64,000 nucleotides of DNA from contig NZ_CP040749.1 in NCBI RefSeq assembly GCF_006065315.1, forward strand, positions 496,001-560,000. Reading direction: 5' to 3'. Source of the DNA: Aureibaculum algae. GTDB lineage: Bacteria; Bacteroidota; Bacteroidia; Flavobacteriales; Flavobacteriaceae. Below are positions 1 to 64,000 of the stretch, in pieces. Every line of letters begins with the position of its first letter. Positions within the stretch are counted from its first letter, which is position 1. The notes under the pieces were generated by a model, which was not told where the DNA came from, searched no databases, and was given only the letters and a program-made list of their open reading frames with translations. The position numbers and the translations under genes are program-made.

Positions 1-131
1 AAGTGCCGCATGCACATGTTCATTTAATTCCGTTGAATGAGATGAAAGATGCTACTTTTCAGCATAAAGTGAGTTTAAGTAAAGAGGAGTTTGAAGAAGT
101 AGCCGCTAAAATAAGACAAGAACTACACTAA
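1..131 (+). CDS. HIT family protein, C-terminal end (partial)
   Basis: The window opens inside a reading frame whose codons start at base 3 and which stops with TAA at 129-131. The readable 42 residues begin VPHAHVHLIPL, which contains the histidine-triad motif H-x-H-x-H, and end in a charged helix. HIT proteins are small nucleotide hydrolases or transferases that use the central histidine, and the motif normally sits close to the C-terminus as it does here. The N-terminal part lies outside the window, so the subfamily cannot be settled. The next gene is convergent, about 26 bases away. Confidence 0.85.
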   Translation, partial: VPHAHVHLIPLNEMKDATFQHKVSLSKEEFEEVAAKIRQELH

Positions 132-157
132 TTTTTTTTGCACACTACTTGTAAACT

Positions 158-1357
158 TTACAGTTCTTTCAACATTACACTCATGGTAGTACCAACACCA
201 ATTTCTGATTTTTCAACAATTATTCTACCATCGTGGTAATCTTCCATAATTCTTTTGGTGAGCGATAATCCTAAGCCCCAACCACGTCTTTTAGTAGTGA
301 AGCCCGGTTCAAATATTTTACGGTATATGTTTTTGGGTATTCCTTTACCAGTATCACTAACTTGAACAAAAACATATTTACCATCCTTAGAAAACACTTT
401 AATTCTTAATGTTCCTTTTCCTTGCATGGCATCAATAGCATTCTTTACTAAATTTTCAATTACCCATGAAAATAATTGCTGATTAATCATTGCATAAATT
501 TTCACATCTTCGTCCGTATCAAAATGATAATCGATCAGTTTTGAGCTTCTTGAAGAATAGTAGTCAAAAGATTTTTTAGTCTCTAATACAATGTTGTGTC
601 GTGTTAATTTAGGTATAGATCCAATTTTAGAGAACCTATTGGCTATTGTGTTTAGGCGTTCAATATCCTTTTCAATTTCCATTACCGTATTTTCATCGGT
701 ATTGTCCATTCTTAAAATTTCTACCCATCCTAATAATGAAGATAGTGGTGTGCCAATTTGATGAGCTGTTTCTTTGGCCATACCCGCCCAAAGCTTATTT
801 TGTTCTGCAACTTTAGTAGATTTAAAGACCAAATAAATAATAATACCAAAAAGACATAAAATGAGTAAAAGGGCCAGTGGGTAATATCTTAATTTAAATA
901 AAAGGTCTGAATTTCTATAATAAATATAATCAGTTGTTGGTCCAGATAGAGAATCGTAAGTAATAGCTAAACGGTTATTTTCATTTTCCATTTCTGCCAA
1001 TTGATTGGCAAGGTACATTCTGTCCTTATCTGGTAAGTCGTTATAAGAAGTATTTTTATCTTTTAAATTTAAATTAGCCCATCCCTTAATTAGATTACCT
1101 TCCGTGGTTAAAATCATTGGAATATTTTTATTGCTCTGGATAATTTCATTTTCCAATGATAAATCTCTATCCAAATCATCTAAATCTACGGCATTTAATT
1201 TTTTTAAAGCTGCAGCCAAAATTTCCATCTTGTTACGTTCTTCTTGCTTAAAGTTTTTGAAGAATGTATTAGTGTTCCATAAAATAAGAGCAACCAATAA
1301 AAAGGCTGCTATTATTAATATCCATCGAATGATATTCTTACTGAAGGGGAGATTCAT
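158..1357 (-). CDS. Membrane-bound sensor histidine kinase
   Basis: This 399-residue protein has a transmembrane segment at about residues 11-27, a periplasmic stretch of about 130 residues and a second transmembrane segment at about 161-178. The H-box follows with the likely phosphorylated His199 (motif AHQIGTPLSSLLG), then an N-box (NLVKNAIDAM), a G1 box (DTGKGIP) and a G2-like box (WGLGLSL). This is the full two-component kinase core. No HAMP domain is obvious, and no response regulator gene lies next to it, so it appears to be an orphan kinase with an unknown signal. It is divergent from the flavin reductase gene, with the two start codons about 97 bases apart. Confidence 0.9.
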   Translation of the reverse strand: MNLPFSKNIIRWILIIAAFLLVALILWNTNTFFKNFKQEERNKMEILAAALKKLNAVDLDDLDRDLSLENEIIQSNKNIPMILTTEGNLIKGWANLNLKDKNTSYNDLPDKDRMYLANQLAEMENENNRLAITYDSLSGPTTDYIYYRNSDLLFKLRYYPLALLLILCLFGIIIYLVFKSTKVAEQNKLWAGMAKETAHQIGTPLSSLLGWVEILRMDNTDENTVMEIEKDIERLNTIANRFSKIGSIPKLTRHNIVLETKKSFDYYSSRSSKLIDYHFDTDEDVKIYAMINQQLFSWVIENLVKNAIDAMQGKGTLRIKVFSKDGKYVFVQVSDTGKGIPKNIYRKIFEPGFTTKRRGWGLGLSLTKRIMEDYHDGRIIVEKSEIGVGTTMSVMLKEL

Positions 1358-1453
1358 TATAACAAAGATAAAATTATCTGTCGATATAACTCAAAAAATT
1401 ATCTGTTATTATGTTTGTTAATTGAGTATTTTTGTTTTTTTATTAACAATGTG

Positions 1454-2313
1454 ATGATAACTATAAACGTAAATAATATACCAACAGCCAAATTACATGG
1501 ATACTTGTTAAGTGCCGTTGCCCCTAGACCCATAGCTTTTGCAAGTACAATTGATGCACATGGCAATCCGAATTTGGCTCCTTTTAGTTTTTTTAATGTA
1601 TTTAGTGCTAATCCGCCAATACTTATTTTTTCACCAGCACGTAGGGGGAGAGATAATACCACTAAACATACATATGAGAATTTAAAAGAAGTAAAAGAAG
1701 TGGTTATTAATGTGGTAAATTATGCCATTGCTCAGCAAATGTCTTTGTCAAGTACTGAATATGCAAAAGGAGTAAATGAATTTGAAAAGGCGGGATTTAC
1801 AATGCTACCTTCCGAAGAAATAAAGCCATTTAGAGTAGCGGAGTCACCAGTGCAATTTGAGTGTAAGGTTAATGAAATAGTGGAGTTAGGTTCTGAAGGC
1901 GGAGCTGGTAACTTAATAATTTGTGAAGTTTTAAAAATACACATTGATGAGAATGTTTTGGATGAAGATGGTGCGATTAATCAAGAAAAACTTGATTTAA
2001 TTGCTAGAGCAGGGGGAGTTATTATTCAAGAGCCAAAGATGGTTTTTTTGAAATACCCAAACCGTTGCAAAATTTAGGAATTGGGGTAGATCAAATTCCT
2101 GATGACATTAAAAAAAGTAACATCCTGACAGGGAATAATTTGGGAATGTTGGGTAATGTAGAATCCATCCCTAATCAACACGATGTTGATAACTTTGTAG
2201 CCGATAATCCAAATTATATAGGTTTAGAAACAGAAGAAAAACATAAATTTGCACAAGAATTTTTAGAAAAAAACGATGTGTTTAGTGCTTGGAAAGTACT
2301 TTTAATTAAATAA
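1454..2313 (+). pseudogene. Flavin reductase-like (FMN-binding) protein, interrupted by a frameshift
   Basis: The first part reads MITINVNNIPTAKLHGYLL and continues with VAPRPIAFAST and the FMN-binding split-barrel features of the flavin reductase/DIM6-NTAB family. After about residue 187 the frame fails and stops at 2077. The second part lies in another frame and ends at 2313. The break falls in a run of five G at 2012-2016. One more G would give A-R-A-G-G-S-Y-Y-S-R-A-K-D-G-F-F-E-I-P and one intact protein of about 286 residues, the usual family length. An ATG at 1415 is in frame, but 1454 fits the family start better. It may be a real pseudogene, a phase-variable tract or a sequencing error. 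Confidence 0.85.
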
Positions 2314-2324
2314 TTACGAAAAAA

Positions 2325-2699
2325 ATGGAGGTTACAGGAAAAATTAAAAAAATTGACGAAACAAAAACTTTCGGATCTAGCGGATTCAGAAAACGTGAAA
2401 TGGTTGTTACAACAGATGAGCAATATCCTCAGATGATAATGATTGAATTCGTTCAAGATAAGACCAGTTTATTAGATGCTTATAATGAAGGTGATGATGT
2501 AAAAGTAAATATCAATTTACGAGGTAGAGAGTGGATTAACCCAGAAGGAGAAGCGAAATATTTTAACTCTATCGTAGGATGGAGAATAGAAAAAGCACAA
2601 GCAGGAGCTCCAAATGCAGTTCCTCCAGTTGAAGCTGTTGATTCTTTTCAACCAGCAGATAATGTTTCTAGTGATGAACCAGATGATTTACCGTTTTAA
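2325..2699 (+). CDS. DUF3127 family protein (OB-fold-like)
   Basis: This 124-residue soluble protein starts MEVTGKIKKIDETKTFGSSG and carries the conserved F-R-K-R-E-M-V-V-T-T-D and R-E-W-I-N-P-E-G-E-A-K-Y-F-N blocks of DUF3127, a Bacteroidota family with single-strand-binding-protein-like character. The C-terminus is proline-rich and acidic and ends DDLPF. That resembles the acidic tails by which SSB proteins recruit partners, although this comparison is inference. The gene starts 11 bases after the flavin reductase frame and is followed by a strong terminator. The exact function of the family is not established. Confidence 0.85.
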   Translation: MEVTGKIKKIDETKTFGSSGFRKREMVVTTDEQYPQMIMIEFVQDKTSLLDAYNEGDDVKVNINLRGREWINPEGEAKYFNSIVGWRIEKAQAGAPNAVPPVEAVDSFQPADNVSSDEPDDLPF

Positions 2700-2744
2700 G
2701 GAGTTATTGATTCTTCAATAATAAAGACATTACAACTTTATTAA

Positions 2745-2780
2745 AAAAAGCCTTTTAGTATTTTTACTAAAAGGCTTTTT
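2745..2780 (+). terminator. Rho-independent terminator, bidirectional
   Basis: A 16-bp inverted repeat (2745-2760 with 2765-2780) is built around GCCTTTTAGTA and TACTAAAAGGC, with a four-base loop and A and T runs on either side. It sits between the DUF3127 gene on the + strand and the convergent gene at 2787-3230, so it can serve both. Confidence 0.85.
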
Positions 2781-2786
2781 CTTGTT

Positions 2787-3230
2787 TTAAAAAACAATGC
2801 GTGACTCAAAAGGAGCTGACCATTTTGAAGCTCTTCCTATTGCAGGTGCAATGGTGGCAAACACTTCTAATTTTCTTGAATTATACGTATTTCTTTGCTC
2901 AAATCTCCCCAGTTTTAAGGTCAAGGGTATTTCCATAGTTTCATTTTTGTTTTCGGCAACAATAACTTTAGAGGCCGAACCTAAAAAATCGTCTTTTCTA
3001 TCTGAGGAGATCGAAATTACAGTACTTTCATCCCAGTTGGGAATAACCAATGGTGAATCTACTTTGCCATGAATATCATAAATAAAAATATGTAAACAGT
3101 ATTCCATTTGTAGTTTAACATCTAAATCATGAAATTCAATATCTAAAATAACAGTTAAATCGCTAATGTCGTCGCCAGCATTAATAACTTCAGGTATTGA
3201 TAATAATTCTACAGATTGTATTTTTGCCAT
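2787..3230 (-). CDS. Hypothetical protein, predicted beta-rich
   Basis: I do not recognise this 147-residue protein. It begins MAKIQSVELLSIPEVINAGD and shows alternating hydrophobic and polar strands (TVILDIEFHDLDVKL, IPLTLKLGRFE) that suggest a small beta-sandwich. It has no signal peptide, membrane segment or cysteine cluster. It is a single gene ending at the bidirectional terminator. The upstream gap to aat (154 bases) is very AT-rich and could hold divergent promoters. Confidence 0.6.
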   Translation of the reverse strand: MAKIQSVELLSIPEVINAGDDISDLTVILDIEFHDLDVKLQMEYCLHIFIYDIHGKVDSPLVIPNWDESTVISISSDRKDDFLGSASKVIVAENKNETMEIPLTLKLGRFEQRNTYNSRKLEVFATIAPAIGRASKWSAPFESRIVF

Positions 3231-3384
3231 TATGTTACCATTTTTATATCTATTTTTCTCTAGCTAAGATAACTTAAAATTTAGCCAATAGGTATACTAG
3301 AAGTATTATAATTTATATTCTTACCTATATTTATTTTTTATCTAGATTTTGTTATATTTTTAAAAAAAAATATAAAACTCATTA

Positions 3385-4014
3385 ATGATTTTATTATCAG
3401 ATAAATTATGGTTTCCGCCCGTTGAAACAGCTTCAAGCGAAGGTGTGTTAGCTTTTGGTGGCGATTTGTCTCCAGAACGATTATTGCTTGCTTATAATAG
3501 TGGGATTTTTCCTTGGTTCAATAAAGGAGAACCAGTGGTTTGGTATAGTCCAGGTGAAAGAATGGTCTTATTTCCTAATGAATTGAAAATATCAAAAAGT
3601 ATGAAACAAATTCTAAAAAAGGATAGTTTCAAAGTTACTTTTAATCAAAATTTTAAGGAAGTAATTCGGTCTTGTAAAACCATTTATAGAGAAGGACAGG
3701 GAGGGACGTGGATAACTGATGAAATGGAACAGGCTTATACTAAATTAAATGAATTGGGGCATGCAAAATCGGTTGAGGTGTGGTTAGGTAATGAATTAGT
3801 AGGTGGACTTTACGGTATAGACTTAGGTGACGTTTTTTGTGGTGAAAGTATGTTTAGTGCTGTTTCTAATGCTTCTAAAGTTGCATTCATACATTTGGTT
3901 CAAAAGCTAAAAAGAGAAAATTATAAATTAATAGATTGTCAAGTTTATAACGATCATTTAGCTAGTTTGGGAGCGAGAGAAATACCAAGAAACGAATTTT
4001 TAAGGTATTTATAA
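3385..4014 (+). CDS. aat: Leucyl/phenylalanyl-tRNA--protein transferase
   Basis: This 209-residue protein adds Leu or Phe from aminoacyl-tRNA to N-terminal Arg or Lys of proteins, marking them for ClpS/ClpAP through the N-end rule. Family blocks are plain: LWFPP near the start, LAYNSGIFPWF, PVVWYSPGERMVLFP, then GGLYGIDLGDVFCGESMFS and IDCQVYNDHLASLGA. The length fits the family, and the protein starts directly before LLSDKLWFPP. It stands alone, 91 bases before the MazG-like gene. Confidence 0.95.
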   Translation: MILLSDKLWFPPVETASSEGVLAFGGDLSPERLLLAYNSGIFPWFNKGEPVVWYSPGERMVLFPNELKISKSMKQILKKDSFKVTFNQNFKEVIRSCKTIYREGQGGTWITDEMEQAYTKLNELGHAKSVEVWLGNELVGGLYGIDLGDVFCGESMFSAVSNASKVAFIHLVQKLKRENYKLIDCQVYNDHLASLGAREIPRNEFLRYL

Positions 4015-4105
4015 TGTTTACAGTATATGTATAGAAGCACTAAGAATAATGAAGATTCATCTAGAAATTGTTTAATTTTGAATCTTCAATCTCGAATTAA
4101 TAGTC

Positions 4106-4432
4106 ATGAACATACAAAACGCACAACTAGAAGTTGATAATTGGATAAAAGAACATGGTGTTCGTTATTTTAATGAGCTTACCAATATGGCTCAATTAAC
4201 TGAAGAGGTTGGTGAAGTTGCTCGTATTATTGCTAGACGTTATGGTGAGCAAAGTGAAAAAGAATCAGATAAGAACAAAGATTTAGGTGAAGAACTGGCA
4301 GATGTTTTATTTGTGGTATTATGTTTGGCCAACCAAACAGGTATTGATTTACAAGCCTCTTTTGATAAAAAATTAGATTTTAAAACAAAACGTGACCATG
4401 ACCGTCACCACAATAATAAAAAATTAAAATAA
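4106..4432 (+). CDS. MazG-like nucleotide pyrophosphohydrolase
   Basis: This 108-residue protein is an all-alpha NTP pyrophosphohydrolase. The Mg-binding pattern E-E-x-x-E (TEEVGEVAR) and E-E-x-x-D (GEELADVLF) is complete. Such small enzymes hydrolyse (d)NTPs, often non-canonical ones, to monophosphates. The substrate cannot be told from sequence. The C-terminus is basic and histidine-rich (RDHDRHHNNKK), which is common in Bacteroidota members. The stop codon overlaps the next start as TAATG at 4430-4434, indicating translational coupling. Confidence 0.88.
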   Translation: MNIQNAQLEVDNWIKEHGVRYFNELTNMAQLTEEVGEVARIIARRYGEQSEKESDKNKDLGEELADVLFVVLCLANQTGIDLQASFDKKLDFKTKRDHDRHHNNKKLK

Positions 4433-4680
4433 TGACATTCTTAGAAAAAATAAAAACTGCATTTTTTTGGAAAAGGGCGTTAATGATAATAATTCCTTTC
4501 TTTATTGTTTTGGTAATTATATCATTGCTGTTTAATAGCTTTTCAGCAATCATCAATGCTGACATAGCTACGGTTATGGAACAAAATTTTAATCAAGGGA
4601 AATGGAAGGATTTCTTTTTAACAAAATCCTTTGTAAGTATTTTATATGGAGTGTGGATTACCAGTAGAAATATTAAATAA
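4432..4680 (+). CDS. Small membrane protein of unknown function
   Basis: This 82-residue protein has one clear hydrophobic segment at about residues 17-37 (LMIIIPFFIVLVIISLLF) followed by a short soluble tail. Its start overlaps the stop of the MazG-like gene by one base, which supports it being translated as the second gene of that operon. I do not recognise a family. It ends 65 bases before the convergent deoC. Confidence 0.6.
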   Translation: MTFLEKIKTAFFWKRALMIIIPFFIVLVIISLLFNSFSAIINADIATVMEQNFNQGKWKDFFLTKSFVSILYGVWITSRNIK

Positions 4681-4744
4681 TTAGAGGCAATACTATTTTA
4701 AAAACTGGTATTTAATTCCCACTCTGAAAACTAGAAATACAAAT

Positions 4745-5455
4745 TTATTCTCCATTTACTGCAGAAACAATAGCTTCTGTTGCTGTAGCACCTATTCTTG
4801 TTACGCCCCATGATTTAACCTTTAAAGTGTCTTCTAAAGTACGCACACCACCGGCTGCTTTTACTTCAATTGAAGTATCTGTATGTCTACGCATTAATTT
4901 TAAATCATGCTCTGTTGCTCCCTTGTAATTATAACTACCATCAGGTTGTTTTACCATACCATATCCCGTTGAAGTTTTTACAAAATCTACCTTAAGTTTA
5001 CTACATAGTTCACAAAGCTTTATTTTATAAAAATCTTCTGGTAAAAAGTCATTTTCAAAAATTACTTTTAGAGCAGCATTTCCTTTTTTGCAAGTAGCGT
5101 GAATTTCTTTAATTTCATTTTCAATATATGTCCAGTCTTCACTCAATACTTTTCCAATATTTACAACCATATCAATTTCTACAGCCCCGTCTTTAATTGC
5201 TTCTTCAGTTTCAACTATTTTTACGTTTAAAGTATTACTACCATGAGGAAAACCAATTACCGTTCCCACCATTACGTCTGTTCCTTTTAAAATTTCAACA
5301 GCCATTTTTACAGCATAGGGTTTAATGCAAACCGAAGCTACATTATATTTTTTTGCAATTTCACATCCTTCTATTAGAATTTTATCATCCATGGTAGGGT
5401 GTAAAAGAGAGTGATCAATCATTTTTGCAATTTCTAATTTTGTTACGCTATTCAT
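4745..5455 (-). CDS. deoC: Deoxyribose-phosphate aldolase
   Basis: This 236-residue TIM-barrel class I aldolase cleaves 2-deoxyribose 5-phosphate to glyceraldehyde 3-phosphate and acetaldehyde in deoxynucleoside salvage. Visible signatures are DHSLLHPTM near the start, VGTVIGFPHGSN, VEIDMVVNIG, the Schiff-base lysine in FVKTSTGYG, and VKAAGGVRT with the second conserved lysine. Length and motifs are normal. It lies 38 bases downstream of the large propeller gene on the same strand and could be read with it, although the functions are unrelated. Confidence 0.95.
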   Translation of the reverse strand: MNSVTKLEIAKMIDHSLLHPTMDDKILIEGCEIAKKYNVASVCIKPYAVKMAVEILKGTDVMVGTVIGFPHGSNTLNVKIVETEEAIKDGAVEIDMVVNIGKVLSEDWTYIENEIKEIHATCKKGNAALKVIFENDFLPEDFYKIKLCELCSKLKVDFVKTSTGYGMVKQPDGSYNYKGATEHDLKLMRRHTDTSIEVKAAGGVRTLEDTLKVKSWGVTRIGATATEAIVSAVNGE

Positions 5456-5493
5456 TATTATACTATTTTAATAGATACATGTATTTGTAAAGT

Positions 5494-8400
5494 TTACTCC
5501 TTCATTACAGTGGACGGTTGAGGTGGTGCAAGTTGAATTAAATCAATTTCGCTCGTTTTTACTTTTTTATTGAGTTCAGATACATCATTTTTAAAGATTT
5601 GATATAATGCGGTTAACTCCTTGTCAATGGCTATTGTAATTTCATTTTTAAATTGAACTTCTTGATCTGTAGGTCTGTAACTTCCCATAGAAGTCAATGC
5701 GTTTAAGTGTCCTAACTTATTATTAAGCTTGATTGGAAAATTTAAAGGGTCTTGATTACTTTTACTTTTTGTTTGATAAAGATTATTTTCAATAACGGTT
5801 ACTTCTTTCGAAATTTTGTTTGCAAAATCTAGAAGTTCTTTATGCTTCTTTTTATCAGTAATTGACTTTTTTAATACGGTAATTTGATCTTTTACTTTCT
5901 TTACATTTTTTAAGGCTTTGTGTATTTCAGTCAATTTATCGCGGACTTCAATAATAAAATTGAATTGAGCTTGTAAATCTTCTTGAGTTGATTCGCTTCT
6001 AGGATCTTTTAAAATTGTAAAATCTTTGGATTCACTCTTGTTGTTTTTTGACAATACTACATTGTAATTTCCTGGTATTGCTTGTGGTCCATTTAGTGAT
6101 GCCCACCATAAAATCATACCCTCTACTTTTTCAGCACCAGCGTACATCATATTCCAATTAAAAATATTGTTACCAGGTTTAACTTTTAAGGTTTCTTCTT
6201 TTTTCTCTTTGTTTGGGTGTGTACTGTATTTTTTTATCAATTGCTTGTTATTGTCAAAGAATGATAAGGAAAGGGTATCTGCTTTCGCTGTATCTTTTAC
6301 ATAAAAATTGATAGCAACACCACCATAATGGTTTTGCCCATTGGTTTTAGATTTGGCTCCTCTGCCACCGCCCATTTTATAGCTATCCATTGGTTTGTAT
6401 GCATAGAAATCTTTTGAAATTATATTTTTATTTAATTGATGAAGCGGGGTTAAATCATCAATGATCCAAAAAGAACGACCTTGTGTAGCAGCAATTAAAT
6501 TGTCATTTTTAATGGTTAAATCCGTTATTGGAACAATAGGTAAATTCAATTGAAACGGAGTCCAGTTATTACCATCATCAAAACTGATATACATTCCGCG
6601 TTCGGTACCAGCGTATAACAATCCTTTTCTTTTAGGATCGGCACGTAAAGCTCTAGTAAAAGATTCGTTTCCAATTCCGTTGGTTAATTTTGTCCAAGTA
6701 ACGCCATAATCAGCAGTTTTATAGATATAAGGCCTGTAATCTCCTGTTTTATATTTTGTCCCCACGATGTAAGCACCACCCTTATTAAATGGGTCAATTT
6801 CTATACAGTTTATCATCATCCATTCAGGCATAATTTTAGGCGTAATATTGTTCCAAGTTACTCCACCGTCTTTGGTAATATGTACCAATCCGTCATCAGA
6901 CCCCGTCCATATCAATCCATTTTCTATTGGGGATTCTGCCACGGCAAAAATAGTTGCGTAATATTCTACACTTGTGTTGTCTTTGGTGATGGGTCCACCT
7001 GATGGGCCTAATGTTTTAGGATCATTTCTGGTTAAATCAGGACTTATAATTTCCCATGATTGACCTTCATTTGTTGTAGCATGTAAGTGATTTGAGGCTG
7101 CATATAATTTTTTAGGATTATTAGGTGAAAACAACACTGGGAAATTCCATTGGAAACGATATTTAAAATCTTTGGCACCATGTCCCATCGGGTCGTCTGG
7201 CCACACATTTACGGCTCTTCGTTCGTTGGTTTTATGGTTAATTCTCGTTAAAAAGGCACCATAACTACCGCCATAAACGATATCATCATTATTTGGATCT
7301 ACTGCGATATGTGCACTTTCACCACCCGCTGTACTTTCCCAATCACTTTCTGTGATATATCTGCCGTCGGTTCTGTGTGAAATACGTACAGTAGAATTAT
7401 CTTGTTGAGCACCATATATTCTATACGGAAAGTGATTATCTGTAACCACTCTATAAAATTGTGATGTAGGCTGATTGTGATAAGTAGACCAATTTTCGCC
7501 AGCATCAAAACTAATTTGTGCACCACCATCATCACCAATAATCATACGTTGATTGTCATTCGGATCCATCCATAGGTCATGATGGTCTCCATGTGGAGCT
7601 CCATAGGTTTTATACGTTTTACCACCATCTTTAGATTGATGATAGCTAACATTTAAGACATATAATCCGTTTTCATCTTGAGTGTCAGCGTATAGTCGCG
7701 TATAATACCAAGCACGTTGACGTAATTTTCGCTCATTATTAATGAGTTTCCATGTTTTGCCAGCATCTGTAGATTTATAAACACCTCCATCTTTGTTTTC
7801 TATTAATGCCCAAACAATATCAGAATTTACAGGTGAAACTGTTACACCACTAATACCCCATATCCCTTTTGGCAATCCTTCGTTAGTACTGATATTGGTC
7901 CAAGTCTCGCCTTCATCTGTACTTTTATACAACGCAGAACCTTCACCTCCACTAGACAAACTGTAAGGTGTTCGTCTGGCATTCCAAGTAGATGCATATA
8001 GGATACGTGGATTGTTAGGATCGAGTATTAAATCGATAGCACCAGCGTCGGCATTAGCAAAAAGTACTTTTTTCCAATTTTCACCACCATCAGTAGATTT
8101 ATAAACACCACGTTCTTCTGAAGATTTATACAAATCGCCTAAAACAGCAGCATATACTATGTCAGGATTTTTTGGATGAATTCTTACTCTGGGTATATGT
8201 CTAGAATTTTTTAACCCCATATGTTTCCATGTTTTTCCAGCATCTACAGATTTATACATACCATCACCAGAGGAGACATTACCGCGAATTGTTTTTTCGC
8301 CCATACCCACATAGATCACATTATTATCCCATTCAGAAACTGCTACTGCACCAACAGAACCTCCAAAAAAACCATCTGAAATGTTGTCCCAAGTATTACC

Positions 8401-8652
8401 GGCATCGGTAGTACGCCAAACACCGCCGCCTGTAGCTCCAAAATAATAAAGGTTGGCCTTACCCGGAACACCAGTTACCGCAGCACTTCTACCACCACGA
8501 AATGGACCTATATTTCGCCATTGCATAGCGTCGTAATATTTTTCTATAAAGAGAGGTTCTTGCGTTTTTTGTTTTTTTTGTCTTTTTTGTGCGTTAACTT
8601 TGTCGGCAGTTGCAAATAATAAGCAAACGGCAAGGAAGAATATTTTATTCAT
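5494..8652 (-). CDS. Secreted VPS10/sortilin-like Asp-box beta-propeller protein
   Basis: This 1052-residue exported protein has a signal peptide (MNKIFFLAVCLLFATADKVNA). It carries a long series of Asp-box repeats of the S-x-D-x-G-x-T-W type, for example TTDAGNTWDN, SVDAGKTWKH, STDGGENWKK, STDEGETWTN and STDAGKTWKL. They extend to about residue 690, consistent with a large multi-bladed propeller related to VPS10/BNR proteins annotated as 'glycosyl hydrolase'. No sialidase catalytic set is evident, so enzymatic activity should not be assumed. The C-terminal third contains coiled-coil-prone lysine/glutamate segments. Such proteins are common in marine Bacteroidota, with unproven roles. Confidence 0.85.
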   Translation of the reverse strand: MNKIFFLAVCLLFATADKVNAQKRQKKQKTQEPLFIEKYYDAMQWRNIGPFRGGRSAAVTGVPGKANLYYFGATGGGVWRTTDAGNTWDNISDGFFGGSVGAVAVSEWDNNVIYVGMGEKTIRGNVSSGDGMYKSVDAGKTWKHMGLKNSRHIPRVRIHPKNPDIVYAAVLGDLYKSSEERGVYKSTDGGENWKKVLFANADAGAIDLILDPNNPRILYASTWNARRTPYSLSSGGEGSALYKSTDEGETWTNISTNEGLPKGIWGISGVTVSPVNSDIVWALIENKDGGVYKSTDAGKTWKLINNERKLRQRAWYYTRLYADTQDENGLYVLNVSYHQSKDGGKTYKTYGAPHGDHHDLWMDPNDNQRMIIGDDGGAQISFDAGENWSTYHNQPTSQFYRVVTDNHFPYRIYGAQQDNSTVRISHRTDGRYITESDWESTAGGESAHIAVDPNNDDIVYGGSYGAFLTRINHKTNERRAVNVWPDDPMGHGAKDFKYRFQWNFPVLFSPNNPKKLYAASNHLHATTNEGQSWEIISPDLTRNDPKTLGPSGGPITKDNTSVEYYATIFAVAESPIENGLIWTGSDDGLVHITKDGGVTWNNITPKIMPEWMMINCIEIDPFNKGGAYIVGTKYKTGDYRPYIYKTADYGVTWTKLTNGIGNESFTRALRADPKRKGLLYAGTERGMYISFDDGNNWTPFQLNLPIVPITDLTIKNDNLIAATQGRSFWIIDDLTPLHQLNKNIISKDFYAYKPMDSYKMGGGRGAKSKTNGQNHYGGVAINFYVKDTAKADTLSLSFFDNNKQLIKKYSTHPNKEKKEETLKVKPGNNIFNWNMMYAGAEKVEGMILWWASLNGPQAIPGNYNVVLSKNNKSESKDFTILKDPRSESTQEDLQAQFNFIIEVRDKLTEIHKALKNVKKVKDQITVLKKSITDKKKHKELLDFANKISKEVTVIENNLYQTKSKSNQDPLNFPIKLNNKLGHLNALTSMGSYRPTDQEVQFKNEITIAIDKELTALYQIFKNDVSELNKKVKTSEIDLIQLAPPQPSTVMKE

Positions 8653-8714
8653 GGATTAGGTTTGTTGATAGTAGCTAAAATTAAGGATAATAAATTAAAT
8701 TAGAAACGGGTTAG

Positions 8715-9932
8715 ATGGATTTATTTTTAGATTATACTGATAAACAAATAGTTACTACTTCAATTAAAATTTCAGGTTCTAAAAGTGAATCGAACAGGTT
8801 GTTGATTTTACAACAATTTTTTCCTAATTTAGAATTAGAAAATGTATCTGACTCTGATGATTCTGTCCATTTAACACATGCCTTGCATGCTACAAAGGAG
8901 TTAGTAGATATTGGGCATGCTGGAACTGCCATGCGTTTTTTAACAGCATATTTTGCTGTAAAAGAGGGTAGAGAAGTGGTTTTAACGGGTTCTGAACGTA
9001 TGCAAAATAGACCTATTAAAATTTTAGTTGATGCGTTGCAAATGTTGGGTGCAGATATTGCGTATGTCGATAAAGAAGGCTATCCGCCAATAGCCATTAA
9101 AGGCAAAAAAATTTCAAAGCAAAAAGTAGCTATTAATGGAAATGTAAGTAGCCAATATATTTCTGCCTTGGTATTGATTGCTCCGAGTTTAGAAAACGGA
9201 CTAGAAATAGAATTGTTAGAAGAAATTACTTCTAGACCTTATTTAGAAATGACGTTAGATTTACTTAATCAATTGGGCGTTTCTACGATTTGGGAAGGTA
9301 ATACCATTGTAATAAAACCAAAAAAAGCCATAAAGGATAAAACAATTACAGTAGAATCTGACTGGAGTTCTGCATCTTACTTTTATAGTTTAGTTGCTTT
9401 GAGTGAAGTTGGTAAATCCCTAACGTTATCATCATACAATAAAGAAAGTCTTCAAGGCGATAGTTGTTTGTCTGCTATATACCAAAAATTGGGAGTACTA
9501 ACGGAATTTGAAAATAATTCGATAACACTAACCAAGGTAAATACACCTACTACTGAAATTTTAACGCTAAACTTACAGGAAGCTCCAGATATTGCTCAAA
9601 CCATTGCGGTAACCTGTTTTGGATTAGGAATGGGTTGTGATTTGTCAGGGTTGCACACCTTGAAAATTAAGGAAACGGACCGTTTAGTTGCTCTACAAAA
9701 TGAACTAGGTAAATTTGGTGCTGCCGTTGTAATTACAGATAAAAGCTTACGACTAACCGTTTCAGCAAATTCCTTTAATAGAGATGTTACTTTAAAAACA
9801 TATAATGATCACAGAATGGCAATGGCATTTGCTCCGTTGGCACTAAAAGTTCCTTTTACGGTTGAAGATGCAGATGTGGTTACTAAATCTTATGTTAGCT
9901 TTTGGGAAGATTTTGAAAGCTGTATCCAATAA
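8715..9932 (+). CDS. aroA: 3-phosphoshikimate 1-carboxyvinyltransferase (EPSP synthase)
   Basis: This 405-residue cytoplasmic enzyme joins phosphoenolpyruvate and shikimate 3-phosphate, the sixth step of the shikimate pathway. The substrate-binding blocks are visible: SGSKSESNRLLIL (the Lys-Ser-Asn-Arg binding set), DIGHAGTAMRFLTAYFA, the SSQYISALVLIAPSL block, the E-A-P-D-I-A-Q-T catalytic Asp region, LKIKETDRL and TYNDHRMAMAFA. The protein is slightly shorter than the proteobacterial enzyme, as is usual in Bacteroidota. It is divergent from the propeller gene, 62 bases away. Confidence 0.95.
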   Translation: MDLFLDYTDKQIVTTSIKISGSKSESNRLLILQQFFPNLELENVSDSDDSVHLTHALHATKELVDIGHAGTAMRFLTAYFAVKEGREVVLTGSERMQNRPIKILVDALQMLGADIAYVDKEGYPPIAIKGKKISKQKVAINGNVSSQYISALVLIAPSLENGLEIELLEEITSRPYLEMTLDLLNQLGVSTIWEGNTIVIKPKKAIKDKTITVESDWSSASYFYSLVALSEVGKSLTLSSYNKESLQGDSCLSAIYQKLGVLTEFENNSITLTKVNTPTTEILTLNLQEAPDIAQTIAVTCFGLGMGCDLSGLHTLKIKETDRLVALQNELGKFGAAVVITDKSLRLTVSANSFNRDVTLKTYNDHRMAMAFAPLALKVPFTVEDADVVTKSYVSFWEDFESCIQ

Positions 9933-10031
9933 GAATGGATACAAAGTTAAAGTAAAGTTAAATAAGGGCTATTTGGTTAATTACGAGCAATTTGCTTAAA
10001 TATATTTCGTTAAAATAGTATTCCTTTTATT

Positions 10032-10466
10032 ATGACCAAAAAAATTCTACTCGTTTGTCTGGTAATTAGCCTTTCTTTCAAGGCTACAGCTCAAGAGTGG
10101 CAGTCAGATTTGCAAGAAGCAAAAAAAATAGCCACTGTTGAAAATCAAAAAATAATTTTAGTATTTCAAGGATCAGATTGGTGTGCCCCATGCATAAAAT
10201 TAGATAATGAGATTTGGAGTTCAGATGAATTCAAAGCCTATGCAAAAGAGCATTACGTAATGTTACTTGCTGATTTTCCTAGAAAAAAGAAGAATAAATT
10301 AAGTAAATCTCAACAAGAAAAAAACAACAAATTAGCCGAAGAATATAACAAACAAGGTTTTTTTCCTTTTGTAGCTGTTTTAGATAAGAACGGTGAATTA
10401 TTAGGTTCAACTGGTTATAAAAAAGTGAGTGTGACCGAGTATATCGAGATGCTTAATTCAATTTAA
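10032..10466 (+). CDS. Exported thioredoxin-like protein
   Basis: This 144-residue protein has a signal peptide ending near KATAQ and a thioredoxin fold with the redox motif W-C-A-P-C (in GSDWCAPCIKL) and the cis-proline region FFPFVAVLD. It is expected to act in the periplasm on disulfides. It is the first gene of a tight four-gene operon with an ApbE flavin transferase, a DUF4266 lipoprotein and a DUF3570 outer-membrane protein. That order is conserved in many Bacteroidota and suggests a role in an envelope redox or metal process not yet defined. Confidence 0.85.
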   Translation: MTKKILLVCLVISLSFKATAQEWQSDLQEAKKIATVENQKIILVFQGSDWCAPCIKLDNEIWSSDEFKAYAKEHYVMLLADFPRKKKNKLSKSQQEKNNKLAEEYNKQGFFPFVAVLDKNGELLGSTGYKKVSVTEYIEMLNSI

Positions 10467-10474
10467 AATAATAC

Positions 10475-11455
10475 ATGCCCAAGTATATCTGTATAGGTAT
10501 TTTCTTTCTGGTGTTTTCAAAACTTGAAGCACAGACAGCCTACCGTCAAACCTTAAAATTAATGGGTAGTAGGTTTGATATTTCGGTAATTGCTAATGAT
10601 TCCCTTGAAGGGAATAGTTACATTAACACTTCCGTTGGAGAGATTAAACGCATTGAACAATTAATTTCCTCTTGGGATGCTAATTCTCAAACTTCTGAAA
10701 TAAATAGAAATGCTGGAATTAATCCTGTTAAAGTTGATAAAGAATTATTTGATTTAATTGAAAGGGCTTTGGCAATTTCTAAACTAACTGATGGAGCTTT
10801 TGATATTAGTTATGCGTCTATGGATCATATATGGAAATTTGATGGTCTCATGACTGAAATGCCTTCGGAAGAGAGTATCAAAGCTTCAGTTGCGAAAGTT
10901 GGGTATCAGAATATTATACTCGATAAAAATAGGCAAACGGTATATTTAAAATTAAAAGGAATGAAAATTGGTTTTGGTGCTATCGGTAAAGGTTATGCTG
11001 CTGATAAAGCCAAGCAATTACTTATAGGCAAAGGTGTTATAGGTGGTATTATCAATGCATCCGGAGATATGAACACGTGGGGTAGACAACCTAATGGTGA
11101 TTATTGGAAGGTTGCAATAACAAACCCGTTAAATAAAAAAAATGCGTTTGGTTTATTACCTATAAAAAACGGAGCCGTGGTTACTTCAGGTAATTATGAA
11201 AAGTTTGTGACTATAAATGGTAAACGGTATTCGCATATTATTGATCCGCGTACTGGTTATCCATCAAGTGGCATAATTAGCGTTACTGTTTTTGCACCCA
11301 AAGCTGAACTAGCTGATGCGTTGGCAACTTCTGTTTTTGTAATGGGTATTGAAGTTGGGTTAAACAGAATCAATCAATTGCCAAAAATAGAGTGTATCAT
11401 CATAGATGATAAAGGAAGTATTCATAAATCAAACCATATAAACATCAATAAATAA
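10475..11455 (+). CDS. apbE: FAD:protein FMN transferase (ApbE family)
   Basis: This 326-residue exported protein has a signal sequence ending near KLEAQ. ApbE transfers FMN from FAD to a threonine of target proteins such as Rnf/Nqr subunits, using Mg. Family blocks seen are MGSRFDISVIA, FDISYASMDHIWKFDG, IGFGAIGKGYAADKA, INASGDMNTWG, the SGNYEKF block and HIIDPRTGYPS, followed by the metal-binding ADALATSVFVMG. It starts 8 bases after the thioredoxin-like gene and overlaps the next gene as TAATG. No obvious flavinylation target lies in the operon, so the partner is probably encoded elsewhere. Confidence 0.92.
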   Translation: MPKYICIGIFFLVFSKLEAQTAYRQTLKLMGSRFDISVIANDSLEGNSYINTSVGEIKRIEQLISSWDANSQTSEINRNAGINPVKVDKELFDLIERALAISKLTDGAFDISYASMDHIWKFDGLMTEMPSEESIKASVAKVGYQNIILDKNRQTVYLKLKGMKIGFGAIGKGYAADKAKQLLIGKGVIGGIINASGDMNTWGRQPNGDYWKVAITNPLNKKNAFGLLPIKNGAVVTSGNYEKFVTINGKRYSHIIDPRTGYPSSGIISVTVFAPKAELADALATSVFVMGIEVGLNRINQLPKIECIIIDDKGSIHKSNHININK

Positions 11456-11667
11456 TGTTAAAAAAAATAGCCCTTTTAGTCTTAGTAATGATGGTTTTTA
11501 GTTCATGTGTTGCTGTAAAGGAATATGAAAAAATCAATTTGAATGATCCTGACATGGTATTGTCAGCTAATAAAATTGACCGTTTTGAAACCAATTTTCA
11601 ATTGTATAGAGAGTCGGCTTCTGGTGCTAACGGAGGAAAAACAGGTGGAGGTTGTGGCTGTAATTAA
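11455..11667 (+). CDS. DUF4266 small lipoprotein
   Basis: This 70-residue lipoprotein has the lipobox MMVFSSCVAV, with the acylated Cys near residue 19. The mature chain contains the family block YEKINLNDPDMVLSAN and ends in a glycine-rich segment with cysteines, GGGCGCN. The terminal C-G-C could bind a metal, but that is inference. It overlaps apbE by one base (TAATG) and is followed 9 bases later by the DUF3570 gene, so it belongs firmly to this operon. Confidence 0.85.
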   Translation: MLKKIALLVLVMMVFSSCVAVKEYEKINLNDPDMVLSANKIDRFETNFQLYRESASGANGGKTGGGCGCN

Positions 11668-11676
11668 ATTGAGTTT

Positions 11677-13140
11677 ATGAAAAAAATAGTTTTAGTAGTT
11701 GTCAGTTGCTTTGCATCCGTTTTAGTTTTTGCTCAAGAAAAAAGCCCAGAAACATCTTATAAAAAGAGGGTGTTAGAAAATGTTGAAGTAGATATCTTAT
11801 CTAGTTATTATAGTCAAGATGGTGATAATGCTGCGGTTACTGGTGGTATTGGTACGGAGAAGTTGACTGATTTTACACCAACGATAACAATTTCAATACC
11901 CTTAAATGATGACGATGTGTTGACTATCGATGCTGGAATCTCAGCGTATACGTCGGCTTCATCGAGTAATTTAGATCCTTTTGATAGTTCTGGAGCCTCA
12001 CAAGGAGGAGATGACGACGACGACGATGATGATGACGATGATGAAAATTTTCCTACAGAGGCGAATGGTAGCCCGTGGGTTGCTTCGTCAGGAGCTTCTC
12101 AAAAAGATACATGGATTAATCTTAATGCAAGTTATAGTCACAGCTCTGATGATAGAAATAAAATTTGGGGAGCTACTATTAGCTTGGCCAAAGAATATGA
12201 TTACTCCTCTATTGGTTTTGGCGGGAGTTATGCACGACTTTTTAATGAGAAAAATACGGAAATCAGTATCAAAGCTAATGCGTTTTTCGATACATGGAAA
12301 CCTGTATATCCAACTGAAATAGATTCTTATAATGAGGCAAATCAAAATTTAAATAGTGGATTTTTCTCAAATATTGATATTTTAGATCAATTCGGTGCTG
12401 TTATTGATAAAAATAGTTCAAACAGTTGGAGTGCTTTTAACACTACCTTAGTCGATGATGATAAACGAAATACCTACTCTTTGTCATTAAGTTTTTCTCA
12501 AATTTTAAGTAAAAATGCTCAACTATCGGTGTTTGTAGATGTGGTTAAGCAAGAAGGATGGCTTTCAAATCCAATGCAGCGTGTTTATTTTGGTGATAGA
12601 GCAAATTATTATATTGGAAATGCCAATAGTATAGATCATTATACTTCTAAATCAAATAAAGATGTTTTTCAGTTGGCAGATGATATTGAAAGATTACCTA
12701 ACTCACGTTTTAAAACCCCAATAGGAATGCGTTTTAATTATTACTTAAACGAATTTTTAACAGTAAGAACCTATTATCGGTATTATTCTGATGATTGGGG
12801 TGTTTCATCTCACACGGCTAGTGTTGAGTTACCTATAAAAATTGGAGATAAGTTTACGTTGTACCCTGCATATAGATATTATAATCAAACAGCAGCGGAT
12901 TATTTTGCTCCGTATGAAGAGCATTTTTCTACACAAGATTTTTATACTTCTGACTATGATTTGTCTGAGTTTAATGCAAATCAGTATAGTTTCGGAATTA
13001 AATACACAGATGTTTTTACGAAACTAAAAATTCAAAAGTTTGGGTTAAAAACTATTGATGTGAGATATAGTTATTATGAAAGAAATACGGGTTTACATTC
13101 TGGTATAATTTCGGCAGGTTTTAAATTTGTGATGGATTAA
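11677..13140 (+). CDS. DUF3570 outer-membrane beta-barrel protein
   Basis: This 487-residue exported protein has a signal peptide ending near VFAQ and many alternating aromatic strands (LNASYSHSSDD, NYYLNEFLTVRTYYRYYSDD, YSFGIKY) ending in FKFVMD, as expected for an outer-membrane barrel. Near residue 111 it carries a run of eleven aspartates encoded by GAC/GAT repeats (about 12,009-12,043), probably an exposed acidic loop. Last gene of the thioredoxin/ApbE/DUF4266/DUF3570 operon. The function of DUF3570 is unknown. A role tied to the flavin-transferase and redox proteins is inferred from gene order only. Confidence 0.85.
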   Translation: MKKIVLVVVSCFASVLVFAQEKSPETSYKKRVLENVEVDILSSYYSQDGDNAAVTGGIGTEKLTDFTPTITISIPLNDDDVLTIDAGISAYTSASSSNLDPFDSSGASQGGDDDDDDDDDDDENFPTEANGSPWVASSGASQKDTWINLNASYSHSSDDRNKIWGATISLAKEYDYSSIGFGGSYARLFNEKNTEISIKANAFFDTWKPVYPTEIDSYNEANQNLNSGFFSNIDILDQFGAVIDKNSSNSWSAFNTTLVDDDKRNTYSLSLSFSQILSKNAQLSVFVDVVKQEGWLSNPMQRVYFGDRANYYIGNANSIDHYTSKSNKDVFQLADDIERLPNSRFKTPIGMRFNYYLNEFLTVRTYYRYYSDDWGVSSHTASVELPIKIGDKFTLYPAYRYYNQTAADYFAPYEEHFSTQDFYTSDYDLSEFNANQYSFGIKYTDVFTKLKIQKFGLKTIDVRYSYYERNTGLHSGIISAGFKFVMD

Positions 13141-13407
13141 AAAAGGTTTGGTCTGTACGTGCTTTATTAGTGTTTTTTGAATTTTTAATAAAAATAAAAT
13201 TCATATTAATAAGTGTTTTTATTGATTATAATGTTGAAAAATACCTCATAATTTTGAGAATAATGATAGTTTAAGCGTTTTTTGATTACATATTATTTGT
13301 TTTGTTTTTTATGCAAAAAATATAGAATCAAATGTTAAAGTTTGTAACACATTATAATTTTCATCGTCTATAATACAAAGAAGAGTTAATTAATCAAAAT
13401 TCAAATT

Positions 13408-13911
13408 ATGCTATCGTACATGCCAACTATTACTGAAGACGCAATATATAATCGATTTAGTTCTATTAATTTTTTAGTAGGTAGTTATAACATTGAGGTT
13501 TTTAGTTATGTACATGCAAAAGGTTGGGTGAAATCTGGAGTAGGAAGTTCTGAATTCGTAATGGAGGATACGTTTATTACCGAAAAAGTAAAGTTAAATA
13601 AAGAAAATTGTATTGTTAATTTAACGAATACCATTGCTAGAGATGAAAGTAATAAGGCTTTTCGCTTATTGTCGTTGGACATTCCAATGGGTAGCATAGA
13701 TTTTTATAAAGGTGAAGTTAAAAATGAAACCTTGATTTTTAATAACTTAGAATCAGATACTAAGATTAAAAATAAATATGGAGAGGATGTTTCTTTCAAA
13801 TTAATTTACAAAACTCTTTCAGAAAATAAAAATGAATTGGTTGTAGGTTATACCAAAGATAATGGGAAAACCTGGAATCCTTTTGTAAAGAATATTTATA
13901 CAAGAAAGTAG
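13408..13911 (+). CDS. Hypothetical soluble protein, possible lipocalin/DUF1579-like
   Basis: This 167-residue protein has no signal peptide. It starts MLSYMPTITEDAIYNRFSSI and carries the phrase INFLVGSYNIEVFSYV, followed by regular beta strands and GKTWNPFVKNIYTRK at the end. The pattern 'x-x-L-x-G-x-W/Y' followed by strands resembles proteins of the DUF1579/calycin type, but this is a weak resemblance. It is a single gene, preceded by 267 bases of very AT-rich DNA in which I see no other feature, and followed by a hairpin terminator. Confidence 0.55.
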   Translation: MLSYMPTITEDAIYNRFSSINFLVGSYNIEVFSYVHAKGWVKSGVGSSEFVMEDTFITEKVKLNKENCIVNLTNTIARDESNKAFRLLSLDIPMGSIDFYKGEVKNETLIFNNLESDTKIKNKYGEDVSFKLIYKTLSENKNELVVGYTKDNGKTWNPFVKNIYTRK

Positions 13912-13950
13912 AGTTATATTGTTCTAATTATATAACTCTACTAAATTTTT
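13907..13950 (+). terminator. Hairpin terminator after the 13,408-13,911 gene
   Basis: The inverted repeat AGTAGAGTTATAT (13,907-13,919) pairs with ATATAACTCTACT (13,930-13,942), leaving a 10-base loop and then an A/T-rich tract with a T run. The stem includes the stop codon of the upstream gene. Confidence 0.75.
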
Positions 13951-13999
13951 TGTTATTTATATTTAATTAATAAGCAATAAATAGTTTGTCAGAATCATT

Positions 14000-15928
14000 T
14001 TAAAAATGGTATCGAACAAATGCTTCCATTGCTGCATAATGTGACAATCCAAGTACATCATATAAATTTGCAGTCTCTTTATTTCTATCTTCTGCACGTT
14101 GCCAAAATTCTCTACTATCTGCTCCTTGGAAAACCACACCATCTTTTTGAGATTGATGTTTAAAAATACCTTTACGTTTTTCTAGTACTTGGTCTGGTCC
14201 CATAGGTACTGCCATTTCTATTTCGTCAATACCCCATTCTTGCCATGCTCCTCTATACAACCAAACCCAGCAATCTTCCATGAATTTTTTAGGTTTTAGT
14301 TCTTTTAAGGCTGCGAAAACAGAATCTAAACATACTTTATGAGTACCATGTGGATCAGCTAAATCACCAGCCGCATATATTTGATGAGGTTTAATTTTTT
14401 CAATTAAATCAGAAGTAATTTTGATATCAGCTTTGCCTAATGGATTTTTTTCTACAGTACCTGTTTCGTAAAAAGGCAATTCCATAAAATGAATTTGATC
14501 ATCTGGGATGCCGATGAAATGACAAGTCGCCCTTGCCTCACCTTTTCTAATGATCCCTTTTATATGTCTTACTTCTGGCGTGTCTATTTCGCTGGATTTC
14601 TTGTTTTTTAAAAATTCAGCTGCTTTTTTATAAATATTTTCTGCCTCTTCATTTTCAATATTAAACTGGTCGTTATAATCACATACAAAGCGAGCAAAAC
14701 GCAATGCCTCATCATCTGCAACAGCAATATTACCTGAGGTTTGGTAACCTACATGAACTTCGTGTCCTTGCTCATGTAATCTTTTGAATGTACCACCCAT
14801 ACTAATAATATCATCATCAGGGTGTGGGCTAAAAATTAATACACGTTTTTTAGCAGGTTCAGCACGTTCAGGTCTTTTGCTATCATCTGCATTGGGTTTA
14901 CCACCTGGCCATCCCGTAATGGTGTTTTGCAATTTGTTAAATATTTTAATGTTGATATCATATGCAGGACCAGAATCTGCTAATAAATCACTCATACCAT
15001 TCTCTATATAATCGGCATCAGTTAACATTAAAATTGGTTTCTTTAAGTAAAGAGCAAGACTCAATACTGCTTTTCTGATCAGTCTATCTGTCCAAACAAT
15101 TTTTTCAACGAGCCAAGGCGTATTAATTCTTGTTAATTTAGAAGCCGCTTCTTTGTCTAAAACAAAAGTTGCATTATCATGTTCTTGCAAAAATGATGCA
15201 GGTACACTGCTGGTCACTTCACTTTCCGTAGAAGCCTTTATTATATTAGATTTTCTCTCACCCCAAGCTAAAAGAATAACTCTTTTGGCCTCCATTATTT
15301 TTTTAACCCCTAGTGTAATTGCTGTTCTAGGTGTGTTTTCTAATCCAGAAAAATCGCCACTTGCAGCAACTCTAGTAATATGGTCTAAGGCAACCAAACG
15401 TGTTTTAGAATTCTGAAGCGATCCAGATTCATTAAAACCGATATGCCCATTACCACCAATACCTAAAATTTGTAAATCAAGACCACCTAAGGCTTCAATT
15501 TTATTTTCATATTGATCACAATAATTTGCTATTTCAGCTTTAGACAAGGTACCATCTGGAACATGATAATTTTCTGGTAAAATATCTACGTGATTAAATA
15601 GGTGCTCTTTCATGAAACGAACATAGCTATTTACAGAATCAGGTTCCATTGGGTAGTATTCATCTAAATTAAATGAAACTACATTTTTAAAGCTTAAACC
15701 TTCCTCTTTATGTAAACGTACTAATTCCGCATATAAACTTTTTGGTGAAGAACCTGTTGCTAGTCCTAATATACAAGGTTGTTTTTGAGCTTGTTTAACA
15801 CGAATAAGATCTGCTATTTCTTGAGCAACTGCCTTAGAGGCAGTAGTAGAATTCTCGTAAACAACGGTGCCTATGTTTTCAAACCTTTTTTCGAATCCTG
15901 TTGCTTTGTCGATACTACTTTTTAACAT
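14000..15928 (-). CDS. nagB: Glucosamine-6-phosphate deaminase fused to a PIG-L/LmbE domain
   Basis: This 642-residue two-domain protein has a NagB domain at residues 1-270, with LATGSSPKSLY at 56-66, FNLDEYYP at 86-93 and GIGGNGHIGFNESG at 156-169, including the ring-opening histidine 162. This half converts GlcN-6-P to fructose-6-P and ammonia. From residue 361 a PIG-L de-N-acetylase-like domain follows (SPHPDDDIISMGG), with the zinc-binding H-P-D-D at 369-372. The fusion is a known Bacteroidota form. The job of the second half is uncertain and could be removal of an acyl group from amino sugars. It is the last gene of the regulator-kinase-deaminase operon. Confidence 0.93.
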   Translation of the reverse strand: MLKSSIDKATGFEKRFENIGTVVYENSTTASKAVAQEIADLIRVKQAQKQPCILGLATGSSPKSLYAELVRLHKEEGLSFKNVVSFNLDEYYPMEPDSVNSYVRFMKEHLFNHVDILPENYHVPDGTLSKAEIANYCDQYENKIEALGGLDLQILGIGGNGHIGFNESGSLQNSKTRLVALDHITRVAASGDFSGLENTPRTAITLGVKKIMEAKRVILLAWGERKSNIIKASTESEVTSSVPASFLQEHDNATFVLDKEAASKLTRINTPWLVEKIVWTDRLIRKAVLSLALYLKKPILMLTDADYIENGMSDLLADSGPAYDINIKIFNKLQNTITGWPGGKPNADDSKRPERAEPAKKRVLIFSPHPDDDIISMGGTFKRLHEQGHEVHVGYQTSGNIAVADDEALRFARFVCDYNDQFNIENEEAENIYKKAAEFLKNKKSSEIDTPEVRHIKGIIRKGEARATCHFIGIPDDQIHFMELPFYETGTVEKNPLGKADIKITSDLIEKIKPHQIYAAGDLADPHGTHKVCLDSVFAALKELKPKKFMEDCWVWLYRGAWQEWGIDEIEMAVPMGPDQVLEKRKGIFKHQSQKDGVVFQGADSREFWQRAEDRNKETANLYDVLGLSHYAAMEAFVRYHF

Positions 15929-15964
15929 AATAATGTGGGTTGTTTTTAGAGATTAATTTTAGTT

Positions 15965-17035
15965 TTATAAATTTTCTGTTTTTTCGGTAAAACTTTGAAT
16001 GAGTTTAAATTGATTTTTAGCACGATCCAAATTATGCTCGGGATATTTCGTTTTATAATAGATATCATTATTTAGATAATCTGTTAAAAAACGTAAGCCC
16101 ATTATAAACATCATAGTTTTGGCACTTAAAGGCAAATATCGTAATTCTATTGCAGATAAAGAAGCTTTCATTTGTTTTAAAAAGCCTTTTTTATAAGCAT
16201 TATAATAGTCTAGATTAAACATAACTAGATCTAAATTAGTTTCATCTTCAGCAGCCGTATTACAAATGGTTCTAATAGCATCTCCAAAGTCATAATGTAC
16301 AATACCTGGCATTACTGTATCTGTATCAATAAGGCATAAACCTTTATTTTTTTTATTAAACAAAGCATTTGATATTTTTGTATCGTTATGAGTTACTCTA
16401 AGTTTAATTTCTCCAGACTCTTTCAGCTTCTGAATAACATGCATTTCTTCTTTTAAATCTTCAACAAGTTTGATATATTTTTTGGCCTTTTCTAATCTTT
16501 CTGATGAAGCTATTTTTAAAGCGTCGTTAAATTGTTCATAGCGAAAGGACATGTCGTGAAATTTTGGAATGACTTCCACTAATTTTGAAGGATCAAAGTC
16601 GCTAGTGAGTGTCAGAAATTTTCCTAGTAAACGCCCACCTTCATAAGCTATTTCTTTATTAGTAACTATTTCATGAGTTACACTGTTATCGATAAAATAC
16701 ATCAAGTTCCAGAAATTACCTCCATCATCTTTAAGGTAAGAGCTGCCAGTTTTAGTTTTTGCAAAAGTAAGCACACGACGTTTACGTTTTTTTGAAGACA
16801 GGTCTTTTAGTTTTTCTTGAATATGATTGCTTACGGCAACTTTATTTTCAATAAGGCCTGGAACATCTTTAAAAACACCATGATTAATACGTTGTAAAAC
16901 AAAATATGGTTTATCTTTAGTTATCACTAAATATGTATCATTGATGTGACCGGATGCTAATTCTTTAAAAGATTGAAATTCGCCATTATGTTCAAATTGT
17001 TCGAATGTGCTTTTTATTTTTTTGACTAACATCAT
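15965..17035 (-). CDS. APH-fold sugar kinase, candidate N-acetylhexosamine kinase
   Basis: This 356-residue kinase has the aminoglycoside-phosphotransferase fold. The nucleotide-facing strand is YFVLQRINHGVFKD, resembling N-acetylhexosamine 1-kinases, and the catalytic loop is THNDTKISNALF (H-x-D-x4-N) followed by the metal-binding LIDTDTVMPG. The gene is 36 bases upstream of nagB-PIG-L and 42 bases downstream of a LacI regulator, all on one strand. No other amino-sugar kinase is visible in this window, so it probably phosphorylates GlcNAc or a related sugar. Whether at C1 or C6 cannot be read from the sequence. Confidence 0.8.
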   Translation of the reverse strand: MMLVKKIKSTFEQFEHNGEFQSFKELASGHINDTYLVITKDKPYFVLQRINHGVFKDVPGLIENKVAVSNHIQEKLKDLSSKKRKRRVLTFAKTKTGSSYLKDDGGNFWNLMYFIDNSVTHEIVTNKEIAYEGGRLLGKFLTLTSDFDPSKLVEVIPKFHDMSFRYEQFNDALKIASSERLEKAKKYIKLVEDLKEEMHVIQKLKESGEIKLRVTHNDTKISNALFNKKNKGLCLIDTDTVMPGIVHYDFGDAIRTICNTAAEDETNLDLVMFNLDYYNAYKKGFLKQMKASLSAIELRYLPLSAKTMMFIMGLRFLTDYLNNDIYYKTKYPEHNLDRAKNQFKLIQSFTEKTENL

Positions 17036-17077
17036 ATTAAAGTTTTATAGATAAAGGTTCGTACTGTAAAAATGCGA

Positions 17078-18097
17078 TTATTTTTGAGAAGATTGACGTT
17101 CTATTAAATTAGAGTCCATTATTAAAGTTTCCTCTTGTAACAGACCCGTTTCATTTTTTATATTTCTTATTAATAAATCTGTTGCTGCTTTTCCCATTTC
17201 AAATCCGGGTTGGTTAATCGTTGTTAAGGTGGGATTGATAACCGTTGAAATAGGTTCATTACTAAAACCTACAATAGCTACGTCATCTGGTATTTTAATT
17301 TCATTCTCAATTAAACATTTTATGGCTCCAATAGCAGCAACATCATTTGCAGAAAATATGGCATCAAAAACAACACCTTTATCTAACAATTTTTTAATAT
17401 TATCAATACCATCTTGCTCCATTAATCTAGAGCTAATTAAATATTCATCTCGAAACGGAATTCCATTTTTCTTAAGTGCTTCTTTGTAGCCTCTAAAGCG
17501 GTTCTTGTAAATTTCGAGTTCTTGAGGTCCCGAAAAATGTACAATATTTTTACATCCTTTTTTAATTAAATGCTGAGTGGCATCATACCCGCCTTTAAAA
17601 TCATCAATAAGCACGTTGTTAGTGCCGGGAATATTACAATGTCTATCAAAAAAAACCAAAGGAATTCCTCTATTTTTTAAACCTTCTAAATGCTCATAGT
17701 CCATTGTTTCCATTGAAATTGAAATCAATACGCCGTCTACTCTATTGGCAGCTAAAGTTTCTAAGATGTTTTTTTCTCTTTCTAATTGTTCTAATGATTG
17801 ACAAATGATAACACTGAATCCAGCCTGGTATGCCGTTTCCTCAATGCCTTGAATTACAGAAGAAAAAAAATGACGTGATATTCTAGGTACAACAACACCA
17901 ATGGTGTTGGTTACATTTTTACGTAAATTTGAAGCTAATAGATTACGCTGATAGCCCATTTCTTGGGCTGTTTTTAGAATTTTATCCTTTGTTTTTTTGG
18001 TTACCCTAGGGCTGTCATTTAAGGCTCTTGAAACAGTAGAACTATTAATGTCCAACGCTTTTGCAATATCATGTATTGTGACTTTATTTATATTCAT
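17078..18097 (-). CDS. LacI family transcriptional regulator of the kinase/nagB and kdu operons
   Basis: This 339-residue repressor has the LacI helix-turn-helix at residues 7-26 (TIHDIAKALDINSSTVSRAL), the hinge helix with LLASNLRKN, and a periplasmic-binding-protein-type effector domain. It is the first gene of the leftward operon with the kinase and nagB-PIG-L. Its start is about 46 bases from a perfect 32-bp palindrome at 18,143-18,174, which is the obvious candidate operator. The effector may be an amino-sugar or uronate intermediate, given the two operons flanking the site, but this is inference. Confidence 0.92.
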   Translation of the reverse strand: MNINKVTIHDIAKALDINSSTVSRALNDSPRVTKKTKDKILKTAQEMGYQRNLLASNLRKNVTNTIGVVVPRISRHFFSSVIQGIEETAYQAGFSVIICQSLEQLEREKNILETLAANRVDGVLISISMETMDYEHLEGLKNRGIPLVFFDRHCNIPGTNNVLIDDFKGGYDATQHLIKKGCKNIVHFSGPQELEIYKNRFRGYKEALKKNGIPFRDEYLISSRLMEQDGIDNIKKLLDKGVVFDAIFSANDVAAIGAIKCLIENEIKIPDDVAIVGFSNEPISTVINPTLTTINQPGFEMGKAATDLLIRNIKNETGLLQEETLIMDSNLIERQSSQK

Positions 18098-18129
18098 CCA
18101 GAATTAATCTTTCTCGGTTAAAGATATAA

Positions 18130-18137
18130 CAAATGTA
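18130..18137 (-). promoter_or_regulatory. -7 element for the leftward LacI/kinase/nagB operon
   Basis: On the minus strand this reads TACATTTG, matching the Bacteroidota -7 consensus TAnnTTTG. The nearest upstream TTG lies inside the 32-bp palindrome at a spacing of about 16 bases, shorter than ideal. The -7 match is good and the -33 assignment is uncertain. Confidence 0.5.
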
Positions 18138-18142
18138 ACAAT

Positions 18143-18174
18143 AATTAAAAATACAATCGATTGTATTTTTAATT
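18143..18174. promoter_or_regulatory. Perfect 32-bp palindrome, candidate LacI-family operator
   Basis: Each 16-base half (the left one ending ATACAATC, the right one starting GATTGTAT) is the exact reverse complement of the other, centred on CGAT-type bases ATCGAT. It lies between the divergent LacI regulator and kduI and covers the region where the -33 boxes of both promoters should be. A bound repressor would block both operons. Its sequence differs entirely from the GCAAACGTTTGC sites near the other LacI regulator, so the two regulators should not cross-react. Confidence 0.8.
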
Positions 18175-18191
18175 GATTTTTTGTATGTTTG
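18161..18191 (+). promoter_or_regulatory. Promoter of the kduI-kduD-DUF4861 operon
   Basis: TTG at 18,161-18,163 and TATGTTTG at 18,184-18,191 match the Bacteroidota -33/-7 pattern with a 20-base spacing. The -33 box sits inside the right half of the 32-bp palindrome. kduI starts 24 bases after the -7 box. Confidence 0.7.
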
Positions 18192-18214
18192 CATAACAAT
18201 CAAATTATATAAAA

Positions 18215-19057
18215 ATGAAAACACAATACACAACTAGGTATGCAGCATCACCGCAAGATGTTAAATCTTATGACACTACTAGATTAAGAGAAGAGTTTTT
18301 AATTGATAATTTAATGCAGGCGGATAAGATAGAGTTAGTATATTCTCATTATGATAGATTTATTACAGGAAGTGCAGTACCAACTGTAGCTCCGTTAAAA
18401 TTAGAAGTTATTGATGCATTAAAAGCTGATTTTTTTCTAGAAAGAAGAGAATTAGGAATTATTAATATTGGTGCAGCGGGAACAGTAACTGTTGATGGAA
18501 CGGTATATGAGTTAGATAATAAAGAAGCTCTATATGTTGGTCAAGGAAATAAGGAGGTTATCTTTTCAAGTAAATCAGCAGGAAATCCAGCTATGTTTTA
18601 TTTAAATTCAACGCCTGCACACAAAGCATTTCCAAATAAGAAAATAGGCATTAAAGATGTTGAAGTCATTGAGTTAGGTGCACCTGAAACTGCAAATGCA
18701 CGTACTTTAAGAAAATACATAGTAAATAGTGTAGTAGATGTTTGTCAGTTACAAATGGGAATGACTACTTTAAAATCAGGAAGTTCTTGGAATACAATGC
18801 CAGCTCATGTGCACGACAGAAGAATGGAAGTTTATTTTTATTTTGAAGTTGCAGAAGATCAAGCGGTATGTCATTTTATGGGGCAACCTCAAGAAACAAG
18901 ACATATTTGGATTGGCAATAATGAAGCTGTAATTTCTCCACCATGGTCTATTCATTCAGGATCAGGTACAAGTAGCTATACTTTTATATGGGGAATGGCT
19001 GGTGAAAATCTAGATTATGGAGATATGGATCATTGTAAAATAAACGAATTAAAATAA
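18215..19057 (+). CDS. kduI: 5-dehydro-4-deoxy-D-glucuronate isomerase
   Basis: This 280-residue cupin enzyme isomerises 5-keto-4-deoxyuronate, the product formed from unsaturated uronates released by polysaccharide lyases, to 3-deoxy-D-glycero-2,5-hexodiulosonate. The zinc-binding pattern H-x-H-x4-E is present in AHVHDRRMEVYFYF, with the later histidine in PPWSIHSGSGT. Family blocks YSHYDRFITG and ELGIINIGAAGTV also fit. The length is usual. It is the first gene of an operon with kduD 15 bases downstream. No uronate lyase is found in this window, so the uronates must come from enzymes encoded elsewhere. Confidence 0.95.
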   Translation: MKTQYTTRYAASPQDVKSYDTTRLREEFLIDNLMQADKIELVYSHYDRFITGSAVPTVAPLKLEVIDALKADFFLERRELGIINIGAAGTVTVDGTVYELDNKEALYVGQGNKEVIFSSKSAGNPAMFYLNSTPAHKAFPNKKIGIKDVEVIELGAPETANARTLRKYIVNSVVDVCQLQMGMTTLKSGSSWNTMPAHVHDRRMEVYFYFEVAEDQAVCHFMGQPQETRHIWIGNNEAVISPPWSIHSGSGTSSYTFIWGMAGENLDYGDMDHCKINELK

Positions 19058-19072
19058 TCATAAAAATACATT

Positions 19073-19861
19073 ATGTCAATTAACTTATTTGATTTAACAG
19101 GGAAAGTAGCTTTAGTCACTGGTGCCGTTCACGGTTTAGGGATGGCAATGGCTAAGGGATTGGGACAAGCAGGAGCTACAATTGTAGTAAACAATCATTC
19201 AAAAGATTCATTAGAAGATGCGGTTGCTGAATATAAATCATGTGGTTTAAATGCCTATGGTTATGTATTTGATGTTACAAATGAAACGGCCGTTATGGAA
19301 GCTATTTCAAAGATAGAAGCTGAAGTTGGTCCTATAGATATTTTGGTAAACAATGCCGGTATTATTAAAAGAACACCCATAGTTGATATGGAAGTTGCAG
19401 ATTTTGAAGCTGTAATTAATGTAGATTTAATAGGTCCGTTTATTGTTTCTAAGCATGTAGCTAAAGGAATGATAAAAAGGGGTGGAGGAAAAATTATTAA
19501 TATCTGTTCTATGATGAGTGAGCTAGGTAGAGATACTGTTAGTGCATATGCAGCCGCCAAAGGAGGATTGAAAATGCTAACCAAAAGTATGGCTACGGAA
19601 TGGGCTAAGTTTAATATTCAGACAAATGGTATTGGTCCGGGATATTTTGCAACAAGCCAAACAGCTCCAATTAGAGTGGATGGGCATCCGTTTAACGAGT
19701 TTATTATTAAAAGAACACCAGCGGCAAGATGGGGAGATCCTGAAGATTTACAAGGAACGGCTATCTTTTTAAGTTCAAAAGCAAGTGACTTTGTCAATGG
19801 GCATGTGGTTTATGTTGATGGTGGTATTTTAGCGACTATTGGTAAACCTGCTAACGAATAA
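19073..19861 (+). CDS. kduD: 2-dehydro-3-deoxy-D-gluconate 5-dehydrogenase
   Basis: This 262-residue short-chain dehydrogenase reduces the product of KduI to 2-keto-3-deoxygluconate using NAD(P)H. It has the Rossmann motif TGAVHGLGMAMA near residue 17, the NNAGI motif, the catalytic Ser in NICSMMSELGR and Y-A-A-A-K, then the family end blocks GPGYFAT and FVNGHVVYVDGG. Directly after kduI, with the DUF4861 gene 24 bases downstream. The KDG kinase and aldolase that complete the pathway are not in this window. Confidence 0.94.
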   Translation: MSINLFDLTGKVALVTGAVHGLGMAMAKGLGQAGATIVVNNHSKDSLEDAVAEYKSCGLNAYGYVFDVTNETAVMEAISKIEAEVGPIDILVNNAGIIKRTPIVDMEVADFEAVINVDLIGPFIVSKHVAKGMIKRGGGKIINICSMMSELGRDTVSAYAAAKGGLKMLTKSMATEWAKFNIQTNGIGPGYFATSQTAPIRVDGHPFNEFIIKRTPAARWGDPEDLQGTAIFLSSKASDFVNGHVVYVDGGILATIGKPANE

Positions 19862-19885
19862 TATCATTTAAAATCACAATTAATT

Positions 19886-21067
19886 ATGAAAACTATCCGA
19901 TTATTTATTTTTTCATTGTCTTTAGTAGTGCTTGCATCTTGCTCGGAAAAGGAGAAGGTAACCAGTGTTGTAGTAAAAAATACATTAGACATTGACAGGT
20001 CTATTGAAACTATTGCATTAAATAAATCAGAATTGGGCGTTGAAGATCTTACTACTGTTGGTATTAAAGATGTAAAAACAGGAGAGCTTCAAGTTACGCA
20101 ATTGGTAGATAATGATGGGGACGGTACTATGGACGATGTGTTGTTTCAGCCAAAAGTAATGGCTAATACTGAAAACACATATGAAATTGTAAAAGTGACT
20201 GAAGCTGAAAAGCCAACAGCAGAAGAACTTTGTTATTCTCGCTTTGTACCAGAAAGAACGGATGATTATGCTTGGGAAAACGACAGAGTAGCCTTTCGAG
20301 TTTACGGTCCTACGGCACAAAAAATGATTGAAGATAACGTGCCTGGAGGTACGCTTTCTAGTGGTGTAGATGCATGGTTAAAAAGAGTAGAATATCCAAT
20401 TATTAATAAATGGTATAAGAAAGATCTTGAGACGGAAGGGTCTTATCATGTAGATACTGGTGAAGGTTTAGATAATTTTCATGTAGGTGTAAGTCGCGGT
20501 GTTGGTGGTATTGCGGCTAAGATTGATAGTACTTATTATTATTCTAAGAATTATACAAAATGGCGTACTATTACAACAGGTCCAATTAGAACCAGTTTTT
20601 ATTTGGAGGTTGCTACGTGGAATGCTGCGGGAAAATCGATCAAAGAATCTAAAGTTATTAGTTTAGATTTAGGTAATAATTTTTCAAAATTTACTGTTTC
20701 TTTAGAGGGTATTGATACGGTTTCAGTAGGATTAACACTTCATGAAAAAGATGGAGTTGTTACGGGTAATACTGATAATGGCTGGGTTAGTTATTGGGAA
20801 CCTCATGGTGATTCTGAAATAGGTACTGCTATTGTTGCTCCTAAAAACACCTTTCTTGGTTACGAAAAATATGATACAGATTTAATTGATGAAAGTAATG
20901 CTTATGCAGAACTTAAAGTAACTAATAATGAAGTGGTTTATTATTCAGGTTTTGGTTGGAAAAAAAGTGGTCAATTTAAAACGAAACAAGAGTGGGAGAG
21001 TTATCTTAATACTTTTGCTAAGCAAATAAATACCCCCTTAGAAGTTGAGGTTCAGTTAGCCAAATAA
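19886..21067 (+). CDS. DUF4861 lipoprotein
   Basis: This 393-residue exported lipoprotein has the lipobox LVVLASCSE. The mature chain is beta-rich with motifs typical of DUF4861 (DNDGDGTMDDVLFQP, FRVYGPTAQK, YHVDTGEGLDNFHVG, RGVGGIA). This family recurs in Bacteroidota loci for uronic-acid-containing polysaccharides such as pectin, ulvan and alginate. Its biochemical role is not firmly known to me. It is the last gene of the kdu operon, before a strong terminator, which supports a role at the cell surface or periplasm in handling uronate-containing fragments. Confidence 0.85.
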   Translation: MKTIRLFIFSLSLVVLASCSEKEKVTSVVVKNTLDIDRSIETIALNKSELGVEDLTTVGIKDVKTGELQVTQLVDNDGDGTMDDVLFQPKVMANTENTYEIVKVTEAEKPTAEELCYSRFVPERTDDYAWENDRVAFRVYGPTAQKMIEDNVPGGTLSSGVDAWLKRVEYPIINKWYKKDLETEGSYHVDTGEGLDNFHVGVSRGVGGIAAKIDSTYYYSKNYTKWRTITTGPIRTSFYLEVATWNAAGKSIKESKVISLDLGNNFSKFTVSLEGIDTVSVGLTLHEKDGVVTGNTDNGWVSYWEPHGDSEIGTAIVAPKNTFLGYEKYDTDLIDESNAYAELKVTNNEVVYYSGFGWKKSGQFKTKQEWESYLNTFAKQINTPLEVEVQLAK

Positions 21068-21117
21068 ACGTTGAATAAAGAAATTATCATTAGAGATCAT
21101 TTTAAGAAATATTAAAT

Positions 21118-21151
21118 AAAAAAAACCTAGACGAAAGTCTAGGTTTTTTTT
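21118..21151 (+). terminator. Terminator of the kdu operon (GAAA tetraloop)
   Basis: CCTAGAC (21,126-21,132) pairs with GTCTAGG (21,137-21,143) around a GAAA tetraloop, flanked by A and T runs. The same stem, loop and flanks occur again at 36,571-36,603 after the tRNA-Leu fragment. Confidence 0.9.
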
Positions 21152-21291
21152 ATTCTTAAATATGAAGCATATCATCTGTTCGTTAGATTTCAAGAACTTA
21201 TTTATATATAATTGTTTAGCGTATGAGCGTTATTCTCTTGTGTTAGTAAAATATTTTTATAGAATTATGTTTCCCTAATTAGTGAAAATTA

Positions 21292-22902
21292 CTAATCTAA
21301 TCCTTCATGATAATTTATACCTGACTCTTGCCATCTTTCTTTAAGTTGAACTAATGCTTGCGTAAAGTTTTTATAATTTTTATTGGCTTTTTGTGTCCAA
21401 CCTACTTCAGCATATGCTGCTATTCTAGGATATATTTGATTTTCCATTTGTTTTTCAGTCGGTATCCATTCACTCCACATTTGACAGCCTAAACCTAATA
21501 TGTTATTAATATATTTCGCATCTAAGCCCTCGGGTATTGGGTCAAATGAATATGCTTTTGAGAGTGGTATAGATTTATAATTATAATCAAGATAAGTCAT
21601 CGAATGCAAAGAGTTTACCACTTCATGTCCATTGGTAACTGCTTTATTAACCAACTCTAGGCTTCCTTTCCAAAAATGAATAATGGCCGCTTTAGACAGT
21701 TTTTCTTTAACTTCCATGTTATTATCTTTATCCCATTCATGTACATTATCACCGAGTATTTCATTCCATCCCATCATACGATGGTCATTTTTTTCAATGA
21801 ATTTTGAAATTTGGTTTGTAAAAAATATTTGAAGATCGGCAGGAGATATTAATCCTTCTTTTTTAATTTTATCTTGTATGTCTTTTGATTTCTCCCAAGT
21901 TTCAAACCTCACTTCATCACCGCCAATATGGACGATATTACTTGGAAAAAGGTCAAATACTTCTGTTAAAACATCTTTCAAGAATTCGTTTACTTTAGGG
22001 TCTGCTAAATTGAAAGAATCATCCATTTTACCAAATTCTTCAGAAACTTCCGTTGTTGTTCCTAAAATTCCAAGCCAAGGATATGCTGCAATAGCTGCGG
22101 TAGCATGTCCCGGCATTTCAATTTCAGGTATAATTTTAATATGTCGTTCTTCAGCATATTTAATAATGTCTTTAATTTGTTCTTGAGTATAAAAACCAGC
22201 ATGAGGTTCACCAACTCTATCTGGGCTTTTTCTGCTTAATTGAGTGTCATTTCTATGACTTCCGATTTTGGTTAGATTAGGATATTTTTTAATTTCAATT
22301 CTCCAGCCCTGATCATCTGTTAAATGCCAATGAAAAACATTCATTTTTATAAGAGCCATTTGATCGAGTAATTTTTTTACAGGGTCAGAGCCTTTAAAAT
22401 GACGTGACTCATCTAACATAAAAGCCCTCCAAGGAAAACGGGGCTTATCTTTTATTACTGCAACAGGTATTGCAACAGCTTTATTTTGAAATTTAACGGT
22501 TTCAAAGTTACTGGGTAATAATTGTCTAAAAGATTGAATTCCGTAAAACAACCCAGTATTTGTAGTACTTTCAATCTGAATGTTTTTAGTTGTTGTGGTT
22601 AATTGATAGCCTTCCTTACCCAATTCTTTTTCAAGTGCGGGGTTTATGATTAATTGAATACCATTACCTTTTTCTTTGAGCTTAGGTTTTTTATGAAAAC
22701 CTTTTTCAAGAATAGAGGATAGTAATAGTGCTGAATTTTCACTGTCTTTATCAAATACAATTTTAGTTTTACTCGTTAAAATGAATGCTCCTTCTCCAAT
22801 TGATATTTCCATCGGACGAGGGATAATATTTATTTGGGCATTTAATGTTGCAATAAATAGTAGTAATAATACAGTAGTAAAATTTAGTTTTAATGGTTTC
22901 AT
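21292..22902 (-). CDS. GH20 beta-N-acetylhexosaminidase, exported
   Basis: This 536-residue protein has a signal peptide ending near ATLNAQ, a GH20b N-terminal domain (about 24-150) and a GH20 TIM barrel. The catalytic pair Asp329-Glu330 lies in HIGGDEVRFETW, and the substrate-binding blocks HWHLTDDQGWRIEIK and EIEMPGHATAA are intact. It should remove terminal beta-GlcNAc or GalNAc by substrate-assisted catalysis in the periplasm or at the surface. It is the last gene of the leftward operon with nagA and the SSS symporter, which links release, uptake and deacetylation of the sugar. Confidence 0.95.
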   Translation of the reverse strand: MKPLKLNFTTVLLLLFIATLNAQINIIPRPMEISIGEGAFILTSKTKIVFDKDSENSALLLSSILEKGFHKKPKLKEKGNGIQLIINPALEKELGKEGYQLTTTTKNIQIESTTNTGLFYGIQSFRQLLPSNFETVKFQNKAVAIPVAVIKDKPRFPWRAFMLDESRHFKGSDPVKKLLDQMALIKMNVFHWHLTDDQGWRIEIKKYPNLTKIGSHRNDTQLSRKSPDRVGEPHAGFYTQEQIKDIIKYAEERHIKIIPEIEMPGHATAAIAAYPWLGILGTTTEVSEEFGKMDDSFNLADPKVNEFLKDVLTEVFDLFPSNIVHIGGDEVRFETWEKSKDIQDKIKKEGLISPADLQIFFTNQISKFIEKNDHRMMGWNEILGDNVHEWDKDNNMEVKEKLSKAAIIHFWKGSLELVNKAVTNGHEVVNSLHSMTYLDYNYKSIPLSKAYSFDPIPEGLDAKYINNILGLGCQMWSEWIPTEKQMENQIYPRIAAYAEVGWTQKANKNYKNFTQALVQLKERWQESGINYHEGLD

Positions 22903-22920
22903 GTTTTTTAAGTAGGATAT

Positions 22921-24078
22921 TTAGTTGTTTTCAGAATTAGAAAAAACCAGTCTTCCAGATTTAATGGTTTTTATAATTTTTAAAGTGTCACCTTCTTTTT
23001 TAAAAACAACAAGATCAGCGGGGTGTTCTATTTGTAAGTAATTTGTAGACGTACCAAATAAAGACTCAGTTGGTTTTATTGAGGCCATATTCCAAGCTTC
23101 ATGTAACGGTAAAATTTGCTTCTTAATTAATTGATTAACACACCAAAGTAACGATTGAGCTGAACCTGCAAGCATTTTGGGACTGTTTTTCATAAACAAT
23201 CTACCATTGGAATCGAGTTCAACATCACCACCAATATGAGCCTTATACGTTCCCGGTAAAAGATCTGCATAAGATGTGGCGTCACTTACCAATATACTCT
23301 TATTAGGTTTTGTTTTTATAAAAATTTTCAAAAGTGAATCAGGTAAATGAAAACCATCGGCAATTAGTGATGACCAAAGTTCGTCTGAGGCCAATTGTTC
23401 CATAACATAATTTGAATGACGAGGCAACATAGCGTGTGAAGCATTACCTAAATGTGTAGACATGCTTGCACCAGCCTCAATAGCATCATTTATTTGTTGA
23501 GTAGTAGCTGCGGTATGTCCAATAGAAACAATAACTCCAGCTTCTACACATTTTTTAATAAAAGTAATGGATTCTGGCCATTCTGGTGATAATGTGATAA
23601 TTTTAATTCTGTTTCCTGAAGCTTTTTGCCATTTAGAAAATAAGTCCCAGTCAGGAGCCTTTATAAACTCCTTTGAATGTGCACCTCTAGGACCATCTTC
23701 AATAGATAAAAATGGACCTTCTAGATGAATACCACCAACACATGCATTTACATCCGTAAAGCTGTCACAAGCCTTTGCTATAACTTTCAGTAATGATTCC
23801 GTAGCAATATCACTATTACTAATTACAGTAGGGTAGTAGGTGGTAATTCCTTTTTCAAGGAGAATTTGCGTTAATGTTTTAAGATCTGCAATAGTTAATC
23901 CTATTGTATTTAAGTCGATTCCTTTAAAGCCATTTATTTGTAGATCAACTAAGCCTGGAGCTATGTAATATGATGTGTCTAATTGCTCATTACCTGCCGT
24001 TATATTATCTATATATCCATTTTTTATATGGACACTAATAGGTTTGTTCGTTCTATAATCTAATGCTTCAATCGTCAT
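22921..24078 (-). CDS. nagA: N-acetylglucosamine-6-phosphate deacetylase
   Basis: This 385-residue amidohydrolase converts GlcNAc-6-P to GlcN-6-P and acetate, feeding NagB. Metal and substrate blocks seen are APGLVDLQINGFKG, IHLEGPFLS, IVSIGHTAAT, STHLGNASHAM, and LVSDATSYADLLPG with the catalytic Asp. It lies 18 bases upstream of the GH20 gene and 3 bases after the symporter gene on the same strand, so the three form an operon. Confidence 0.95.
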   Translation of the reverse strand: MTIEALDYRTNKPISVHIKNGYIDNITAGNEQLDTSYYIAPGLVDLQINGFKGIDLNTIGLTIADLKTLTQILLEKGITTYYPTVISNSDIATESLLKVIAKACDSFTDVNACVGGIHLEGPFLSIEDGPRGAHSKEFIKAPDWDLFSKWQKASGNRIKIITLSPEWPESITFIKKCVEAGVIVSIGHTAATTQQINDAIEAGASMSTHLGNASHAMLPRHSNYVMEQLASDELWSSLIADGFHLPDSLLKIFIKTKPNKSILVSDATSYADLLPGTYKAHIGGDVELDSNGRLFMKNSPKMLAGSAQSLLWCVNQLIKKQILPLHEAWNMASIKPTESLFGTSTNYLQIEHPADLVVFKKEGDTLKIIKTIKSGRLVFSNSENN

Positions 24079-24081
24079 AAT

Positions 24082-25563
24082 TTACCCGTTTTTTGAACCT
24101 TTAATTAAGTTGGAATGCAAGTCCTTTACTTTTTGCGGCACAGCTTCTTTATTAAAAAGACCAATTACAATAAAAAGTAGTAAAGAAGCCAAAATAGGGG
24201 CACCCAACTCAAGAGCAAGTGATTTTTGTTCGACAACTTTTAATAAAGCAAAAACTGCTAAACCACCAATTATGGAACCGATAGCCGCTTTACTGCCACT
24301 TTTTTGAAACATAGGTAGAAGCCCAAGAATCATTGGAACAGACATTGGTCCTAATAAAGCCGCAAACCAAGTAACTATTAATCCGAAAACACCTCCAAAT
24401 TTACTTGCATTTAATCCTACAATAATTGTAATTAATGTAAAACAAAAGGTAGTTATTCTTGCTAATCTTAACTCCCTACTTTTAGAAAGGTTTCGGAATT
24501 TAGGAAACAATTTAGGTAAAATATCTCTACAAATAACCGAAGATATAGTATTAGAATCTGACGACGTCATTGAGAGTGTATTTGCGAACATTGAAGCAAG
24601 GACAAGACCTAATAAACCGGCCGGTAAAAATTTCAGTGCCATTAGGCCGTATGATAAAGTAGGGTCTTCTAAATTGTCAAAAAATAGAGGAGCCGCAAAC
24701 ATAGGATACAGAAGAATTAAAGGCCAAATGAGGTATAAGATGGCGGATAAAATACCTGCTTTTTTAGCTACAGTTGCAGAAGATGAAGATATAAATCTGG
24801 TCGCTAAATTCCATGTACCACCACTATAACTGAAAAAATTAATGAGTAACATGGTAAAAGCAAAAGCTATTGTGTATGGATCATTAAAGAAATCTGCATT
24901 TCCTTCAGGCAGTTTATCCCACATGGTAAATATACTAGAAGCACCATCGTCTAAATTCATTAAAATGATTACGAACATGGTTATTCCGGCCAGAAGTTGC
25001 ACAATAAATTGGGCGAAATCGTTCCAAACATCTGCCCATAACCCTCCAATTGTAATATAAACAAGTGAAACTATACCAACCAGTACGATTCCGAAAGAAA
25101 TGGAAGTTCCACTAAATACATTTAGTAATACGGCTATAGCTGCTAGCTTACCACCAGTATCAAAAACTTTTATAATAGACCCAACCCAAGCAATAAGTTG
25201 TTGCGTTTGTACATTGTATCTCACTAAGAGATATTCGGTAGGTGATTGGATGTTTGCATATTTTCTAAGTCTTGCCCATTTTGGTGCAATATAAAATGCA
25301 GCCAACAATGTCGCAATGGAAACTGTAAAAGCCCACCACACATATAGTGTGAATCCGTGGGTATAGGCAATACCGGCATAGGCAACAAAAACGGCTCCAC
25401 TATAACCAGAAACATGATGAGAAATACCAGACAACCACCATGGTAGTTTACCGCCTGCAGTATAAAAGTCAGCAGAGCTTTTTACTCGTGAATATGCCCA
25501 CAAGCCAATGGAGATAAGCATTATAAAATAACATGATAAAACTAACCAATCTAGTAGTTGCAT
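24082..25563 (-). CDS. Sodium:solute symporter family transporter
   Basis: This 493-residue inner-membrane protein has about 13 hydrophobic helices and SSS-family features: LPWWLSGISHHVSGYSGA, GGLWADVWNDFAQF, and SMFANTLSMTSSDSNTIS. SSS proteins carry sugars, amino acids and similar solutes with sodium. Given its operon with nagA and GH20, the substrate is probably free N-acetylglucosamine or a related amino sugar, a role known for SSS proteins in marine bacteria. It is the first gene of the operon. Its promoter at 25,713-25,744 overlaps a LacI-type operator. Confidence 0.9.
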   Translation of the reverse strand: MQLLDWLVLSCYFIMLISIGLWAYSRVKSSADFYTAGGKLPWWLSGISHHVSGYSGAVFVAYAGIAYTHGFTLYVWWAFTVSIATLLAAFYIAPKWARLRKYANIQSPTEYLLVRYNVQTQQLIAWVGSIIKVFDTGGKLAAIAVLLNVFSGTSISFGIVLVGIVSLVYITIGGLWADVWNDFAQFIVQLLAGITMFVIILMNLDDGASSIFTMWDKLPEGNADFFNDPYTIAFAFTMLLINFFSYSGGTWNLATRFISSSSATVAKKAGILSAILYLIWPLILLYPMFAAPLFFDNLEDPTLSYGLMALKFLPAGLLGLVLASMFANTLSMTSSDSNTISSVICRDILPKLFPKFRNLSKSRELRLARITTFCFTLITIIVGLNASKFGGVFGLIVTWFAALLGPMSVPMILGLLPMFQKSGSKAAIGSIIGGLAVFALLKVVEQKSLALELGAPILASLLLFIVIGLFNKEAVPQKVKDLHSNLIKGSKNG

Positions 25564-25712
25564 TTAAGTCTATTTTTTATGTATATTAATTAAAAGATGT
25601 TATTATATAATGTGATGTAATTCTATGCAATTAATTATTGTTTTTACAGAGAATTACTTTTTTTAAGTAAAATTATTTTGAATTATAAAACTAACTTTAT
25701 CTTCGTTTTCAA

Positions 25713-25744
25713 CAAACATAAAACAATTTTAATTTTTATGCAAA
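25713..25744 (-). promoter_or_regulatory. Promoter of the symporter-nagA-GH20 operon
   Basis: On the minus strand a -33 TTTG (plus-strand 25,741-25,744) and a -7 TATGTTTG (plus-strand 25,713-25,720) are 20 bases apart, a good match to the Bacteroidota consensus. The -33 box is part of the palindrome at 25,738-25,753, so repressor binding would block it. The rest of the 347-base gap to the regulator holds only the second operator. Confidence 0.75.
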
Positions 25745-25753
25745 CGTTTGCAT
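25738..25753. promoter_or_regulatory. LacI-family operator O1, perfect 16-bp palindrome
   Basis: ATGCAAACGTTTGCAT is a perfect palindrome with the central CG typical of LacI/GalR operators. It overlaps the -33 box of the symporter operon. Related sites lie at 25,887-25,902, 36,280-36,291 and 36,400-36,415. Confidence 0.85.
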
Positions 25754-25886
25754 AACTAATTTTCTTTTATTGGAGTTTTTGTTTATATTTTTTCTTAGCT
25801 TGCATAAGCGAACATTTTATTGAGCTTTTCAATGCGGTTTTGAATCTTTTGAGTGTTATGATTTTCATGAGATATGAATCAGTAAA

Positions 25887-25902
25887 ATGCAAACGTTTGT
25901 AT
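25887..25902. promoter_or_regulatory. LacI-family operator O2, before the regulator start
   Basis: ATGCAAACGTTTGTAT differs from O1 at one base. It ends 8 bases before the ATG at 25,911, so the regulator probably represses its own gene. Its first three bases form an in-frame ATG that a gene finder may take as the start. The operator match argues against this. Confidence 0.8.
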
Positions 25903-25910
25903 GTTTTATT

Positions 25911-26942
25911 ATGAAGAATAGGAGAATTACATTAAAGGACTTAGCTAAAGATTTAAATTTATCTGCATCGACAATTTCAAGAGCATTAGATAACCATCCC
26001 GCTATTAGTGATGCTACCAAAAAAAAGGTGCAACGAAAGGCAGAAGAACTGGGTTTTATTCCCAATTCTATAGCTTCAAGTTTTAGAACAAAAAAAACCA
26101 AATCTATAGGTATAATAGTACCTAGAATTGATATTCATTTTCATTCATTAGTTATAAGTGGAATTGAAGATTTTGCATATAAAAACGGGTATAACGTTAC
26201 TATTTTTCAATCAAAAGATTCACTTAAACGGGAAAAGGAAATCGCCAAGATATTACAGAATAGAATGGTAGATGGTATTATTATCTGTTTAAGTATTGAA
26301 ACTGAAAAGTGTGATCATTTTAAGAAATTTGATAAACTAGGAGTACCTATGGTTTTTTACGATAGAGTACCAACAGATTTTGATGCAAATAAAATAGTAA
26401 TCAACGATTTCGAATCTGCTTTTACGGCAACAGAACATCTTATTAAAAAAGGCTGTAAAAGAATAGGGCATATTGCTGGAAGTCAAAAAACAGATATATT
26501 TAAAGCCCGTTTAGAAGGATTCAAAGCAGCACTTCAAAAATATAAACTACCCATAAACCAAGATTTAATATTGTATACAAAACATTTGGGTTATGAAGAA
26601 GGTGTAATTTGTGCTAAAAAGTATTTAGAATTTTCAGAATTACCAGATGGTGTTTTTTGTGCAAACGACTATACTGCGGTTAGCGTTATTCAAATTTTCA
26701 GAAAACACGGTATAAGAATTCCTCAAGACGTTGCCATTGTTGGGTTTAGTAACTATCCTATTTCTAAAATTATTGAACCTAATTTAACAACCATTAACGA
26801 TTGTGCTTTTCAAATGGGAGAGTCTTCTGCAAAATTATTAATTCGTCATATTGAAGATAAGGATGAATTTATAAATTCAGAGTCTATTACTTTAAGAACA
26901 AATTTAATTGTTAGGGAATCTACCCAATTGTCAGATGCTTAG
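25911..26942 (+). CDS. LacI family regulator of the amino-sugar polysaccharide locus
   Basis: This 343-residue repressor has the helix-turn-helix at about residues 6-25 (TLKDLAKDLNLSASTISRAL), the hinge region with SIASSFRTKKTKSIG and a sugar-binding effector domain. I chose the start at 25,911 because the in-frame ATG eight codons earlier lies within an operator palindrome. It sits between the two leftward operons of the locus. Its likely sites (GCAAACGTTTGC type) occur at the promoter of both, so it should control the whole set. It ends 13 bases from the convergent GH20-like gene. The effector is unknown, but GlcNAc-6-P or a small oligosaccharide is a reasonable guess. Confidence 0.92.
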   Translation: MKNRRITLKDLAKDLNLSASTISRALDNHPAISDATKKKVQRKAEELGFIPNSIASSFRTKKTKSIGIIVPRIDIHFHSLVISGIEDFAYKNGYNVTIFQSKDSLKREKEIAKILQNRMVDGIIICLSIETEKCDHFKKFDKLGVPMVFYDRVPTDFDANKIVINDFESAFTATEHLIKKGCKRIGHIAGSQKTDIFKARLEGFKAALQKYKLPINQDLILYTKHLGYEEGVICAKKYLEFSELPDGVFCANDYTAVSVIQIFRKHGIRIPQDVAIVGFSNYPISKIIEPNLTTINDCAFQMGESSAKLLIRHIEDKDEFINSESITLRTNLIVRESTQLSDA

Positions 26943-26955
26943 TTACATATAGTTT

Positions 26956-28551
26956 CTATTTTAGTTTCGCTAATCGATCATGTAAGGCATGCATTTGTTG
27001 CGTTCGTAAAAAGTTTTGCTCTTTTATTTCTGAATCATAAAGAAAACCTTTGTTCAGAGCAAGAAATCTATTGTCTAACCCTTTTGCATTTTCTAGTATT
27101 TTATTTAAGGCTTCAAGTAGTTCGGGGGTTTGTGATCTGACGAAATTAACAGCGTTATATGCAGATTCTACTTCCTTAAAATTTAAGTAATGCATTCTTA
27201 AATCTGCCATTAATTTATAATGTTCAAATTCCTCTTTGTTTTTCTTAGGATTTATTAGGATTAATTGGTCCCTAACTTTTCCGTAATCATTTTTCATTAC
27301 GGCAATACTTGAACTTTTATCCGGTTTTCCATTTGTGATTAACTCTTTTGGAAAAAATATAAATTCAGATAATTTTTGAGCATCTGGTTTTTTTAAACCA
27401 AACTGTTTTTTTGCATATTTTAAAACAAAGGCTTGTGGATCAATAGCATCTTTTGATTCAAGTGCTTCGGTATAACTTTGAATTAAAATATTGAATCCAG
27501 AGAGGGGATAGGTGTTTCTAATTTGAACCATGTCAACAACGTCATAGTTGACATCCCATGTAAAACCGTATACTCCAGATGTAGACCAAGAAGTCATAAT
27601 GATACCTTCATAGTTCGCTTTTCTAGCATAGGGAATAAATTCCTTTTGATTTTTAAAATGGGTAGCCCAATCGGTAATAAACCAATTGTCTGGATGAGAT
27701 CGTATTGCAGGTGATCCCCAAAAGGTAAAACCTAATTTTTGAAGGTTCGGAATATCTCCAAAATGATTAATTTTCCAACCATAATTCCAATCCACAAAAA
27801 TAGTTTCTTTCGGTAAATCTGCAGCCGCTTCAGGATATTTTAAAATAATATCTGCCCACATCACCGGTTTCTTACCTAATGAGATCACAATGTCTGCTAT
27901 CATTTTCATATGATCAACAAACAATTTTGATTTACCTTCTTCTGCAACTTTCTTTTTACATTTTTCACAATGACCCAATAAATAGGTTTCATCACCACCA
28001 ATATGTATATAATCTGAATTATGCATGTTTGCTAAATCAGTAAATAAGTCGGTAAATAAGGCTTTATTATTAGAAATTTCCATCGGGCATAACTGAGAAA
28101 TATCTTTTCGGTCTTCCTTTAAAATACTATATCTCGGATTACGTAAAATATATTCTACATGGCCCAAAGTTTGTTGCAATGGAATAACTCTAATTCCTAA
28201 ATTTTCACAATGTGAAATAAAACTTTTTACTTCAGCTCTCGTATATGAGTATTTATTTGAGATAGTTGCATGTTTTTCAAAAGGGTAAGTACCTTCCCAT
28301 TCTAATACCAATGTATTCATACCTAACTCAGAAAGCTCATCGGCAAATTCCATTAAAGCCTTAGGAGTCATTACTTGTATACGTAAATCTAAATGAAACC
28401 CTTTAACTTTGAAATTTTCTGTTTCTGTTTGTATTTGTTTTTGTGCAAGTAGCTGAGAAGATCCAAGGGCAACAAAGCATATCAGTAATAAAAAAGTGTA
28501 AAAATATTTAAAATTCATCTTGTTCGTTTTTTGAAAAATAGAAAAATTCAT
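26956..28551 (-). CDS. GH20-like beta-hexosaminidase, exported (divergent type)
   Basis: This 531-residue protein has a signal peptide with its hydrophobic core at about residues 17-35. An internal ATG at residue 12 (28,516-28,518) gives a more typical signal sequence and may be the true start. The catalytic domain follows directly, without a clear GH20b domain: FHLDLRIQVM, LVLEWEGTYPFE, QTLGHVEYIL, then the Asp187-Glu188 pair in YIHIGGDETYLLG. A CEKCKKK segment follows. The C-terminal part is helical. It probably acts as an exo-hexosaminidase with a specificity unlike the other GH20 here. It is the last gene of the SusC-led operon. Confidence 0.85.
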   Translation of the reverse strand: MNFSIFQKTNKMNFKYFYTFLLLICFVALGSSQLLAQKQIQTETENFKVKGFHLDLRIQVMTPKALMEFADELSELGMNTLVLEWEGTYPFEKHATISNKYSYTRAEVKSFISHCENLGIRVIPLQQTLGHVEYILRNPRYSILKEDRKDISQLCPMEISNNKALFTDLFTDLANMHNSDYIHIGGDETYLLGHCEKCKKKVAEEGKSKLFVDHMKMIADIVISLGKKPVMWADIILKYPEAAADLPKETIFVDWNYGWKINHFGDIPNLQKLGFTFWGSPAIRSHPDNWFITDWATHFKNQKEFIPYARKANYEGIIMTSWSTSGVYGFTWDVNYDVVDMVQIRNTYPLSGFNILIQSYTEALESKDAIDPQAFVLKYAKKQFGLKKPDAQKLSEFIFFPKELITNGKPDKSSSIAVMKNDYGKVRDQLILINPKKNKEEFEHYKLMADLRMHYLNFKEVESAYNAVNFVRSQTPELLEALNKILENAKGLDNRFLALNKGFLYDSEIKEQNFLRTQQMHALHDRLAKLK

Positions 28552-28608
28552 AGCGGGTTTTAATTTACTGATTTATTTTAAAATATTACTTTGAGATAGT
28601 AATTTTAA

Positions 28609-29385
28609 CTAGACTTTTTGAAGGTTCAACGTTTCTTGATACGCTTCTTTATCAAAATAAAATTTACAATTAGCATGTGTTGTAAGAATAGAGGCAGGAC
28701 ATGAAGTTGAAATTGGTCCAGTCAACGTATCTTTTACAGCGTTACTTTTATTTACACCATTAACAACACAAAACAAATACCTACCTGTTAAAAGTGTTGG
28801 AATTGTTAAGGTAATTGCTTTTTTAGGCACACTTTGTATAGTATCAAAGCAGCCATCATTTACCTGTTGTACACGACACGCATGGTCTAATTGAACCACT
28901 TTTATTGTTTCTGAATCATCAAAATCAGCTACCGGTGGATCATTAAAGGCAATATGTCCATTCTCTCCAATTCCTAAACATACAATATCTATTGGGGCCT
29001 CTAAAATTAAATCTGTATATCTCTTTAGCTCTTTAGAAATACCATTATGAACATTGATTGTGTTTTTGTTTTTGACCTTTATTTTTGAAAATAAATTCTT
29101 GTTGAGATATGAAGAAAATAATGCTGGTGAGTCAGGTTCTAAGCCAATATACTCATCCATATTAAATGCTGATACTTTATTCCAATCAATTAAATTTGAA
29201 TTGGTTAAATATGCTAGCATTGAATCTTGTGAGGGAGCTGCAGCAAATATTATACGTACACTGTTTTGTGTACTTTGCAATTTTACAATACATGTTTCTA
29301 TGGCTTTACCTGCAGCAACACCTGTTGCTGTTTTATTAGGAAAGACATTAATATCTTGGTTGTGGTCAGACATTATCTTATTCAT
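28609..29385 (-). CDS. nagB: Glucosamine-6-phosphate deaminase (single-domain paralogue)
   Basis: This 258-residue enzyme of the NagB/RpiA fold has FAAAPSQDSML in the phosphate-binding position, FNMDEYIGLEPDSP, the catalytic block LGIGENGHIAFNDPP, and KKAITLTIPTLL. It converts GlcN-6-P to fructose-6-P. The AAAPSQ segment replaces the usual ATGSTP-like phosphate loop, which is worth noting for substrate preference. It is embedded in the polysaccharide locus, whereas the longer NagB-PIG-L protein sits in another operon under another regulator. Confidence 0.9.
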   Translation of the reverse strand: MNKIMSDHNQDINVFPNKTATGVAAGKAIETCIVKLQSTQNSVRIIFAAAPSQDSMLAYLTNSNLIDWNKVSAFNMDEYIGLEPDSPALFSSYLNKNLFSKIKVKNKNTINVHNGISKELKRYTDLILEAPIDIVCLGIGENGHIAFNDPPVADFDDSETIKVVQLDHACRVQQVNDGCFDTIQSVPKKAITLTIPTLLTGRYLFCVVNGVNKSNAVKDTLTGPISTSCPASILTTHANCKFYFDKEAYQETLNLQKV

Positions 29386-29486
29386 TTACTTTTAAGTGTT
29401 TCGGTTAAAAGAAACTCTGTTAATTAAAAAATATATAATCAACAAGAGTTTCAATCCTTAATTACTAACTCAACTATTTTTATACT

Positions 29487-30254
29487 TTATAATATTTCAA
29501 CACGGTCAATGATCATTTCAGCGGCTTTGTTATCCGTTGGTCCATTACCTCTAAACAACCATAGGTTTATTTTTAAACGCTCGTCATTAAGCGGAGGTAT
29601 ATCTTCGCCAGTATACGTCCATGTGTTAATAATAGCACTGGTTTCTGGTTCTAACGTATGCCCTTCATAACTACCAAAGTCAATTTTATCAGCTTGCCAA
29701 TCAAAGAAATGTGTAGATAAATTACTGTCTAAATTCATATCATAGCGTGTTTTATTTCCTGCTACATAAGACGGTTGAATTGCAAATTGTGAGTTCTGAT
29801 TCTCAGTATCTGACCATCTAGAAAATTCGATATCAATTTCTTCTTCGTCATTCTTATAAGTGAACAATCCAGCAACAACATTTTCATCCAATTGATCAAC
29901 GCTACTTGATAGATAGAAAACATATTTTTTATGTCCTTGTGTTTGACGTAATGTTATACCCGCACAATACCATATACCATCTCTTTGTACAACTTTGAGA
30001 TGGAGTTTTCCATCATTATCTACCCATACATTTTCTTCAGAGTCTGAAAAAAAATTAGGTCCAGGACCTTGTTTATCATCCTTGGTAGTTCTTACTACCC
30101 ATTCATAACCTGAAAATGTTATTATTCTCGTTGTTACAACAGGTGTTTCTTCGTCTTTATCACCATTAGACGCACTGCAAGAGTTCATCATAAACAATGG
30201 GAATAGTAATAAAAAACTAAGATAAGTAAGGGTTGATTTCATGGGTATGCTCAT
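29487..30254 (-). CDS. GH16-like surface lipoprotein
   Basis: This 255-residue protein has a lipobox (MMNSCSAS, Cys26). The start may be the ATG at residue 5. The mature part is a concanavalin-like jelly roll with the GH16 active-site pattern E-I-D-I-E (Glu139, Asp141, Glu143) in EEEIDIEFSRW. GH16 includes beta-glucanases, agarases, carrageenases and keratan/poly-LacNAc endo-beta-galactosidases. In a locus full of amino-sugar genes the last group is attractive, but this is inference. The domain is shorter than most GH16 enzymes, so a binding-only role is possible. It lies between the FAS1/DNRLRE gene and the single-domain nagB gene. Confidence 0.65.
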   Translation of the reverse strand: MSIPMKSTLTYLSFLLLFPLFMMNSCSASNGDKDEETPVVTTRIITFSGYEWVVRTTKDDKQGPGPNFFSDSEENVWVDNDGKLHLKVVQRDGIWYCAGITLRQTQGHKKYVFYLSSSVDQLDENVVAGLFTYKNDEEEIDIEFSRWSDTENQNSQFAIQPSYVAGNKTRYDMNLDSNLSTHFFDWQADKIDFGSYEGHTLEPETSAIINTWTYTGEDIPPLNDERLKINLWLFRGNGPTDNKAAEMIIDRVEIL

Positions 30255-30265
30255 ATTATATTTCC

Positions 30266-31714
30266 CTATTGGATAGTTATATCAATATTAAAATTATCTA
30301 TAGTAGCACCTACTTTATCCGCAGCTGATACAACAATTTTATCTGAAGATCCTGAGCCATTACTTATAAAAATAAGATTCATCACATCTATATCTTCTTG
30401 TGTAAAAGTGTCACCCGTTTTTAATATGCTGGCACCTCTTACTAGCCATCCATATTCTGGAGCCTCTTCAATGGTAAAGGTTAAGTCTTCAGGAGCAGCA
30501 CCAATTACCTCTAAAACGTTGTTGTCAAAAGCAAAAGTTTCTCCACTGTCTACTGAAAAACCAGTATTGGTTTCTATAGTAAGAACACTAGTTTTTGATG
30601 AAAGTCTGGCAATTAGCATTGGAGGATTAAAGCCTAAGGTGTTTTCCTTAGAATAAAATTCGTCTGTTTCATTACTTCCAAGTTCACCGTCGAGCATAAA
30701 TGAAACTCTACCTTTATTAGTTAAACTTTTTAAATAATCAATAAGATCAAATTCAAATGAGCTTAATTTTGAAGTTGTTATAGTTGCAATAGGGGCTTCA
30801 GTAGGAAAAGTTGCATTGTCAAAGGTTAAACCAACTTCACTCCATAAAGTATCTTGTACTTCGTAAACATTAAAGTCAACTTCCTTTCCATGGGTAAACT
30901 TAATTGGTAACTCTAACTTAAAGTCAATAATAACACCTTCATCACTTAACTCACTCAAGTCAAACATTAAATATCCTTTTCTATCGTAAAGACCATTATC
31001 TGAAACATTCTTAACCTTAATAAGAGCATCGGTACCAAAATTTCTTCCAGATTGGCTACCACCATTAATATACGTATCGTGTATTGGAAAAATGGTATCC
31101 ATAGTAATAGATGGGTCAGGATCGTCGTTACCTGTTGTAAGAGCAGAAAAATAAACAATCGAAGGTAATACGTGTATCACCCCAGTTGTTGATTTTAAAT
31201 TGGAAGTTATGATATTCCATTGTTTACTAGTTCCTTCATTTACAATTCCTGTAAAACCACTATTATGTGATAAGTAAATTATTTGACCATTTTCAGTAGT
31301 GTATGGTAACGGGTTATTTCGCTCCATTAAATCAGGATCATCAAAAGAAACAAAAGAATTTACGATATGGTATTTAAGAGCATTACGTAAAATAGGTACA
31401 GGTACTTCAGATAAACTTAGGTACGAGTTGTCTTGCAAATAATTTGTAAATGCTTCATTAGTTGGTGCTATAAAAGTCTTATCTGAACCGCTTTCATAGA
31501 AACTTTGAGTATTTGTTAGCGTAATAGCTTCTTCTAACAAATTTAAGGAGTCATTGTTTTGTATATACTCCCATGCTGTAATGCCTAATTCAGCATTAGA
31601 GTTTGAATGATCATATGAAAAGTTATCTTGTATTTCACAATTGTAAAAAAGAGTTACAATCATTATAACAAAAACTCCGATGTAAGGCCGTCCAATTATT
31701 TTATTGTTTTTCAT
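30266..31714 (-). CDS. FAS1 + DNRLRE domain surface lipoprotein, probable glycan-binding protein
   Basis: This 482-residue exported protein has a likely lipobox (LFYNCEI). A fasciclin (FAS1) domain occupies about residues 45-190, with DKTFIAPTNEAFTNYL, NALKYHIV and a TGVIHVLPSIV end. A DNRLRE/CBM96-like beta domain follows (DTYINGGSQSGRNFGTD, KGYLMFDLSEL), then a cadherin-like or CSPG-type repeat ending near residue 482. Position directly after susD matches that of SusE/F-type surface glycan-binding proteins. FAS1 in this position suggests adhesion to a polymeric substrate. Function is inferred. Confidence 0.75.
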   Translation of the reverse strand: MKNNKIIGRPYIGVFVIMIVTLFYNCEIQDNFSYDHSNSNAELGITAWEYIQNNDSLNLLEEAITLTNTQSFYESGSDKTFIAPTNEAFTNYLQDNSYLSLSEVPVPILRNALKYHIVNSFVSFDDPDLMERNNPLPYTTENGQIIYLSHNSGFTGIVNEGTSKQWNIITSNLKSTTGVIHVLPSIVYFSALTTGNDDPDPSITMDTIFPIHDTYINGGSQSGRNFGTDALIKVKNVSDNGLYDRKGYLMFDLSELSDEGVIIDFKLELPIKFTHGKEVDFNVYEVQDTLWSEVGLTFDNATFPTEAPIATITTSKLSSFEFDLIDYLKSLTNKGRVSFMLDGELGSNETDEFYSKENTLGFNPPMLIARLSSKTSVLTIETNTGFSVDSGETFAFDNNVLEVIGAAPEDLTFTIEEAPEYGWLVRGASILKTGDTFTQEDIDVMNLIFISNGSGSSDKIVVSAADKVGATIDNFNIDITIQ

Positions 31715-31743
31715 TTTTTTGGATTTAAAATTTTAAAATAATT

Positions 31744-33111
31744 TTAATTATAAAATTGATTTTGTTCAAGTTTAGGATTTTTATTCAAAGCGTCTTCATG
31801 TAGAGGCCATACAAAATTAGCTTCATCAATTAACCCATTTATTGGGTTCATAACGTTTATTGCGTTTCCAGTTCTAACTAAGTCAAACCAACGATGTCCT
31901 TCAAAAGACAATTCAATTGATCTTTCATGTAGAATTGTAGCCGCCATATCTCCATATAGATTTACAGCTTCGGTTTCATTCAATTGAGGTACACCAGCTC
32001 TATTACGAATTAGGTTTAGTAAACGCAATGCTTCATCTACTTCATTAAGTTGATTATGAGCTTCTGCCTTTAACAGTATGATATCAGCTAATCGTAATAA
32101 CACGATGTTGTTAGCAGAAGGTTCAGGACTTTCATCATTAAATCCTTCGCCAAAAAATTTCCATATTTTTCTAGGGTCAGAATTTGATGTATCGTAGATT
32201 AAGTTTTTTCTTTGGTCACCATCTTCAAATGAGTTTCTAAATGACTCACTTGGAAAATAATCACTATCAGAACCTACAGCGTAAAGTGTTCTAAGACCAC
32301 TTGTTTGCGTATCGTCATAACCGATTTCAAAAATACTCTCGTTAGAATAGCCTGATGTAAAAATTTTAGACCAGTCACTCATTGAAACTAATGAATATAA
32401 GTTATTATCTAGTACTTTTTCAGCACTTACAATTGCATTTTCATAATCCTTTCTCCACATATAAACATGTGTTAATAATGCGTTTGCTGCACCTTGAGTA
32501 AATAGAATTCTTGTATTGTCTCCAGAGAAAGTTTCTCTACAATATTCAGAAGCAAAAATTAAATCGGTTATTACTTGATCTAATATTTCTTCCTTATTTG
32601 TTTTGTCAATAAAAAATTCCTGATCAACACTTTCATAAGGTTCAGTAACTAACGGAACATCTCCCCAAATTTTAACAGCATAAAAATAAGACAACGCTCT
32701 TAATGCTCTTGCTTGAGCGATTAATTGAAGGCTAAATTCACTTTCTGTTTCAAAAACTTCTGGAATGTATTTTATAGCATAATTGGCACGACTTATGGTT
32801 TCATAAATATTATTCCATCTGGCCGATGTTATTGCTTTGCTCAAAGTGTTTTGCTGCAACGCTAATGGGTCACCTGAATGATTTGTATTAACCGCATCAG
32901 CTCTTCCTTCTCCCCAATGAGAAAAGTTAGTACGAAATGTAGACTGAAGGGCATCGTAAATACCATATACTCCTGCTTGAGCATCGGCTGATGTCTGATA
33001 GAAACCTTGAGCAGAAAAACTACTAATGGGGTCGTTATCTAAAATATCATCTGAACAAGATAGTGTAAGTAACACAATTAATCCTGTAATTATTTTCTTA
33101 AAATTTTTCAT
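31744..33111 (-). CDS. SusD/RagB family nutrient-binding lipoprotein
   Basis: This 455-residue outer-membrane lipoprotein has the lipobox LLTLSCSDD. It has the SusD helical TPR-like organisation: QGFYQTSADAQAGVYGIYDAL, a RALRALSYFYAVKIWGDVPLV block and the C-terminal ERSIELSFEGHRWFDLVRTG. It forms the lid of the SusC transporter 12 bases upstream and captures the glycan at the cell surface. Confidence 0.95.
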   Translation of the reverse strand: MKNFKKIITGLIVLLTLSCSDDILDNDPISSFSAQGFYQTSADAQAGVYGIYDALQSTFRTNFSHWGEGRADAVNTNHSGDPLALQQNTLSKAITSARWNNIYETISRANYAIKYIPEVFETESEFSLQLIAQARALRALSYFYAVKIWGDVPLVTEPYESVDQEFFIDKTNKEEILDQVITDLIFASEYCRETFSGDNTRILFTQGAANALLTHVYMWRKDYENAIVSAEKVLDNNLYSLVSMSDWSKIFTSGYSNESIFEIGYDDTQTSGLRTLYAVGSDSDYFPSESFRNSFEDGDQRKNLIYDTSNSDPRKIWKFFGEGFNDESPEPSANNIVLLRLADIILLKAEAHNQLNEVDEALRLLNLIRNRAGVPQLNETEAVNLYGDMAATILHERSIELSFEGHRWFDLVRTGNAINVMNPINGLIDEANFVWPLHEDALNKNPKLEQNQFYN

Positions 33112-33123
33112 GTTTTTTTATTT

Positions 33124-36100
33124 TTAAAATCCAATATTCAAACCTAACATTATAGTACGACTCTGAGGATATGATCCTTCATCAATACCTTCTCTTAATC
33201 CGCTATACGAATTAACATCAGGGTCAAATCCCGTATAACGTGTCCAAGTAATTAAGTTAAGAGCTGAAGCATATACTTCCAGTTTTCTTAAGCCTAATTT
33301 TGTTACTACATTATTAGGTATGTTATAACTTAGATTAACATTTTTAAGTTTTATATAAGACCCATCTTCAACCCAACGACTTTGAACTCTACTGTCTGAT
33401 CGTAAAGGGTCGTCTAATACAGGTTTAGGGAAATCAGTAACATCTCCTTGGTTTCTCCAACGGTCTAAAGCGTCAGTTGATAAGTTGTTGTATCTAACAA
33501 CTGAATTTCTTTGGTGATTGATTTCACTGTAAATGTCATTACCGTAAGAAAATTGGAAAAAGACTCCTAAGCTTAAACCTTTGTAAGAAAAGTTATTCGT
33601 TATCCCACCAAAGAAATCTGGTGTAGCATCTCCAATAATTTGTTGGTCATCTTCATTTATAATATCATCACCATTAACGTCATCCCAAATAGGGTCACCT
33701 CCTTTATAAATTTGACCAAGAGCACCATTGGTAACGCCATTAACATTGTCTTCATCTCTAGAATAAACACCGTTAAACTTATAACCATAAAATGTGCCAA
33801 TTGGTAAACCTTCTTTTAAGATGTGAAAATTACCATTTTGTATAAAACCATTAGTTAATAGGTCATCTGGTAAATCTGTTATTTGATTTTTATTAGAACT
33901 GATGTTGAAGTTAGTGTCCCATTTAAAATCACCAACAAGGTTTCTAGAAGTTATAGACAATTCAATTCCTTTATTCTCAATACTACCAATGTTTTGAGTT
34001 ACATATGCAAAACCAGTTGTTCTTGGGATAGGCACATTATAAAGTAAATCATCAGTAATTTTCAAGTAAACATCAGCGTTAAGCGTGATTCTATTTTGCA
34101 AAAGGGCAATGTCTAAACCTGCATTGTATTGTGTTGTTGTTTCCCATGATAATCCTGAATTAGGCATTACTGATGGTGAAGCACCTGAATTATCTAAATA
34201 ATTTGAACCTACTATAAATTCACCTTGAGAAGTGTAATTACCAATAGCCTCATTACCTGTCTGACCAATACTGAATCTTAATTTAGCATCATTTACAATA
34301 TCTAAATTTTCGAACAATGGCTCATCTGAGAAACGCCATCCAAAAGAAGCAGAAGGAAAATAGCCGAAACGTTTATCCTTACCAAATCGCGAAGATCCAT
34401 CAGTTCTTAAATTAGCTTCAAATAAGTATTTGCCTTTGTAGTCATAAGAAAGTCTTCCAAAATAAGATAACATGGAGTGTTCAGTTACAATATTTACATC
34501 TTGATTAGAAATTGTACCCGCACCATTCAACGTGGTGATGTTATCACTGGCAAAGAACATACCGTCTAAACCAACTCTTTCGTATTTCCATTTCTGAAAA
34601 CTCATACCTGCAAGTGCAGATATATTATGGTCTTCCTTTACCGTTTTATTGAAACTCAAATATGTTTCATTACCCCAAGTTAAATTATTGATAGCACGAA
34701 CAGAACCACTATTGTAGCCAGCTCTATAATCTAGTGTAGAAGGGATAAACTCATCTTCTTTCATTGAGATGTTATCTAAATTAAGGTTACTCCTCAATTT
34801 TAAACCATCTACTATTTCGTATTCAAAATATTGACTTCCAATAATTCTATTACTCTGGTTCGTATGTGTAGCTAATTCTGCCAATCCTACAGGGTTTCTC
34901 CTACCAAATTGATAACCGTTATAAGAACCGTCAGGTAAATACATAGCAAAAATTGGTGGTCTTACTAATAATTCGCGAATTACACTTAGGTTATTAGTAC
35001 CGCCCGCATTTATTCTATTGTTTAAACCATGTGTATAAGAAATGCTTTGTCCAAAAGTTAATTTTTCAGAAACTTTATAATCAACATTTAATCTAGAAGT
35101 TACTCTTTTGTAATTCGAATTTAAAATAACACCATCTTGATTTAGAAAAGAAGTACTCCAAGCATATTTAATATCATCAGATCCACCTCGCACTGCAAGA
35201 TTAACTTTGTACTGAGGTGCTGTTCTTAATAATTCTTTCTGCCAATCAACATCACCATTGTTTTTCGGATTTAAAGAATCCAGAATAATCCCGTTGGGTG
35301 TAGTAGGGTTTTCCATATTATTGTATGCATCAAGAATCACCTGTCTATATTGTGTTGCATTCAATACACTTAGAGTTCTAGATATTTCACTAACTCCAGT
35401 GTTGATATTAACATCTATTTGTGCTTTACCTGAAGAACCTCTTTTGGTAGTAATTAATATTACTCCATTTGCAGCACGTGAGCCGTATATAGCGGTAGAC
35501 GCTGCGTCTTTTAATATTTCAATAGACTCAATATCACCAGGGTTTATGTCTGCTAAAGGGTTAAGTCCGAAGTTTTCTGTACCATTTAATGAAGAAAGCA
35601 TGTTCGATTCAATGGGAACACCATCAACTACATATAATGGGGAGTTACCAGAATTTAATGAGGAATTACCTCTTATTTTAATTGACATTCCACCACCTGG
35701 AGCTCCTGAATTTGAGATTACTTGAACCCCTGCAGCTCTTCCTTGTAGAACAGATATTGGATCCTGTAAGCTTGACTTGTCAATGTCTTCGCTTTTTACA
35801 GAAATCACTGATCCTGTAACGTTTATTTTCTTTTTAACACCATAACCAACAATAATCACTTCGTCTAGTTGGTCTGTTAGAGCATTTAAAGTAATGTTTA
35901 CAATTTTTTCATTACCAATTTTTACTTCTTTCTCTCCATAGCCAACATAGGAAAATACTAAAATGTCATTTGTGGAAATGTTGTCAAAATTATACTTTCC
36001 GTCTAAGTCAGAAGATACACCTCTGATAGAGCCTTTGAGAATAATGCTAACTCCAATTAATGGTTCTCCAGTAACTCCATCTGTTATTTTTCCTGAAACA

Positions 36101-36222
36101 GATTGGTTTTGAGAAAAACCTGTTGTGATGGAAAAAAGGAGTAAAAAGAAGAAAAAAATTGACTTTTTTACAAATGTCGCTTTGTAAAAATTAAAAGGGG
36201 GATTTTCAATTAGTTTTTTCAT
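33124..36222 (-). CDS. SusC/RagA family TonB-dependent transporter
   Basis: This 1032-residue outer-membrane protein has a signal peptide ending near TGFSQ, a carboxypeptidase-regulatory-like domain (VSGKITDGVTGEPLIGVSI), a plug domain (DEVIIVGYGVKKK, GRAAGVQVISNSGAPGG, LYVVDGVPI, KDAASTAIYGSRAANGVILI) and a 22-strand-type barrel ending in LGLNIGF. It imports oligosaccharides with SusD. It leads the operon susC-susD-FAS1-GH16-nagB-GH20. A promoter and two LacI-type operators lie upstream. Confidence 0.96.
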   Translation of the reverse strand: MKKLIENPPFNFYKATFVKKSIFFFFLLLFSITTGFSQNQSVSGKITDGVTGEPLIGVSIILKGSIRGVSSDLDGKYNFDNISTNDILVFSYVGYGEKEVKIGNEKIVNITLNALTDQLDEVIIVGYGVKKKINVTGSVISVKSEDIDKSSLQDPISVLQGRAAGVQVISNSGAPGGGMSIKIRGNSSLNSGNSPLYVVDGVPIESNMLSSLNGTENFGLNPLADINPGDIESIEILKDAASTAIYGSRAANGVILITTKRGSSGKAQIDVNINTGVSEISRTLSVLNATQYRQVILDAYNNMENPTTPNGIILDSLNPKNNGDVDWQKELLRTAPQYKVNLAVRGGSDDIKYAWSTSFLNQDGVILNSNYKRVTSRLNVDYKVSEKLTFGQSISYTHGLNNRINAGGTNNLSVIRELLVRPPIFAMYLPDGSYNGYQFGRRNPVGLAELATHTNQSNRIIGSQYFEYEIVDGLKLRSNLNLDNISMKEDEFIPSTLDYRAGYNSGSVRAINNLTWGNETYLSFNKTVKEDHNISALAGMSFQKWKYERVGLDGMFFASDNITTLNGAGTISNQDVNIVTEHSMLSYFGRLSYDYKGKYLFEANLRTDGSSRFGKDKRFGYFPSASFGWRFSDEPLFENLDIVNDAKLRFSIGQTGNEAIGNYTSQGEFIVGSNYLDNSGASPSVMPNSGLSWETTTQYNAGLDIALLQNRITLNADVYLKITDDLLYNVPIPRTTGFAYVTQNIGSIENKGIELSITSRNLVGDFKWDTNFNISSNKNQITDLPDDLLTNGFIQNGNFHILKEGLPIGTFYGYKFNGVYSRDEDNVNGVTNGALGQIYKGGDPIWDDVNGDDIINEDDQQIIGDATPDFFGGITNNFSYKGLSLGVFFQFSYGNDIYSEINHQRNSVVRYNNLSTDALDRWRNQGDVTDFPKPVLDDPLRSDSRVQSRWVEDGSYIKLKNVNLSYNIPNNVVTKLGLRKLEVYASALNLITWTRYTGFDPDVNSYSGLREGIDEGSYPQSRTIMLGLNIGF

Positions 36223-36253
36223 GAATTAAAATTTATGGGTGTCTATTATGTCA

Positions 36254-36284
36254 CAAATATAATTAAATATTTTAATTACGCAAA
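36254..36284 (-). promoter_or_regulatory. Promoter of the susC operon
   Basis: On the minus strand -33 TTTG (plus-strand 36,281-36,284) and -7 TATATTTG (plus-strand 36,254-36,261) are separated by 19 bases, an excellent match to the Bacteroidota promoter consensus. The -33 box lies inside the operator at 36,280-36,291. The start codon of susC is 31 bases further on. Confidence 0.8.
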
Positions 36285-36291
36285 CGTTTGC
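36280..36291. promoter_or_regulatory. LacI-family operator O3 at the susC promoter
   Basis: GCAAACGTTTGC is a perfect 12-bp palindrome identical to the core of O1, placed on the -33 box of the susC promoter. This is the same arrangement as at the symporter operon. Confidence 0.82.
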
Positions 36292-36399
36292 ATGAAATTG
36301 TAAAGTAATTTTATTTAATGTAAACTACTGATTTATTGGGTTATTTTTGTTTTGTGATTAAAATTGTTATCTGTTTAAAATGTTATTACCCTTATCTTA

Positions 36400-36415
36400 A
36401 TGCAAACGTTTGTTA
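36400..36415. promoter_or_regulatory. LacI-family operator O4, upstream auxiliary site
   Basis: ATGCAAACGTTTGTTA keeps the GCAAACGTTTG core. It is centred about 122 bases upstream of O3, a distance compatible with DNA looping by a tetramer or with a second binding dimer. A much weaker match (ATGCAAATGG) is seen at 36,489-36,498. The rest of the 348 bases between susC and the terminator holds nothing else I recognise. Confidence 0.65.
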
Positions 36416-36570
36416 GTTTTCAATAGTGAGGACTATATTGAGAGATAAGTTATACTTTAGGATTATTTTAATCGAAAAAATTATTTCGATGCAAATGGTT
36501 TTGAGATTAAAGAGTAGAAGTAGTTAAATAGTAATTATTAAGATTTTTTACATATAAAACTGTATAAAAT

Positions 36571-36603
36571 AAAAAAAACCTAGACGAAAGTCTAGGTTTT
36601 TTT
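36571..36603 (-). terminator. Terminator after the tRNA-Leu 3' fragment
   Basis: CCTAGAC (36,579-36,585), a GAAA loop and GTCTAGG (36,590-36,596) are flanked by A and T runs. It is identical in stem, loop and flanks to the terminator at 21,118-21,151. It stands directly behind the 3' end of the tRNA-Leu remnant, where a tRNA terminator belongs. Confidence 0.85.
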
Positions 36604-36604
36604 G

Positions 36605-36664
36605 TACTCGAGATGGGACTTGAACCCATACGGACATTACTGTCCACTGGATTTTAATTCCAAT
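36605..36664 (-). tRNA. 3' fragment of tRNA-Leu(UAA), left by island integration
   Basis: Read on the minus strand, this is the 3' part of a class II tRNA: an anticodon loop with TTAAAA (anticodon UAA), a variable arm (GTGGACAGTAATGTCC), a T-arm with GGGTTCAAGTCCC and the acceptor strand CTCGAGT plus discriminator A. No D-arm or 5' acceptor strand follows on the 5' side, where the sequence becomes unrelated AT-rich DNA. It is therefore not a functional gene but a duplicated 3' end, the usual scar of an integrase that targets the anticodon loop. The restored complete tRNA-Leu should be at the other island end, beyond this window. Confidence 0.85.
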
Positions 36665-36819
36665 CGTTTCTAAATCAAAATAACGTAAATATATTCATTA
36701 TCAACTGATTAACAGTATTTTAATAATTAATGATTTCGTTTGATTTCAATTAAAAACACCATTTGTTGTACCTATGTTGTACCAAGTTTTCATATCTTTA
36801 TAATTCAAAAAAATAGATA

Positions 36820-38031
36820 ATGACCTCAAACGCCAAAATAACATTAAGGAGAAAACCAAACAAACAGGGTAAATATCCTCTTGCTGTTAGAATTACTAAG
36901 AATAGAAAATCTAATTACATTTATATTGGTCACTATATTAGTTTAAAGTACTGGGATGAAAAAAATAGAATTGTAAGAAAATCACATCCTAATTCAATCA
37001 GATTAAACAATCTTTTACTTTCTAAACTTTTAGAAATTAATAAAAAATTACTTGAACTACAAGTTGATAGCAATGATCTTTCTGCTAGTCAAATTAAAAA
37101 GAAAATTAATTCCACGATAGAGAATACTACTTTTTTTGGAGTTGCGGAAGCATATTTAGAAGAATTAGAAAAGGATAATAAATTGTCAAGGCTGTCCTCT
37201 GATAAATCTAGAGTTAAGCATGTCTTAAATTATTATCAATCTAAACAGCTTGGTTTTCAGGAAATTGATGAAAAGTTTTTAAAGGGATTTTCATCTTATT
37301 TAAGAAATAAATCTTTGTCAGAAAGGTCTATAGTAAATAATCTGGTGGTTATAAGAACCCTCTTTAACAGAGCCATAAATATGCAGATAGTAAATAGAAA
37401 ACTTTATCCATTTGGAGCAGATAAGATTCGTATAAAATTTCCTGAAACAGAGAAAATTGGATTGACTAAAGAAGAAATTAAGAAGTTGGAATCTGTAATT
37501 GATTTGTCAAAAAATGAAATGCATGCCAAAAACGTATGGCTTTTTAGTTTTTATTTTGCTGGAATTCGGGTTGCAGACGTCATAAAAGTTAGATGGAGTG
37601 ATATTTATGATGGAAGATTTCATTATAGAATGAATAAAAATTCGAAATTACTGTCACTTAAAATAAGTGAGAAAGTAAAACCTATTTTGGATTATTATAT
37701 TCAAGATAAAAATAATGAGGATGATTTTATTTTTCCGGAAATGAAAAAGGCAAATCTCGAAGATGCAAAAGATATTTATGCAAAGACAAAAACAGCAACT
37801 AAAAAATATAATAAACATCTGGTAAATGTGGCCAATAAGGCGTGTATTGACAAAAAAGTTACAATGCATATTGCCAGACATAGTTTCGGAAACATATCAG
37901 AAGATAAAATTCCTATACAAATGTTACAGAAACTATATCGTCACTCTTCCATTAGTACTACTATTGCATATCAATCGAATTTTATTCATAAGGATACAGA
38001 CGAAGCATTAGATAGCGTTATAAATTTTTAA
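36820..38031 (+). CDS. Tyrosine integrase of the tRNA-Leu island
   Basis: This 403-residue integrase of the Bacteroidota phage/conjugative-element type has an N-terminal arm-binding domain (KITLRRKPNKQGKYPLAVRI), a SAM-like core-binding domain (about 115-205) and a C-terminal catalytic domain. The catalytic residues are visible: Arg250 (FAGIRVADV), His350 and Arg353 (HIARHSFG), His375 (YRHSSIST) and Tyr384 (IAYQSNF). Its position directly inside the tRNA-Leu fragment marks it as the enzyme that inserted the island. Confidence 0.93.
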   Translation: MTSNAKITLRRKPNKQGKYPLAVRITKNRKSNYIYIGHYISLKYWDEKNRIVRKSHPNSIRLNNLLLSKLLEINKKLLELQVDSNDLSASQIKKKINSTIENTTFFGVAEAYLEELEKDNKLSRLSSDKSRVKHVLNYYQSKQLGFQEIDEKFLKGFSSYLRNKSLSERSIVNNLVVIRTLFNRAINMQIVNRKLYPFGADKIRIKFPETEKIGLTKEEIKKLESVIDLSKNEMHAKNVWLFSFYFAGIRVADVIKVRWSDIYDGRFHYRMNKNSKLLSLKISEKVKPILDYYIQDKNNEDDFIFPEMKKANLEDAKDIYAKTKTATKKYNKHLVNVANKACIDKKVTMHIARHSFGNISEDKIPIQMLQKLYRHSSISTTIAYQSNFIHKDTDEALDSVINF

Positions 38032-38103
38032 AAAAGTTATAAAAAAACATATATCAAGTAAAGAAAAAAAATTAGATATACCTTTGATATATTCTTACTC
38101 TAG

Positions 38104-38349
38104 CTACTGTTCTTTCTCTAGTTCAAAATCAAATAACTCTTTAGGATGAATTTCTAAACTTTTTGAAAGTTCGAGAATGGTAGATAATTGAATATTTCTT
38201 TCCCCTTTCTCTATTTTACTAATATCACTATAATCAATATTGCAGCGAGTGGCTAGTTTCCTATAACTTAGTCCTTTGGATTTTCTAAGCCTTTTTAAGT
38301 TCTTCCCAAATAAAATTTTAAAACAATCTTTATTTGTGTCGCTGTACAT
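38104..38349 (-). CDS. XRE-family transcriptional regulator
   Basis: This 81-residue protein is almost entirely a Cro/C1-type helix-turn-helix (LRKSKGLSYRKLATRCNIDY, SDISKIEKGERNIQLSTILEL). It converges with the integrase gene. A palindrome 45 bases upstream of its start (38,395-38,412) is a candidate operator. Small XRE regulators in this position often control island excision or cargo, but no target can be read directly. Confidence 0.88.
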   Translation of the reverse strand: MYSDTNKDCFKILFGKNLKRLRKSKGLSYRKLATRCNIDYSDISKIEKGERNIQLSTILELSKSLEIHPKELFDFELEKEQ

Positions 38350-38394
38350 CTAATTTAATTTTCTACCAATTTCTAGAGTTTTTTAAAAATAAAC

Positions 38395-38412
38395 GTGGGT
38401 ATTATTACCCAC
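38395..38412. promoter_or_regulatory. Inverted repeat, candidate operator of the XRE regulator
   Basis: GTGGGTA (38,395-38,401) and TACCCAC (38,406-38,412) are perfect inverted arms around TTAT. The site lies upstream of the XRE gene, where a self-regulating operator would be expected. Confidence 0.55.
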
Positions 38413-38925
38413 TTAATATTTTTTTACTACATTTGACTTATTAAAATAGCTTTTAATAGAAGATACATTGTTAAGTTTATTTGTACCAAATACCCAAGTT
38501 AATGAACAACCATCCCATTTAAAATGGGGATGTGATGAGTATTGGTCAGAAATAACCTTATTCGATATCCTTTTTATAAAAAAGCCAAAGAGCCCAATTA
38601 TAGGCATTTTGTTATGGGATTCACGCTATACCTTTTCCAGATGTTGTTTCCACTTATTATCCCATAATCTACGAATTATTCATTTTTAGTTGTATCTGGA
38701 CAGACCAAGTTTAAAAGCCTAAAACATTAATTCATCCTTGAATCTATCTATTTGAAAAAGATAAGATGTATTCATTTTAGGAGAGGAACACTTGTTTTCT
38801 ATTGAAAATGTTAAACTAAATAATGCCTATGAATAAAAACTAAAAAAACCTTCTCAGTTTCGTTGATGCGGGTTAGAGAAGGCAAGTAAACTAATAAATT
38901 AAGTTTCATTAAACATTATAAAATT
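38413..38925. other. Gene-poor stretch before the second susC
   Basis: This 513-base stretch holds no gene I can support. Two short overlapping open frames on opposite strands (64 and 73 codons, 38,413-38,689) have no recognisable motif. The last 75 bases include the hairpin at 38,849-38,882. The promoter of the susC operon should be here, but I find no clean -33/-7 pair. Confidence 0.5.
38849..38882 (+). promoter_or_regulatory. Leader hairpin upstream of the second susC
   Basis: CCTTCTC (38,849-38,855) pairs with GAGAAGG (38,876-38,882) around a 20-base loop, 43 bases before the start codon. It has no T run, so it is more likely a leader structure or binding site than a terminator. Confidence 0.4.
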
Positions 38926-41925
38926 ATGAAAAATAACGTACATTCTTACCAGTGGGTAAGATTTTCTTTGCCTATACTTATCTTTTTAGGAATTATCTAT
39001 ACTGTTCATGCACAGGATTTTTACCGCGTATCTGGAACCATAACAGATGATCATGGAGCTCTTAATGGAGTTACAATACATGTAAAAGGTAGCTCAAGAG
39101 GAACCACATCAGATCTAAATGGGAATTACAGCATCCAAGTAAAAGGAACAGAAGTACTTACATATTCTTTTATTGGGTATGGTACAGTTGAAGAGCTAGT
39201 AAATAACAGAACAAGAATTGATGTGTTACTTTATTCTGAAAGCACCGAACTTGAAGAGGTGTCCATTAATGCTGGCTATTACAAAACTAATGATAAAGTC
39301 AAAACGGGTAGTATCGTTCGATTAAGCTCAAAGGATATTGAAACACAACCTGTCAATAGCCCTTTAGAAGCAATGCAAGGTAGACTGTCTGGTGTTCATA
39401 TTACTCAATATACAGGAACAGCAGGTGGAGGGTTTCAAGTAAGAATAAGAGGACAGAATAGTATAGCTGCAGGTAATGAACCGCTCTATATAATTGATGG
39501 TGTACCCTATGATTCTGGATCCCTGAGTTATAATGGTAGCTCAGGATCTATTATGCCTGGAGCACTTATTAGTCCTTTAAATGCCTTGCCAACTTCATCA
39601 ATCGCTTCTATTGAAGTTTTGAAAGATGCAGATGCTACAGCAATTTATGGTTCAAGAGGTGCCAATGGTGTTGTATTAATTACTACAAAAAATAATAGAG
39701 TAGGAAGGACTACCTTTTCTCTTAACGTTAGTGCAGGATTAGCCAATATTTCTAGAAAGATAAAACTTATGAATACTGAGCAATTCCTCGAAATGCGAAA
39801 GGAAGCATTTGATAATGATGGCATTAGTGACTATCCGTTTAATGCCTATGATATCAATGGAACTTGGAGTAACGCTCGAGATGCGGACTGGCAAAATTTG
39901 TTAATAGGAGGTACTGCACATATTGAAAATTATCAAGGTACTGTGTCTGGAGGAAGTGATCGAACACATTTTAATATTAGTGGAACTTATGGTAAAGAGT
40001 CTACAGTATTCCCTAAAGATTTTAGTTACCGAAGAGGAACAATATTAGCATCAATAAATCATTCTTCATTGGATGATAAGTTTAGACTAAACTTTACGGT
40101 TAATTATGCTACTGAAAATAACAATCAACCAGGTTTGGATTTGTCTAAATCGGCACGTACACTCTCTCCAAATGCCCCAGAACTATATGATGAATCAGGG
40201 AATTTAAATTGGGAAAATAGCTCATGGACAAATCCATTAGCACAACTTAATGGAGCGTATTCAAACGAAATTATTAGTCTAATGAGTAACGCTGTTTTAT
40301 CTTATGAGTTTTTACCTGACTTTAAAATAAGTTCGCGATTAGGATATAATGATATTCGAATTGAGGAGGGGAAGACGAATCCTCATACTATTTACAATCC
40401 CGCATATGGATTGACAAGTGCCAATTCTAATATTTTTACGAATAAAGGTAATAGACACTCCTGGAGTATTGAACCCCAATTAGATTATCAATTTACTATT
40501 GGTAATGGCGTGTTTAAGACTCTTTTAGGATGTACTTTTCAAGAACAAAACAGCGAGCAGTTGTCGTTGTTAGCAGCTGGTTTTACAAATAATAACCTAC
40601 TACAGAACCTCAGTGCCGCCTCCAATGTTTATATTCTTGGAGAAAATAAAAACCAATACCGTTACCAAGCATTTTATGGAAGGGTTAATTACAATTGGGA
40701 AAATAAATATATCATCAATCTAACAGGTAGAAGAGATGGTTCTAGTCGATTTGGCCCAGGGAAAAAGTATGCAAATTTTGGGGCCATAGGAGCAGCATGG
40801 TTTTTATCAGAAGAAAGTGCTATTCAAAATGCAATACCCACGTTGTCTATGGCAAAACTAAGAGTAAGCTATGGTATAACAGGGAATGACCAGATCGGAG
40901 ATTATCAATATTTTGACACATATAGTGTTTCAAATAATATATACAGTGGAATTGTTGGGTTGGAGCCAACAAGACTATTCAACCCTTTATTTGCTTGGGA
41001 GAAAAATAAGAAACTTGACCTTGCCTTTGATTTTGGGTTATGGAAAAATAAATTACTTTTATCAACCACCTATTTTAGAAATACATCTTCGAATCAATTG
41101 GTTGGTGTACCATTACCAGGAACGACAGGATTTCAGAATATCCAAGCCAATCTAAATGCCAACATACTTAATTCTGGCTGGGAGTTTGAGTTGCATTCTA
41201 GAAATATACAACAGGGTGACTTTTCTTGGAAGTCGGATTTTAATCTTACCGTTCCTAAAAATAAGCTCATCTCTTACCATGGTCTAGAAAATTCTGCTTA
41301 TGCTAATAAATATGTAATCGGTCAACCGTTGACCATAATTAAATTATATCACTTAACTGGTGTCAATCCAGATTCTGGCCTTTTTGAATTTGAAGATTAT
41401 AATGGGGATGGTGCTATTAGTTCTGTAGAAGACAGAAAGAAGACCAAAGATCTTGCCCCTAAATATTACGGTGGTCTAACCAATACACTAACCTATAAGG
41501 ATTTTAAATTGGTGTTGTTTTTTCAGTTTACTAAACAAAATGGGTATAATTATTATTTCAATAGTGCTCCTGCCGGATTCCTGATAAATCAGCCTACAGA
41601 GAGTTTAGATAGATGGCGACAGGTGGGAGATGTTAGTTCTATGCAGCGATATACTACTGGAAGTGATTATGAAGCTCTTTTGGCCTACTCTAAGTTTACA
41701 CTTAGTGATGCTGCTGTAACTGATGCGTCTTATCTGAAGCTTAAGAATGTATCATTTTCGTATCAACTATCTCAAAAATGGCTTAAAAACACAAAGTGTC
41801 TTTTTACTTTACAAGGTCAGAATTTACTGACTTTTACTTCTTTTAAAGGTGGAGATCCAGAGCAAGTTATTGGGTATTTACCGCAGCTGAGAAGATTAAC
41901 TATGGGAGTTCAATTTAATTTTTAA
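38926..41925 (+). CDS. SusC/RagA family TonB-dependent transporter (island copy)
   Basis: This 999-residue outer-membrane protein has a signal peptide ending near TVHAQ, a regulatory-like domain (VSGTITDDHGALNGVTIHVKG), a plug domain (GRLSGVHITQYTGTAGGG, LYIIDGVPYDSG, KDADATAIYGSRGANGVVLI) and a barrel ending LTMGVQFNF. It is clearly divergent from the other SusC in this window. The partner susD gene starts 4 bases later, and a secreted metalloprotease follows, so the imported substrate may be peptide-derived. That is inference from gene order. Confidence 0.95.
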   Translation: MKNNVHSYQWVRFSLPILIFLGIIYTVHAQDFYRVSGTITDDHGALNGVTIHVKGSSRGTTSDLNGNYSIQVKGTEVLTYSFIGYGTVEELVNNRTRIDVLLYSESTELEEVSINAGYYKTNDKVKTGSIVRLSSKDIETQPVNSPLEAMQGRLSGVHITQYTGTAGGGFQVRIRGQNSIAAGNEPLYIIDGVPYDSGSLSYNGSSGSIMPGALISPLNALPTSSIASIEVLKDADATAIYGSRGANGVVLITTKNNRVGRTTFSLNVSAGLANISRKIKLMNTEQFLEMRKEAFDNDGISDYPFNAYDINGTWSNARDADWQNLLIGGTAHIENYQGTVSGGSDRTHFNISGTYGKESTVFPKDFSYRRGTILASINHSSLDDKFRLNFTVNYATENNNQPGLDLSKSARTLSPNAPELYDESGNLNWENSSWTNPLAQLNGAYSNEIISLMSNAVLSYEFLPDFKISSRLGYNDIRIEEGKTNPHTIYNPAYGLTSANSNIFTNKGNRHSWSIEPQLDYQFTIGNGVFKTLLGCTFQEQNSEQLSLLAAGFTNNNLLQNLSAASNVYILGENKNQYRYQAFYGRVNYNWENKYIINLTGRRDGSSRFGPGKKYANFGAIGAAWFLSEESAIQNAIPTLSMAKLRVSYGITGNDQIGDYQYFDTYSVSNNIYSGIVGLEPTRLFNPLFAWEKNKKLDLAFDFGLWKNKLLLSTTYFRNTSSNQLVGVPLPGTTGFQNIQANLNANILNSGWEFELHSRNIQQGDFSWKSDFNLTVPKNKLISYHGLENSAYANKYVIGQPLTIIKLYHLTGVNPDSGLFEFEDYNGDGAISSVEDRKKTKDLAPKYYGGLTNTLTYKDFKLVLFFQFTKQNGYNYYFNSAPAGFLINQPTESLDRWRQVGDVSSMQRYTTGSDYEALLAYSKFTLSDAAVTDASYLKLKNVSFSYQLSQKWLKNTKCLFTLQGQNLLTFTSFKGGDPEQVIGYLPQLRRLTMGVQFNF

Positions 41926-41929
41926 TAAG

Positions 41930-43357
41930 ATGAAAAATAAAACAAGCAACAATAAAAGTATAATTATTATGAATCTCATGAATCGTAATTGGGGACAGCT
42001 AATCGTTTTCATATTGTTAGTTCTTTTTATGATTTCGTGCGATCATTTTTTAGAAGTCGATTATCCAGAAAATCAGATCAGTGGAGAAGTGGTCTTTCAA
42101 GATGATGCCACAGTATTAGCGGCTTTAACAGCTATTTATGCTCATTTACGAGATAATGTGTTACTCACCGGGAATTCGAACGGTCTTAACGTTATAATGG
42201 GACTGTATTCGGACGAATTAGAATATTATGGTACACCTGGCCAGCCATTGGATGCATTTTATAATCATGTATTACTTCAAAGCAATACTTCTGTGGAACA
42301 ATTATGGAATCAGAGTTACTATACTATTTATATGGCAAATAGTCTTTTAGAAGGTATAACAGAAAATAGTCATTTATCCTCTGAAACTATTCAGGAAATT
42401 AAAGGCGAAGCTCTTTTTATTAGGGCATTGACACATTTCTATTTGGTTAATCTCTTTGGAGATGTTCCTTACGTTATTCAAACGGATTACACTTTAAATA
42501 GTAGGGTAAAAAGATTGACGGAAAACGAAGTTTATAAAGCTGTCGTAGCCGACCTCAAAGCAGCTCAATCTTTTTTAAGTACAAGTGGAGCTTCAAAAGG
42601 GCGAATTCGACCTGATAAATGTACTGCAACAGCTTTGTTATCCAAAGTCTATTTGTATATGGAAGATTGGCAGAATGCGGAATCAGAGAGTACTTCAATT
42701 ATTGAAAATACAAGTTTATTTTCTTGGGAAACAGATTTGTCCAAGGTATTTCTAAAAGAAAGTACTACCTCCATTTGGCAACTTAAACCAAAACTTGATG
42801 GATACAATACGTTGGAAGCATCGATTTTTAATTTTGTAAGTGTACCGCCACCATTAATGGCCTTGAATGAACATATATTAAATGCATTCGAAGAAGGTGA
42901 TATGAGAAAGACATCCTGGATATCTTCAGTAGCTAACAACGCAGATGTTTGGTACCATGCTAATAAATATAAAAATACATCGACGACTTCTACTACAGAG
43001 TATTCCGTAATATTTCGTTTAGCAGAACTATATCTCATTAGGGCAGAAGCAAGGGCACATCTTGAAAACCTTAATGGAGCATTGAATGATGTGAATAAAA
43101 TTAGACAAAGAGCTAGTATAGAAGATCTAATTAATATATCTAAAGAGGAGCTCATTAATGCTATACTACAAGAAAGAAGGGTTGAGCTATTTACGGAATC
43201 AGGAAACAGATGGTTTGACTTAAAAAGAACTGGGAAAGCAGAATCAATACTTTCATTAATAAAACCAAACTGGGAATCAAAAGATTTATTACTGCCTATA
43301 CCCGAGAATGAATTGTTGGTGAATCCAAATTTATCACCACAAAACGCTGGATATTAA
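41930..43357 (+). CDS. SusD/RagB family lipoprotein (island copy)
   Basis: This 475-residue protein has a lipoprotein signal (LFMISCDHF) about 40 residues in, so the true start may be a later ATG (residue 14 or 17). SusD blocks seen are DDATVLAALTAIYAHLRD, GEALFIRALTHFYLVNLFGDVPYV and RRVELFTESGNRWFDLKRTG. It is coupled closely to the susC gene upstream. It should form the lid of that transporter. Confidence 0.94.
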   Translation: MKNKTSNNKSIIIMNLMNRNWGQLIVFILLVLFMISCDHFLEVDYPENQISGEVVFQDDATVLAALTAIYAHLRDNVLLTGNSNGLNVIMGLYSDELEYYGTPGQPLDAFYNHVLLQSNTSVEQLWNQSYYTIYMANSLLEGITENSHLSSETIQEIKGEALFIRALTHFYLVNLFGDVPYVIQTDYTLNSRVKRLTENEVYKAVVADLKAAQSFLSTSGASKGRIRPDKCTATALLSKVYLYMEDWQNAESESTSIIENTSLFSWETDLSKVFLKESTTSIWQLKPKLDGYNTLEASIFNFVSVPPPLMALNEHILNAFEEGDMRKTSWISSVANNADVWYHANKYKNTSTTSTTEYSVIFRLAELYLIRAEARAHLENLNGALNDVNKIRQRASIEDLINISKEELINAILQERRVELFTESGNRWFDLKRTGKAESILSLIKPNWESKDLLLPIPENELLVNPNLSPQNAGY

Positions 43358-43369
43358 TAGTGCTAATCA

Positions 43370-43407
43370 AACTGCTTCAATATGCTTAAAGGTAGATTGA
43401 AGCAGTT
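43370..43407 (+). terminator. Hairpin between susD and the metalloprotease gene
   Basis: AACTGCTTCAAT (43,370-43,381) pairs perfectly over 12 bp with ATTGAAGCAGTT (43,396-43,407). No long T run follows, so it may weaken rather than stop transcription or protect the upstream message, leaving the protease expressed at a lower level. Confidence 0.6.
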
Positions 43408-43426
43408 CTAATAAAATAGTAAACAA

Positions 43427-45793
43427 ATGAAAAAAATAAGCTCTATTCTTTTCTCGATAGTATTGTCTTTTCATGCTATTTGGACTTTTGCTCAAAAAAG
43501 CAATACTAAGTTAAAACCATACAAAGAAGTAATCACAATTGAAGCGATATCGGAAAAAGGTTTTGTCTCTACTCATCTTTTGAATGGCAAAATCTATCTA
43601 GAGATTCCAGAAAACATCTTAGATAAAGATTTGTTATTTGTAAATCATAATAATTCAAGTTTTGATAAACAAAACATAATTGTATTCAATAAAAGGAATA
43701 ATACTATCCAAATTATTATTCAAGAAACGGAATCTAAAGCTGGGAATACAATTCAGTTATTAGAAGGGAAATATGATATTAAAATAACGCCTGTCAGTTT
43801 TCCTATTTTGACAATTGGGAATAGTCAATCTAATTATATTATTAATGCTACCGATTTATTTTTAAACACGCCAAAGGGGCTACAAGGTGGTGGAAAGTCG
43901 ATTGTCAAGGATGCCACATTTATAGATGAAGTAAGGTCATTCGCCAATTCCGTTGAGGTGAAAACGACGACAACTATAACTTCTGAAAAAGGTCCAATAA
44001 CCACTAATGTTAATTTTAGTATTATGTTGCTTCCAGAACCGATGATGCCCCGTTTGTATGATCATAGAATAGGTTTTGATAGTGAAGATAGAAGTTCCAA
44101 TATTTTTAATGAATCCAAAAGAGCTTCTATAGCAAAATGGCGATTAGAAAAAAAGTATCCATCTCAAACTTTAAGTGAACCCATAAAACCGATTATATTT
44201 TATTTAGACTCAGCTATTCCTAATGTATGGAAACCTTATGTTAAGGCAGGTGTTTATGAATGGTTGCCCGCCTTTGAAGCTGCTGGTTTTAAAAATGCAC
44301 TTATTGTAAAAGAGGCTCCAGTAAATGATAAAGATTGGTCGATAAATAGTATGAGGTATTCCGTTATCCGCTGGAAGAATAGATCAAAATTTAGAGGACA
44401 TGAAGGAGTAGGTTTTGGTACAGTAAATAGAATTGTAGATCTAAGAACTGGCGAGATTCTTAAATCAGATATCTTGTTAGGAATGATTGATGTTCTAGTC
44501 GATAAATATTTTTCTAGATGTAGTCCATTAGATAAACGGGCACAACAATATCCCTTCCCTGATGATCTAATGGGAGAGATGATTCAATCGCTTACTGCCC
44601 ATGAAACGGGACATGCTTTTGGTATAAAGGATGCTAATTTTGGTGAATATACTTACTCTTTTGAAAAAATGCGAAATAAAAAATGGCTTCAAAAAATGGG
44701 ACATACCCCTAGTATAATGAATTACGCGAGAGAAAATTTTATTGTACAACCCGGAGATAATATACCGCCTAATTTATTACATCAAAAAGTTGGTCCTACA
44801 GATCTTTATAATATCCGTTGGGCATATACACAATTTCCCAACATTAATAAGCCGGATGACGAATTGCCATATTTAGAAAAAATTGTTAGGGAGCAGGATA
44901 CAGTACCATGGTATAGATATAATTTGGAAGTTCAAAGTATTGGACCAGAAACAATCAATGAAGTTGTAGATAATGATAATCCGATAAAATCGGCAGAGTT
45001 GGGTGTAAAGAATTTAAAAAGAGTCTTAAATTTAATACCAGATATCGCTATAAATGAACGAGATGATAAGGTGAAGAAACGCTTTTATATTGGGACACTT
45101 AATCTTTGGGTAGATCAGATGAAGTATGTGGAATCTCTCATAGGTGGTTATACGATTCAATACAAATCAAATGCTCAAAAAGGTTCGGTATATACTGCTA
45201 TACCTTATAATCGTCAAAAGGAGGCTTTAAAATTCTTAAATAAAGAAGCTTTTAACCCACCTTTGTGGATGATTCGTGATGATATTACAGGAAGGTTCAT
45301 TGCGAACGAAGTCCATGGAATGAATGATAAAAGTGGGTTTATAAACAGTACGATTGAAATAATATCTAGAAAACAGAGAAAAATACTTAAAAACCTGTTT
45401 TCCACAACAAAGCTGAAAGCTCTTGAAGAAAATGGCATATCTGGAAAAAGTAATTATAACATTGTGGATATGCTTCAAGGTTTGAACGATGGTTTGTGGA
45501 GAGAGCTTGAAGAAGAATCCATAAAAATAAACTTCTTTCGTCAAGAAATCCAATTTGCATATATCTTTTATTTAAAAGATGCACTTAAACATGAAACTAA
45601 AAAGCATCAGAGAGAATCGATTTATGTAGCATATAATAAGTATTTATTTAGTAGTTATACTCGGAGTGCACTATTTAACGAGCTAAATAATCTTAAAAAT
45701 AGTATTAAAAAAATAATATTTAATGTAGATGACCTATCTACAAAAAGCCATCTTGAATTATGTCTTTTAGAAATAGATAAAGGACAAAATTAG
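43427..45793 (+). CDS. Exported zinc-dependent metalloprotease (DUF4953/DUF5117-type)
   Basis: This 788-residue protein has a signal peptide ending near TFAQ. The zinc motif is His392-Glu393-x-x-His396-x-x-Gly399-x-x-Asp402 (HETGHAFGIKD), followed by the Met-turn-like block SIMNYARENFIVQPGD. The family usually has histidine as third ligand. Here it is aspartate, a variant known in some other metzincin-like proteases. The N-terminal part has the beta-rich DUF5118/5117 layout. It is the third gene after the susC/susD pair, suggesting that it prepares peptides for uptake or acts on periplasmic proteins. Confidence 0.88.
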   Translation: MKKISSILFSIVLSFHAIWTFAQKSNTKLKPYKEVITIEAISEKGFVSTHLLNGKIYLEIPENILDKDLLFVNHNNSSFDKQNIIVFNKRNNTIQIIIQETESKAGNTIQLLEGKYDIKITPVSFPILTIGNSQSNYIINATDLFLNTPKGLQGGGKSIVKDATFIDEVRSFANSVEVKTTTTITSEKGPITTNVNFSIMLLPEPMMPRLYDHRIGFDSEDRSSNIFNESKRASIAKWRLEKKYPSQTLSEPIKPIIFYLDSAIPNVWKPYVKAGVYEWLPAFEAAGFKNALIVKEAPVNDKDWSINSMRYSVIRWKNRSKFRGHEGVGFGTVNRIVDLRTGEILKSDILLGMIDVLVDKYFSRCSPLDKRAQQYPFPDDLMGEMIQSLTAHETGHAFGIKDANFGEYTYSFEKMRNKKWLQKMGHTPSIMNYARENFIVQPGDNIPPNLLHQKVGPTDLYNIRWAYTQFPNINKPDDELPYLEKIVREQDTVPWYRYNLEVQSIGPETINEVVDNDNPIKSAELGVKNLKRVLNLIPDIAINERDDKVKKRFYIGTLNLWVDQMKYVESLIGGYTIQYKSNAQKGSVYTAIPYNRQKEALKFLNKEAFNPPLWMIRDDITGRFIANEVHGMNDKSGFINSTIEIISRKQRKILKNLFSTTKLKALEENGISGKSNYNIVDMLQGLNDGLWRELEEESIKINFFRQEIQFAYIFYLKDALKHETKKHQRESIYVAYNKYLFSSYTRSALFNELNNLKNSIKKIIFNVDDLSTKSHLELCLLEIDKGQN

Positions 45794-45919
45794 AAAGTTT
45801 GAAAAAGAGGTAATAGGATGTGCAAGAACTAAAATGGTTTTATAAATAGAACTCTTTTAATCAAAAAGATCTTATTTCAATCATTAAAATCTTGATGTGA
45901 TTATTATTTGTAAACGGAA

Positions 45920-45944
45920 AAAAGGCGTATATATGCTATACGCC
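45920..45944. terminator. Hairpin between convergent genes
   Basis: AAGGCGTATA (45,920-45,929) pairs perfectly with TATACGCCTT (45,935-45,944) around TATGC. A/T-rich flanks allow termination of both the protease gene and the convergent DUF6520 gene. Confidence 0.75.
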
Positions 45945-45965
45945 TTACAATAAAATGCCTAACTA

Positions 45966-46226
45966 TTAAGGATTATACTTCAATGGTTCTCCACAAATTG
46001 TTTGATTAATTTTGGAGTAAACTTGATTACCCGAGTAGGTACAATCTAACATTCCTGCTGGATCACAAGTTGTGACTTGCTCACAAATACCATTCTGGAA
46101 AATATAACCAGGGACAGTTGCAGCATTGTTTGTGTTTTCTGTACTGTTAGTGGCGAAAGCCAAACCAACAGCCATGAATAATGCCAACATTGGCAATAGT
46201 ACTTTCTTAAAAACATTTGTTTTCAT
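45966..46226 (-). CDS. DUF6520 family small exported protein
   Basis: This 86-residue precursor has a strong signal peptide (VLLPMLALFMAVGLAFA). The mature part is about 60 residues with four cysteines (GICEQV, TTCDP, LDCTY, TICGE), suggesting two disulfides. DUF6520 proteins occur in Flavobacteriia as small secreted peptides, often next to MauE-like membrane proteins, and their function is not known. They resemble in size and setting the NVEALA peptides of Bacteroides. It is the last gene of the operon with the propeller-like and MauE proteins. Confidence 0.8.
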   Translation of the reverse strand: MKTNVFKKVLLPMLALFMAVGLAFATNSTENTNNAATVPGYIFQNGICEQVTTCDPAGMLDCTYSGNQVYSKINQTICGEPLKYNP

Positions 46227-46309
46227 ATTAATTATTTTTAATTGTTATGGTTTACTTTTTTCTACAGGTTTTCAACCTTATTTCCTGATATCGATCAATA
46301 TGTGTTTGA

Positions 46310-47374
46310 TTACTTATGAAAGTAATTATTTTGTAATTTGTATATGTAGAGCTGATTCCCGCTAATCATGACAAATAGATCTTTATATGAATTTATGCTT
46401 ATTCCTTTTTCAAGTTTCTCATGAAAAATATAAAAACTAAAGCTATAGGTGGCATTACCCAAATTATAAACATCTATAATGCTTGCTTTTTTTAGTATGT
46501 TTTTGGGTTCAAACCTCCCTAATCGGTCTGAATTAATGAACAGAAGTTCAGTGTTGGTAGTCGCTATTTTATTAACCAATGTAGGATTGCCTAATAATTT
46601 TTTTTGATTAGTTGTTTTTAGATTAGCAACTTTAAAGGAAACCGTTTGAATCGTGTCTATAGTTTTTCCACTATAATCTAAATGCAATTTTGAATTATAT
46701 ACAATGTATTCATTTCGGTAATAGTACAAGTATACTAATCGTTGTAGGCTGCTATTCCATAGAAGCTGACCATCCATATCAAAATATCCATCTATTTGTT
46801 TTGTCAAGAGATCTGTAGATAGCTTTACCTGATAATTTTGATTTTTGTAAAGTGTTCCTAAAATTTGCTCTTGATTTTTACTACTAAGTGATCTAATTCC
46901 AAAAGACGTGGAGTCAATTGTGGTCCAAAGAGAAAAGTAAGCAAGATCTTTTGATAAAGTTTGAGCTTTCCAATCCGTTATTTTGCCTCTAAACAGTATT
47001 GGGACACTTCCATCAGCTACAAAAAAATAGGGAGGTTTTACTTCAATTCGGACGGTCCGATAGGGGAGTTCCATTTGATCAAGTACAATTTGGTGTTTTT
47101 TTAGTTGAAATGTCTTTAATGAAATTTCGGTGATGATCAATGGAGCTGTAGTATTTCCCAGATATATAGTTTGATCTGTCATTCCTGCTATATAATACGA
47201 ATTGAATTTTAAGTCAATAGATTTTAATATTTTTACTGTATGCGGTGGAATACGACGAATAAAACTATTATTACGATGCATAGTATTCTCAGAAAATATA
47301 AATAATAAAACAACAATGCCTACTCCTAAAAAAGTACAGCTCAATAACATATATGCTAAGAATCTCTTTTTCAT
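46310..47374 (-). CDS. Membrane-anchored protein, probable beta-propeller
   Basis: This 354-residue protein has an N-terminal hydrophobic anchor (residues 7-28) and an exported beta-rich domain with repeated strand-turn units (QTIYLGNTTAPLI, YFDMDGQLLWNSSLQRL, YIVYNSKLHLDYSGKTI, LLFINSDRLGRFEPKN), consistent with a propeller. I do not recognise a named family. It begins one base after the end of the MauE gene and is followed by the DUF6520 gene. The trio probably works together at the inner membrane or periplasm. Confidence 0.65.
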   Translation of the reverse strand: MKKRFLAYMLLSCTFLGVGIVVLLFIFSENTMHRNNSFIRRIPPHTVKILKSIDLKFNSYYIAGMTDQTIYLGNTTAPLIITEISLKTFQLKKHQIVLDQMELPYRTVRIEVKPPYFFVADGSVPILFRGKITDWKAQTLSKDLAYFSLWTTIDSTSFGIRSLSSKNQEQILGTLYKNQNYQVKLSTDLLTKQIDGYFDMDGQLLWNSSLQRLVYLYYYRNEYIVYNSKLHLDYSGKTIDTIQTVSFKVANLKTTNQKKLLGNPTLVNKIATTNTELLFINSDRLGRFEPKNILKKASIIDVYNLGNATYSFSFYIFHEKLEKGISINSYKDLFVMISGNQLYIYKLQNNYFHK

Positions 47375-47854
47375 TTAACTTTCTTTAATATGTTTAATTA
47401 GTTTTTGTTGATCATCGAAATTCTTTGATGTTGTATTTGTCATTTGGAATAGAAGGTACAGAGCCAATAAGCAAAACGAAATGTTCATTATGAGATGTTG
47501 CTTCCAGCCTAATGATTCCAATATTCCCCCACAAGAGCACGGTACAAAGTCGCTAAAATTTAAGATAATCACAATATAAGTCGTGAACATGACCATTATA
47601 CTATAGAAACTTAAAAGTCCGAAGAGACGATAATTAGGTGTTATTAATAAAATTGCAACTATCACTTCACTTATTGGAACTATCCACGCCACCCAATAGG
47701 TAAATGAACTCAAAACAGGAGATTGCCCTATTTGTGCTAAGAAATTTTCAAAACCCAAAAATTTACTAATAGCCGCATAAACAAATAGTATCACACACAT
47801 TGAAATGAGCAGTTCAATAAGTAGATTCTTTTTTATGAATTTTTTGATGTTCAC
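47375..47854 (-). CDS. MauE/DoxX-like redox-associated membrane protein
   Basis: This 159-residue protein has four transmembrane helices (about 12-30, 47-69, 74-97, 118-138) and a Cys-x-Cys in the loop FVPCSCGGILESLGW, as in MauE-type proteins involved in disulfide handling of exported partners. As the first gene of a three-gene operon ending with a four-cysteine peptide, it may support formation or export of that peptide. That link is inference. Confidence 0.8.
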   Translation of the reverse strand: MNIKKFIKKNLLIELLISMCVILFVYAAISKFLGFENFLAQIGQSPVLSSFTYWVAWIVPISEVIVAILLITPNYRLFGLLSFYSIMVMFTTYIVIILNFSDFVPCSCGGILESLGWKQHLIMNISFCLLALYLLFQMTNTTSKNFDDQQKLIKHIKES

Positions 47855-47984
47855 GTTGAAATTATTTTACAGGATAAAATTCGGAACTATCATTTATTTT
47901 TTAGGAATGTTCACTTATTCATAAAGGATTATATACCAAGCGAGTGAAAGTAGAAGTTTGAAGGAGTAGTTTTAAAGCTCATTA

Positions 47985-48944
47985 TTAGTGCAATCTGGAC
48001 ATGTTTCGAAATGCCTTTGGTGAACGTCCAAATTTCTGTTTGAAAACTTTTGAAAAATGGGGCATACTTTTAAAGCCAGTTAATATAGCGATACGCTTCA
48101 TCGATAAGCTTGTGTTTTCTATTAGCAAACTTGCTTTCTTTAAGCGTTCATCAAGTAAAAATTTAAAAACAGTAATGTTATACAATTGCTTAAAACCATA
48201 TTTTAATTTATATTCATTTGTACCGAAATTGTGTGCAAGAATTCTCAATGATGGCAATGGTGTTTCAAGGTGTTGTAAAATATAATCATGTATTTTCTGA
48301 ATGATTTTTATATCTTTTTCATTTTTCAAAATATTAGGTTTTTCCTTTTTTTGAATACCTTTTGTTGATGGGATTTTGGACGTTAATGCAAGTCCATCTT
48401 CTATAAATTGACTTTGTGTTTTAGATTGAAAACTTGTTACTAATATAAATTGATTGTTATTTTCTTTATGATATATAGACGTAATATTACAGATCGCCTC
48501 TTTTGTTAAATCTTTATCAAATTGGAAATGTAGTTTTTTCTTAATTTGATAGTAATTATTTATCAGTAATTTATCTGCAATTAGCTTCCAATCATGCTTT
48601 GAATGATCACTTAATGTTTTTATAAATGATTGGCCAATAAATTGATTTTTATCTTTAATCAAGTGATTCATAACATCATCATTTACGTAAATAATTTGGA
48701 AGCTACTGTCAAGAATAAAAATCATTTGGACAAATTGAAAAATACTTTCAGGGGAATTCAATTGGCTATAATATCGCAATGTTTGTTGAATCTCTTGAGC
48801 CATTAAATTAACCAAGACCACTAAAGCCTCAATTTCGTCATCAATATCATTTCTTTCAATTTGGAACGAGAACCTACCTTCGGACATTTCCAATAGCATT
48901 TTATAGATATTGTTTATTCTTATTTTATCAAAGGTGTTTAACAT
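47985..48944 (-). CDS. AraC family regulator with PAS-like sensor domain
   Basis: This 319-residue protein has an N-terminal helical part, a PAS-like domain at about 70-165 (FILDSSFQIIYVNDDVM, NQFIGQSFIKTLSDHSKHDW) and a C-terminal AraC double helix-turn-helix (VFKFLLDERLKKASLLIENT, RIAILTGFKSMPHFSKVFKQ, KFGRSPKAFR). No membrane segment is present, so it probably senses an internal signal. It lies 130 bases upstream of the MauE operon on the same strand and 30 bases from the STAS-like gene. Likely targets are these neighbours, the divergent synthase gene, or both. Confidence 0.88.
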   Translation of the reverse strand: MLNTFDKIRINNIYKMLLEMSEGRFSFQIERNDIDDEIEALVVLVNLMAQEIQQTLRYYSQLNSPESIFQFVQMIFILDSSFQIIYVNDDVMNHLIKDKNQFIGQSFIKTLSDHSKHDWKLIADKLLINNYYQIKKKLHFQFDKDLTKEAICNITSIYHKENNNQFILVTSFQSKTQSQFIEDGLALTSKIPSTKGIQKKEKPNILKNEKDIKIIQKIHDYILQHLETPLPSLRILAHNFGTNEYKLKYGFKQLYNITVFKFLLDERLKKASLLIENTSLSMKRIAILTGFKSMPHFSKVFKQKFGRSPKAFRNMSRLH

Positions 48945-48974
48945 GGCGTTATGTCTACTCGAACATTAAATGTT

Positions 48975-49349
48975 TTACAAAAATTGATTTAAGAATTCAA
49001 TAGCTTCATAATAGTTATTGAATAATTTTGAAGGTACTAACGGTTTGTTTTTGTTTAAATAGAATTTTGACATTACTTCAGCTATATGTCTGTCATCGTA
49101 AATAGCAACGGCTTTTGCCAATACAGATCCATTTTTGGCCAAATAATCTCGAGCGGCTTTTTCCCAGCTCATTACATTTCTTATATCACAAAATACAGGA
49201 TAGGAAACCTCTTGTTGAAACTGTAAGCGGTCTCTAACAATTGATTGGGCGGTTGCTAAATCAAGTAACTTAATTTCGTTATAGGTACAATGTAGGATTT
49301 CATTTTTAATCCAAAATTTAGCATGTTTTGTATGGCCAATACCATTCAT
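48975..49349 (-). CDS. Small STAS/SpoIIAA-like (DUF7793-type) protein
   Basis: This 124-residue soluble protein has alternating strands and helices (AKFWIKNEILHCTYNE, YPVFCDIRNVMSWEKAARDYL, VLAKAVAIYDD) that resemble the STAS/SpoIIAA-like fold of DUF7793. It has no catalytic motif. It is encoded just upstream of the AraC gene on the same strand and divergent from the oxoamine synthase fusion gene, 238 bases away. The AT-rich gap between them should contain both promoters. Family assignment is from memory of the pattern. Confidence 0.6.
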   Translation of the reverse strand: MNGIGHTKHAKFWIKNEILHCTYNEIKLLDLATAQSIVRDRLQFQQEVSYPVFCDIRNVMSWEKAARDYLAKNGSVLAKAVAIYDDRHIAEVMSKFYLNKNKPLVPSKLFNNYYEAIEFLNQFL

Positions 49350-49587
49350 TTTAGCGACAATTAGATACCTAAGTTAGAACAATTATTTTATTTTGCTGGT
49401 TTTTGTAACGATTTAGACTATCTGAAGGACTTAAATTTCAGAAATAGCTAATGCTTATTGTCCAAAAAGGATTTTGTTTTAATTCTAAGGGATTAAAGCA
49501 GGTAGTTTAGTGAAATCACTTTTCTATTCTTAACAAATTTGGATAGCTTGGTGTAAAATAAATTTCAACACTTAAATTCTATATCTA

Positions 49588-52008
49588 ATGGCTAAGATTA
49601 ATCATAACAACTTTTTGGATACCGTAAATGAAGTTATTGGTAATGCTAAAAAACAACAAATTGTACATTTATATGCAGAAGATAAACGCTTTGAGAAAGG
49701 AATAATTACTGTGAATGGGAGTAAATTATTTCATTTTGGAACGACGAGTTATTTAGGATTGGATCAAGATGAAAGGTTAAAGCAGGCCGCCATAGAGGCT
49801 ATTAATAATTATGGTACTCAGTTTCCTCTATCTAAAACCTATATTTCTCATCCTTTATATGCAGAACTGGAATCTAAAATTCAGGAATTATATGGTATTC
49901 CTGCAATAATTACTAAGAACAGTACATTAGGTCATATGGCAGTTATACCATCTGCAGTAAATGATAAAGATGCAGTAATTTTAGACCATCAAGTGCATTG
50001 GAGTGTACAAAATGCAGCCCAAATGTTAAGGTTAAGAGGTGTTTCAGTTCAAATGATCCGTCATAATAATATGGATATGCTAGAATCACGAATCAAAAGT
50101 TTGTACGATTCGTCTGAACGAATTTGGTATATGGCTGATGGTGTGTATTCTATGTTTGGTGATTTTGCTCCATTAGAAGAGTTAAAATACTTATCTGAAA
50201 AATATCCAAAACTTCATTTGTATTTTGATGACGTGCATGGTATGAGTTGGTGTGGAAAAAACGGAATGGGGTATGTAATGAGCGTTTATAAGGATTTACC
50301 AGAAAATTGTCTGCTTTTGGCAACGCTGAGTAAGTCCTTTGGAGCTAGTGGGGGAGTTTTAATTTGTAAGAATAATAAACTTAGAAATAAAATAAAGAAC
50401 TTTGGAGGACCACTAACGTTTTCAGCACAATTAGAACCTGCATCTGTAGCCGCAGCTATTGCTTCCGCGAATATTCATCTTTCTCAGGAAATTTATGAAC
50501 TTCAGGAAGATCTTCAACTTAGAACACAACATTTTAGTTCATTATTGTCAAAAACAGACTTGCCAGTGATACATAATAATTCAAGTCCTGTTTTTTATAT
50601 AGGAACTGGTTTGCCGATAACTGGTTATAATTTTGTCAAACGACTATTCAAAGAAGGTTTTTTTGTCAATTTAGGGCTTTTCCCAGCAGTACCTGTTACT
50701 AATACAGGAGTTAGAATTACAATTTCAAGAAACAACCAATTGAAGGAGATAGGTGAATTGGTAAAAGTGATGAATCATCATTTTTCAAAAGCAATTGAAG
50801 ATACTAACACTACAAATACTAATATCAGAAAATTATTTCGATTAAAAAGTGAAGGAACAACTATAGAAGCGATCAACACGGGAAGTTTGAATATGATATA
50901 CGAAACAAGTATCCAAAAGCTTGATAAGTCTATTTGGAACAGACTCATGGGACAAAGAAGTGTGTTTGATTGGTTGGGAATGGAATTTTTAGAAAAAGCA
51001 TTTAGTTACAATAACGAAAAGGAACACAATTGGGAGTTTCATTATATTTTGGTTACAAATTCAGATAACAAACCAATCCTTGCAACATTTTTTACAAGAG
51101 CACTTTGGAAAGAAGATATGTTAGCACCCGAATCGGTATCTATTCAGGTTGAAGAAAAACGAAAGAATAATGCCTATTACATGTCTAATTATGTACTAAG
51201 TATGGGGTCATTATTAACAGAAGGAAAGCACTTTTATTTAGATAGCACAAGCTTATATGCTAGAGAAGCAGTTTTATTAATGTTAAAAAAGATACATGTA
51301 ATTGATAATGTTAAATCATCAGAAATGATTGTACTAAGAGATTTTTTCGAAAAAGATGACAAACTTACAGATCTGTTTCACGGGCAAGGTTTCGTTAAGA
51401 TTAAAATGCCAGATGCGGCTTATATTAATAATATTCAATGGAATTCAGAAGCTGAATATCTAAATTCATTGTCCAGCCGATCTAAACGTCATTTTAAAAA
51501 TGATATTAAAAAGTATGAAGGTTTATTTGACATAAAATGGCAGAATATCTGTAAAAAGGAAACATTAGGGATCATCTATCAGCTTTATTTAAATGTAAAG
51601 CATAACAATTTAGGACTAAATACATTTGCATATCCCCAAAGTTTATTTAAGAATATGAACGAAGATAAGAACTGGGAGTTCTTACTATTATATTTTAAAA
51701 GTCATGTTTCTCACGCTAGTGAAGTTCCAGTTGGTATGATGTGTTGTTATAAAAATAGCAATCATACGTTTGTTCCAGTTGTTGTAGGTATAGACTATGA
51801 ATTAAGTAGAACTTATAATATATACAGGCAACTATTATATCAAACTATTAAAAGAGCTTGGGAAAGTAAGTTTGAAACTATAGACTTTGGCCTGACAGCA
51901 GCTTTCGAAAAAAGAAAAGTGGGTGCTACTGTATTTTCGAATCACGCATTTGTGCAAGCAAAGGATAATTATTTTATGGATTATATGACTACGTTGCAAC
52001 AAAGGTAA
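49588..52008 (+). CDS. Bifunctional alpha-oxoamine synthase / acyltransferase fusion
   Basis: This 806-residue two-domain protein has residues 1 to about 400 as a fold-type I PLP enzyme of the alpha-oxoamine synthase group (BioF, KBL, SPT, CqsA): FGTTSYLGLDQDERLK, the Asp-x-x-His pair in FDDVHGMSWCG, and the PLP lysine Lys249 in LATLSKSFGASGG. From about 430 to the end comes a GNAT/FemAB-like acyltransferase region (VPVGMMCCYKNSNHTF, YRQLLYQTIKRAWE, IDFGLTAAFEKRKVGA). The fusion could condense an acyl-CoA with an amino acid and then N-acylate the product, as in sphingolipid, sulfonolipid or signal-molecule synthesis. The true substrates are unknown. Confidence 0.85.
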   Translation: MAKINHNNFLDTVNEVIGNAKKQQIVHLYAEDKRFEKGIITVNGSKLFHFGTTSYLGLDQDERLKQAAIEAINNYGTQFPLSKTYISHPLYAELESKIQELYGIPAIITKNSTLGHMAVIPSAVNDKDAVILDHQVHWSVQNAAQMLRLRGVSVQMIRHNNMDMLESRIKSLYDSSERIWYMADGVYSMFGDFAPLEELKYLSEKYPKLHLYFDDVHGMSWCGKNGMGYVMSVYKDLPENCLLLATLSKSFGASGGVLICKNNKLRNKIKNFGGPLTFSAQLEPASVAAAIASANIHLSQEIYELQEDLQLRTQHFSSLLSKTDLPVIHNNSSPVFYIGTGLPITGYNFVKRLFKEGFFVNLGLFPAVPVTNTGVRITISRNNQLKEIGELVKVMNHHFSKAIEDTNTTNTNIRKLFRLKSEGTTIEAINTGSLNMIYETSIQKLDKSIWNRLMGQRSVFDWLGMEFLEKAFSYNNEKEHNWEFHYILVTNSDNKPILATFFTRALWKEDMLAPESVSIQVEEKRKNNAYYMSNYVLSMGSLLTEGKHFYLDSTSLYAREAVLLMLKKIHVIDNVKSSEMIVLRDFFEKDDKLTDLFHGQGFVKIKMPDAAYINNIQWNSEAEYLNSLSSRSKRHFKNDIKKYEGLFDIKWQNICKKETLGIIYQLYLNVKHNNLGLNTFAYPQSLFKNMNEDKNWEFLLLYFKSHVSHASEVPVGMMCCYKNSNHTFVPVVVGIDYELSRTYNIYRQLLYQTIKRAWESKFETIDFGLTAAFEKRKVGATVFSNHAFVQAKDNYFMDYMTTLQQR

Positions 52009-52088
52009 CCACCTTTAAACGAATACTTTTATTTAGAAAATTAGAGTATTTAACACCAAAATTTTAGATTGTTAATCTATATAGAATT

Positions 52089-52931
52089 GTGAATGAAAAA
52101 GAATATATAACCATTGTCAATAATTTTAAACAATACATGAAAGTTATTGAGCAAGTAGAATTTATGGATTTTAATTATATCCATAAAGCAATAGTTCTAT
52201 GTCGGAAAACACTATCGAAGCTTAAAAAATATACTGTTTTGTACCAATTTGATAGTATGGAAGAGGAAATAGGTTTTTTTAAGAATTACAAAAATCTTGT
52301 ATTAAAAAACCTTATTTATTATTCTGAATTGAGGCTAATACAATCACAGTTTCCAGAATTATCTATTAATTCACAAAGAGATTATATTCTAAGACAGGAG
52401 CATAAAATTAAGAAATTCTTCAAAAAACACGATTCTTTGGTACAATATATCAATTTAGAATTGATAAATCTCGATGAACTTTTTTTTACAATTAGGCCCA
52501 TTAAAGAATCATATAGTTGCGTACTACAACCTGGTTATACCGATACAAGTTTCTATACACATCATGATTTCTTGATTGCCAAGATAAAAGCTTATGACCA
52601 ACTTCTAGAGTATTTAAAGTCAAAATTTAAAAGCATAGATGATTTTATGCGTTACGGTAAACCTATGCACCATAATAAAACTTTACATTGGACAGGGACC
52701 AAAACCCAGTTGACAGAATTGATTTATGCGTTACATGCCGCGAAGACAATAAACAATGGAAAAACGGATATTGTTGAAATTCAGCGAGAACTTGAATCCA
52801 TTTTTAATATCAAGTTGAATGACATCTATAAAATATATTCTGAAATTAAGAATCGGCAGAAATCAAGAACAAAATTTTTAGAAGAGATGATAGAAGGGCT
52901 TATGAGTGAGATCAATAAATCATACCGCTAA
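52089..52931 (+). CDS. RteC domain protein
   Basis: This 280-residue mostly helical protein of the RteC family includes the block MHHNKTLHWTGTKTQLTELI followed by YALHAAKTINNG. RteC in the CTnDOT family of conjugative transposons activates excision genes. Homologues are frequent on Bacteroidota integrative elements. Its start codon is at 52,089, preceded by 80 AT-rich bases after the synthase gene. It marks the start of the mobility/replication module of the island. Confidence 0.85.
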   Translation: MNEKEYITIVNNFKQYMKVIEQVEFMDFNYIHKAIVLCRKTLSKLKKYTVLYQFDSMEEEIGFFKNYKNLVLKNLIYYSELRLIQSQFPELSINSQRDYILRQEHKIKKFFKKHDSLVQYINLELINLDELFFTIRPIKESYSCVLQPGYTDTSFYTHHDFLIAKIKAYDQLLEYLKSKFKSIDDFMRYGKPMHHNKTLHWTGTKTQLTELIYALHAAKTINNGKTDIVEIQRELESIFNIKLNDIYKIYSEIKNRQKSRTKFLEEMIEGLMSEINKSYR

Positions 52932-53092
52932 ATAAACCTAACTTTAATGACTACTTAATTTTTAACTTTATGCTATCATGAATAAACATAAAATTTATGA
53001 TTTATATGTTAAAAAAATACCAGACCTACGGTGGTGTTGTGAAAAAAGCCTAATAAATCCACTCAAATTTGCAGAACGAAAGTCAAATCACG

Positions 53093-53135
53093 GCAAAGTC
53101 GCCAACAAAAGAATAATAACCATTGGCGGCTTTGC
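53093..53135 (+). promoter_or_regulatory. Long hairpin upstream of the excisionase-like gene
   Basis: GCAAAGTCGCCAA (53,093-53,105) pairs with TTGGCGGCTTTGC (53,123-53,135) at 12 of 13 positions, the mismatch being a G-T wobble in RNA. It ends 20 bases before the next start codon. It could be a terminator for the upstream message or a leader structure that controls the HTH gene. Confidence 0.6.
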
Positions 53136-53155
53136 TTTTAAAAATCGTTTTACAA

Positions 53156-53434
53156 ATGGCAGCAACAATTATTACTACAGAAGATCTTCATGAATTCAAA
53201 ATCGAATTACTTGATGAAATCAAAACATTATTACAGAACCAATCAGGACAGACTCCTAAAAAGTGGTTAAAGTCACCGGAAGTTAGAGATCTTTTAGGAA
53301 TCTCTCCAGGTACTTTACAAAACTTACGTATCAATGGCACGTTGCCCTACAGTAAAATTGGTGGGGTATTGTATTATGATTATCAGGAAATAGCTCAAAT
53401 CCTAGAGCAAAATAGAATTCATAATAAATTTTAA
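53156..53434 (+). CDS. Excisionase-like helix-turn-helix protein
   Basis: I take the start at 53,156 (MAATIITTEDLHEFKIELL), giving 92 residues. An upstream in-frame ATG lies in the hairpin. The C-terminal half is a MerR/excisionase-type winged helix (WLKSPEVRDLLGISPGTLQN, GTLPYSKIGGVLYYDYQEI). Such proteins direct integrases toward excision or regulate element genes. It is 19 bases upstream of the replication gene. It is a typical member of Bacteroidota integrative elements after RteC. Confidence 0.85.
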   Translation: MAATIITTEDLHEFKIELLDEIKTLLQNQSGQTPKKWLKSPEVRDLLGISPGTLQNLRINGTLPYSKIGGVLYYDYQEIAQILEQNRIHNKF

Positions 53435-53452
53435 ATAAAACAGAATTGGATT

Positions 53453-54139
53453 ATGAATTATATCAAGCACTTAACGGCTGTATTGGGGAAATTCTCAAAA
53501 GATGCTAGGCTAAATCCAACCCATATCAGTTTGTATTTAGCCTTATTCCAATATTGGAATCTAAGTCGTTTTTCCAACCCTTTTTCTATTTGTAGGGAAG
53601 AGATTATGAAACTGTCGAAAATAGGTTCAAAAGTTACCTATCACAAGTGTATTAAAGAACTGCACCATTGGCGGTATTTGGAATACCAACCTTCACACAA
53701 TCCCTATAAAGGAAGTAATGTTATCATGTTCAATTTTTGTACTGCCCCTGAACAAGCTTTGGTTCAAACATACAAAGAAAATGGACAAGCTCTGTCTCCA
53801 GCTTATAAAGAAAATGGACAAGCTCTGATATCATATAAAACATATATAAACAATAAACATATTAAACTTAAACGGCAACCAAAAAATGAAAATGAAGTTA
53901 TTATTTTTTTTAAAAAGAAAAAATGGTCAATTATTGAAGCTAAAAAATTTTTCAATCATTATCAAGGAATTGGCTGGATGGTTGGTGGAAAAGCAAAAAT
54001 TGTTGATTGGCATGCCACAGCTCAAAGCTGGATGATAAAAGCTGATGAAATAAAAAAAGAGAAAACAAGGATAGCACCCGTACAGAAATTTGACAAGCTT
54101 AATGTAAACACCGACAAGAATTATGGAGAACCATTATAA
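53453..54139 (+). CDS. Element replication/regulation protein (DnaD/DnaT-like role inferred)
   Basis: This 228-residue protein has an N-terminal winged-helix-like region (LNPTHISLYLALFQYWNLSR, ICREEIMKLSKIGSKVTYHK) and a C-terminal domain with FFNHYQGIGWMVGGKAKIVDWHATAQSW, a segment seen in element and phage replication proteins. It overlaps the following DnaC-like ATPase gene by 17 bases, which suggests a helicase-loading pair. A nine-residue repeat (YKENGQAL twice) lies in the linker. It has no recognised enzymatic motif. Confidence 0.65.
   Translation: MNYIKHLTAVLGKFSKDARLNPTHISLYLALFQYWNLSRFSNPFSICREEIMKLSKIGSKVTYHKCIKELHHWRYLEYQPSHNPYKGSNVIMFNFCTAPEQALVQTYKENGQALSPAYKENGQALISYKTYINNKHIKLKRQPKNENEVIIFFKKKKWSIIEAKKFFNHYQGIGWMVGGKAKIVDWHATAQSWMIKADEIKKEKTRIAPVQKFDKLNVNTDKNYGEPL
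53774..53827 (+). repeat. Internal 21-bp direct repeat
   Basis: AAAGAAAATGGACAAGCTCTG occurs exactly at 53,774-53,794 and 53,807-53,827, a spacing of 33 bases, so the frame is kept and the protein repeats K-E-N-G-Q-A-L. It is probably a recent slippage or duplication in the linker. Iteron function is possible because the host gene is a replication gene. Confidence 0.85.
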
Positions 54140-54779
54140 AACCACGGAAGAAGGTAAAGAATTTATCTTGGGAGAAATTAAAGACAATATTATCCATTAC
54201 GATATTGCTAAAACCCTGACCTATCTGGACGTCAAAGGAAAATTATTATTTGGGTCACATTTCAAAATTTATGAAGAAGATTTTAAAATTATTTATAGGC
54301 TGTTGATTTATATTATCCGAGATAAAGCGAATTGCAAAAAGCACGACATAAATCTCAACAAAGGAATTCTGTTAACAGGCCCAATTGGGTGTGGAAAAAC
54401 ATCTTTGATGAGTTTGATAAGGCACATTGTCCCTAAAGAAAGGCAGTACCAAATGTACTCCGCTAGAAACATCTCATTTGAATATCAAAAGGATGGTCAT
54501 CAGATTATTGAGAATTACATCAAAACAAAAAGTTTTTGTTTTGATGATTTAGGCATAGAACAAAATTTAAAACATTATGGAAATGATTGTAATGTAATGG
54601 GTGAAATTTTATTAAACCGATATGATTTATGGACTTCGCATAAAGTGATCACTCATGCTACGACCAACTTGAATGCCCAAGAATTGGAAGAATGGTATGG
54701 CAATCGGGTACGTTCTCGAATGCGGCAATTGTTTAATTTGGTGGCGTTTGACAGTGAGAGTCAGGACAAGAGAAAATAA
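54123..54779 (+). CDS. DnaC-like ATP-binding protein
   Basis: This 218-residue AAA+ ATPase of the DnaC/IstB helicase-loader type has Walker A GPIGCGKTSLM at about residue 86, Walker B-like SFCFDDLGIEQ and the arginine-rich end WYGNRVRSRMRQLFNL. It overlaps the previous gene by 17 bases. The last 54 codons are present again at 56,419-56,580 behind hipBA, meaning that the toxin-antitoxin genes sit exactly behind this gene between two copies of its 3' end. Confidence 0.85.
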   Translation: MENHYKTTEEGKEFILGEIKDNIIHYDIAKTLTYLDVKGKLLFGSHFKIYEEDFKIIYRLLIYIIRDKANCKKHDINLNKGILLTGPIGCGKTSLMSLIRHIVPKERQYQMYSARNISFEYQKDGHQIIENYIKTKSFCFDDLGIEQNLKHYGNDCNVMGEILLNRYDLWTSHKVITHATTNLNAQELEEWYGNRVRSRMRQLFNLVAFDSESQDKRK

Positions 54780-54844
54780 AACAAGGCTCGTAATGTTTAT
54801 TATTATCAACAAAATAGCTATATTTGTAGAAAATAGTCAACAAA

Positions 54845-55132
54845 ATGAAAAGTAAAAAAAGTGTTCTACTACCAAAACATCAAAAATTGATGGAGCAAGT
54901 AGGAGAGAATATAAAACTGGCACGTAAAAGACGTAAATTAACAACGGTGCAGGTTTCTGAACGTGCTGATATAGATAGGACTACACTTTATCAAATTGAA
55001 AAAGGGAATCCAAAAGTTTCATTTGGTGCATATTTCAATGTGTTGAGGGTTTTTGGATTGGAAAAAGATATTTTAAAACTGGCAGCTGATGATGGGTTTG
55101 GGAGAAAATTGCAAGATTTAGACTTATTATAA
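54845..55132 (+). CDS. hipB: HipB-like antitoxin, XRE family
   Basis: This 95-residue helix-turn-helix protein (LARKRRKLTTVQVSERADID, RTTLYQIEKGNPKVSFGAYF) is followed 10 bases later by a HipA-family gene. In HipBA systems HipB neutralises HipA and represses the operon through inverted operator sites. I see no clear pair of operator repeats in the 65 bases upstream. The C-terminal tail ends in LQDLDLL. Confidence 0.9.
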   Translation: MKSKKSVLLPKHQKLMEQVGENIKLARKRRKLTTVQVSERADIDRTTLYQIEKGNPKVSFGAYFNVLRVFGLEKDILKLAADDGFGRKLQDLDLL

Positions 55133-55142
55133 TTTTGAACCA

Positions 55143-56390
55143 ATGGCACAAAATAAATTTGACATATACGTTTACGCACATTGGCAACCCATGGTTGAGC
55201 CAGAAGTGATTGGTATCCTTTCTGCACATTTTGGTAAAGGGAAAAAAGCCTTTAGTTTTGCGTATGATAAAAAATGGCTAAGGTCAAAGAACAGAATGTT
55301 GATAGATCCTGATATTCAATTTTTCTCAGGACCACAATACCCTAATAATAAAGAGAATTTTGGTATTTTTCTAGACAGTATGCCCGATACTTGGGGGAAA
55401 ACATTAATGAGACGGAGAACCGCTCAAGACGCTAAAGAAAAACAAGAAAATCCTCGAACGCTTTATGAAATAGATTTTTTATTGGGAGTCTATGATGAAA
55501 GTAGGATGGGGGCATTTCGCTTTAAAACTGATCCAAATGGTCCTTTTCTTGATGATGATGAACATAGTCCAACACCACCTTGGTCATCAATTAAAGAATT
55601 GCAGGCAGCAGCTGACGCTTTTGAAAGTGGCAATAATAATGAGATTAAAAAATGGTTGGCAATTTTGATGGCACCAGGGTCATCTCTAGGAGGTGCTAGA
55701 CCAAAAGCCAATATTATTGATGATGATAAAAATCTTTGGATTGCTAAATTCCCTTCTAAAAATGATGCCATTGATAAGGCAGCTTGGGAATACCTCGTTT
55801 ATCAATTGGCAATAGATGCAGGCATTTCAATGTCACCTTCTAAAATTGAAAAAATTTCGGGAAAGTATCATACTTTTTTTACAAAGCGTTTTGATCGTGA
55901 CAAGGGGGAGCGAATTCATTTTGCGTCCGCCATGACCATGACTGGTAATACAGAAGAAATAATTAGAGATCGGCCTGCCAGTTATCTGGAAATTGCAGAA
56001 TTTATTCAAAATTATGGAACCGATATTGATGTCAATTTAGCTCAGCTTTGGAGACGGATAGTTCTTAATATTGCTATTTCAAATACAGACGACCATTTAC
56101 GGAATCATGGATTTCTTTTAACAGAGAAAGGATGGATTCTCTCTCCGGCATATGACATAAACCCTTCGATTGATAAAGATGGACTGGCACTTAATATAGA
56201 TATGGATAATAATGCGTTGGATTTTGATTTAGCTAAAAGTGTAGGCGAGTACTTTAGATTGGATAAAGGTCAAATGAAAGGAATCTATGATGAAGTTTTA
56301 AATGCAGTAAGCAATTGGACAAATGTGGCCATTAAAATAGGCATATCAACTAAAGAAATTGAATTAATGGAATCGGCATTTAAATTCTAA
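55143..56390 (+). CDS. hipA: HipA-like serine/threonine kinase toxin
   Basis: This 415-residue protein has an N-terminal subdomain with FGIFLDSMPDTWGKTLMRRR, the glycine-rich block GSSLGGARPKANI, KFPSKND with the ATP-binding lysine, FFTKRFDRDKG and the catalytic loop at Asn314-His318 (NTDDHLRNHGF), then the metal-binding SPAYDINPS. HipA kinases phosphorylate aminoacyl-tRNA synthetases such as GltX and induce dormancy. The motif set is complete, so the toxin may be active. It is flanked by two copies of the DnaC-like gene end, indicating arrival as a cargo unit. Confidence 0.93.
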   Translation: MAQNKFDIYVYAHWQPMVEPEVIGILSAHFGKGKKAFSFAYDKKWLRSKNRMLIDPDIQFFSGPQYPNNKENFGIFLDSMPDTWGKTLMRRRTAQDAKEKQENPRTLYEIDFLLGVYDESRMGAFRFKTDPNGPFLDDDEHSPTPPWSSIKELQAAADAFESGNNNEIKKWLAILMAPGSSLGGARPKANIIDDDKNLWIAKFPSKNDAIDKAAWEYLVYQLAIDAGISMSPSKIEKISGKYHTFFTKRFDRDKGERIHFASAMTMTGNTEEIIRDRPASYLEIAEFIQNYGTDIDVNLAQLWRRIVLNIAISNTDDHLRNHGFLLTEKGWILSPAYDINPSIDKDGLALNIDMDNNALDFDLAKSVGEYFRLDKGQMKGIYDEVLNAVSNWTNVAIKIGISTKEIELMESAFKF

Positions 56391-56418
56391 GAAGTATTAT
56401 TTTAGTTTAAGTATAATC

Positions 56419-56580
56419 CGATATGATTTATGGATTTCACACAAAACAATTACCCATGCTACAACAAATCAGAATGCTCAAGAGTTGGAAGAATGGTATG
56501 GCAATCGGGTACGTTCTAGAATGAGGCAATTGTTTAACTTGGTGGCTTTTGATAAGGGGAGTATTGATAAACGTCAATAA
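56419..56580 (+). pseudogene. Duplicated 3' end of the DnaC-like ATPase gene
   Basis: Read from CGA at 56,419 this gives RYDLWISHKTITHATTNQ, then NAQELEEWYGNRVRSRMRQL and a stop at 56,578-56,580. It matches the last 54 codons of the gene at 54,123-54,779 with few amino-acid changes, although the bases differ at many silent positions. There is no start codon or Walker motif. Because the two copies have diverged, the second came from a related element rather than from a fresh tandem duplication. It brackets hipBA on the right. Confidence 0.85.
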
Positions 56581-56707
56581 TTCATTTTTAGCGTTTAATT
56601 AAACGACCATATAGACACACTTCAATAAATAGTCAATATTTAAGAAATATTTGGTATATTTATGTGTTAAATAAATAAGTTTAATTTTATACAGTTAATT
56701 ATACCCT

Positions 56708-57424
56708 ATGATTTTTGGATATGCAAGAAAAAGCACAGACAGTCAAAAACTGCATCTTCAAGTTGATGCTCTGTTAAAATATGGGGTGATAGAAAAGAAC
56801 ATTTATTGCGATAGCATTTCAGGTTCTAAAGTTGAAAGGGAAAATTTAAATTTGCTTCTATCTAAAGTCAGGGAAGGTGACACGATTGTAACTTGGAAAA
56901 TGGGTAGGATGGCAAGAAGTGTATCTCATATGCTAAAATTGATGAGTAATTTTAAAGAGAATGGAGTCCAGTTTGTAAGTATCCAAGAACCATTTATAGA
57001 TACAACATCTTCTTATGGCAAGTTTGTTTATACCCTTTTTAGTGCTGTTGCAGAATTAGAAAGAGATATATTAATTGAAAGAACAGTTGCTGGACAAGAA
57101 AGTGCAAGACGCAGAGGCGTTAAATTCGGAAGAAAAAAAGGGCTGTCCAAGGAAGCACAAAAAAAGGCACGATTAGCGAAAGAGTATTATTGTGATGAAT
57201 CTAAAGGCTTAACAATAAAAGAAATAATGAAGCTTCTTGATATAAAGTCAAAACCAACACTTTATAGTTACTTACAATATATGGGTCGTAGAAATTGCAA
57301 AACCTGTGAAGTTATGTTTTGGGATAAATTGCAAACAGTTGACAATTCATATTGTGATAAACATAAAGATGATAAAAAAGAGGCGGAATTTTTGAAAAAA
57401 CTTGAATCTCCAATTAATAAATAG
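56708..57424 (+). CDS. Serine recombinase (resolvase/invertase family)
   Basis: This 238-residue protein has the resolvase catalytic domain from the start (IFGYARKSTDSQ, catalytic Ser9), then DTIVTWKMGRMARS and GKFVYTLFSAVAELERDIL. A recombinase hinge and helix-turn-helix follow (GRKKGLSKEAQKKARLAK, TIKEIMKLLDI). The C-terminus adds a small cysteine/histidine cluster (CKTCEVMFW and YCDKHKDD) that resembles a zinc ribbon and is not usual for short resolvases. It could invert or resolve DNA within the island. No recombination site pair is evident beside it. Confidence 0.9.
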   Translation: MIFGYARKSTDSQKLHLQVDALLKYGVIEKNIYCDSISGSKVERENLNLLLSKVREGDTIVTWKMGRMARSVSHMLKLMSNFKENGVQFVSIQEPFIDTTSSYGKFVYTLFSAVAELERDILIERTVAGQESARRRGVKFGRKKGLSKEAQKKARLAKEYYCDESKGLTIKEIMKLLDIKSKPTLYSYLQYMGRRNCKTCEVMFWDKLQTVDNSYCDKHKDDKKEAEFLKKLESPINK

Positions 57425-57427
57425 CAC

Positions 57428-57455
57428 CTAATTCCAGTTGAATTAGCTTTTTTTT
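57428..57455 (+). terminator. Rho-independent terminator after the resolvase gene
   Basis: CTAATTC (57,428-57,434) pairs with GAATTAG (57,440-57,446) around CAGTT, followed directly by C and a run of eight T. Confidence 0.88.
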
Positions 57456-57662
57456 GCTTTTGATTTGAGAATCGGATTATCTCTTAAAATTTCATTAGTT
57501 TTTTTCATATCTATAAAAATATATTTATTTTAAGTATCATCTATAAAATCGCATCTTCTTTTGTAATTAACAACTTTATCATTTCTTTCTTTTTATACTT
57601 TTTAACAAATTTAGACTCCATAATACTTCAACAGAGCCCTTATTAATTAGCTTTATAATTAT

Positions 57663-57722
57663 CCGTTACTTAACGGTTAATAAACGTTTACAAATGTTTA
57701 CAAACGGATACAAATGTTTAAC
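57663..57722. repeat. Palindrome plus four 10-bp tandem units upstream of the recombinase
   Basis: CCGTTA-CT-TAACGG (57,663-57,676) is a 14-bp palindrome. Seven bases later four consecutive 10-base units follow: AACGTTTACA, AATGTTTACA, AACGGATACA, AATGTTTAAC (57,683-57,722). The period equals one helical turn, so a protein could bind all units on one face. The array ends 54 bases before the recombinase start at 57,777 and is the main content of the 352-base gap after the resolvase. Arm-type recombinase sites or an operator are possible. Confidence 0.7.
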
Positions 57723-57776
57723 ATGCTTTATTTGATGTTTAATATTTTATTTTGGCTACATAAAAAACAATTGACA

Positions 57777-58874
57777 ATGGGCACTCCTATTATTTATGAA
57801 CCTTTAAAAAATGCCAAACGCATAAAAATTTTTATTCCATATGAATTGTATGAAATTAGAAAAGCATTTAAAAGCCTGAATTCAACCTATTGGCATCCGA
57901 GTCAAAAACTATGGTCTATTATAAACACCCAAGAAAACATGGCATTAGTAAAACGCACATTTAAAGGGGACTTTACAATTAGTGTTGAAAAACCATTCGT
58001 ACCCATAAAAACCACCAGATTAAACGAGAAAGCTATTGATACGCTTTTAGAATTAGAAAAGACATTAGTTTTAAAGCATTATGGGCAGTCAACCATAAAT
58101 AATTATAAAAAAATGCTTTCTGTTTTTTTGACAAAATTTATGCATCAAGACCTTAAAAGTATAAGTAAAATACAAATAGAACAATTTATATACGAACTTA
58201 TAAAACTCAATAATATTAGTGAAAGTTATCAAAATCAATTGATTAACGCTATAAAGGCATATTATGAGCATGTATTGGGTTTACCAAGAGAATATTATGA
58301 TATACAACGCCCTAAAAAGAGTCAAAATATACCGAACGTTTTAAGTCAGGAAGAAGTTTTAAAAATACTACAACACCATAAAAACATTAAACACAAGGCT
58401 ATATTATGGACAATTTATAGTGCTGGATTACGAATTTCTGAATTGATTAATTTACGAATAGCTGATGTACATTCTGATGAAGGCTACTTATTTATAAAGG
58501 ACAGCAAAGGTAAAAAAGACCACAAAACTATATTATCAGATCATTTAGTAGTATTATTGAGAAAATACTACAAATTGCACAAACCATCGTATTGGTTATT
58601 TGAAGGACAAACTGGTGGTAAGTACAGTACTACGAGTATCAGAAATATTTTAAGAACAGCAATTAAGGAAACAGATTCAAATCCATGGGCAACGGTTCAT
58701 ACTCTACGACATTCATTTGCAACACACTGTATAGAAAACAATATGAATTTAAGACATTTACAAAACATGTTGGGACATAATTCACCCAAAACCACCGAAT
58801 TATATACCAAAACCATACAAATAAACAATAAAAATATCAGTAGCCCAATAGATAATTTGCTTAAAAAACTTTAA
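57777..58874 (+). CDS. XerC/D-like tyrosine recombinase of the cassette array
   Basis: I take the start at 57,777 (MGTPIIYEPLKNAKRIKIFI), giving 365 residues. An ATG 21 codons earlier lies within the tandem repeats. An unusual N-terminal domain of about 70 residues (YWHPSQKLWSII) precedes the SAM-like core-binding domain. The catalytic residues are complete: Arg219 (AGLRISELI), His308 and Arg311 (HTLRHSFATH), His334 (LGHNSPKTT) and Tyr343 (LYTKT). I do not see the extra helix patch before the H-x-x-R box that marks integron IntI proteins. The genes behind it are arranged as cassettes. Confidence 0.92.
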   Translation: MGTPIIYEPLKNAKRIKIFIPYELYEIRKAFKSLNSTYWHPSQKLWSIINTQENMALVKRTFKGDFTISVEKPFVPIKTTRLNEKAIDTLLELEKTLVLKHYGQSTINNYKKMLSVFLTKFMHQDLKSISKIQIEQFIYELIKLNNISESYQNQLINAIKAYYEHVLGLPREYYDIQRPKKSQNIPNVLSQEEVLKILQHHKNIKHKAILWTIYSAGLRISELINLRIADVHSDEGYLFIKDSKGKKDHKTILSDHLVVLLRKYYKLHKPSYWLFEGQTGGKYSTTSIRNILRTAIKETDSNPWATVHTLRHSFATHCIENNMNLRHLQNMLGHNSPKTTELYTKTIQINNKNISSPIDNLLKKL

Positions 58875-58927
58875 CTTGCAGACATATACGATATAACCAC
58901 AATAGGGTTATACATATGTTGCCCACA
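58868..58927. repeat. First cassette boundary: hairpin plus GTTG box (attI- or attC-like)
   Basis: Directly at the recombinase stop codon, CATATACGATATAACC (58,883-58,898) can pair with GGTTATACATATG (58,906-58,918). The right end continues as GTTGCCCACA (58,918-58,927). That box is the exact reverse complement of TGTGGGCAAC at 59,545-59,554, the box that opens the palindrome behind the first cassette gene. By integron logic this is the insertion point of the first cassette. Confidence 0.65.
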
Positions 58928-58949
58928 ATTAACGAAAACCCGAACTGAA

Positions 58950-59531
58950 TTGAAAAACCTGAACTTTGAAACGATATTAAAAGATGCGGAAAAATTCATC
59001 CTAACTGAAAACAACTCTTATATCCAAACTTATACAGAATTCATAAAATATTTTGACAAAATAAAAGATGGAGATATAAATGAACATAATTTGGTAATCG
59101 CAAGTCATTTCGTTTATGGTTGGATGCCAACAATAATCCACCTGAATTTGGAACAAAAAGACAAAGTTTTGTTTTTATTAAATGCTGTGAAAAGTGGACA
59201 CATTTTGACCGAAAACGAAATCGGAATTTTAAAAAAATCAATAAACAATTCTTTGGTTGGACTTTCTAAACTATTACATTTTATCAATCCGAGAGATTAT
59301 GCGATTTGGGACAGTCGAATTTTTAGATATTTAACAGAAAAGAAAAGTAGTTACGGCATTGATAGTCCAAAACTCTATCTTGACTATCTAAACGGAATTA
59401 AAAATATAGCGGAAAATAAAGATTACGGTAAATTGCACGATTTGATTTCTCGAAATTTTGAATATGACATATATCCAACAAGAGCAATTGAAATCACAAT
59501 GTTTGAGACTGACCGAAATAGACAAAGCTGA
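58950..59531 (+). CDS. Cassette gene 1, unknown protein
   Basis: This 193-residue soluble protein is read from a TTG start (no ATG fits the N-terminus LKNLNFETILKDAEKF). It is mainly helical. The most conserved-looking segment is LLHFINPRDYAIWDSRIFRY, a 'His-Phe-x-x-Pro ... Ile-Trp-Asp-Ser-Arg' phrase that I have the impression recurs in accessory proteins of unknown function. It has no membrane segment or enzyme motif. It fills a cassette of about 640 bases between complementary boundary boxes. Confidence 0.7.
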   Translation: MKNLNFETILKDAEKFILTENNSYIQTYTEFIKYFDKIKDGDINEHNLVIASHFVYGWMPTIIHLNLEQKDKVLFLLNAVKSGHILTENEIGILKKSINNSLVGLSKLLHFINPRDYAIWDSRIFRYLTEKKSSYGIDSPKLYLDYLNGIKNIAENKDYGKLHDLISRNFEYDIYPTRAIEITMFETDRNRQS

Positions 59532-59544
59532 ATAAAAAAATAAC

Positions 59545-59683
59545 TGTGGGCAACACCGTGTATATTTTATTGCTTGGTTTTAGCCTACTTACGAAAATCC
59601 TCGCGGATTTTCTATTCGGTTTTTATTTACTAAATTAGTTGTTTAAATCACGCAACAAAGCATACACAAACACGTTGTAAACC
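59545..59683. repeat. attC-like palindrome 1, behind cassette gene 1
   Basis: The left box TGTGGGCAAC (59,545-59,554) is the exact reverse complement of the cassette's left edge at 58,918-58,927. Inner arms 59,558-59,582 (GTGTATATTTTATTGC...) and 59,643-59,667 (...CAACAAAGCATACAC) pair at about 19 of 25 positions. A small perfect hairpin GAAAATCC-TCGC-GGATTTTC stands in the middle. The right end GTTGTAAACC (59,674-59,683) is the edge of the next cassette. The arms are unequal in length, as in integron attC sites. Confidence 0.7.
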
Positions 59684-59723
59684 ATTAAAAAGGGTTAAGT
59701 AGGATGGGTAAAGAAAGAAAGGA

Positions 59724-60281
59724 ATGAAAGGAATATTACATATAAAGCTGTTTGAATATCTAATAGAAACTGATGGTGCTTTTGGACATGTTGAATTAAG
59801 AAGTTTTCTTTTGAAAAATTTTAAGAATGTAGAGACCGAAAGAAGCAGGATTGAAATGAGTAGATTTTTAAAACTATTAGTTTCGGAAAATTATATTGAG
59901 TATGTGAACAAGCCAACTACTACTGGAATTGAATTGTATATTGAAAACGGGGGATTTATACCTTCAGATAAAATTTCTGCAATTGTTAGAATCAAACCTA
60001 AAGCGATTGAATTATATAATGCTCATATCGTAAATAGAAAAAATTTAAATGGCGTGAATAAGACAATAATTATTAGTTTAATTGCTGTGTCAGCTTCTAT
60101 TTTTGGACTTTTTTATCCAAAAAATCAAGCAATTGAAAAAAACGAATTTATAATAAAAGTGTATGACTCGATTATAAAATCTAACTTATACCTAAAAGAT
60201 GAGAATGACCAGTTGCGATTAAAAAAAGAAGGATTAGAACAAAAATACAAAGACACGTTGCAAACCGCATCAGATATTTAA
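59724..60281 (+). CDS. Cassette gene 2, unknown membrane-anchored protein
   Basis: This 185-residue protein has an N-terminal part that looks like a winged helix (HIKLFEYLIETDGAFGHVEL, IEMSRFLKLLVSENYIEYVN). A single transmembrane segment lies at about residues 113-129 (TIIISLIAVSASIFGLF), followed by a coiled-coil-prone tail (LKDENDQLRLKKEGLEQKYK). I do not recognise the family. Membrane-tethered small proteins of this shape are frequent among accessory and defence genes. It occupies a cassette of about 800 bases. Confidence 0.65.
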   Translation: MKGILHIKLFEYLIETDGAFGHVELRSFLLKNFKNVETERSRIEMSRFLKLLVSENYIEYVNKPTTTGIELYIENGGFIPSDKISAIVRIKPKAIELYNAHIVNRKNLNGVNKTIIISLIAVSASIFGLFYPKNQAIEKNEFIIKVYDSIIKSNLYLKDENDQLRLKKEGLEQKYKDTLQTASDI

Positions 60282-60371
60282 AAGGAAGAAATTCTAGGAA
60301 TAAATAATAATCAATAAACTTGAAAATTTTATCTATTTTAGAATCATCAAACTCTGAAAAACGCATGGCAC

Positions 60372-60479
60372 ACCAACGTTTTACAACAAAGTATAAAGCT
60401 AATACGCCAATACAATGTTTAGTTTATGGAAGTAACTTCTTTTATTTGGCGTACTATCCTTATACCAACGTTGGGCAAC
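60372..60479. repeat. attC-like palindrome 2, behind cassette gene 2
   Basis: The box GTTTTACAAC (60,378-60,387) is the reverse complement, at 9 of 10 bases, of this cassette's left edge GTTGTAAACC (59,674-59,683). Inner arms GTATAAAGCTAATACGCCAA (60,391-60,410) and TTGGCGTACTATCCTTATAC (60,446-60,465) pair at 17 of 20 positions. The site ends in GTTGGGCAAC (60,470-60,479), which contains GTTGGGC, an exact match to the integron R' consensus GTTRRRY. The 94-codon frame over this region is not a gene. Confidence 0.78.
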
Positions 60480-60607
60480 ATACAAGGAAAGCCAACGCAC
60501 TAACAGCACATTTGGTTTTTGCCGACAAAAAAGTCAACGCTGAAAAAACAAAAAGAGCTGTTTTTTGCCAACGCTCTGACAACAATGGACAAAATGCATT
60601 TTAAAAA

Positions 60608-62752
60608 ATGATAACTAAGCTTAATAACCTCACTCTCAAGTCTTTTGTTGGTTACACAAACCCCAATGATTTACTTTTTCGTGCAAAAAACATTCTATTC
60701 GGTTACAATGGAAAAGGAAAAAGTTCTATTGCTATTGGCATTAAAGATGAATTTCTAAAAGACTTAACCAAGAAGCCTGAGAATCTTAGAATTTTTGATA
60801 GAGATTACATTTCAAATTCATTATTGATTGAAAATTCGGACGGAAAAATTAAAGGTGTTGAGGCAAGTTTTGGTAAAGGTGGCGTTGATATAGAAAACAA
60901 GATTAAGGAACTTCAGAAGTTAATTATCAAAGAAGATGAAATTGGTAATCTTGACACAGGCATTGCCAAATTACGCAAAGAAATTAGAACTGAAATAGAC
61001 AAAATTCACGATAGACGAAAAGGCGAAGCTAATATTCAAAGAAAGTCCAAAGAAGAATCTGTTAAACGAGTAATTGAACTTTATAAAAAGGATTTTCAGG
61101 ATGCTAAAAAAATTGAAGTGGATGAAGATAAATTGATAAAGATTAATGGCGACAATGCAATTGAAAAACAAATTTCACAAAATGAGAATTTAAAACCATT
61201 AAACTTCTCAAAAATTCAAACACCTTTAATTGAAAAAGTAAAAGTAATCTTCAAAGAAAAATTTGGAGAAGATATTTCAATCCCCGAATTTGAAGTTGTT
61301 CAATGGATTGAATCAGGACTAAAACTTCACAAAGAAGGTGATAACTGCAAGTTCTGTGATAGCAAGTTAGATTTTTCAGATGTTAAGTTGAAAATAGCGG
61401 AATACAAAGAAAATAAAAGACATAAGGCAACTGAGAAACTAAAACAACTAAGAGAACAGCTTCAAAGCCTTTTGGATAGTATTAGAATTATTGAGAAAGA
61501 ATCCAAAACTTATTCTACAAATATTGGCAATGAGGTTGAGCAACGTTTTACTGCAATAACCGAAAAGAAAAGCACTATAGACTCTCTTATAACTTCGTGT
61601 CAATCGAAGATTGATAACATTGAAATTCAAGAAAATTTCGATTTTGAACTTTTAGAAGAAACCTCGAAAGGGATTGAAGAATCAATATCAACTATCGCTA
61701 AAACTAAAAATGAACAATTATCGGAGTTAAGAAAGAAGCAAAACAATCTAACCACTTTAGTAAAAGGTGCAATTGGCTTGGAAATACTAAAATCAGCCAC
61801 TATAAAAGATAAGCTAAAGGAGATTAAAGTCAAGGAAGTTGAATTAAAGGAAAAGCGTGAGAGCAACAAGAAGAAGCAACAAGAAATTCAAGATTTAAAG
61901 CAACAAAAAAGTCTAACAAAAGATTTTGCTGATTTTGTTTCGCAAATTCTGAATGACATAAATATATCGCTAAAAGTTACCCTCGATACAGATAACCGCA
62001 ATTATATTATCAAAGGCACCAATGAAAACGCTACGCTAACAATTAAAGACATAAGTGAAGGAGAAAAAAATCTTTTAGCATTGTTGTTTTTCTATTATGA
62101 ACTTTTTGCTGATAGCAAACAGCAGAATATTAAACCAGAAATTGAACTTATCATAGTGGACGACCCAATTTCAAGTATGGATGATTCAAATAAGTTTTAC
62201 ATTTTGGAACTGATGAAAAACCTTTTGGAACTTCAAAATCAGCAGATTTTCGTTATGACCCATACTTGGGACGACTACTGTAATTTATCATATGGTAAGG
62301 ATAACAATCAAACTTTTGCAACTTTTGAAATAAGAAAAAATAATGGAGTAAGTACATTGGCTAAATTGTCAAGTAAAGAAAAACCATATAACTATTTGTT
62401 TAAAGAGATTTATGAATTTTCAAGAAAAAGTGATGAAGATATAAAGACAGAGTGCCAAATTTATCACTATCCAAATGTAATGAGAAGAATTTTTGAAGAA
62501 TGGTATGGATTTAAAATTGGAAGAGATTTGAACTTTACAAGTAATCTTCAAAAGCAAATTGAAAGTCATTTCAGCATTACAAGTAACAACCAAAAAACAA
62601 AACTCGGTTTGTTAATCAAAGTTTGCAATATTCTTTCTCATTCGATAAATGGTTCAATGAATCCTCAAGAAATTCATCAATCCGCAAAATATTTGATGAG
62701 ACTTATTGAAGATAAAGACAAATTACATTTTGACAATATGAAACCACAATAA
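60608..62752 (+). CDS. RloC/PrrC-like AAA ATPase with zinc hook, candidate anticodon nuclease
   Basis: This 714-residue ABC-type ATPase has Walker A at residues 32-40 (GYNGKGKSS), long coiled coils, and a Cys-x-x-Cys zinc hook at Cys247-Cys250 (NCKFCDSKL) between them. Near residue 490 comes the signature ISEGEKNLLALLFF, then Walker B IIVDDPISSMDD. The C-terminal part contains MRRIFEEWYGF (an Arg-x3-Glu) and NILSHSI with a histidine, reminiscent of the Arg-Glu-His triad of PrrC/RloC tRNA anticodon nucleases. A phage-defence role is likely. The nuclease call is tentative. It has its own cassette. Confidence 0.8.
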   Translation: MITKLNNLTLKSFVGYTNPNDLLFRAKNILFGYNGKGKSSIAIGIKDEFLKDLTKKPENLRIFDRDYISNSLLIENSDGKIKGVEASFGKGGVDIENKIKELQKLIIKEDEIGNLDTGIAKLRKEIRTEIDKIHDRRKGEANIQRKSKEESVKRVIELYKKDFQDAKKIEVDEDKLIKINGDNAIEKQISQNENLKPLNFSKIQTPLIEKVKVIFKEKFGEDISIPEFEVVQWIESGLKLHKEGDNCKFCDSKLDFSDVKLKIAEYKENKRHKATEKLKQLREQLQSLLDSIRIIEKESKTYSTNIGNEVEQRFTAITEKKSTIDSLITSCQSKIDNIEIQENFDFELLEETSKGIEESISTIAKTKNEQLSELRKKQNNLTTLVKGAIGLEILKSATIKDKLKEIKVKEVELKEKRESNKKKQQEIQDLKQQKSLTKDFADFVSQILNDINISLKVTLDTDNRNYIIKGTNENATLTIKDISEGEKNLLALLFFYYELFADSKQQNIKPEIELIIVDDPISSMDDSNKFYILELMKNLLELQNQQIFVMTHTWDDYCNLSYGKDNNQTFATFEIRKNNGVSTLAKLSSKEKPYNYLFKEIYEFSRKSDEDIKTECQIYHYPNVMRRIFEEWYGFKIGRDLNFTSNLQKQIESHFSITSNNQKTKLGLLIKVCNILSHSINGSMNPQEIHQSAKYLMRLIEDKDKLHFDNMKPQ

Positions 62753-62880
62753 AGTAATGAAACGACAAGCCCTCACATACAGCCACACACATTGCCAAAC
62801 CTCTCAATCCAACAGCACAAACCAAAGTTTGTCAATAAGTGTGTCTGACCCAACCCTCGGACTGAAAAACAAAAAGTACG

Positions 62881-63015
62881 ATTGCCCAACAATGGCTATA
62901 CCTAATGCGGGCGAAAGTGCTAACATGAAAGTTAATACATCAAATAAACGTTTCGGTAAACGGACAGTAAAGTGCCTTGAAATCCCGCACTACGCATAGC
63001 CGAGCCGTTGGCAAC
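62881..63015. repeat. attC-like palindrome 3, behind the ATPase cassette
   Basis: The box ATTGCCCAAC (62,881-62,890) is the reverse complement, at 9 of 10 bases, of the ATPase cassette's left edge GTTGGGCAAC (60,470-60,479). It contains GCCCAAC, an exact RYYYAAC match. Inner arms GGCTATACCTAATGCGGG (62,894-62,911) and CCCGCACTACGCATAGCC (62,984-63,001) pair at 15 of 18 positions. The right end GTTGGCAAC (63,007-63,015) is the edge of the next cassette. The 294 bases between the ATPase and the next start hold only this site and its lead-in. Confidence 0.78.
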
Positions 63016-63046
63016 AAGCTAAAGAAACACCCGAACATAAATTAAA

Positions 63047-64000
63047 ATGAGTGCAAAAAACATACATTCTGAACCTTTTGATGGAGGAACAATAACAAAA
63101 CTCGAAATATTTGAGGATTATGCTCAAGCTTGGATACCAACATTTTTACCACAAGCTCACTTTGGGGAGATTCATATATTTGACTTTTTTTCTGGACCAG
63201 GTTATGATTCAAATAATATAGCTGGAAGTCCAATTCGTCTTTTAACCAAAATAAATGAGCATTTAGGCAATATCTTAAGAACTAAAACTAAAATTGTTCT
63301 TCACTTCAATGAATTTGAGCCTAATAGAAAAGCACAGAATAAATTTGAACTACTAAAAAAGAATTGTGAAGATTTCATTTCACAAAATCCCAAATTTAAA
63401 TATTTCCTTACTGTAAACTATTACAATGAAGATGCTGGAGATTTATTCTTCAAATTAATTCCAACAATTAAAGAATATCCGTCATTAGTCTATTTAGACC
63501 AAAACGGTGTGAAATTTATTTCCCAAGAATATATTGATGAACTTGAAAGATTAAATACAACTGATTTTATCTATTTTGTTTCATCTTCTTTTTTTAGAAG
63601 ATATGGAATGACAGAAGAGTTTAAAAAAGCTTTAGAAATAGATATTGCAGAGTTAGAAAGTGAGGAATATCGAAATATGCATCGTTTGGTTTTCAATAAA
63701 ATCAATTCAAGACTTCCAGAAAAATCAGAACTAAAATTATTTCCTTTTTCAATAAAGAAAAATAGAAATATTTATGGAATCATATTTGGAGCAAAGAATT
63801 ATGCAGCAGTTGATAAATTTTTGAAAATAGCTTGGAAAAGAAATAACTTAAACGGAGAAGCTGATTTTGACATTGATGAGGATAAAAGTAAAATTCAACT
63901 CGATATGTTTGAGGGACAAAAATTGACTAAAGTTGAAAAATTCAAAAACGAATTAGAGTCCAAACTTTTAAACAGAAAAACAGTTACAAATAAAACTGTT
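63047..64000 (+). CDS. tcmP: Three-Cys-motif partner protein TcmP (partial, runs off the window)
   Basis: The frame from ATG at 63,047 stays open for 318 codons to the window end. It begins MSAKNIHSEPFDGGTITKLE and has the methyltransferase-like motif IHIFDFFSGPGYDSNNIAGS, then VLHFNEFEPNR, SLVYLDQNGVKF and a SSSFFRRYG block. These match the TcmP family, which is encoded with three-Cys-motif (Gp37/Gp68-type) proteins in likely nucleic-acid modification or defence units. The partner gene would be expected just beyond the window. It is the fourth cassette of the array. Confidence 0.8.
   Translation, partial: MSAKNIHSEPFDGGTITKLEIFEDYAQAWIPTFLPQAHFGEIHIFDFFSGPGYDSNNIAGSPIRLLTKINEHLGNILRTKTKIVLHFNEFEPNRKAQNKFELLKKNCEDFISQNPKFKYFLTVNYYNEDAGDLFFKLIPTIKEYPSLVYLDQNGVKFISQEYIDELERLNTTDFIYFVSSSFFRRYGMTEEFKKALEIDIAELESEEYRNMHRLVFNKINSRLPEKSELKLFPFSIKKNRNIYGIIFGAKNYAAVDKFLKIAWKRNNLNGEADFDIDEDKSKIQLDMFEGQKLTKVEKFKNELESKLLNRKTVTNKTV

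What the first reader, a model, noticed from the sequence alone, without database searches (positions are those of the whole stretch)
57777..64000. Integron-like cassette array with its own recombinase in a flavobacterium
Seen: the GTTG boxes at 58,918, 59,674 and 60,470 are reverse complements (10/10, 9/10, 9/10) of the CAAC-ended boxes at 59,545, 60,378 and 62,881, i.e. always of the palindrome behind the same gene and not of an unrelated one. Each palindrome also has inner arms that pair at 19/25, 17/20 and 15/18. Known: in integrons a cassette's left edge is the R' half of its own attC and must complement R''. Inference: these genes move as single-strand-folded circular cassettes. The neighbouring recombinase is XerC/D-like with an extra N-terminal domain and without a visible IntI patch, so this may be a separate, independently evolved cassette system.
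Basis: partly seen in the sequence, partly recalled or inferred. Interest (0 to 1): 0.9.

Follow-up and report, generated by a model that had tools for sequence, protein, structure and literature searches.

The report
Overlooked integron family in Bacteroidota
This flavobacterium and many relatives carry long rows of swappable genes built like integrons, the gene-capture systems known for spreading antibiotic resistance, but run by a recombinase that lacks the segment by which integron enzymes are usually recognised.

Summary
The three left-edge boxes match their own cassette's R'' (10/10, 9/10, 9/10). A covariance model built here finds 80 hairpin sites at E<=0.01 in this genome and sites in 43 of 60 genomes searched, own included. 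In 184 scorable cassettes the left edge complements the cassette's own R'' at 6.33 of 8 positions; shuffled 2.58, sd 0.10.

In 80 loci holding the recombinase, 136 of 147 sites lie downstream on its strand and none downstream on the other. Cassettes recur as units: 231 of 316 repeat ends in one genome lie within 16 nt of a predicted boundary, 2.6% expected.

The recombinase lacks the IntI patch, has an extra N-terminal domain, and sits in a Bacteroidota clade placed beside IntI (100/89); other placements are not rejected.

Best reading: a patch-less branch of integrons, frequent in Bacteroidia, missed because surveys select IntI by the patch. I found no such description in nine listed searches (no preprints held). 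Homology-free uptake of an attC-like resistance cassette in Riemerella (PMC13148043), unexplained there, would fit. The reaction itself is not shown here.

The parts
57777..58874 (+). Tyrosine recombinase, 365 aa, patch-less relative of IntI
   Evidence: PF00589 and PF13495; TIGR02249 177 bits against a cut-off of 265, in two stretches; clade next to IntI
57777..58040 (+). Extra N-terminal domain of the recombinase (about 88 aa)
   Evidence: conserved in 42 aligned sequences; predicted alone with pLDDT 89.1; weak HARP likeness only
58890..58920 (+). attI-like site, inverted repeat ATAACC...GGTTAT then the insertion point at GTT (58,918)
   Evidence: same in the second copy of this genome, similar at 1.982 Mb and in G016 and G009, each followed by another sequence after GTT
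58918..59673 (+). Cassette 1; gene 58,950-59,531, no family found
   Evidence: edge complements R'' at 59,545, 10/10; searches found no family
59545..59674 (+). attC-like site of cassette 1 (R'' 59,545-59,554; R' at 59,674)
59674..60469 (+). Cassette 2; gene 59,724-60,281, no family found
   Evidence: edge complements R'' at 60,378, 9/10
60378..60470 (+). attC-like site of cassette 2
   Evidence: 100% identical 87 bp copy at 1,562,152 of the genome
60470..63006 (+). Cassette 3; gene 60,608-62,752, AAA_13 ATPase like candidate phage-defence PDC-S06
62881..63007 (+). attC-like site of cassette 3
63007..64000 (+). Start of cassette 4; gene from 63,047, TcmP (three-Cys-motif partner), like candidate phage-defence PDC-M30A, runs past the window
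   Evidence: its own R'' was not found

Best explanation
This is the head of a chromosomal integron of a separate, patch-less type. The recombinase at 57,777-58,874 takes up single-gene cassettes at the attI-like site just behind it and cuts and rejoins DNA at G|TT of the R' boxes. Each cassette ends in a hairpin site whose R'' pairs with the cassette's own first bases when the cassette is a circle. The bottom strand is the likely substrate, because it folds better than the top. Shown by sequence: arrays of one-strand genes, edge/R'' pairing, placement behind the recombinase, cassettes repeated as units, a conserved attI-like site that changes at the insertion point, and absence of the patch. 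Inferred: that this enzyme does the recombination, that the substrate is single-stranded, and that the extra N-terminal domain helps to bind the folded site.
For: Own-cassette complementarity in 184 pairs. 136 of 147 sites downstream on the recombinase strand, 0 downstream on the other, in 80 loci. 11 of 13 further contigs with a recombinase have an array behind it on the same strand. Repeated cassettes in G030 with 231 of 316 ends at predicted boundaries; cassettes shared across genera with G009 (92%) and G016 (85%); a 1,055-nt, 98% stretch at two places of this genome beginning exactly at GTT. Sites in 30 of 31 genomes with a recombinase match of 150 bits or more and in 13 of 29 others (p 6e-6). 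185 of 202 cassette ORFs on the array strand. Bottom strand more stable in 182 of 201 sites. 0 of 199 genomes of the family hold IntI over the cut-off (the search does find IntI elsewhere).
Against: No recombination was observed. In this genome the rule holds less well (4.61 of 8), many sites being cut by IS elements. Nine of 49 loci with 1.5 kb or more downstream show no site. Two clade members (G026, G017) have no array behind them. 13 of 29 genomes without a strong recombinase match still have sites. The right end of the 1,055-nt repeat falls at no detected site. Repeats could also be exchanged by ordinary homologous recombination.
Confidence: 0.85

Rival explanations
1. Independent origin: a XerA- or XerD-type recombinase evolved a cassette system on its own, and the likeness of its sites to attC and attI is convergent.
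For: No patch, as in XerA (60 residues between the anchors against 58-64 in the clade and 100-101 in IntI). Closest solved relative by sequence is archaeal Xer. AU tests do not reject the clade grouping with XerA or with Xer (p 0.075 and 0.149; 0.288 and 0.28).
Against: Both trees put the clade next to IntI (94/78, 100/89). All 34 clade rows and 22 IntI rows share a C-terminal tail motif that 0 of 9 XerC/D have. Same R box start GTT, same cassette logic.
Confidence: 0.18
2. Ordinary integron remains: the sites belong to a canonical IntI that acts from elsewhere, and the neighbouring recombinase is incidental.
For: Clusters of sites without integrase are common in known integrons (PMC9024848, passages); canonical IntI occurs in other classes of the phylum (84 of 296 genomes).
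Against: 0 of 199 genomes of the family hold IntI over the cut-off. The placement and strand of sites relative to this recombinase. The model finds no site beside IntI genes of the phylum.
Confidence: 0.05
3. The arrays are real but no longer active here; what is left is spread by IS elements and homologous exchange.
For: 33 of 91 listed sites of this genome were not free of six IS-end strings (58 were); weaker edge rule; a cluster with an attI-like site but no recombinase in front.
Against: Open recombinase genes, two of them 95% identical with different first cassettes; dense, intact arrays with near-identical cassettes in G030.
Confidence: 0.15
4. The palindromes are only repeats, terminators or IS targets and have nothing to do with recombination.
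For: Several IS families insert at fixed places in the sites.
Against: It does not explain why each left edge pairs with the R'' at the far end of its own gene and not with the palindrome it lies in, nor the one-sided placement behind the recombinase.
Confidence: 0.02

Closest known systems
Integrons with IntI, attI and attC (Vibrio superintegron, class 1 integron)
   Same: Arrays of one-gene cassettes on one strand, hairpin sites with R''/R' boxes starting GTT, edge/R'' complementarity, insertion site behind the recombinase, more stable bottom strand, C-terminal tail motif of the enzyme.
   Different: No IntI patch; an added N-terminal domain; recombinase gene points the same way as the array (in most known integrons it points away: recalled); strand asymmetry by A.C mismatches that are G.T on the bottom strand (503 against 18), whereas extrahelical bases are the known signal (recalled; not compared here).
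Archaeal integrons (PMC9668308, passages read)
   Same: Integrons outside the well-known groups, found by genome survey.
   Different: Those IntI are stated to have the IntI-specific domain; this one does not.
attC-like resistance cassettes of Riemerella anatipestifer (PMC13148043, section 11 read)
   Same: A gene with 27 bp before and 140 bp behind it, the latter folding like attC, goes into one chromosomal place without homology, in a member of the same order or class.
   Different: No recombinase is named there; I did not examine Riemerella genomes.
xerD-tet(X3)-res-ISCR2 unit of Acinetobacter (PMC8635130, passages read)
   Same: Its truncated xerD (221 aa) falls in this clade; tet(X3) follows an inverted repeat and GTTATGTGCC as a first cassette would.
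   Different: The model finds no site in the two stretches looked at (best E 0.6); only 30 nt of the 3' flank match an Algoriphagus locus (90%, E 0.004); edge and candidate R'' agree at 7 of 10 (my count).
Xer recombinases (XerA, XerC, XerD)
   Different: Below the curated cut-offs of XerC, XerD and, for the window protein, XerA; cassette arrays; tail motif.

Membership tests
IntI integron integrase (TIGR02249) | Score over the curated cut-off (265 bits) | tested here: not met
   177 bits; seven other clade members 193-216 bits, each in two stretches; IntI1 505.7 and IntIA 522.5 as controls
IntI integron integrase (TIGR02249) | IntI patch / additional domain | tested here: not met
   58-64 residues between two anchors in 26 of 34 clade rows measured, 100-101 in 13 of 22 IntI rows measured; 27 of 67 rows lacked the anchor pattern
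Integron as a system | Array of attC-type sites whose R'' complements the cassette's own first bases | tested here: met
   184 pairs, 6.33 of 8 against 2.58 shuffled
Integron as a system | Integrase gene next to an attI at the head of the array | tested here: met
   by sequence only:
Integron as a system | One-gene cassettes, mostly one orientation | tested here: met
   185 of 202 longest ORFs on the array strand; 45 of 59 in this genome
Integron as a system | Folded bottom strand of attC as substrate | tested here: inconclusive
   bottom more stable in 182 of 201 sites; use by the enzyme not tested
Integron as a system | Extrahelical bases in attC | not tested
   A.C/G.T asymmetry was counted instead
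Integron as a system | Recombination of attI x attC by the integrase | not testable with these tools
   needs an assay
XerC / XerD | Score over the curated cut-offs (335.15 / 329.6) | tested here: not met
   147.5 and 152.7 bits
XerA-type (NF040815) | Score over the curated cut-off (220) | tested here: not met
   184.2 for the window protein; but 3 of 7 other clade members pass (238.9, 221.5, 222.5)
HARP domain (PF07443) | Sequence or fold match of the N-terminal domain | tested here: inconclusive

The most novel reading that the evidence does not exclude
A second great branch of integrons, beside the IntI branch, is the chief cassette-capture system of class Bacteroidia. It recombines folded sites without the IntI patch, helped by an added N-terminal domain, marks the right strand by A.C/G.T asymmetry, and has supplied resistance genes such as tet(X3) to other bacteria.
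Probability: 0.4. Interest if true: 0.93.

Novelty: new variant of a known kind. Interest (0 to 1): 0.86.

Why it matters
The patch is used to recognise integron integrases (PMC2426708, PMC9668308; passages) and is described as necessary for recombination (PMC9668308, passage), so a working integron without it would change what the enzyme is thought to need. Surveys that select by it would miss this lineage by design; IntegronFinder 2.0 reports for Bacteroidetes earlier only In0 and now one complete integron, in Salinibacter (PMC9024848, passage). It gives a testable cause for homology-free gene capture in Riemerella and perhaps for the history of tet(X3), and opens a large store of mobile genes, some like candidate phage-defence genes.

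Tried and rejected
Rfam: four matches at E 3.3 to 8 in 56-64 kb, none near a gathering score. Full-length model: pTM 0.47 and low confidence around the catalytic tyrosine. Fold search of the N-terminal domain: nothing significant; no HARP chain in the 50 rows shown, so HARP stays a lead. nhmmer missed two of the three window sites, hence the covariance model. The model finds no sites beside IntI genes of the phylum, so it does not describe attC sites at large. Cassette 4 (63,007): no TTGCCAAC between 558,900 and 562,900, so its edge rule is not confirmed. tet(X3) as a cassette: suggestive only (see Closest known systems). AU tests on two trees reject no alternative.

Rows dropped or capped: one search used 184 of 245 consecutive pairs (no AAC or GTT near the expected place, or over 4 kb apart). 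Trees left out one truncated row and one duplicate; the prefix 'arr' on rows taken was given before sites were looked for, and not all of those loci show one. G030 cassette proteins scanned: 77 of 85. One search used the 80 best of 137 loci, some of which are the same genomes as (L103 is G009's contig). Counts per genome were capped at about 51 and 12. Repeat ends count each pair from both sides and many belong to one 0.56-kb cassette, so they are not independent. In one search, 2 of 8 further contigs showed sites; the other six have under 0.9 kb behind the recombinase.

Paper searches: integrons, Bacteroidetes, natural transformation; xerD, tet(X); one search was on HARP. Open-licence PubMed Central only, no preprints, so an unseen description is possible. 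PMC8618304 (passages) lists Bacteroidota among phyla with integrons.
Full report
WHERE IT IS. The window is 496,001-560,000 of a single 5,168,958-base chromosome. Its genus is probably Aureibaculum: G016, same genus, has a contig as long as the record named Aureibaculum conchae (inference). The recombinase has relatives in the same chromosome at 1,394,603 (95% identical) and at 2,761,641 and 3,815,120 (40%), and each has sites of the model behind it on its own strand. The model (R1, 17 sites of this genome, 12 base pairs) finds 88 matches at E up to 1 in this genome, 80 of them at E up to 0.01, in clusters that keep one strand.

THE RULE. In an integron a cassette's first bases are the R' half of its own site. 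I scored the eight bases after GTT at each left edge against the eight before AAC in the next site, leaving the fixed letters out. In 184 scorable pairs of 245 the mean is 6.33 of 8, against 2.92 for the palindrome in which the box lies, 2.81 for the next cassette and 2.58 (sd 0.10) for shuffled boxes. By group: this genome 4.61 (28 pairs), G030 6.67 (102), others 6.57 (54). Positions 4-9 match in 91-97% although several bases occur at each, so pairing is kept through paired differences. Position 11 matches in none: the edge has A in 184 of 184, the complement of R'' has G in 151, C in 22, T in 11. A against G there means A.C on the top strand and G.T on the bottom. The same holds in the outer stem: 503 opposed A.C against 18 G.T, in elements with at least 12 of 18 paired; the bottom strand folds better in 182 of 201 sites.

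ADJACENCY. Of 13 contigs fetched that hold a recombinase of this kind, 11 have sites behind it on the same strand; L077 has none and L078 has them on the other side. In 80 named loci (Flavobacteriaceae, Algoriphagus, Cyclobacterium, Chitinophaga, Saprospiraceae, Bacteroidales, Marinilabiliales and others) the model finds 147 sites: 136 downstream on the recombinase strand, 0 downstream on the other, 8 and 3 upstream, though 690 kb upstream and only 311 kb downstream were searched. 40 of 49 loci with 1.5 kb or more downstream have a site, 9 do not; 31 of 80 end sooner. In 60 genomes, sites occur in 30 of 31 with a recombinase match of 150 bits or more and in 13 of 29 others (p 6e-6; my grouping, computed).

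MOVEMENT. In G030, a one-contig genome of another genus of the family, two arrays about 500 kb apart share cassettes whose ends fall on predicted boundaries: 231 of 316 repeat ends within 16 nt, 2.6% expected (not independent, see Tried and rejected). Cassettes are shared with G009 at 92% and with G016 at 85%. In this genome a 1,055-nt stretch (98%) stands at an attI-like site at 1.982 Mb and behind the first site of the 2.761-Mb array; the likeness begins exactly at GTT, and its right end is at no detected site. The two close recombinase copies share the attI-like site and then differ. Much other repetition in this genome is IS elements.

THE N-TERMINAL DOMAIN. About 88 residues with conserved R, K, P, H, W and S positions, predicted with pLDDT 89.1. 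Weak signs point to HARP and to the N-domain of XPB. That these two are akin and bind DNA junctions is recalled; one search gave only a listing.

WHO HAS IT. Sites at E 0.01 in 43 of 60 genomes and at E 1e-6 in 59 of 246 of the order. A recombinase match at E 1e-50 in 150 of 295 genomes of the class, which may include members without arrays. Canonical IntI over the cut-off in 0 of 199 genomes of the family (where no control rang) and in 84 of 296 of the phylum, one listed in the window's class; the same search rings on an intI1 plasmid.

WHAT IT CARRIES. Window cassettes 3 and 4 match candidate phage-defence families PDC-S06 and PDC-M30A. Among 77 G030 cassette proteins 69 Pfam families are hit, among them helicases, acetyltransferases, dehydrogenases and immunity-protein families, and 66 PADLOC models, among them HerA and HamB.

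LITERATURE. intI surveys select by patch or additional domain (PMC2426708, PMC9668308; passages). IntegronFinder 2.0 reports In0 and one Salinibacter integron for Bacteroidetes (PMC9024848; passages); PMC8618304 lists Bacteroidota among phyla with integrons (passage). In Riemerella anatipestifer aph(3')-IVb integrates without homology with 27 bp before and 140 bp behind it, the latter folding like attC, by a mechanism 'yet to be fully elucidated' (PMC13148043; section 11). The xerD-tet(X3)-res-ISCR2 unit is described in PMC8635130 (passages). I found no account of a patch-less integron in the searches named; preprints were not searchable.

VERDICT. An integron by anatomy and logic but not by its enzyme's defining segment: a new variant of a known kind, probably a branch beside the IntI integrons, partly eroded by IS elements in this genome. 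The reaction itself remains to be shown.

Noticed in passing
L023:11346-13119; L011:6470-8140; L009:9459-10205; many sites of this genome: Several IS types (two DUF772/DDE_Tnp_1_6 transposases, one rve type) insert at the same points inside the hairpin sites or just after a cassette's left edge; 58 of 91 listed sites show none of six IS-end strings.
   Followed up: partly
window:56708-57424: A serine resolvase gene lies just upstream of the recombinase, on the same strand.
   Followed up: no
L080:4028-6200 (plasmid pHH1107) and L079: tet(X3) stands behind a truncated recombinase of this clade and an inverted repeat like attI; its 3' flank has a 30-nt, 90% match to an Algoriphagus locus.
   Followed up: partly
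L081 (Chryseobacterium sp. SNU WT5 plasmid): A plasmid-borne recombinase of this clade with two model sites at E below 1e-5 and two weaker ones behind it, with an IS110 and a group II intron among the cassettes.
   Followed up: partly
L020, genome 1,982,258-1,982,308: An attI-like site heads cluster F with no recombinase remnant found in the 6 kb before it.
   Followed up: partly
L059-L065 (G030): One cassette of about 0.56 kb recurs at 13 or more places over both arrays, at about 96-100% identity.
   Followed up: no
window:54845-56390: Two adjacent ORFs look like a HipB/HipA-type pair (recalled from the sequence; no search made).
   Followed up: no
GTDB phylum sample: Canonical IntI is over the cut-off in 84 of 296 genomes of the phylum, one of them listed in the window's class, so the two integron types may exclude each other by class.
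   Followed up: partly
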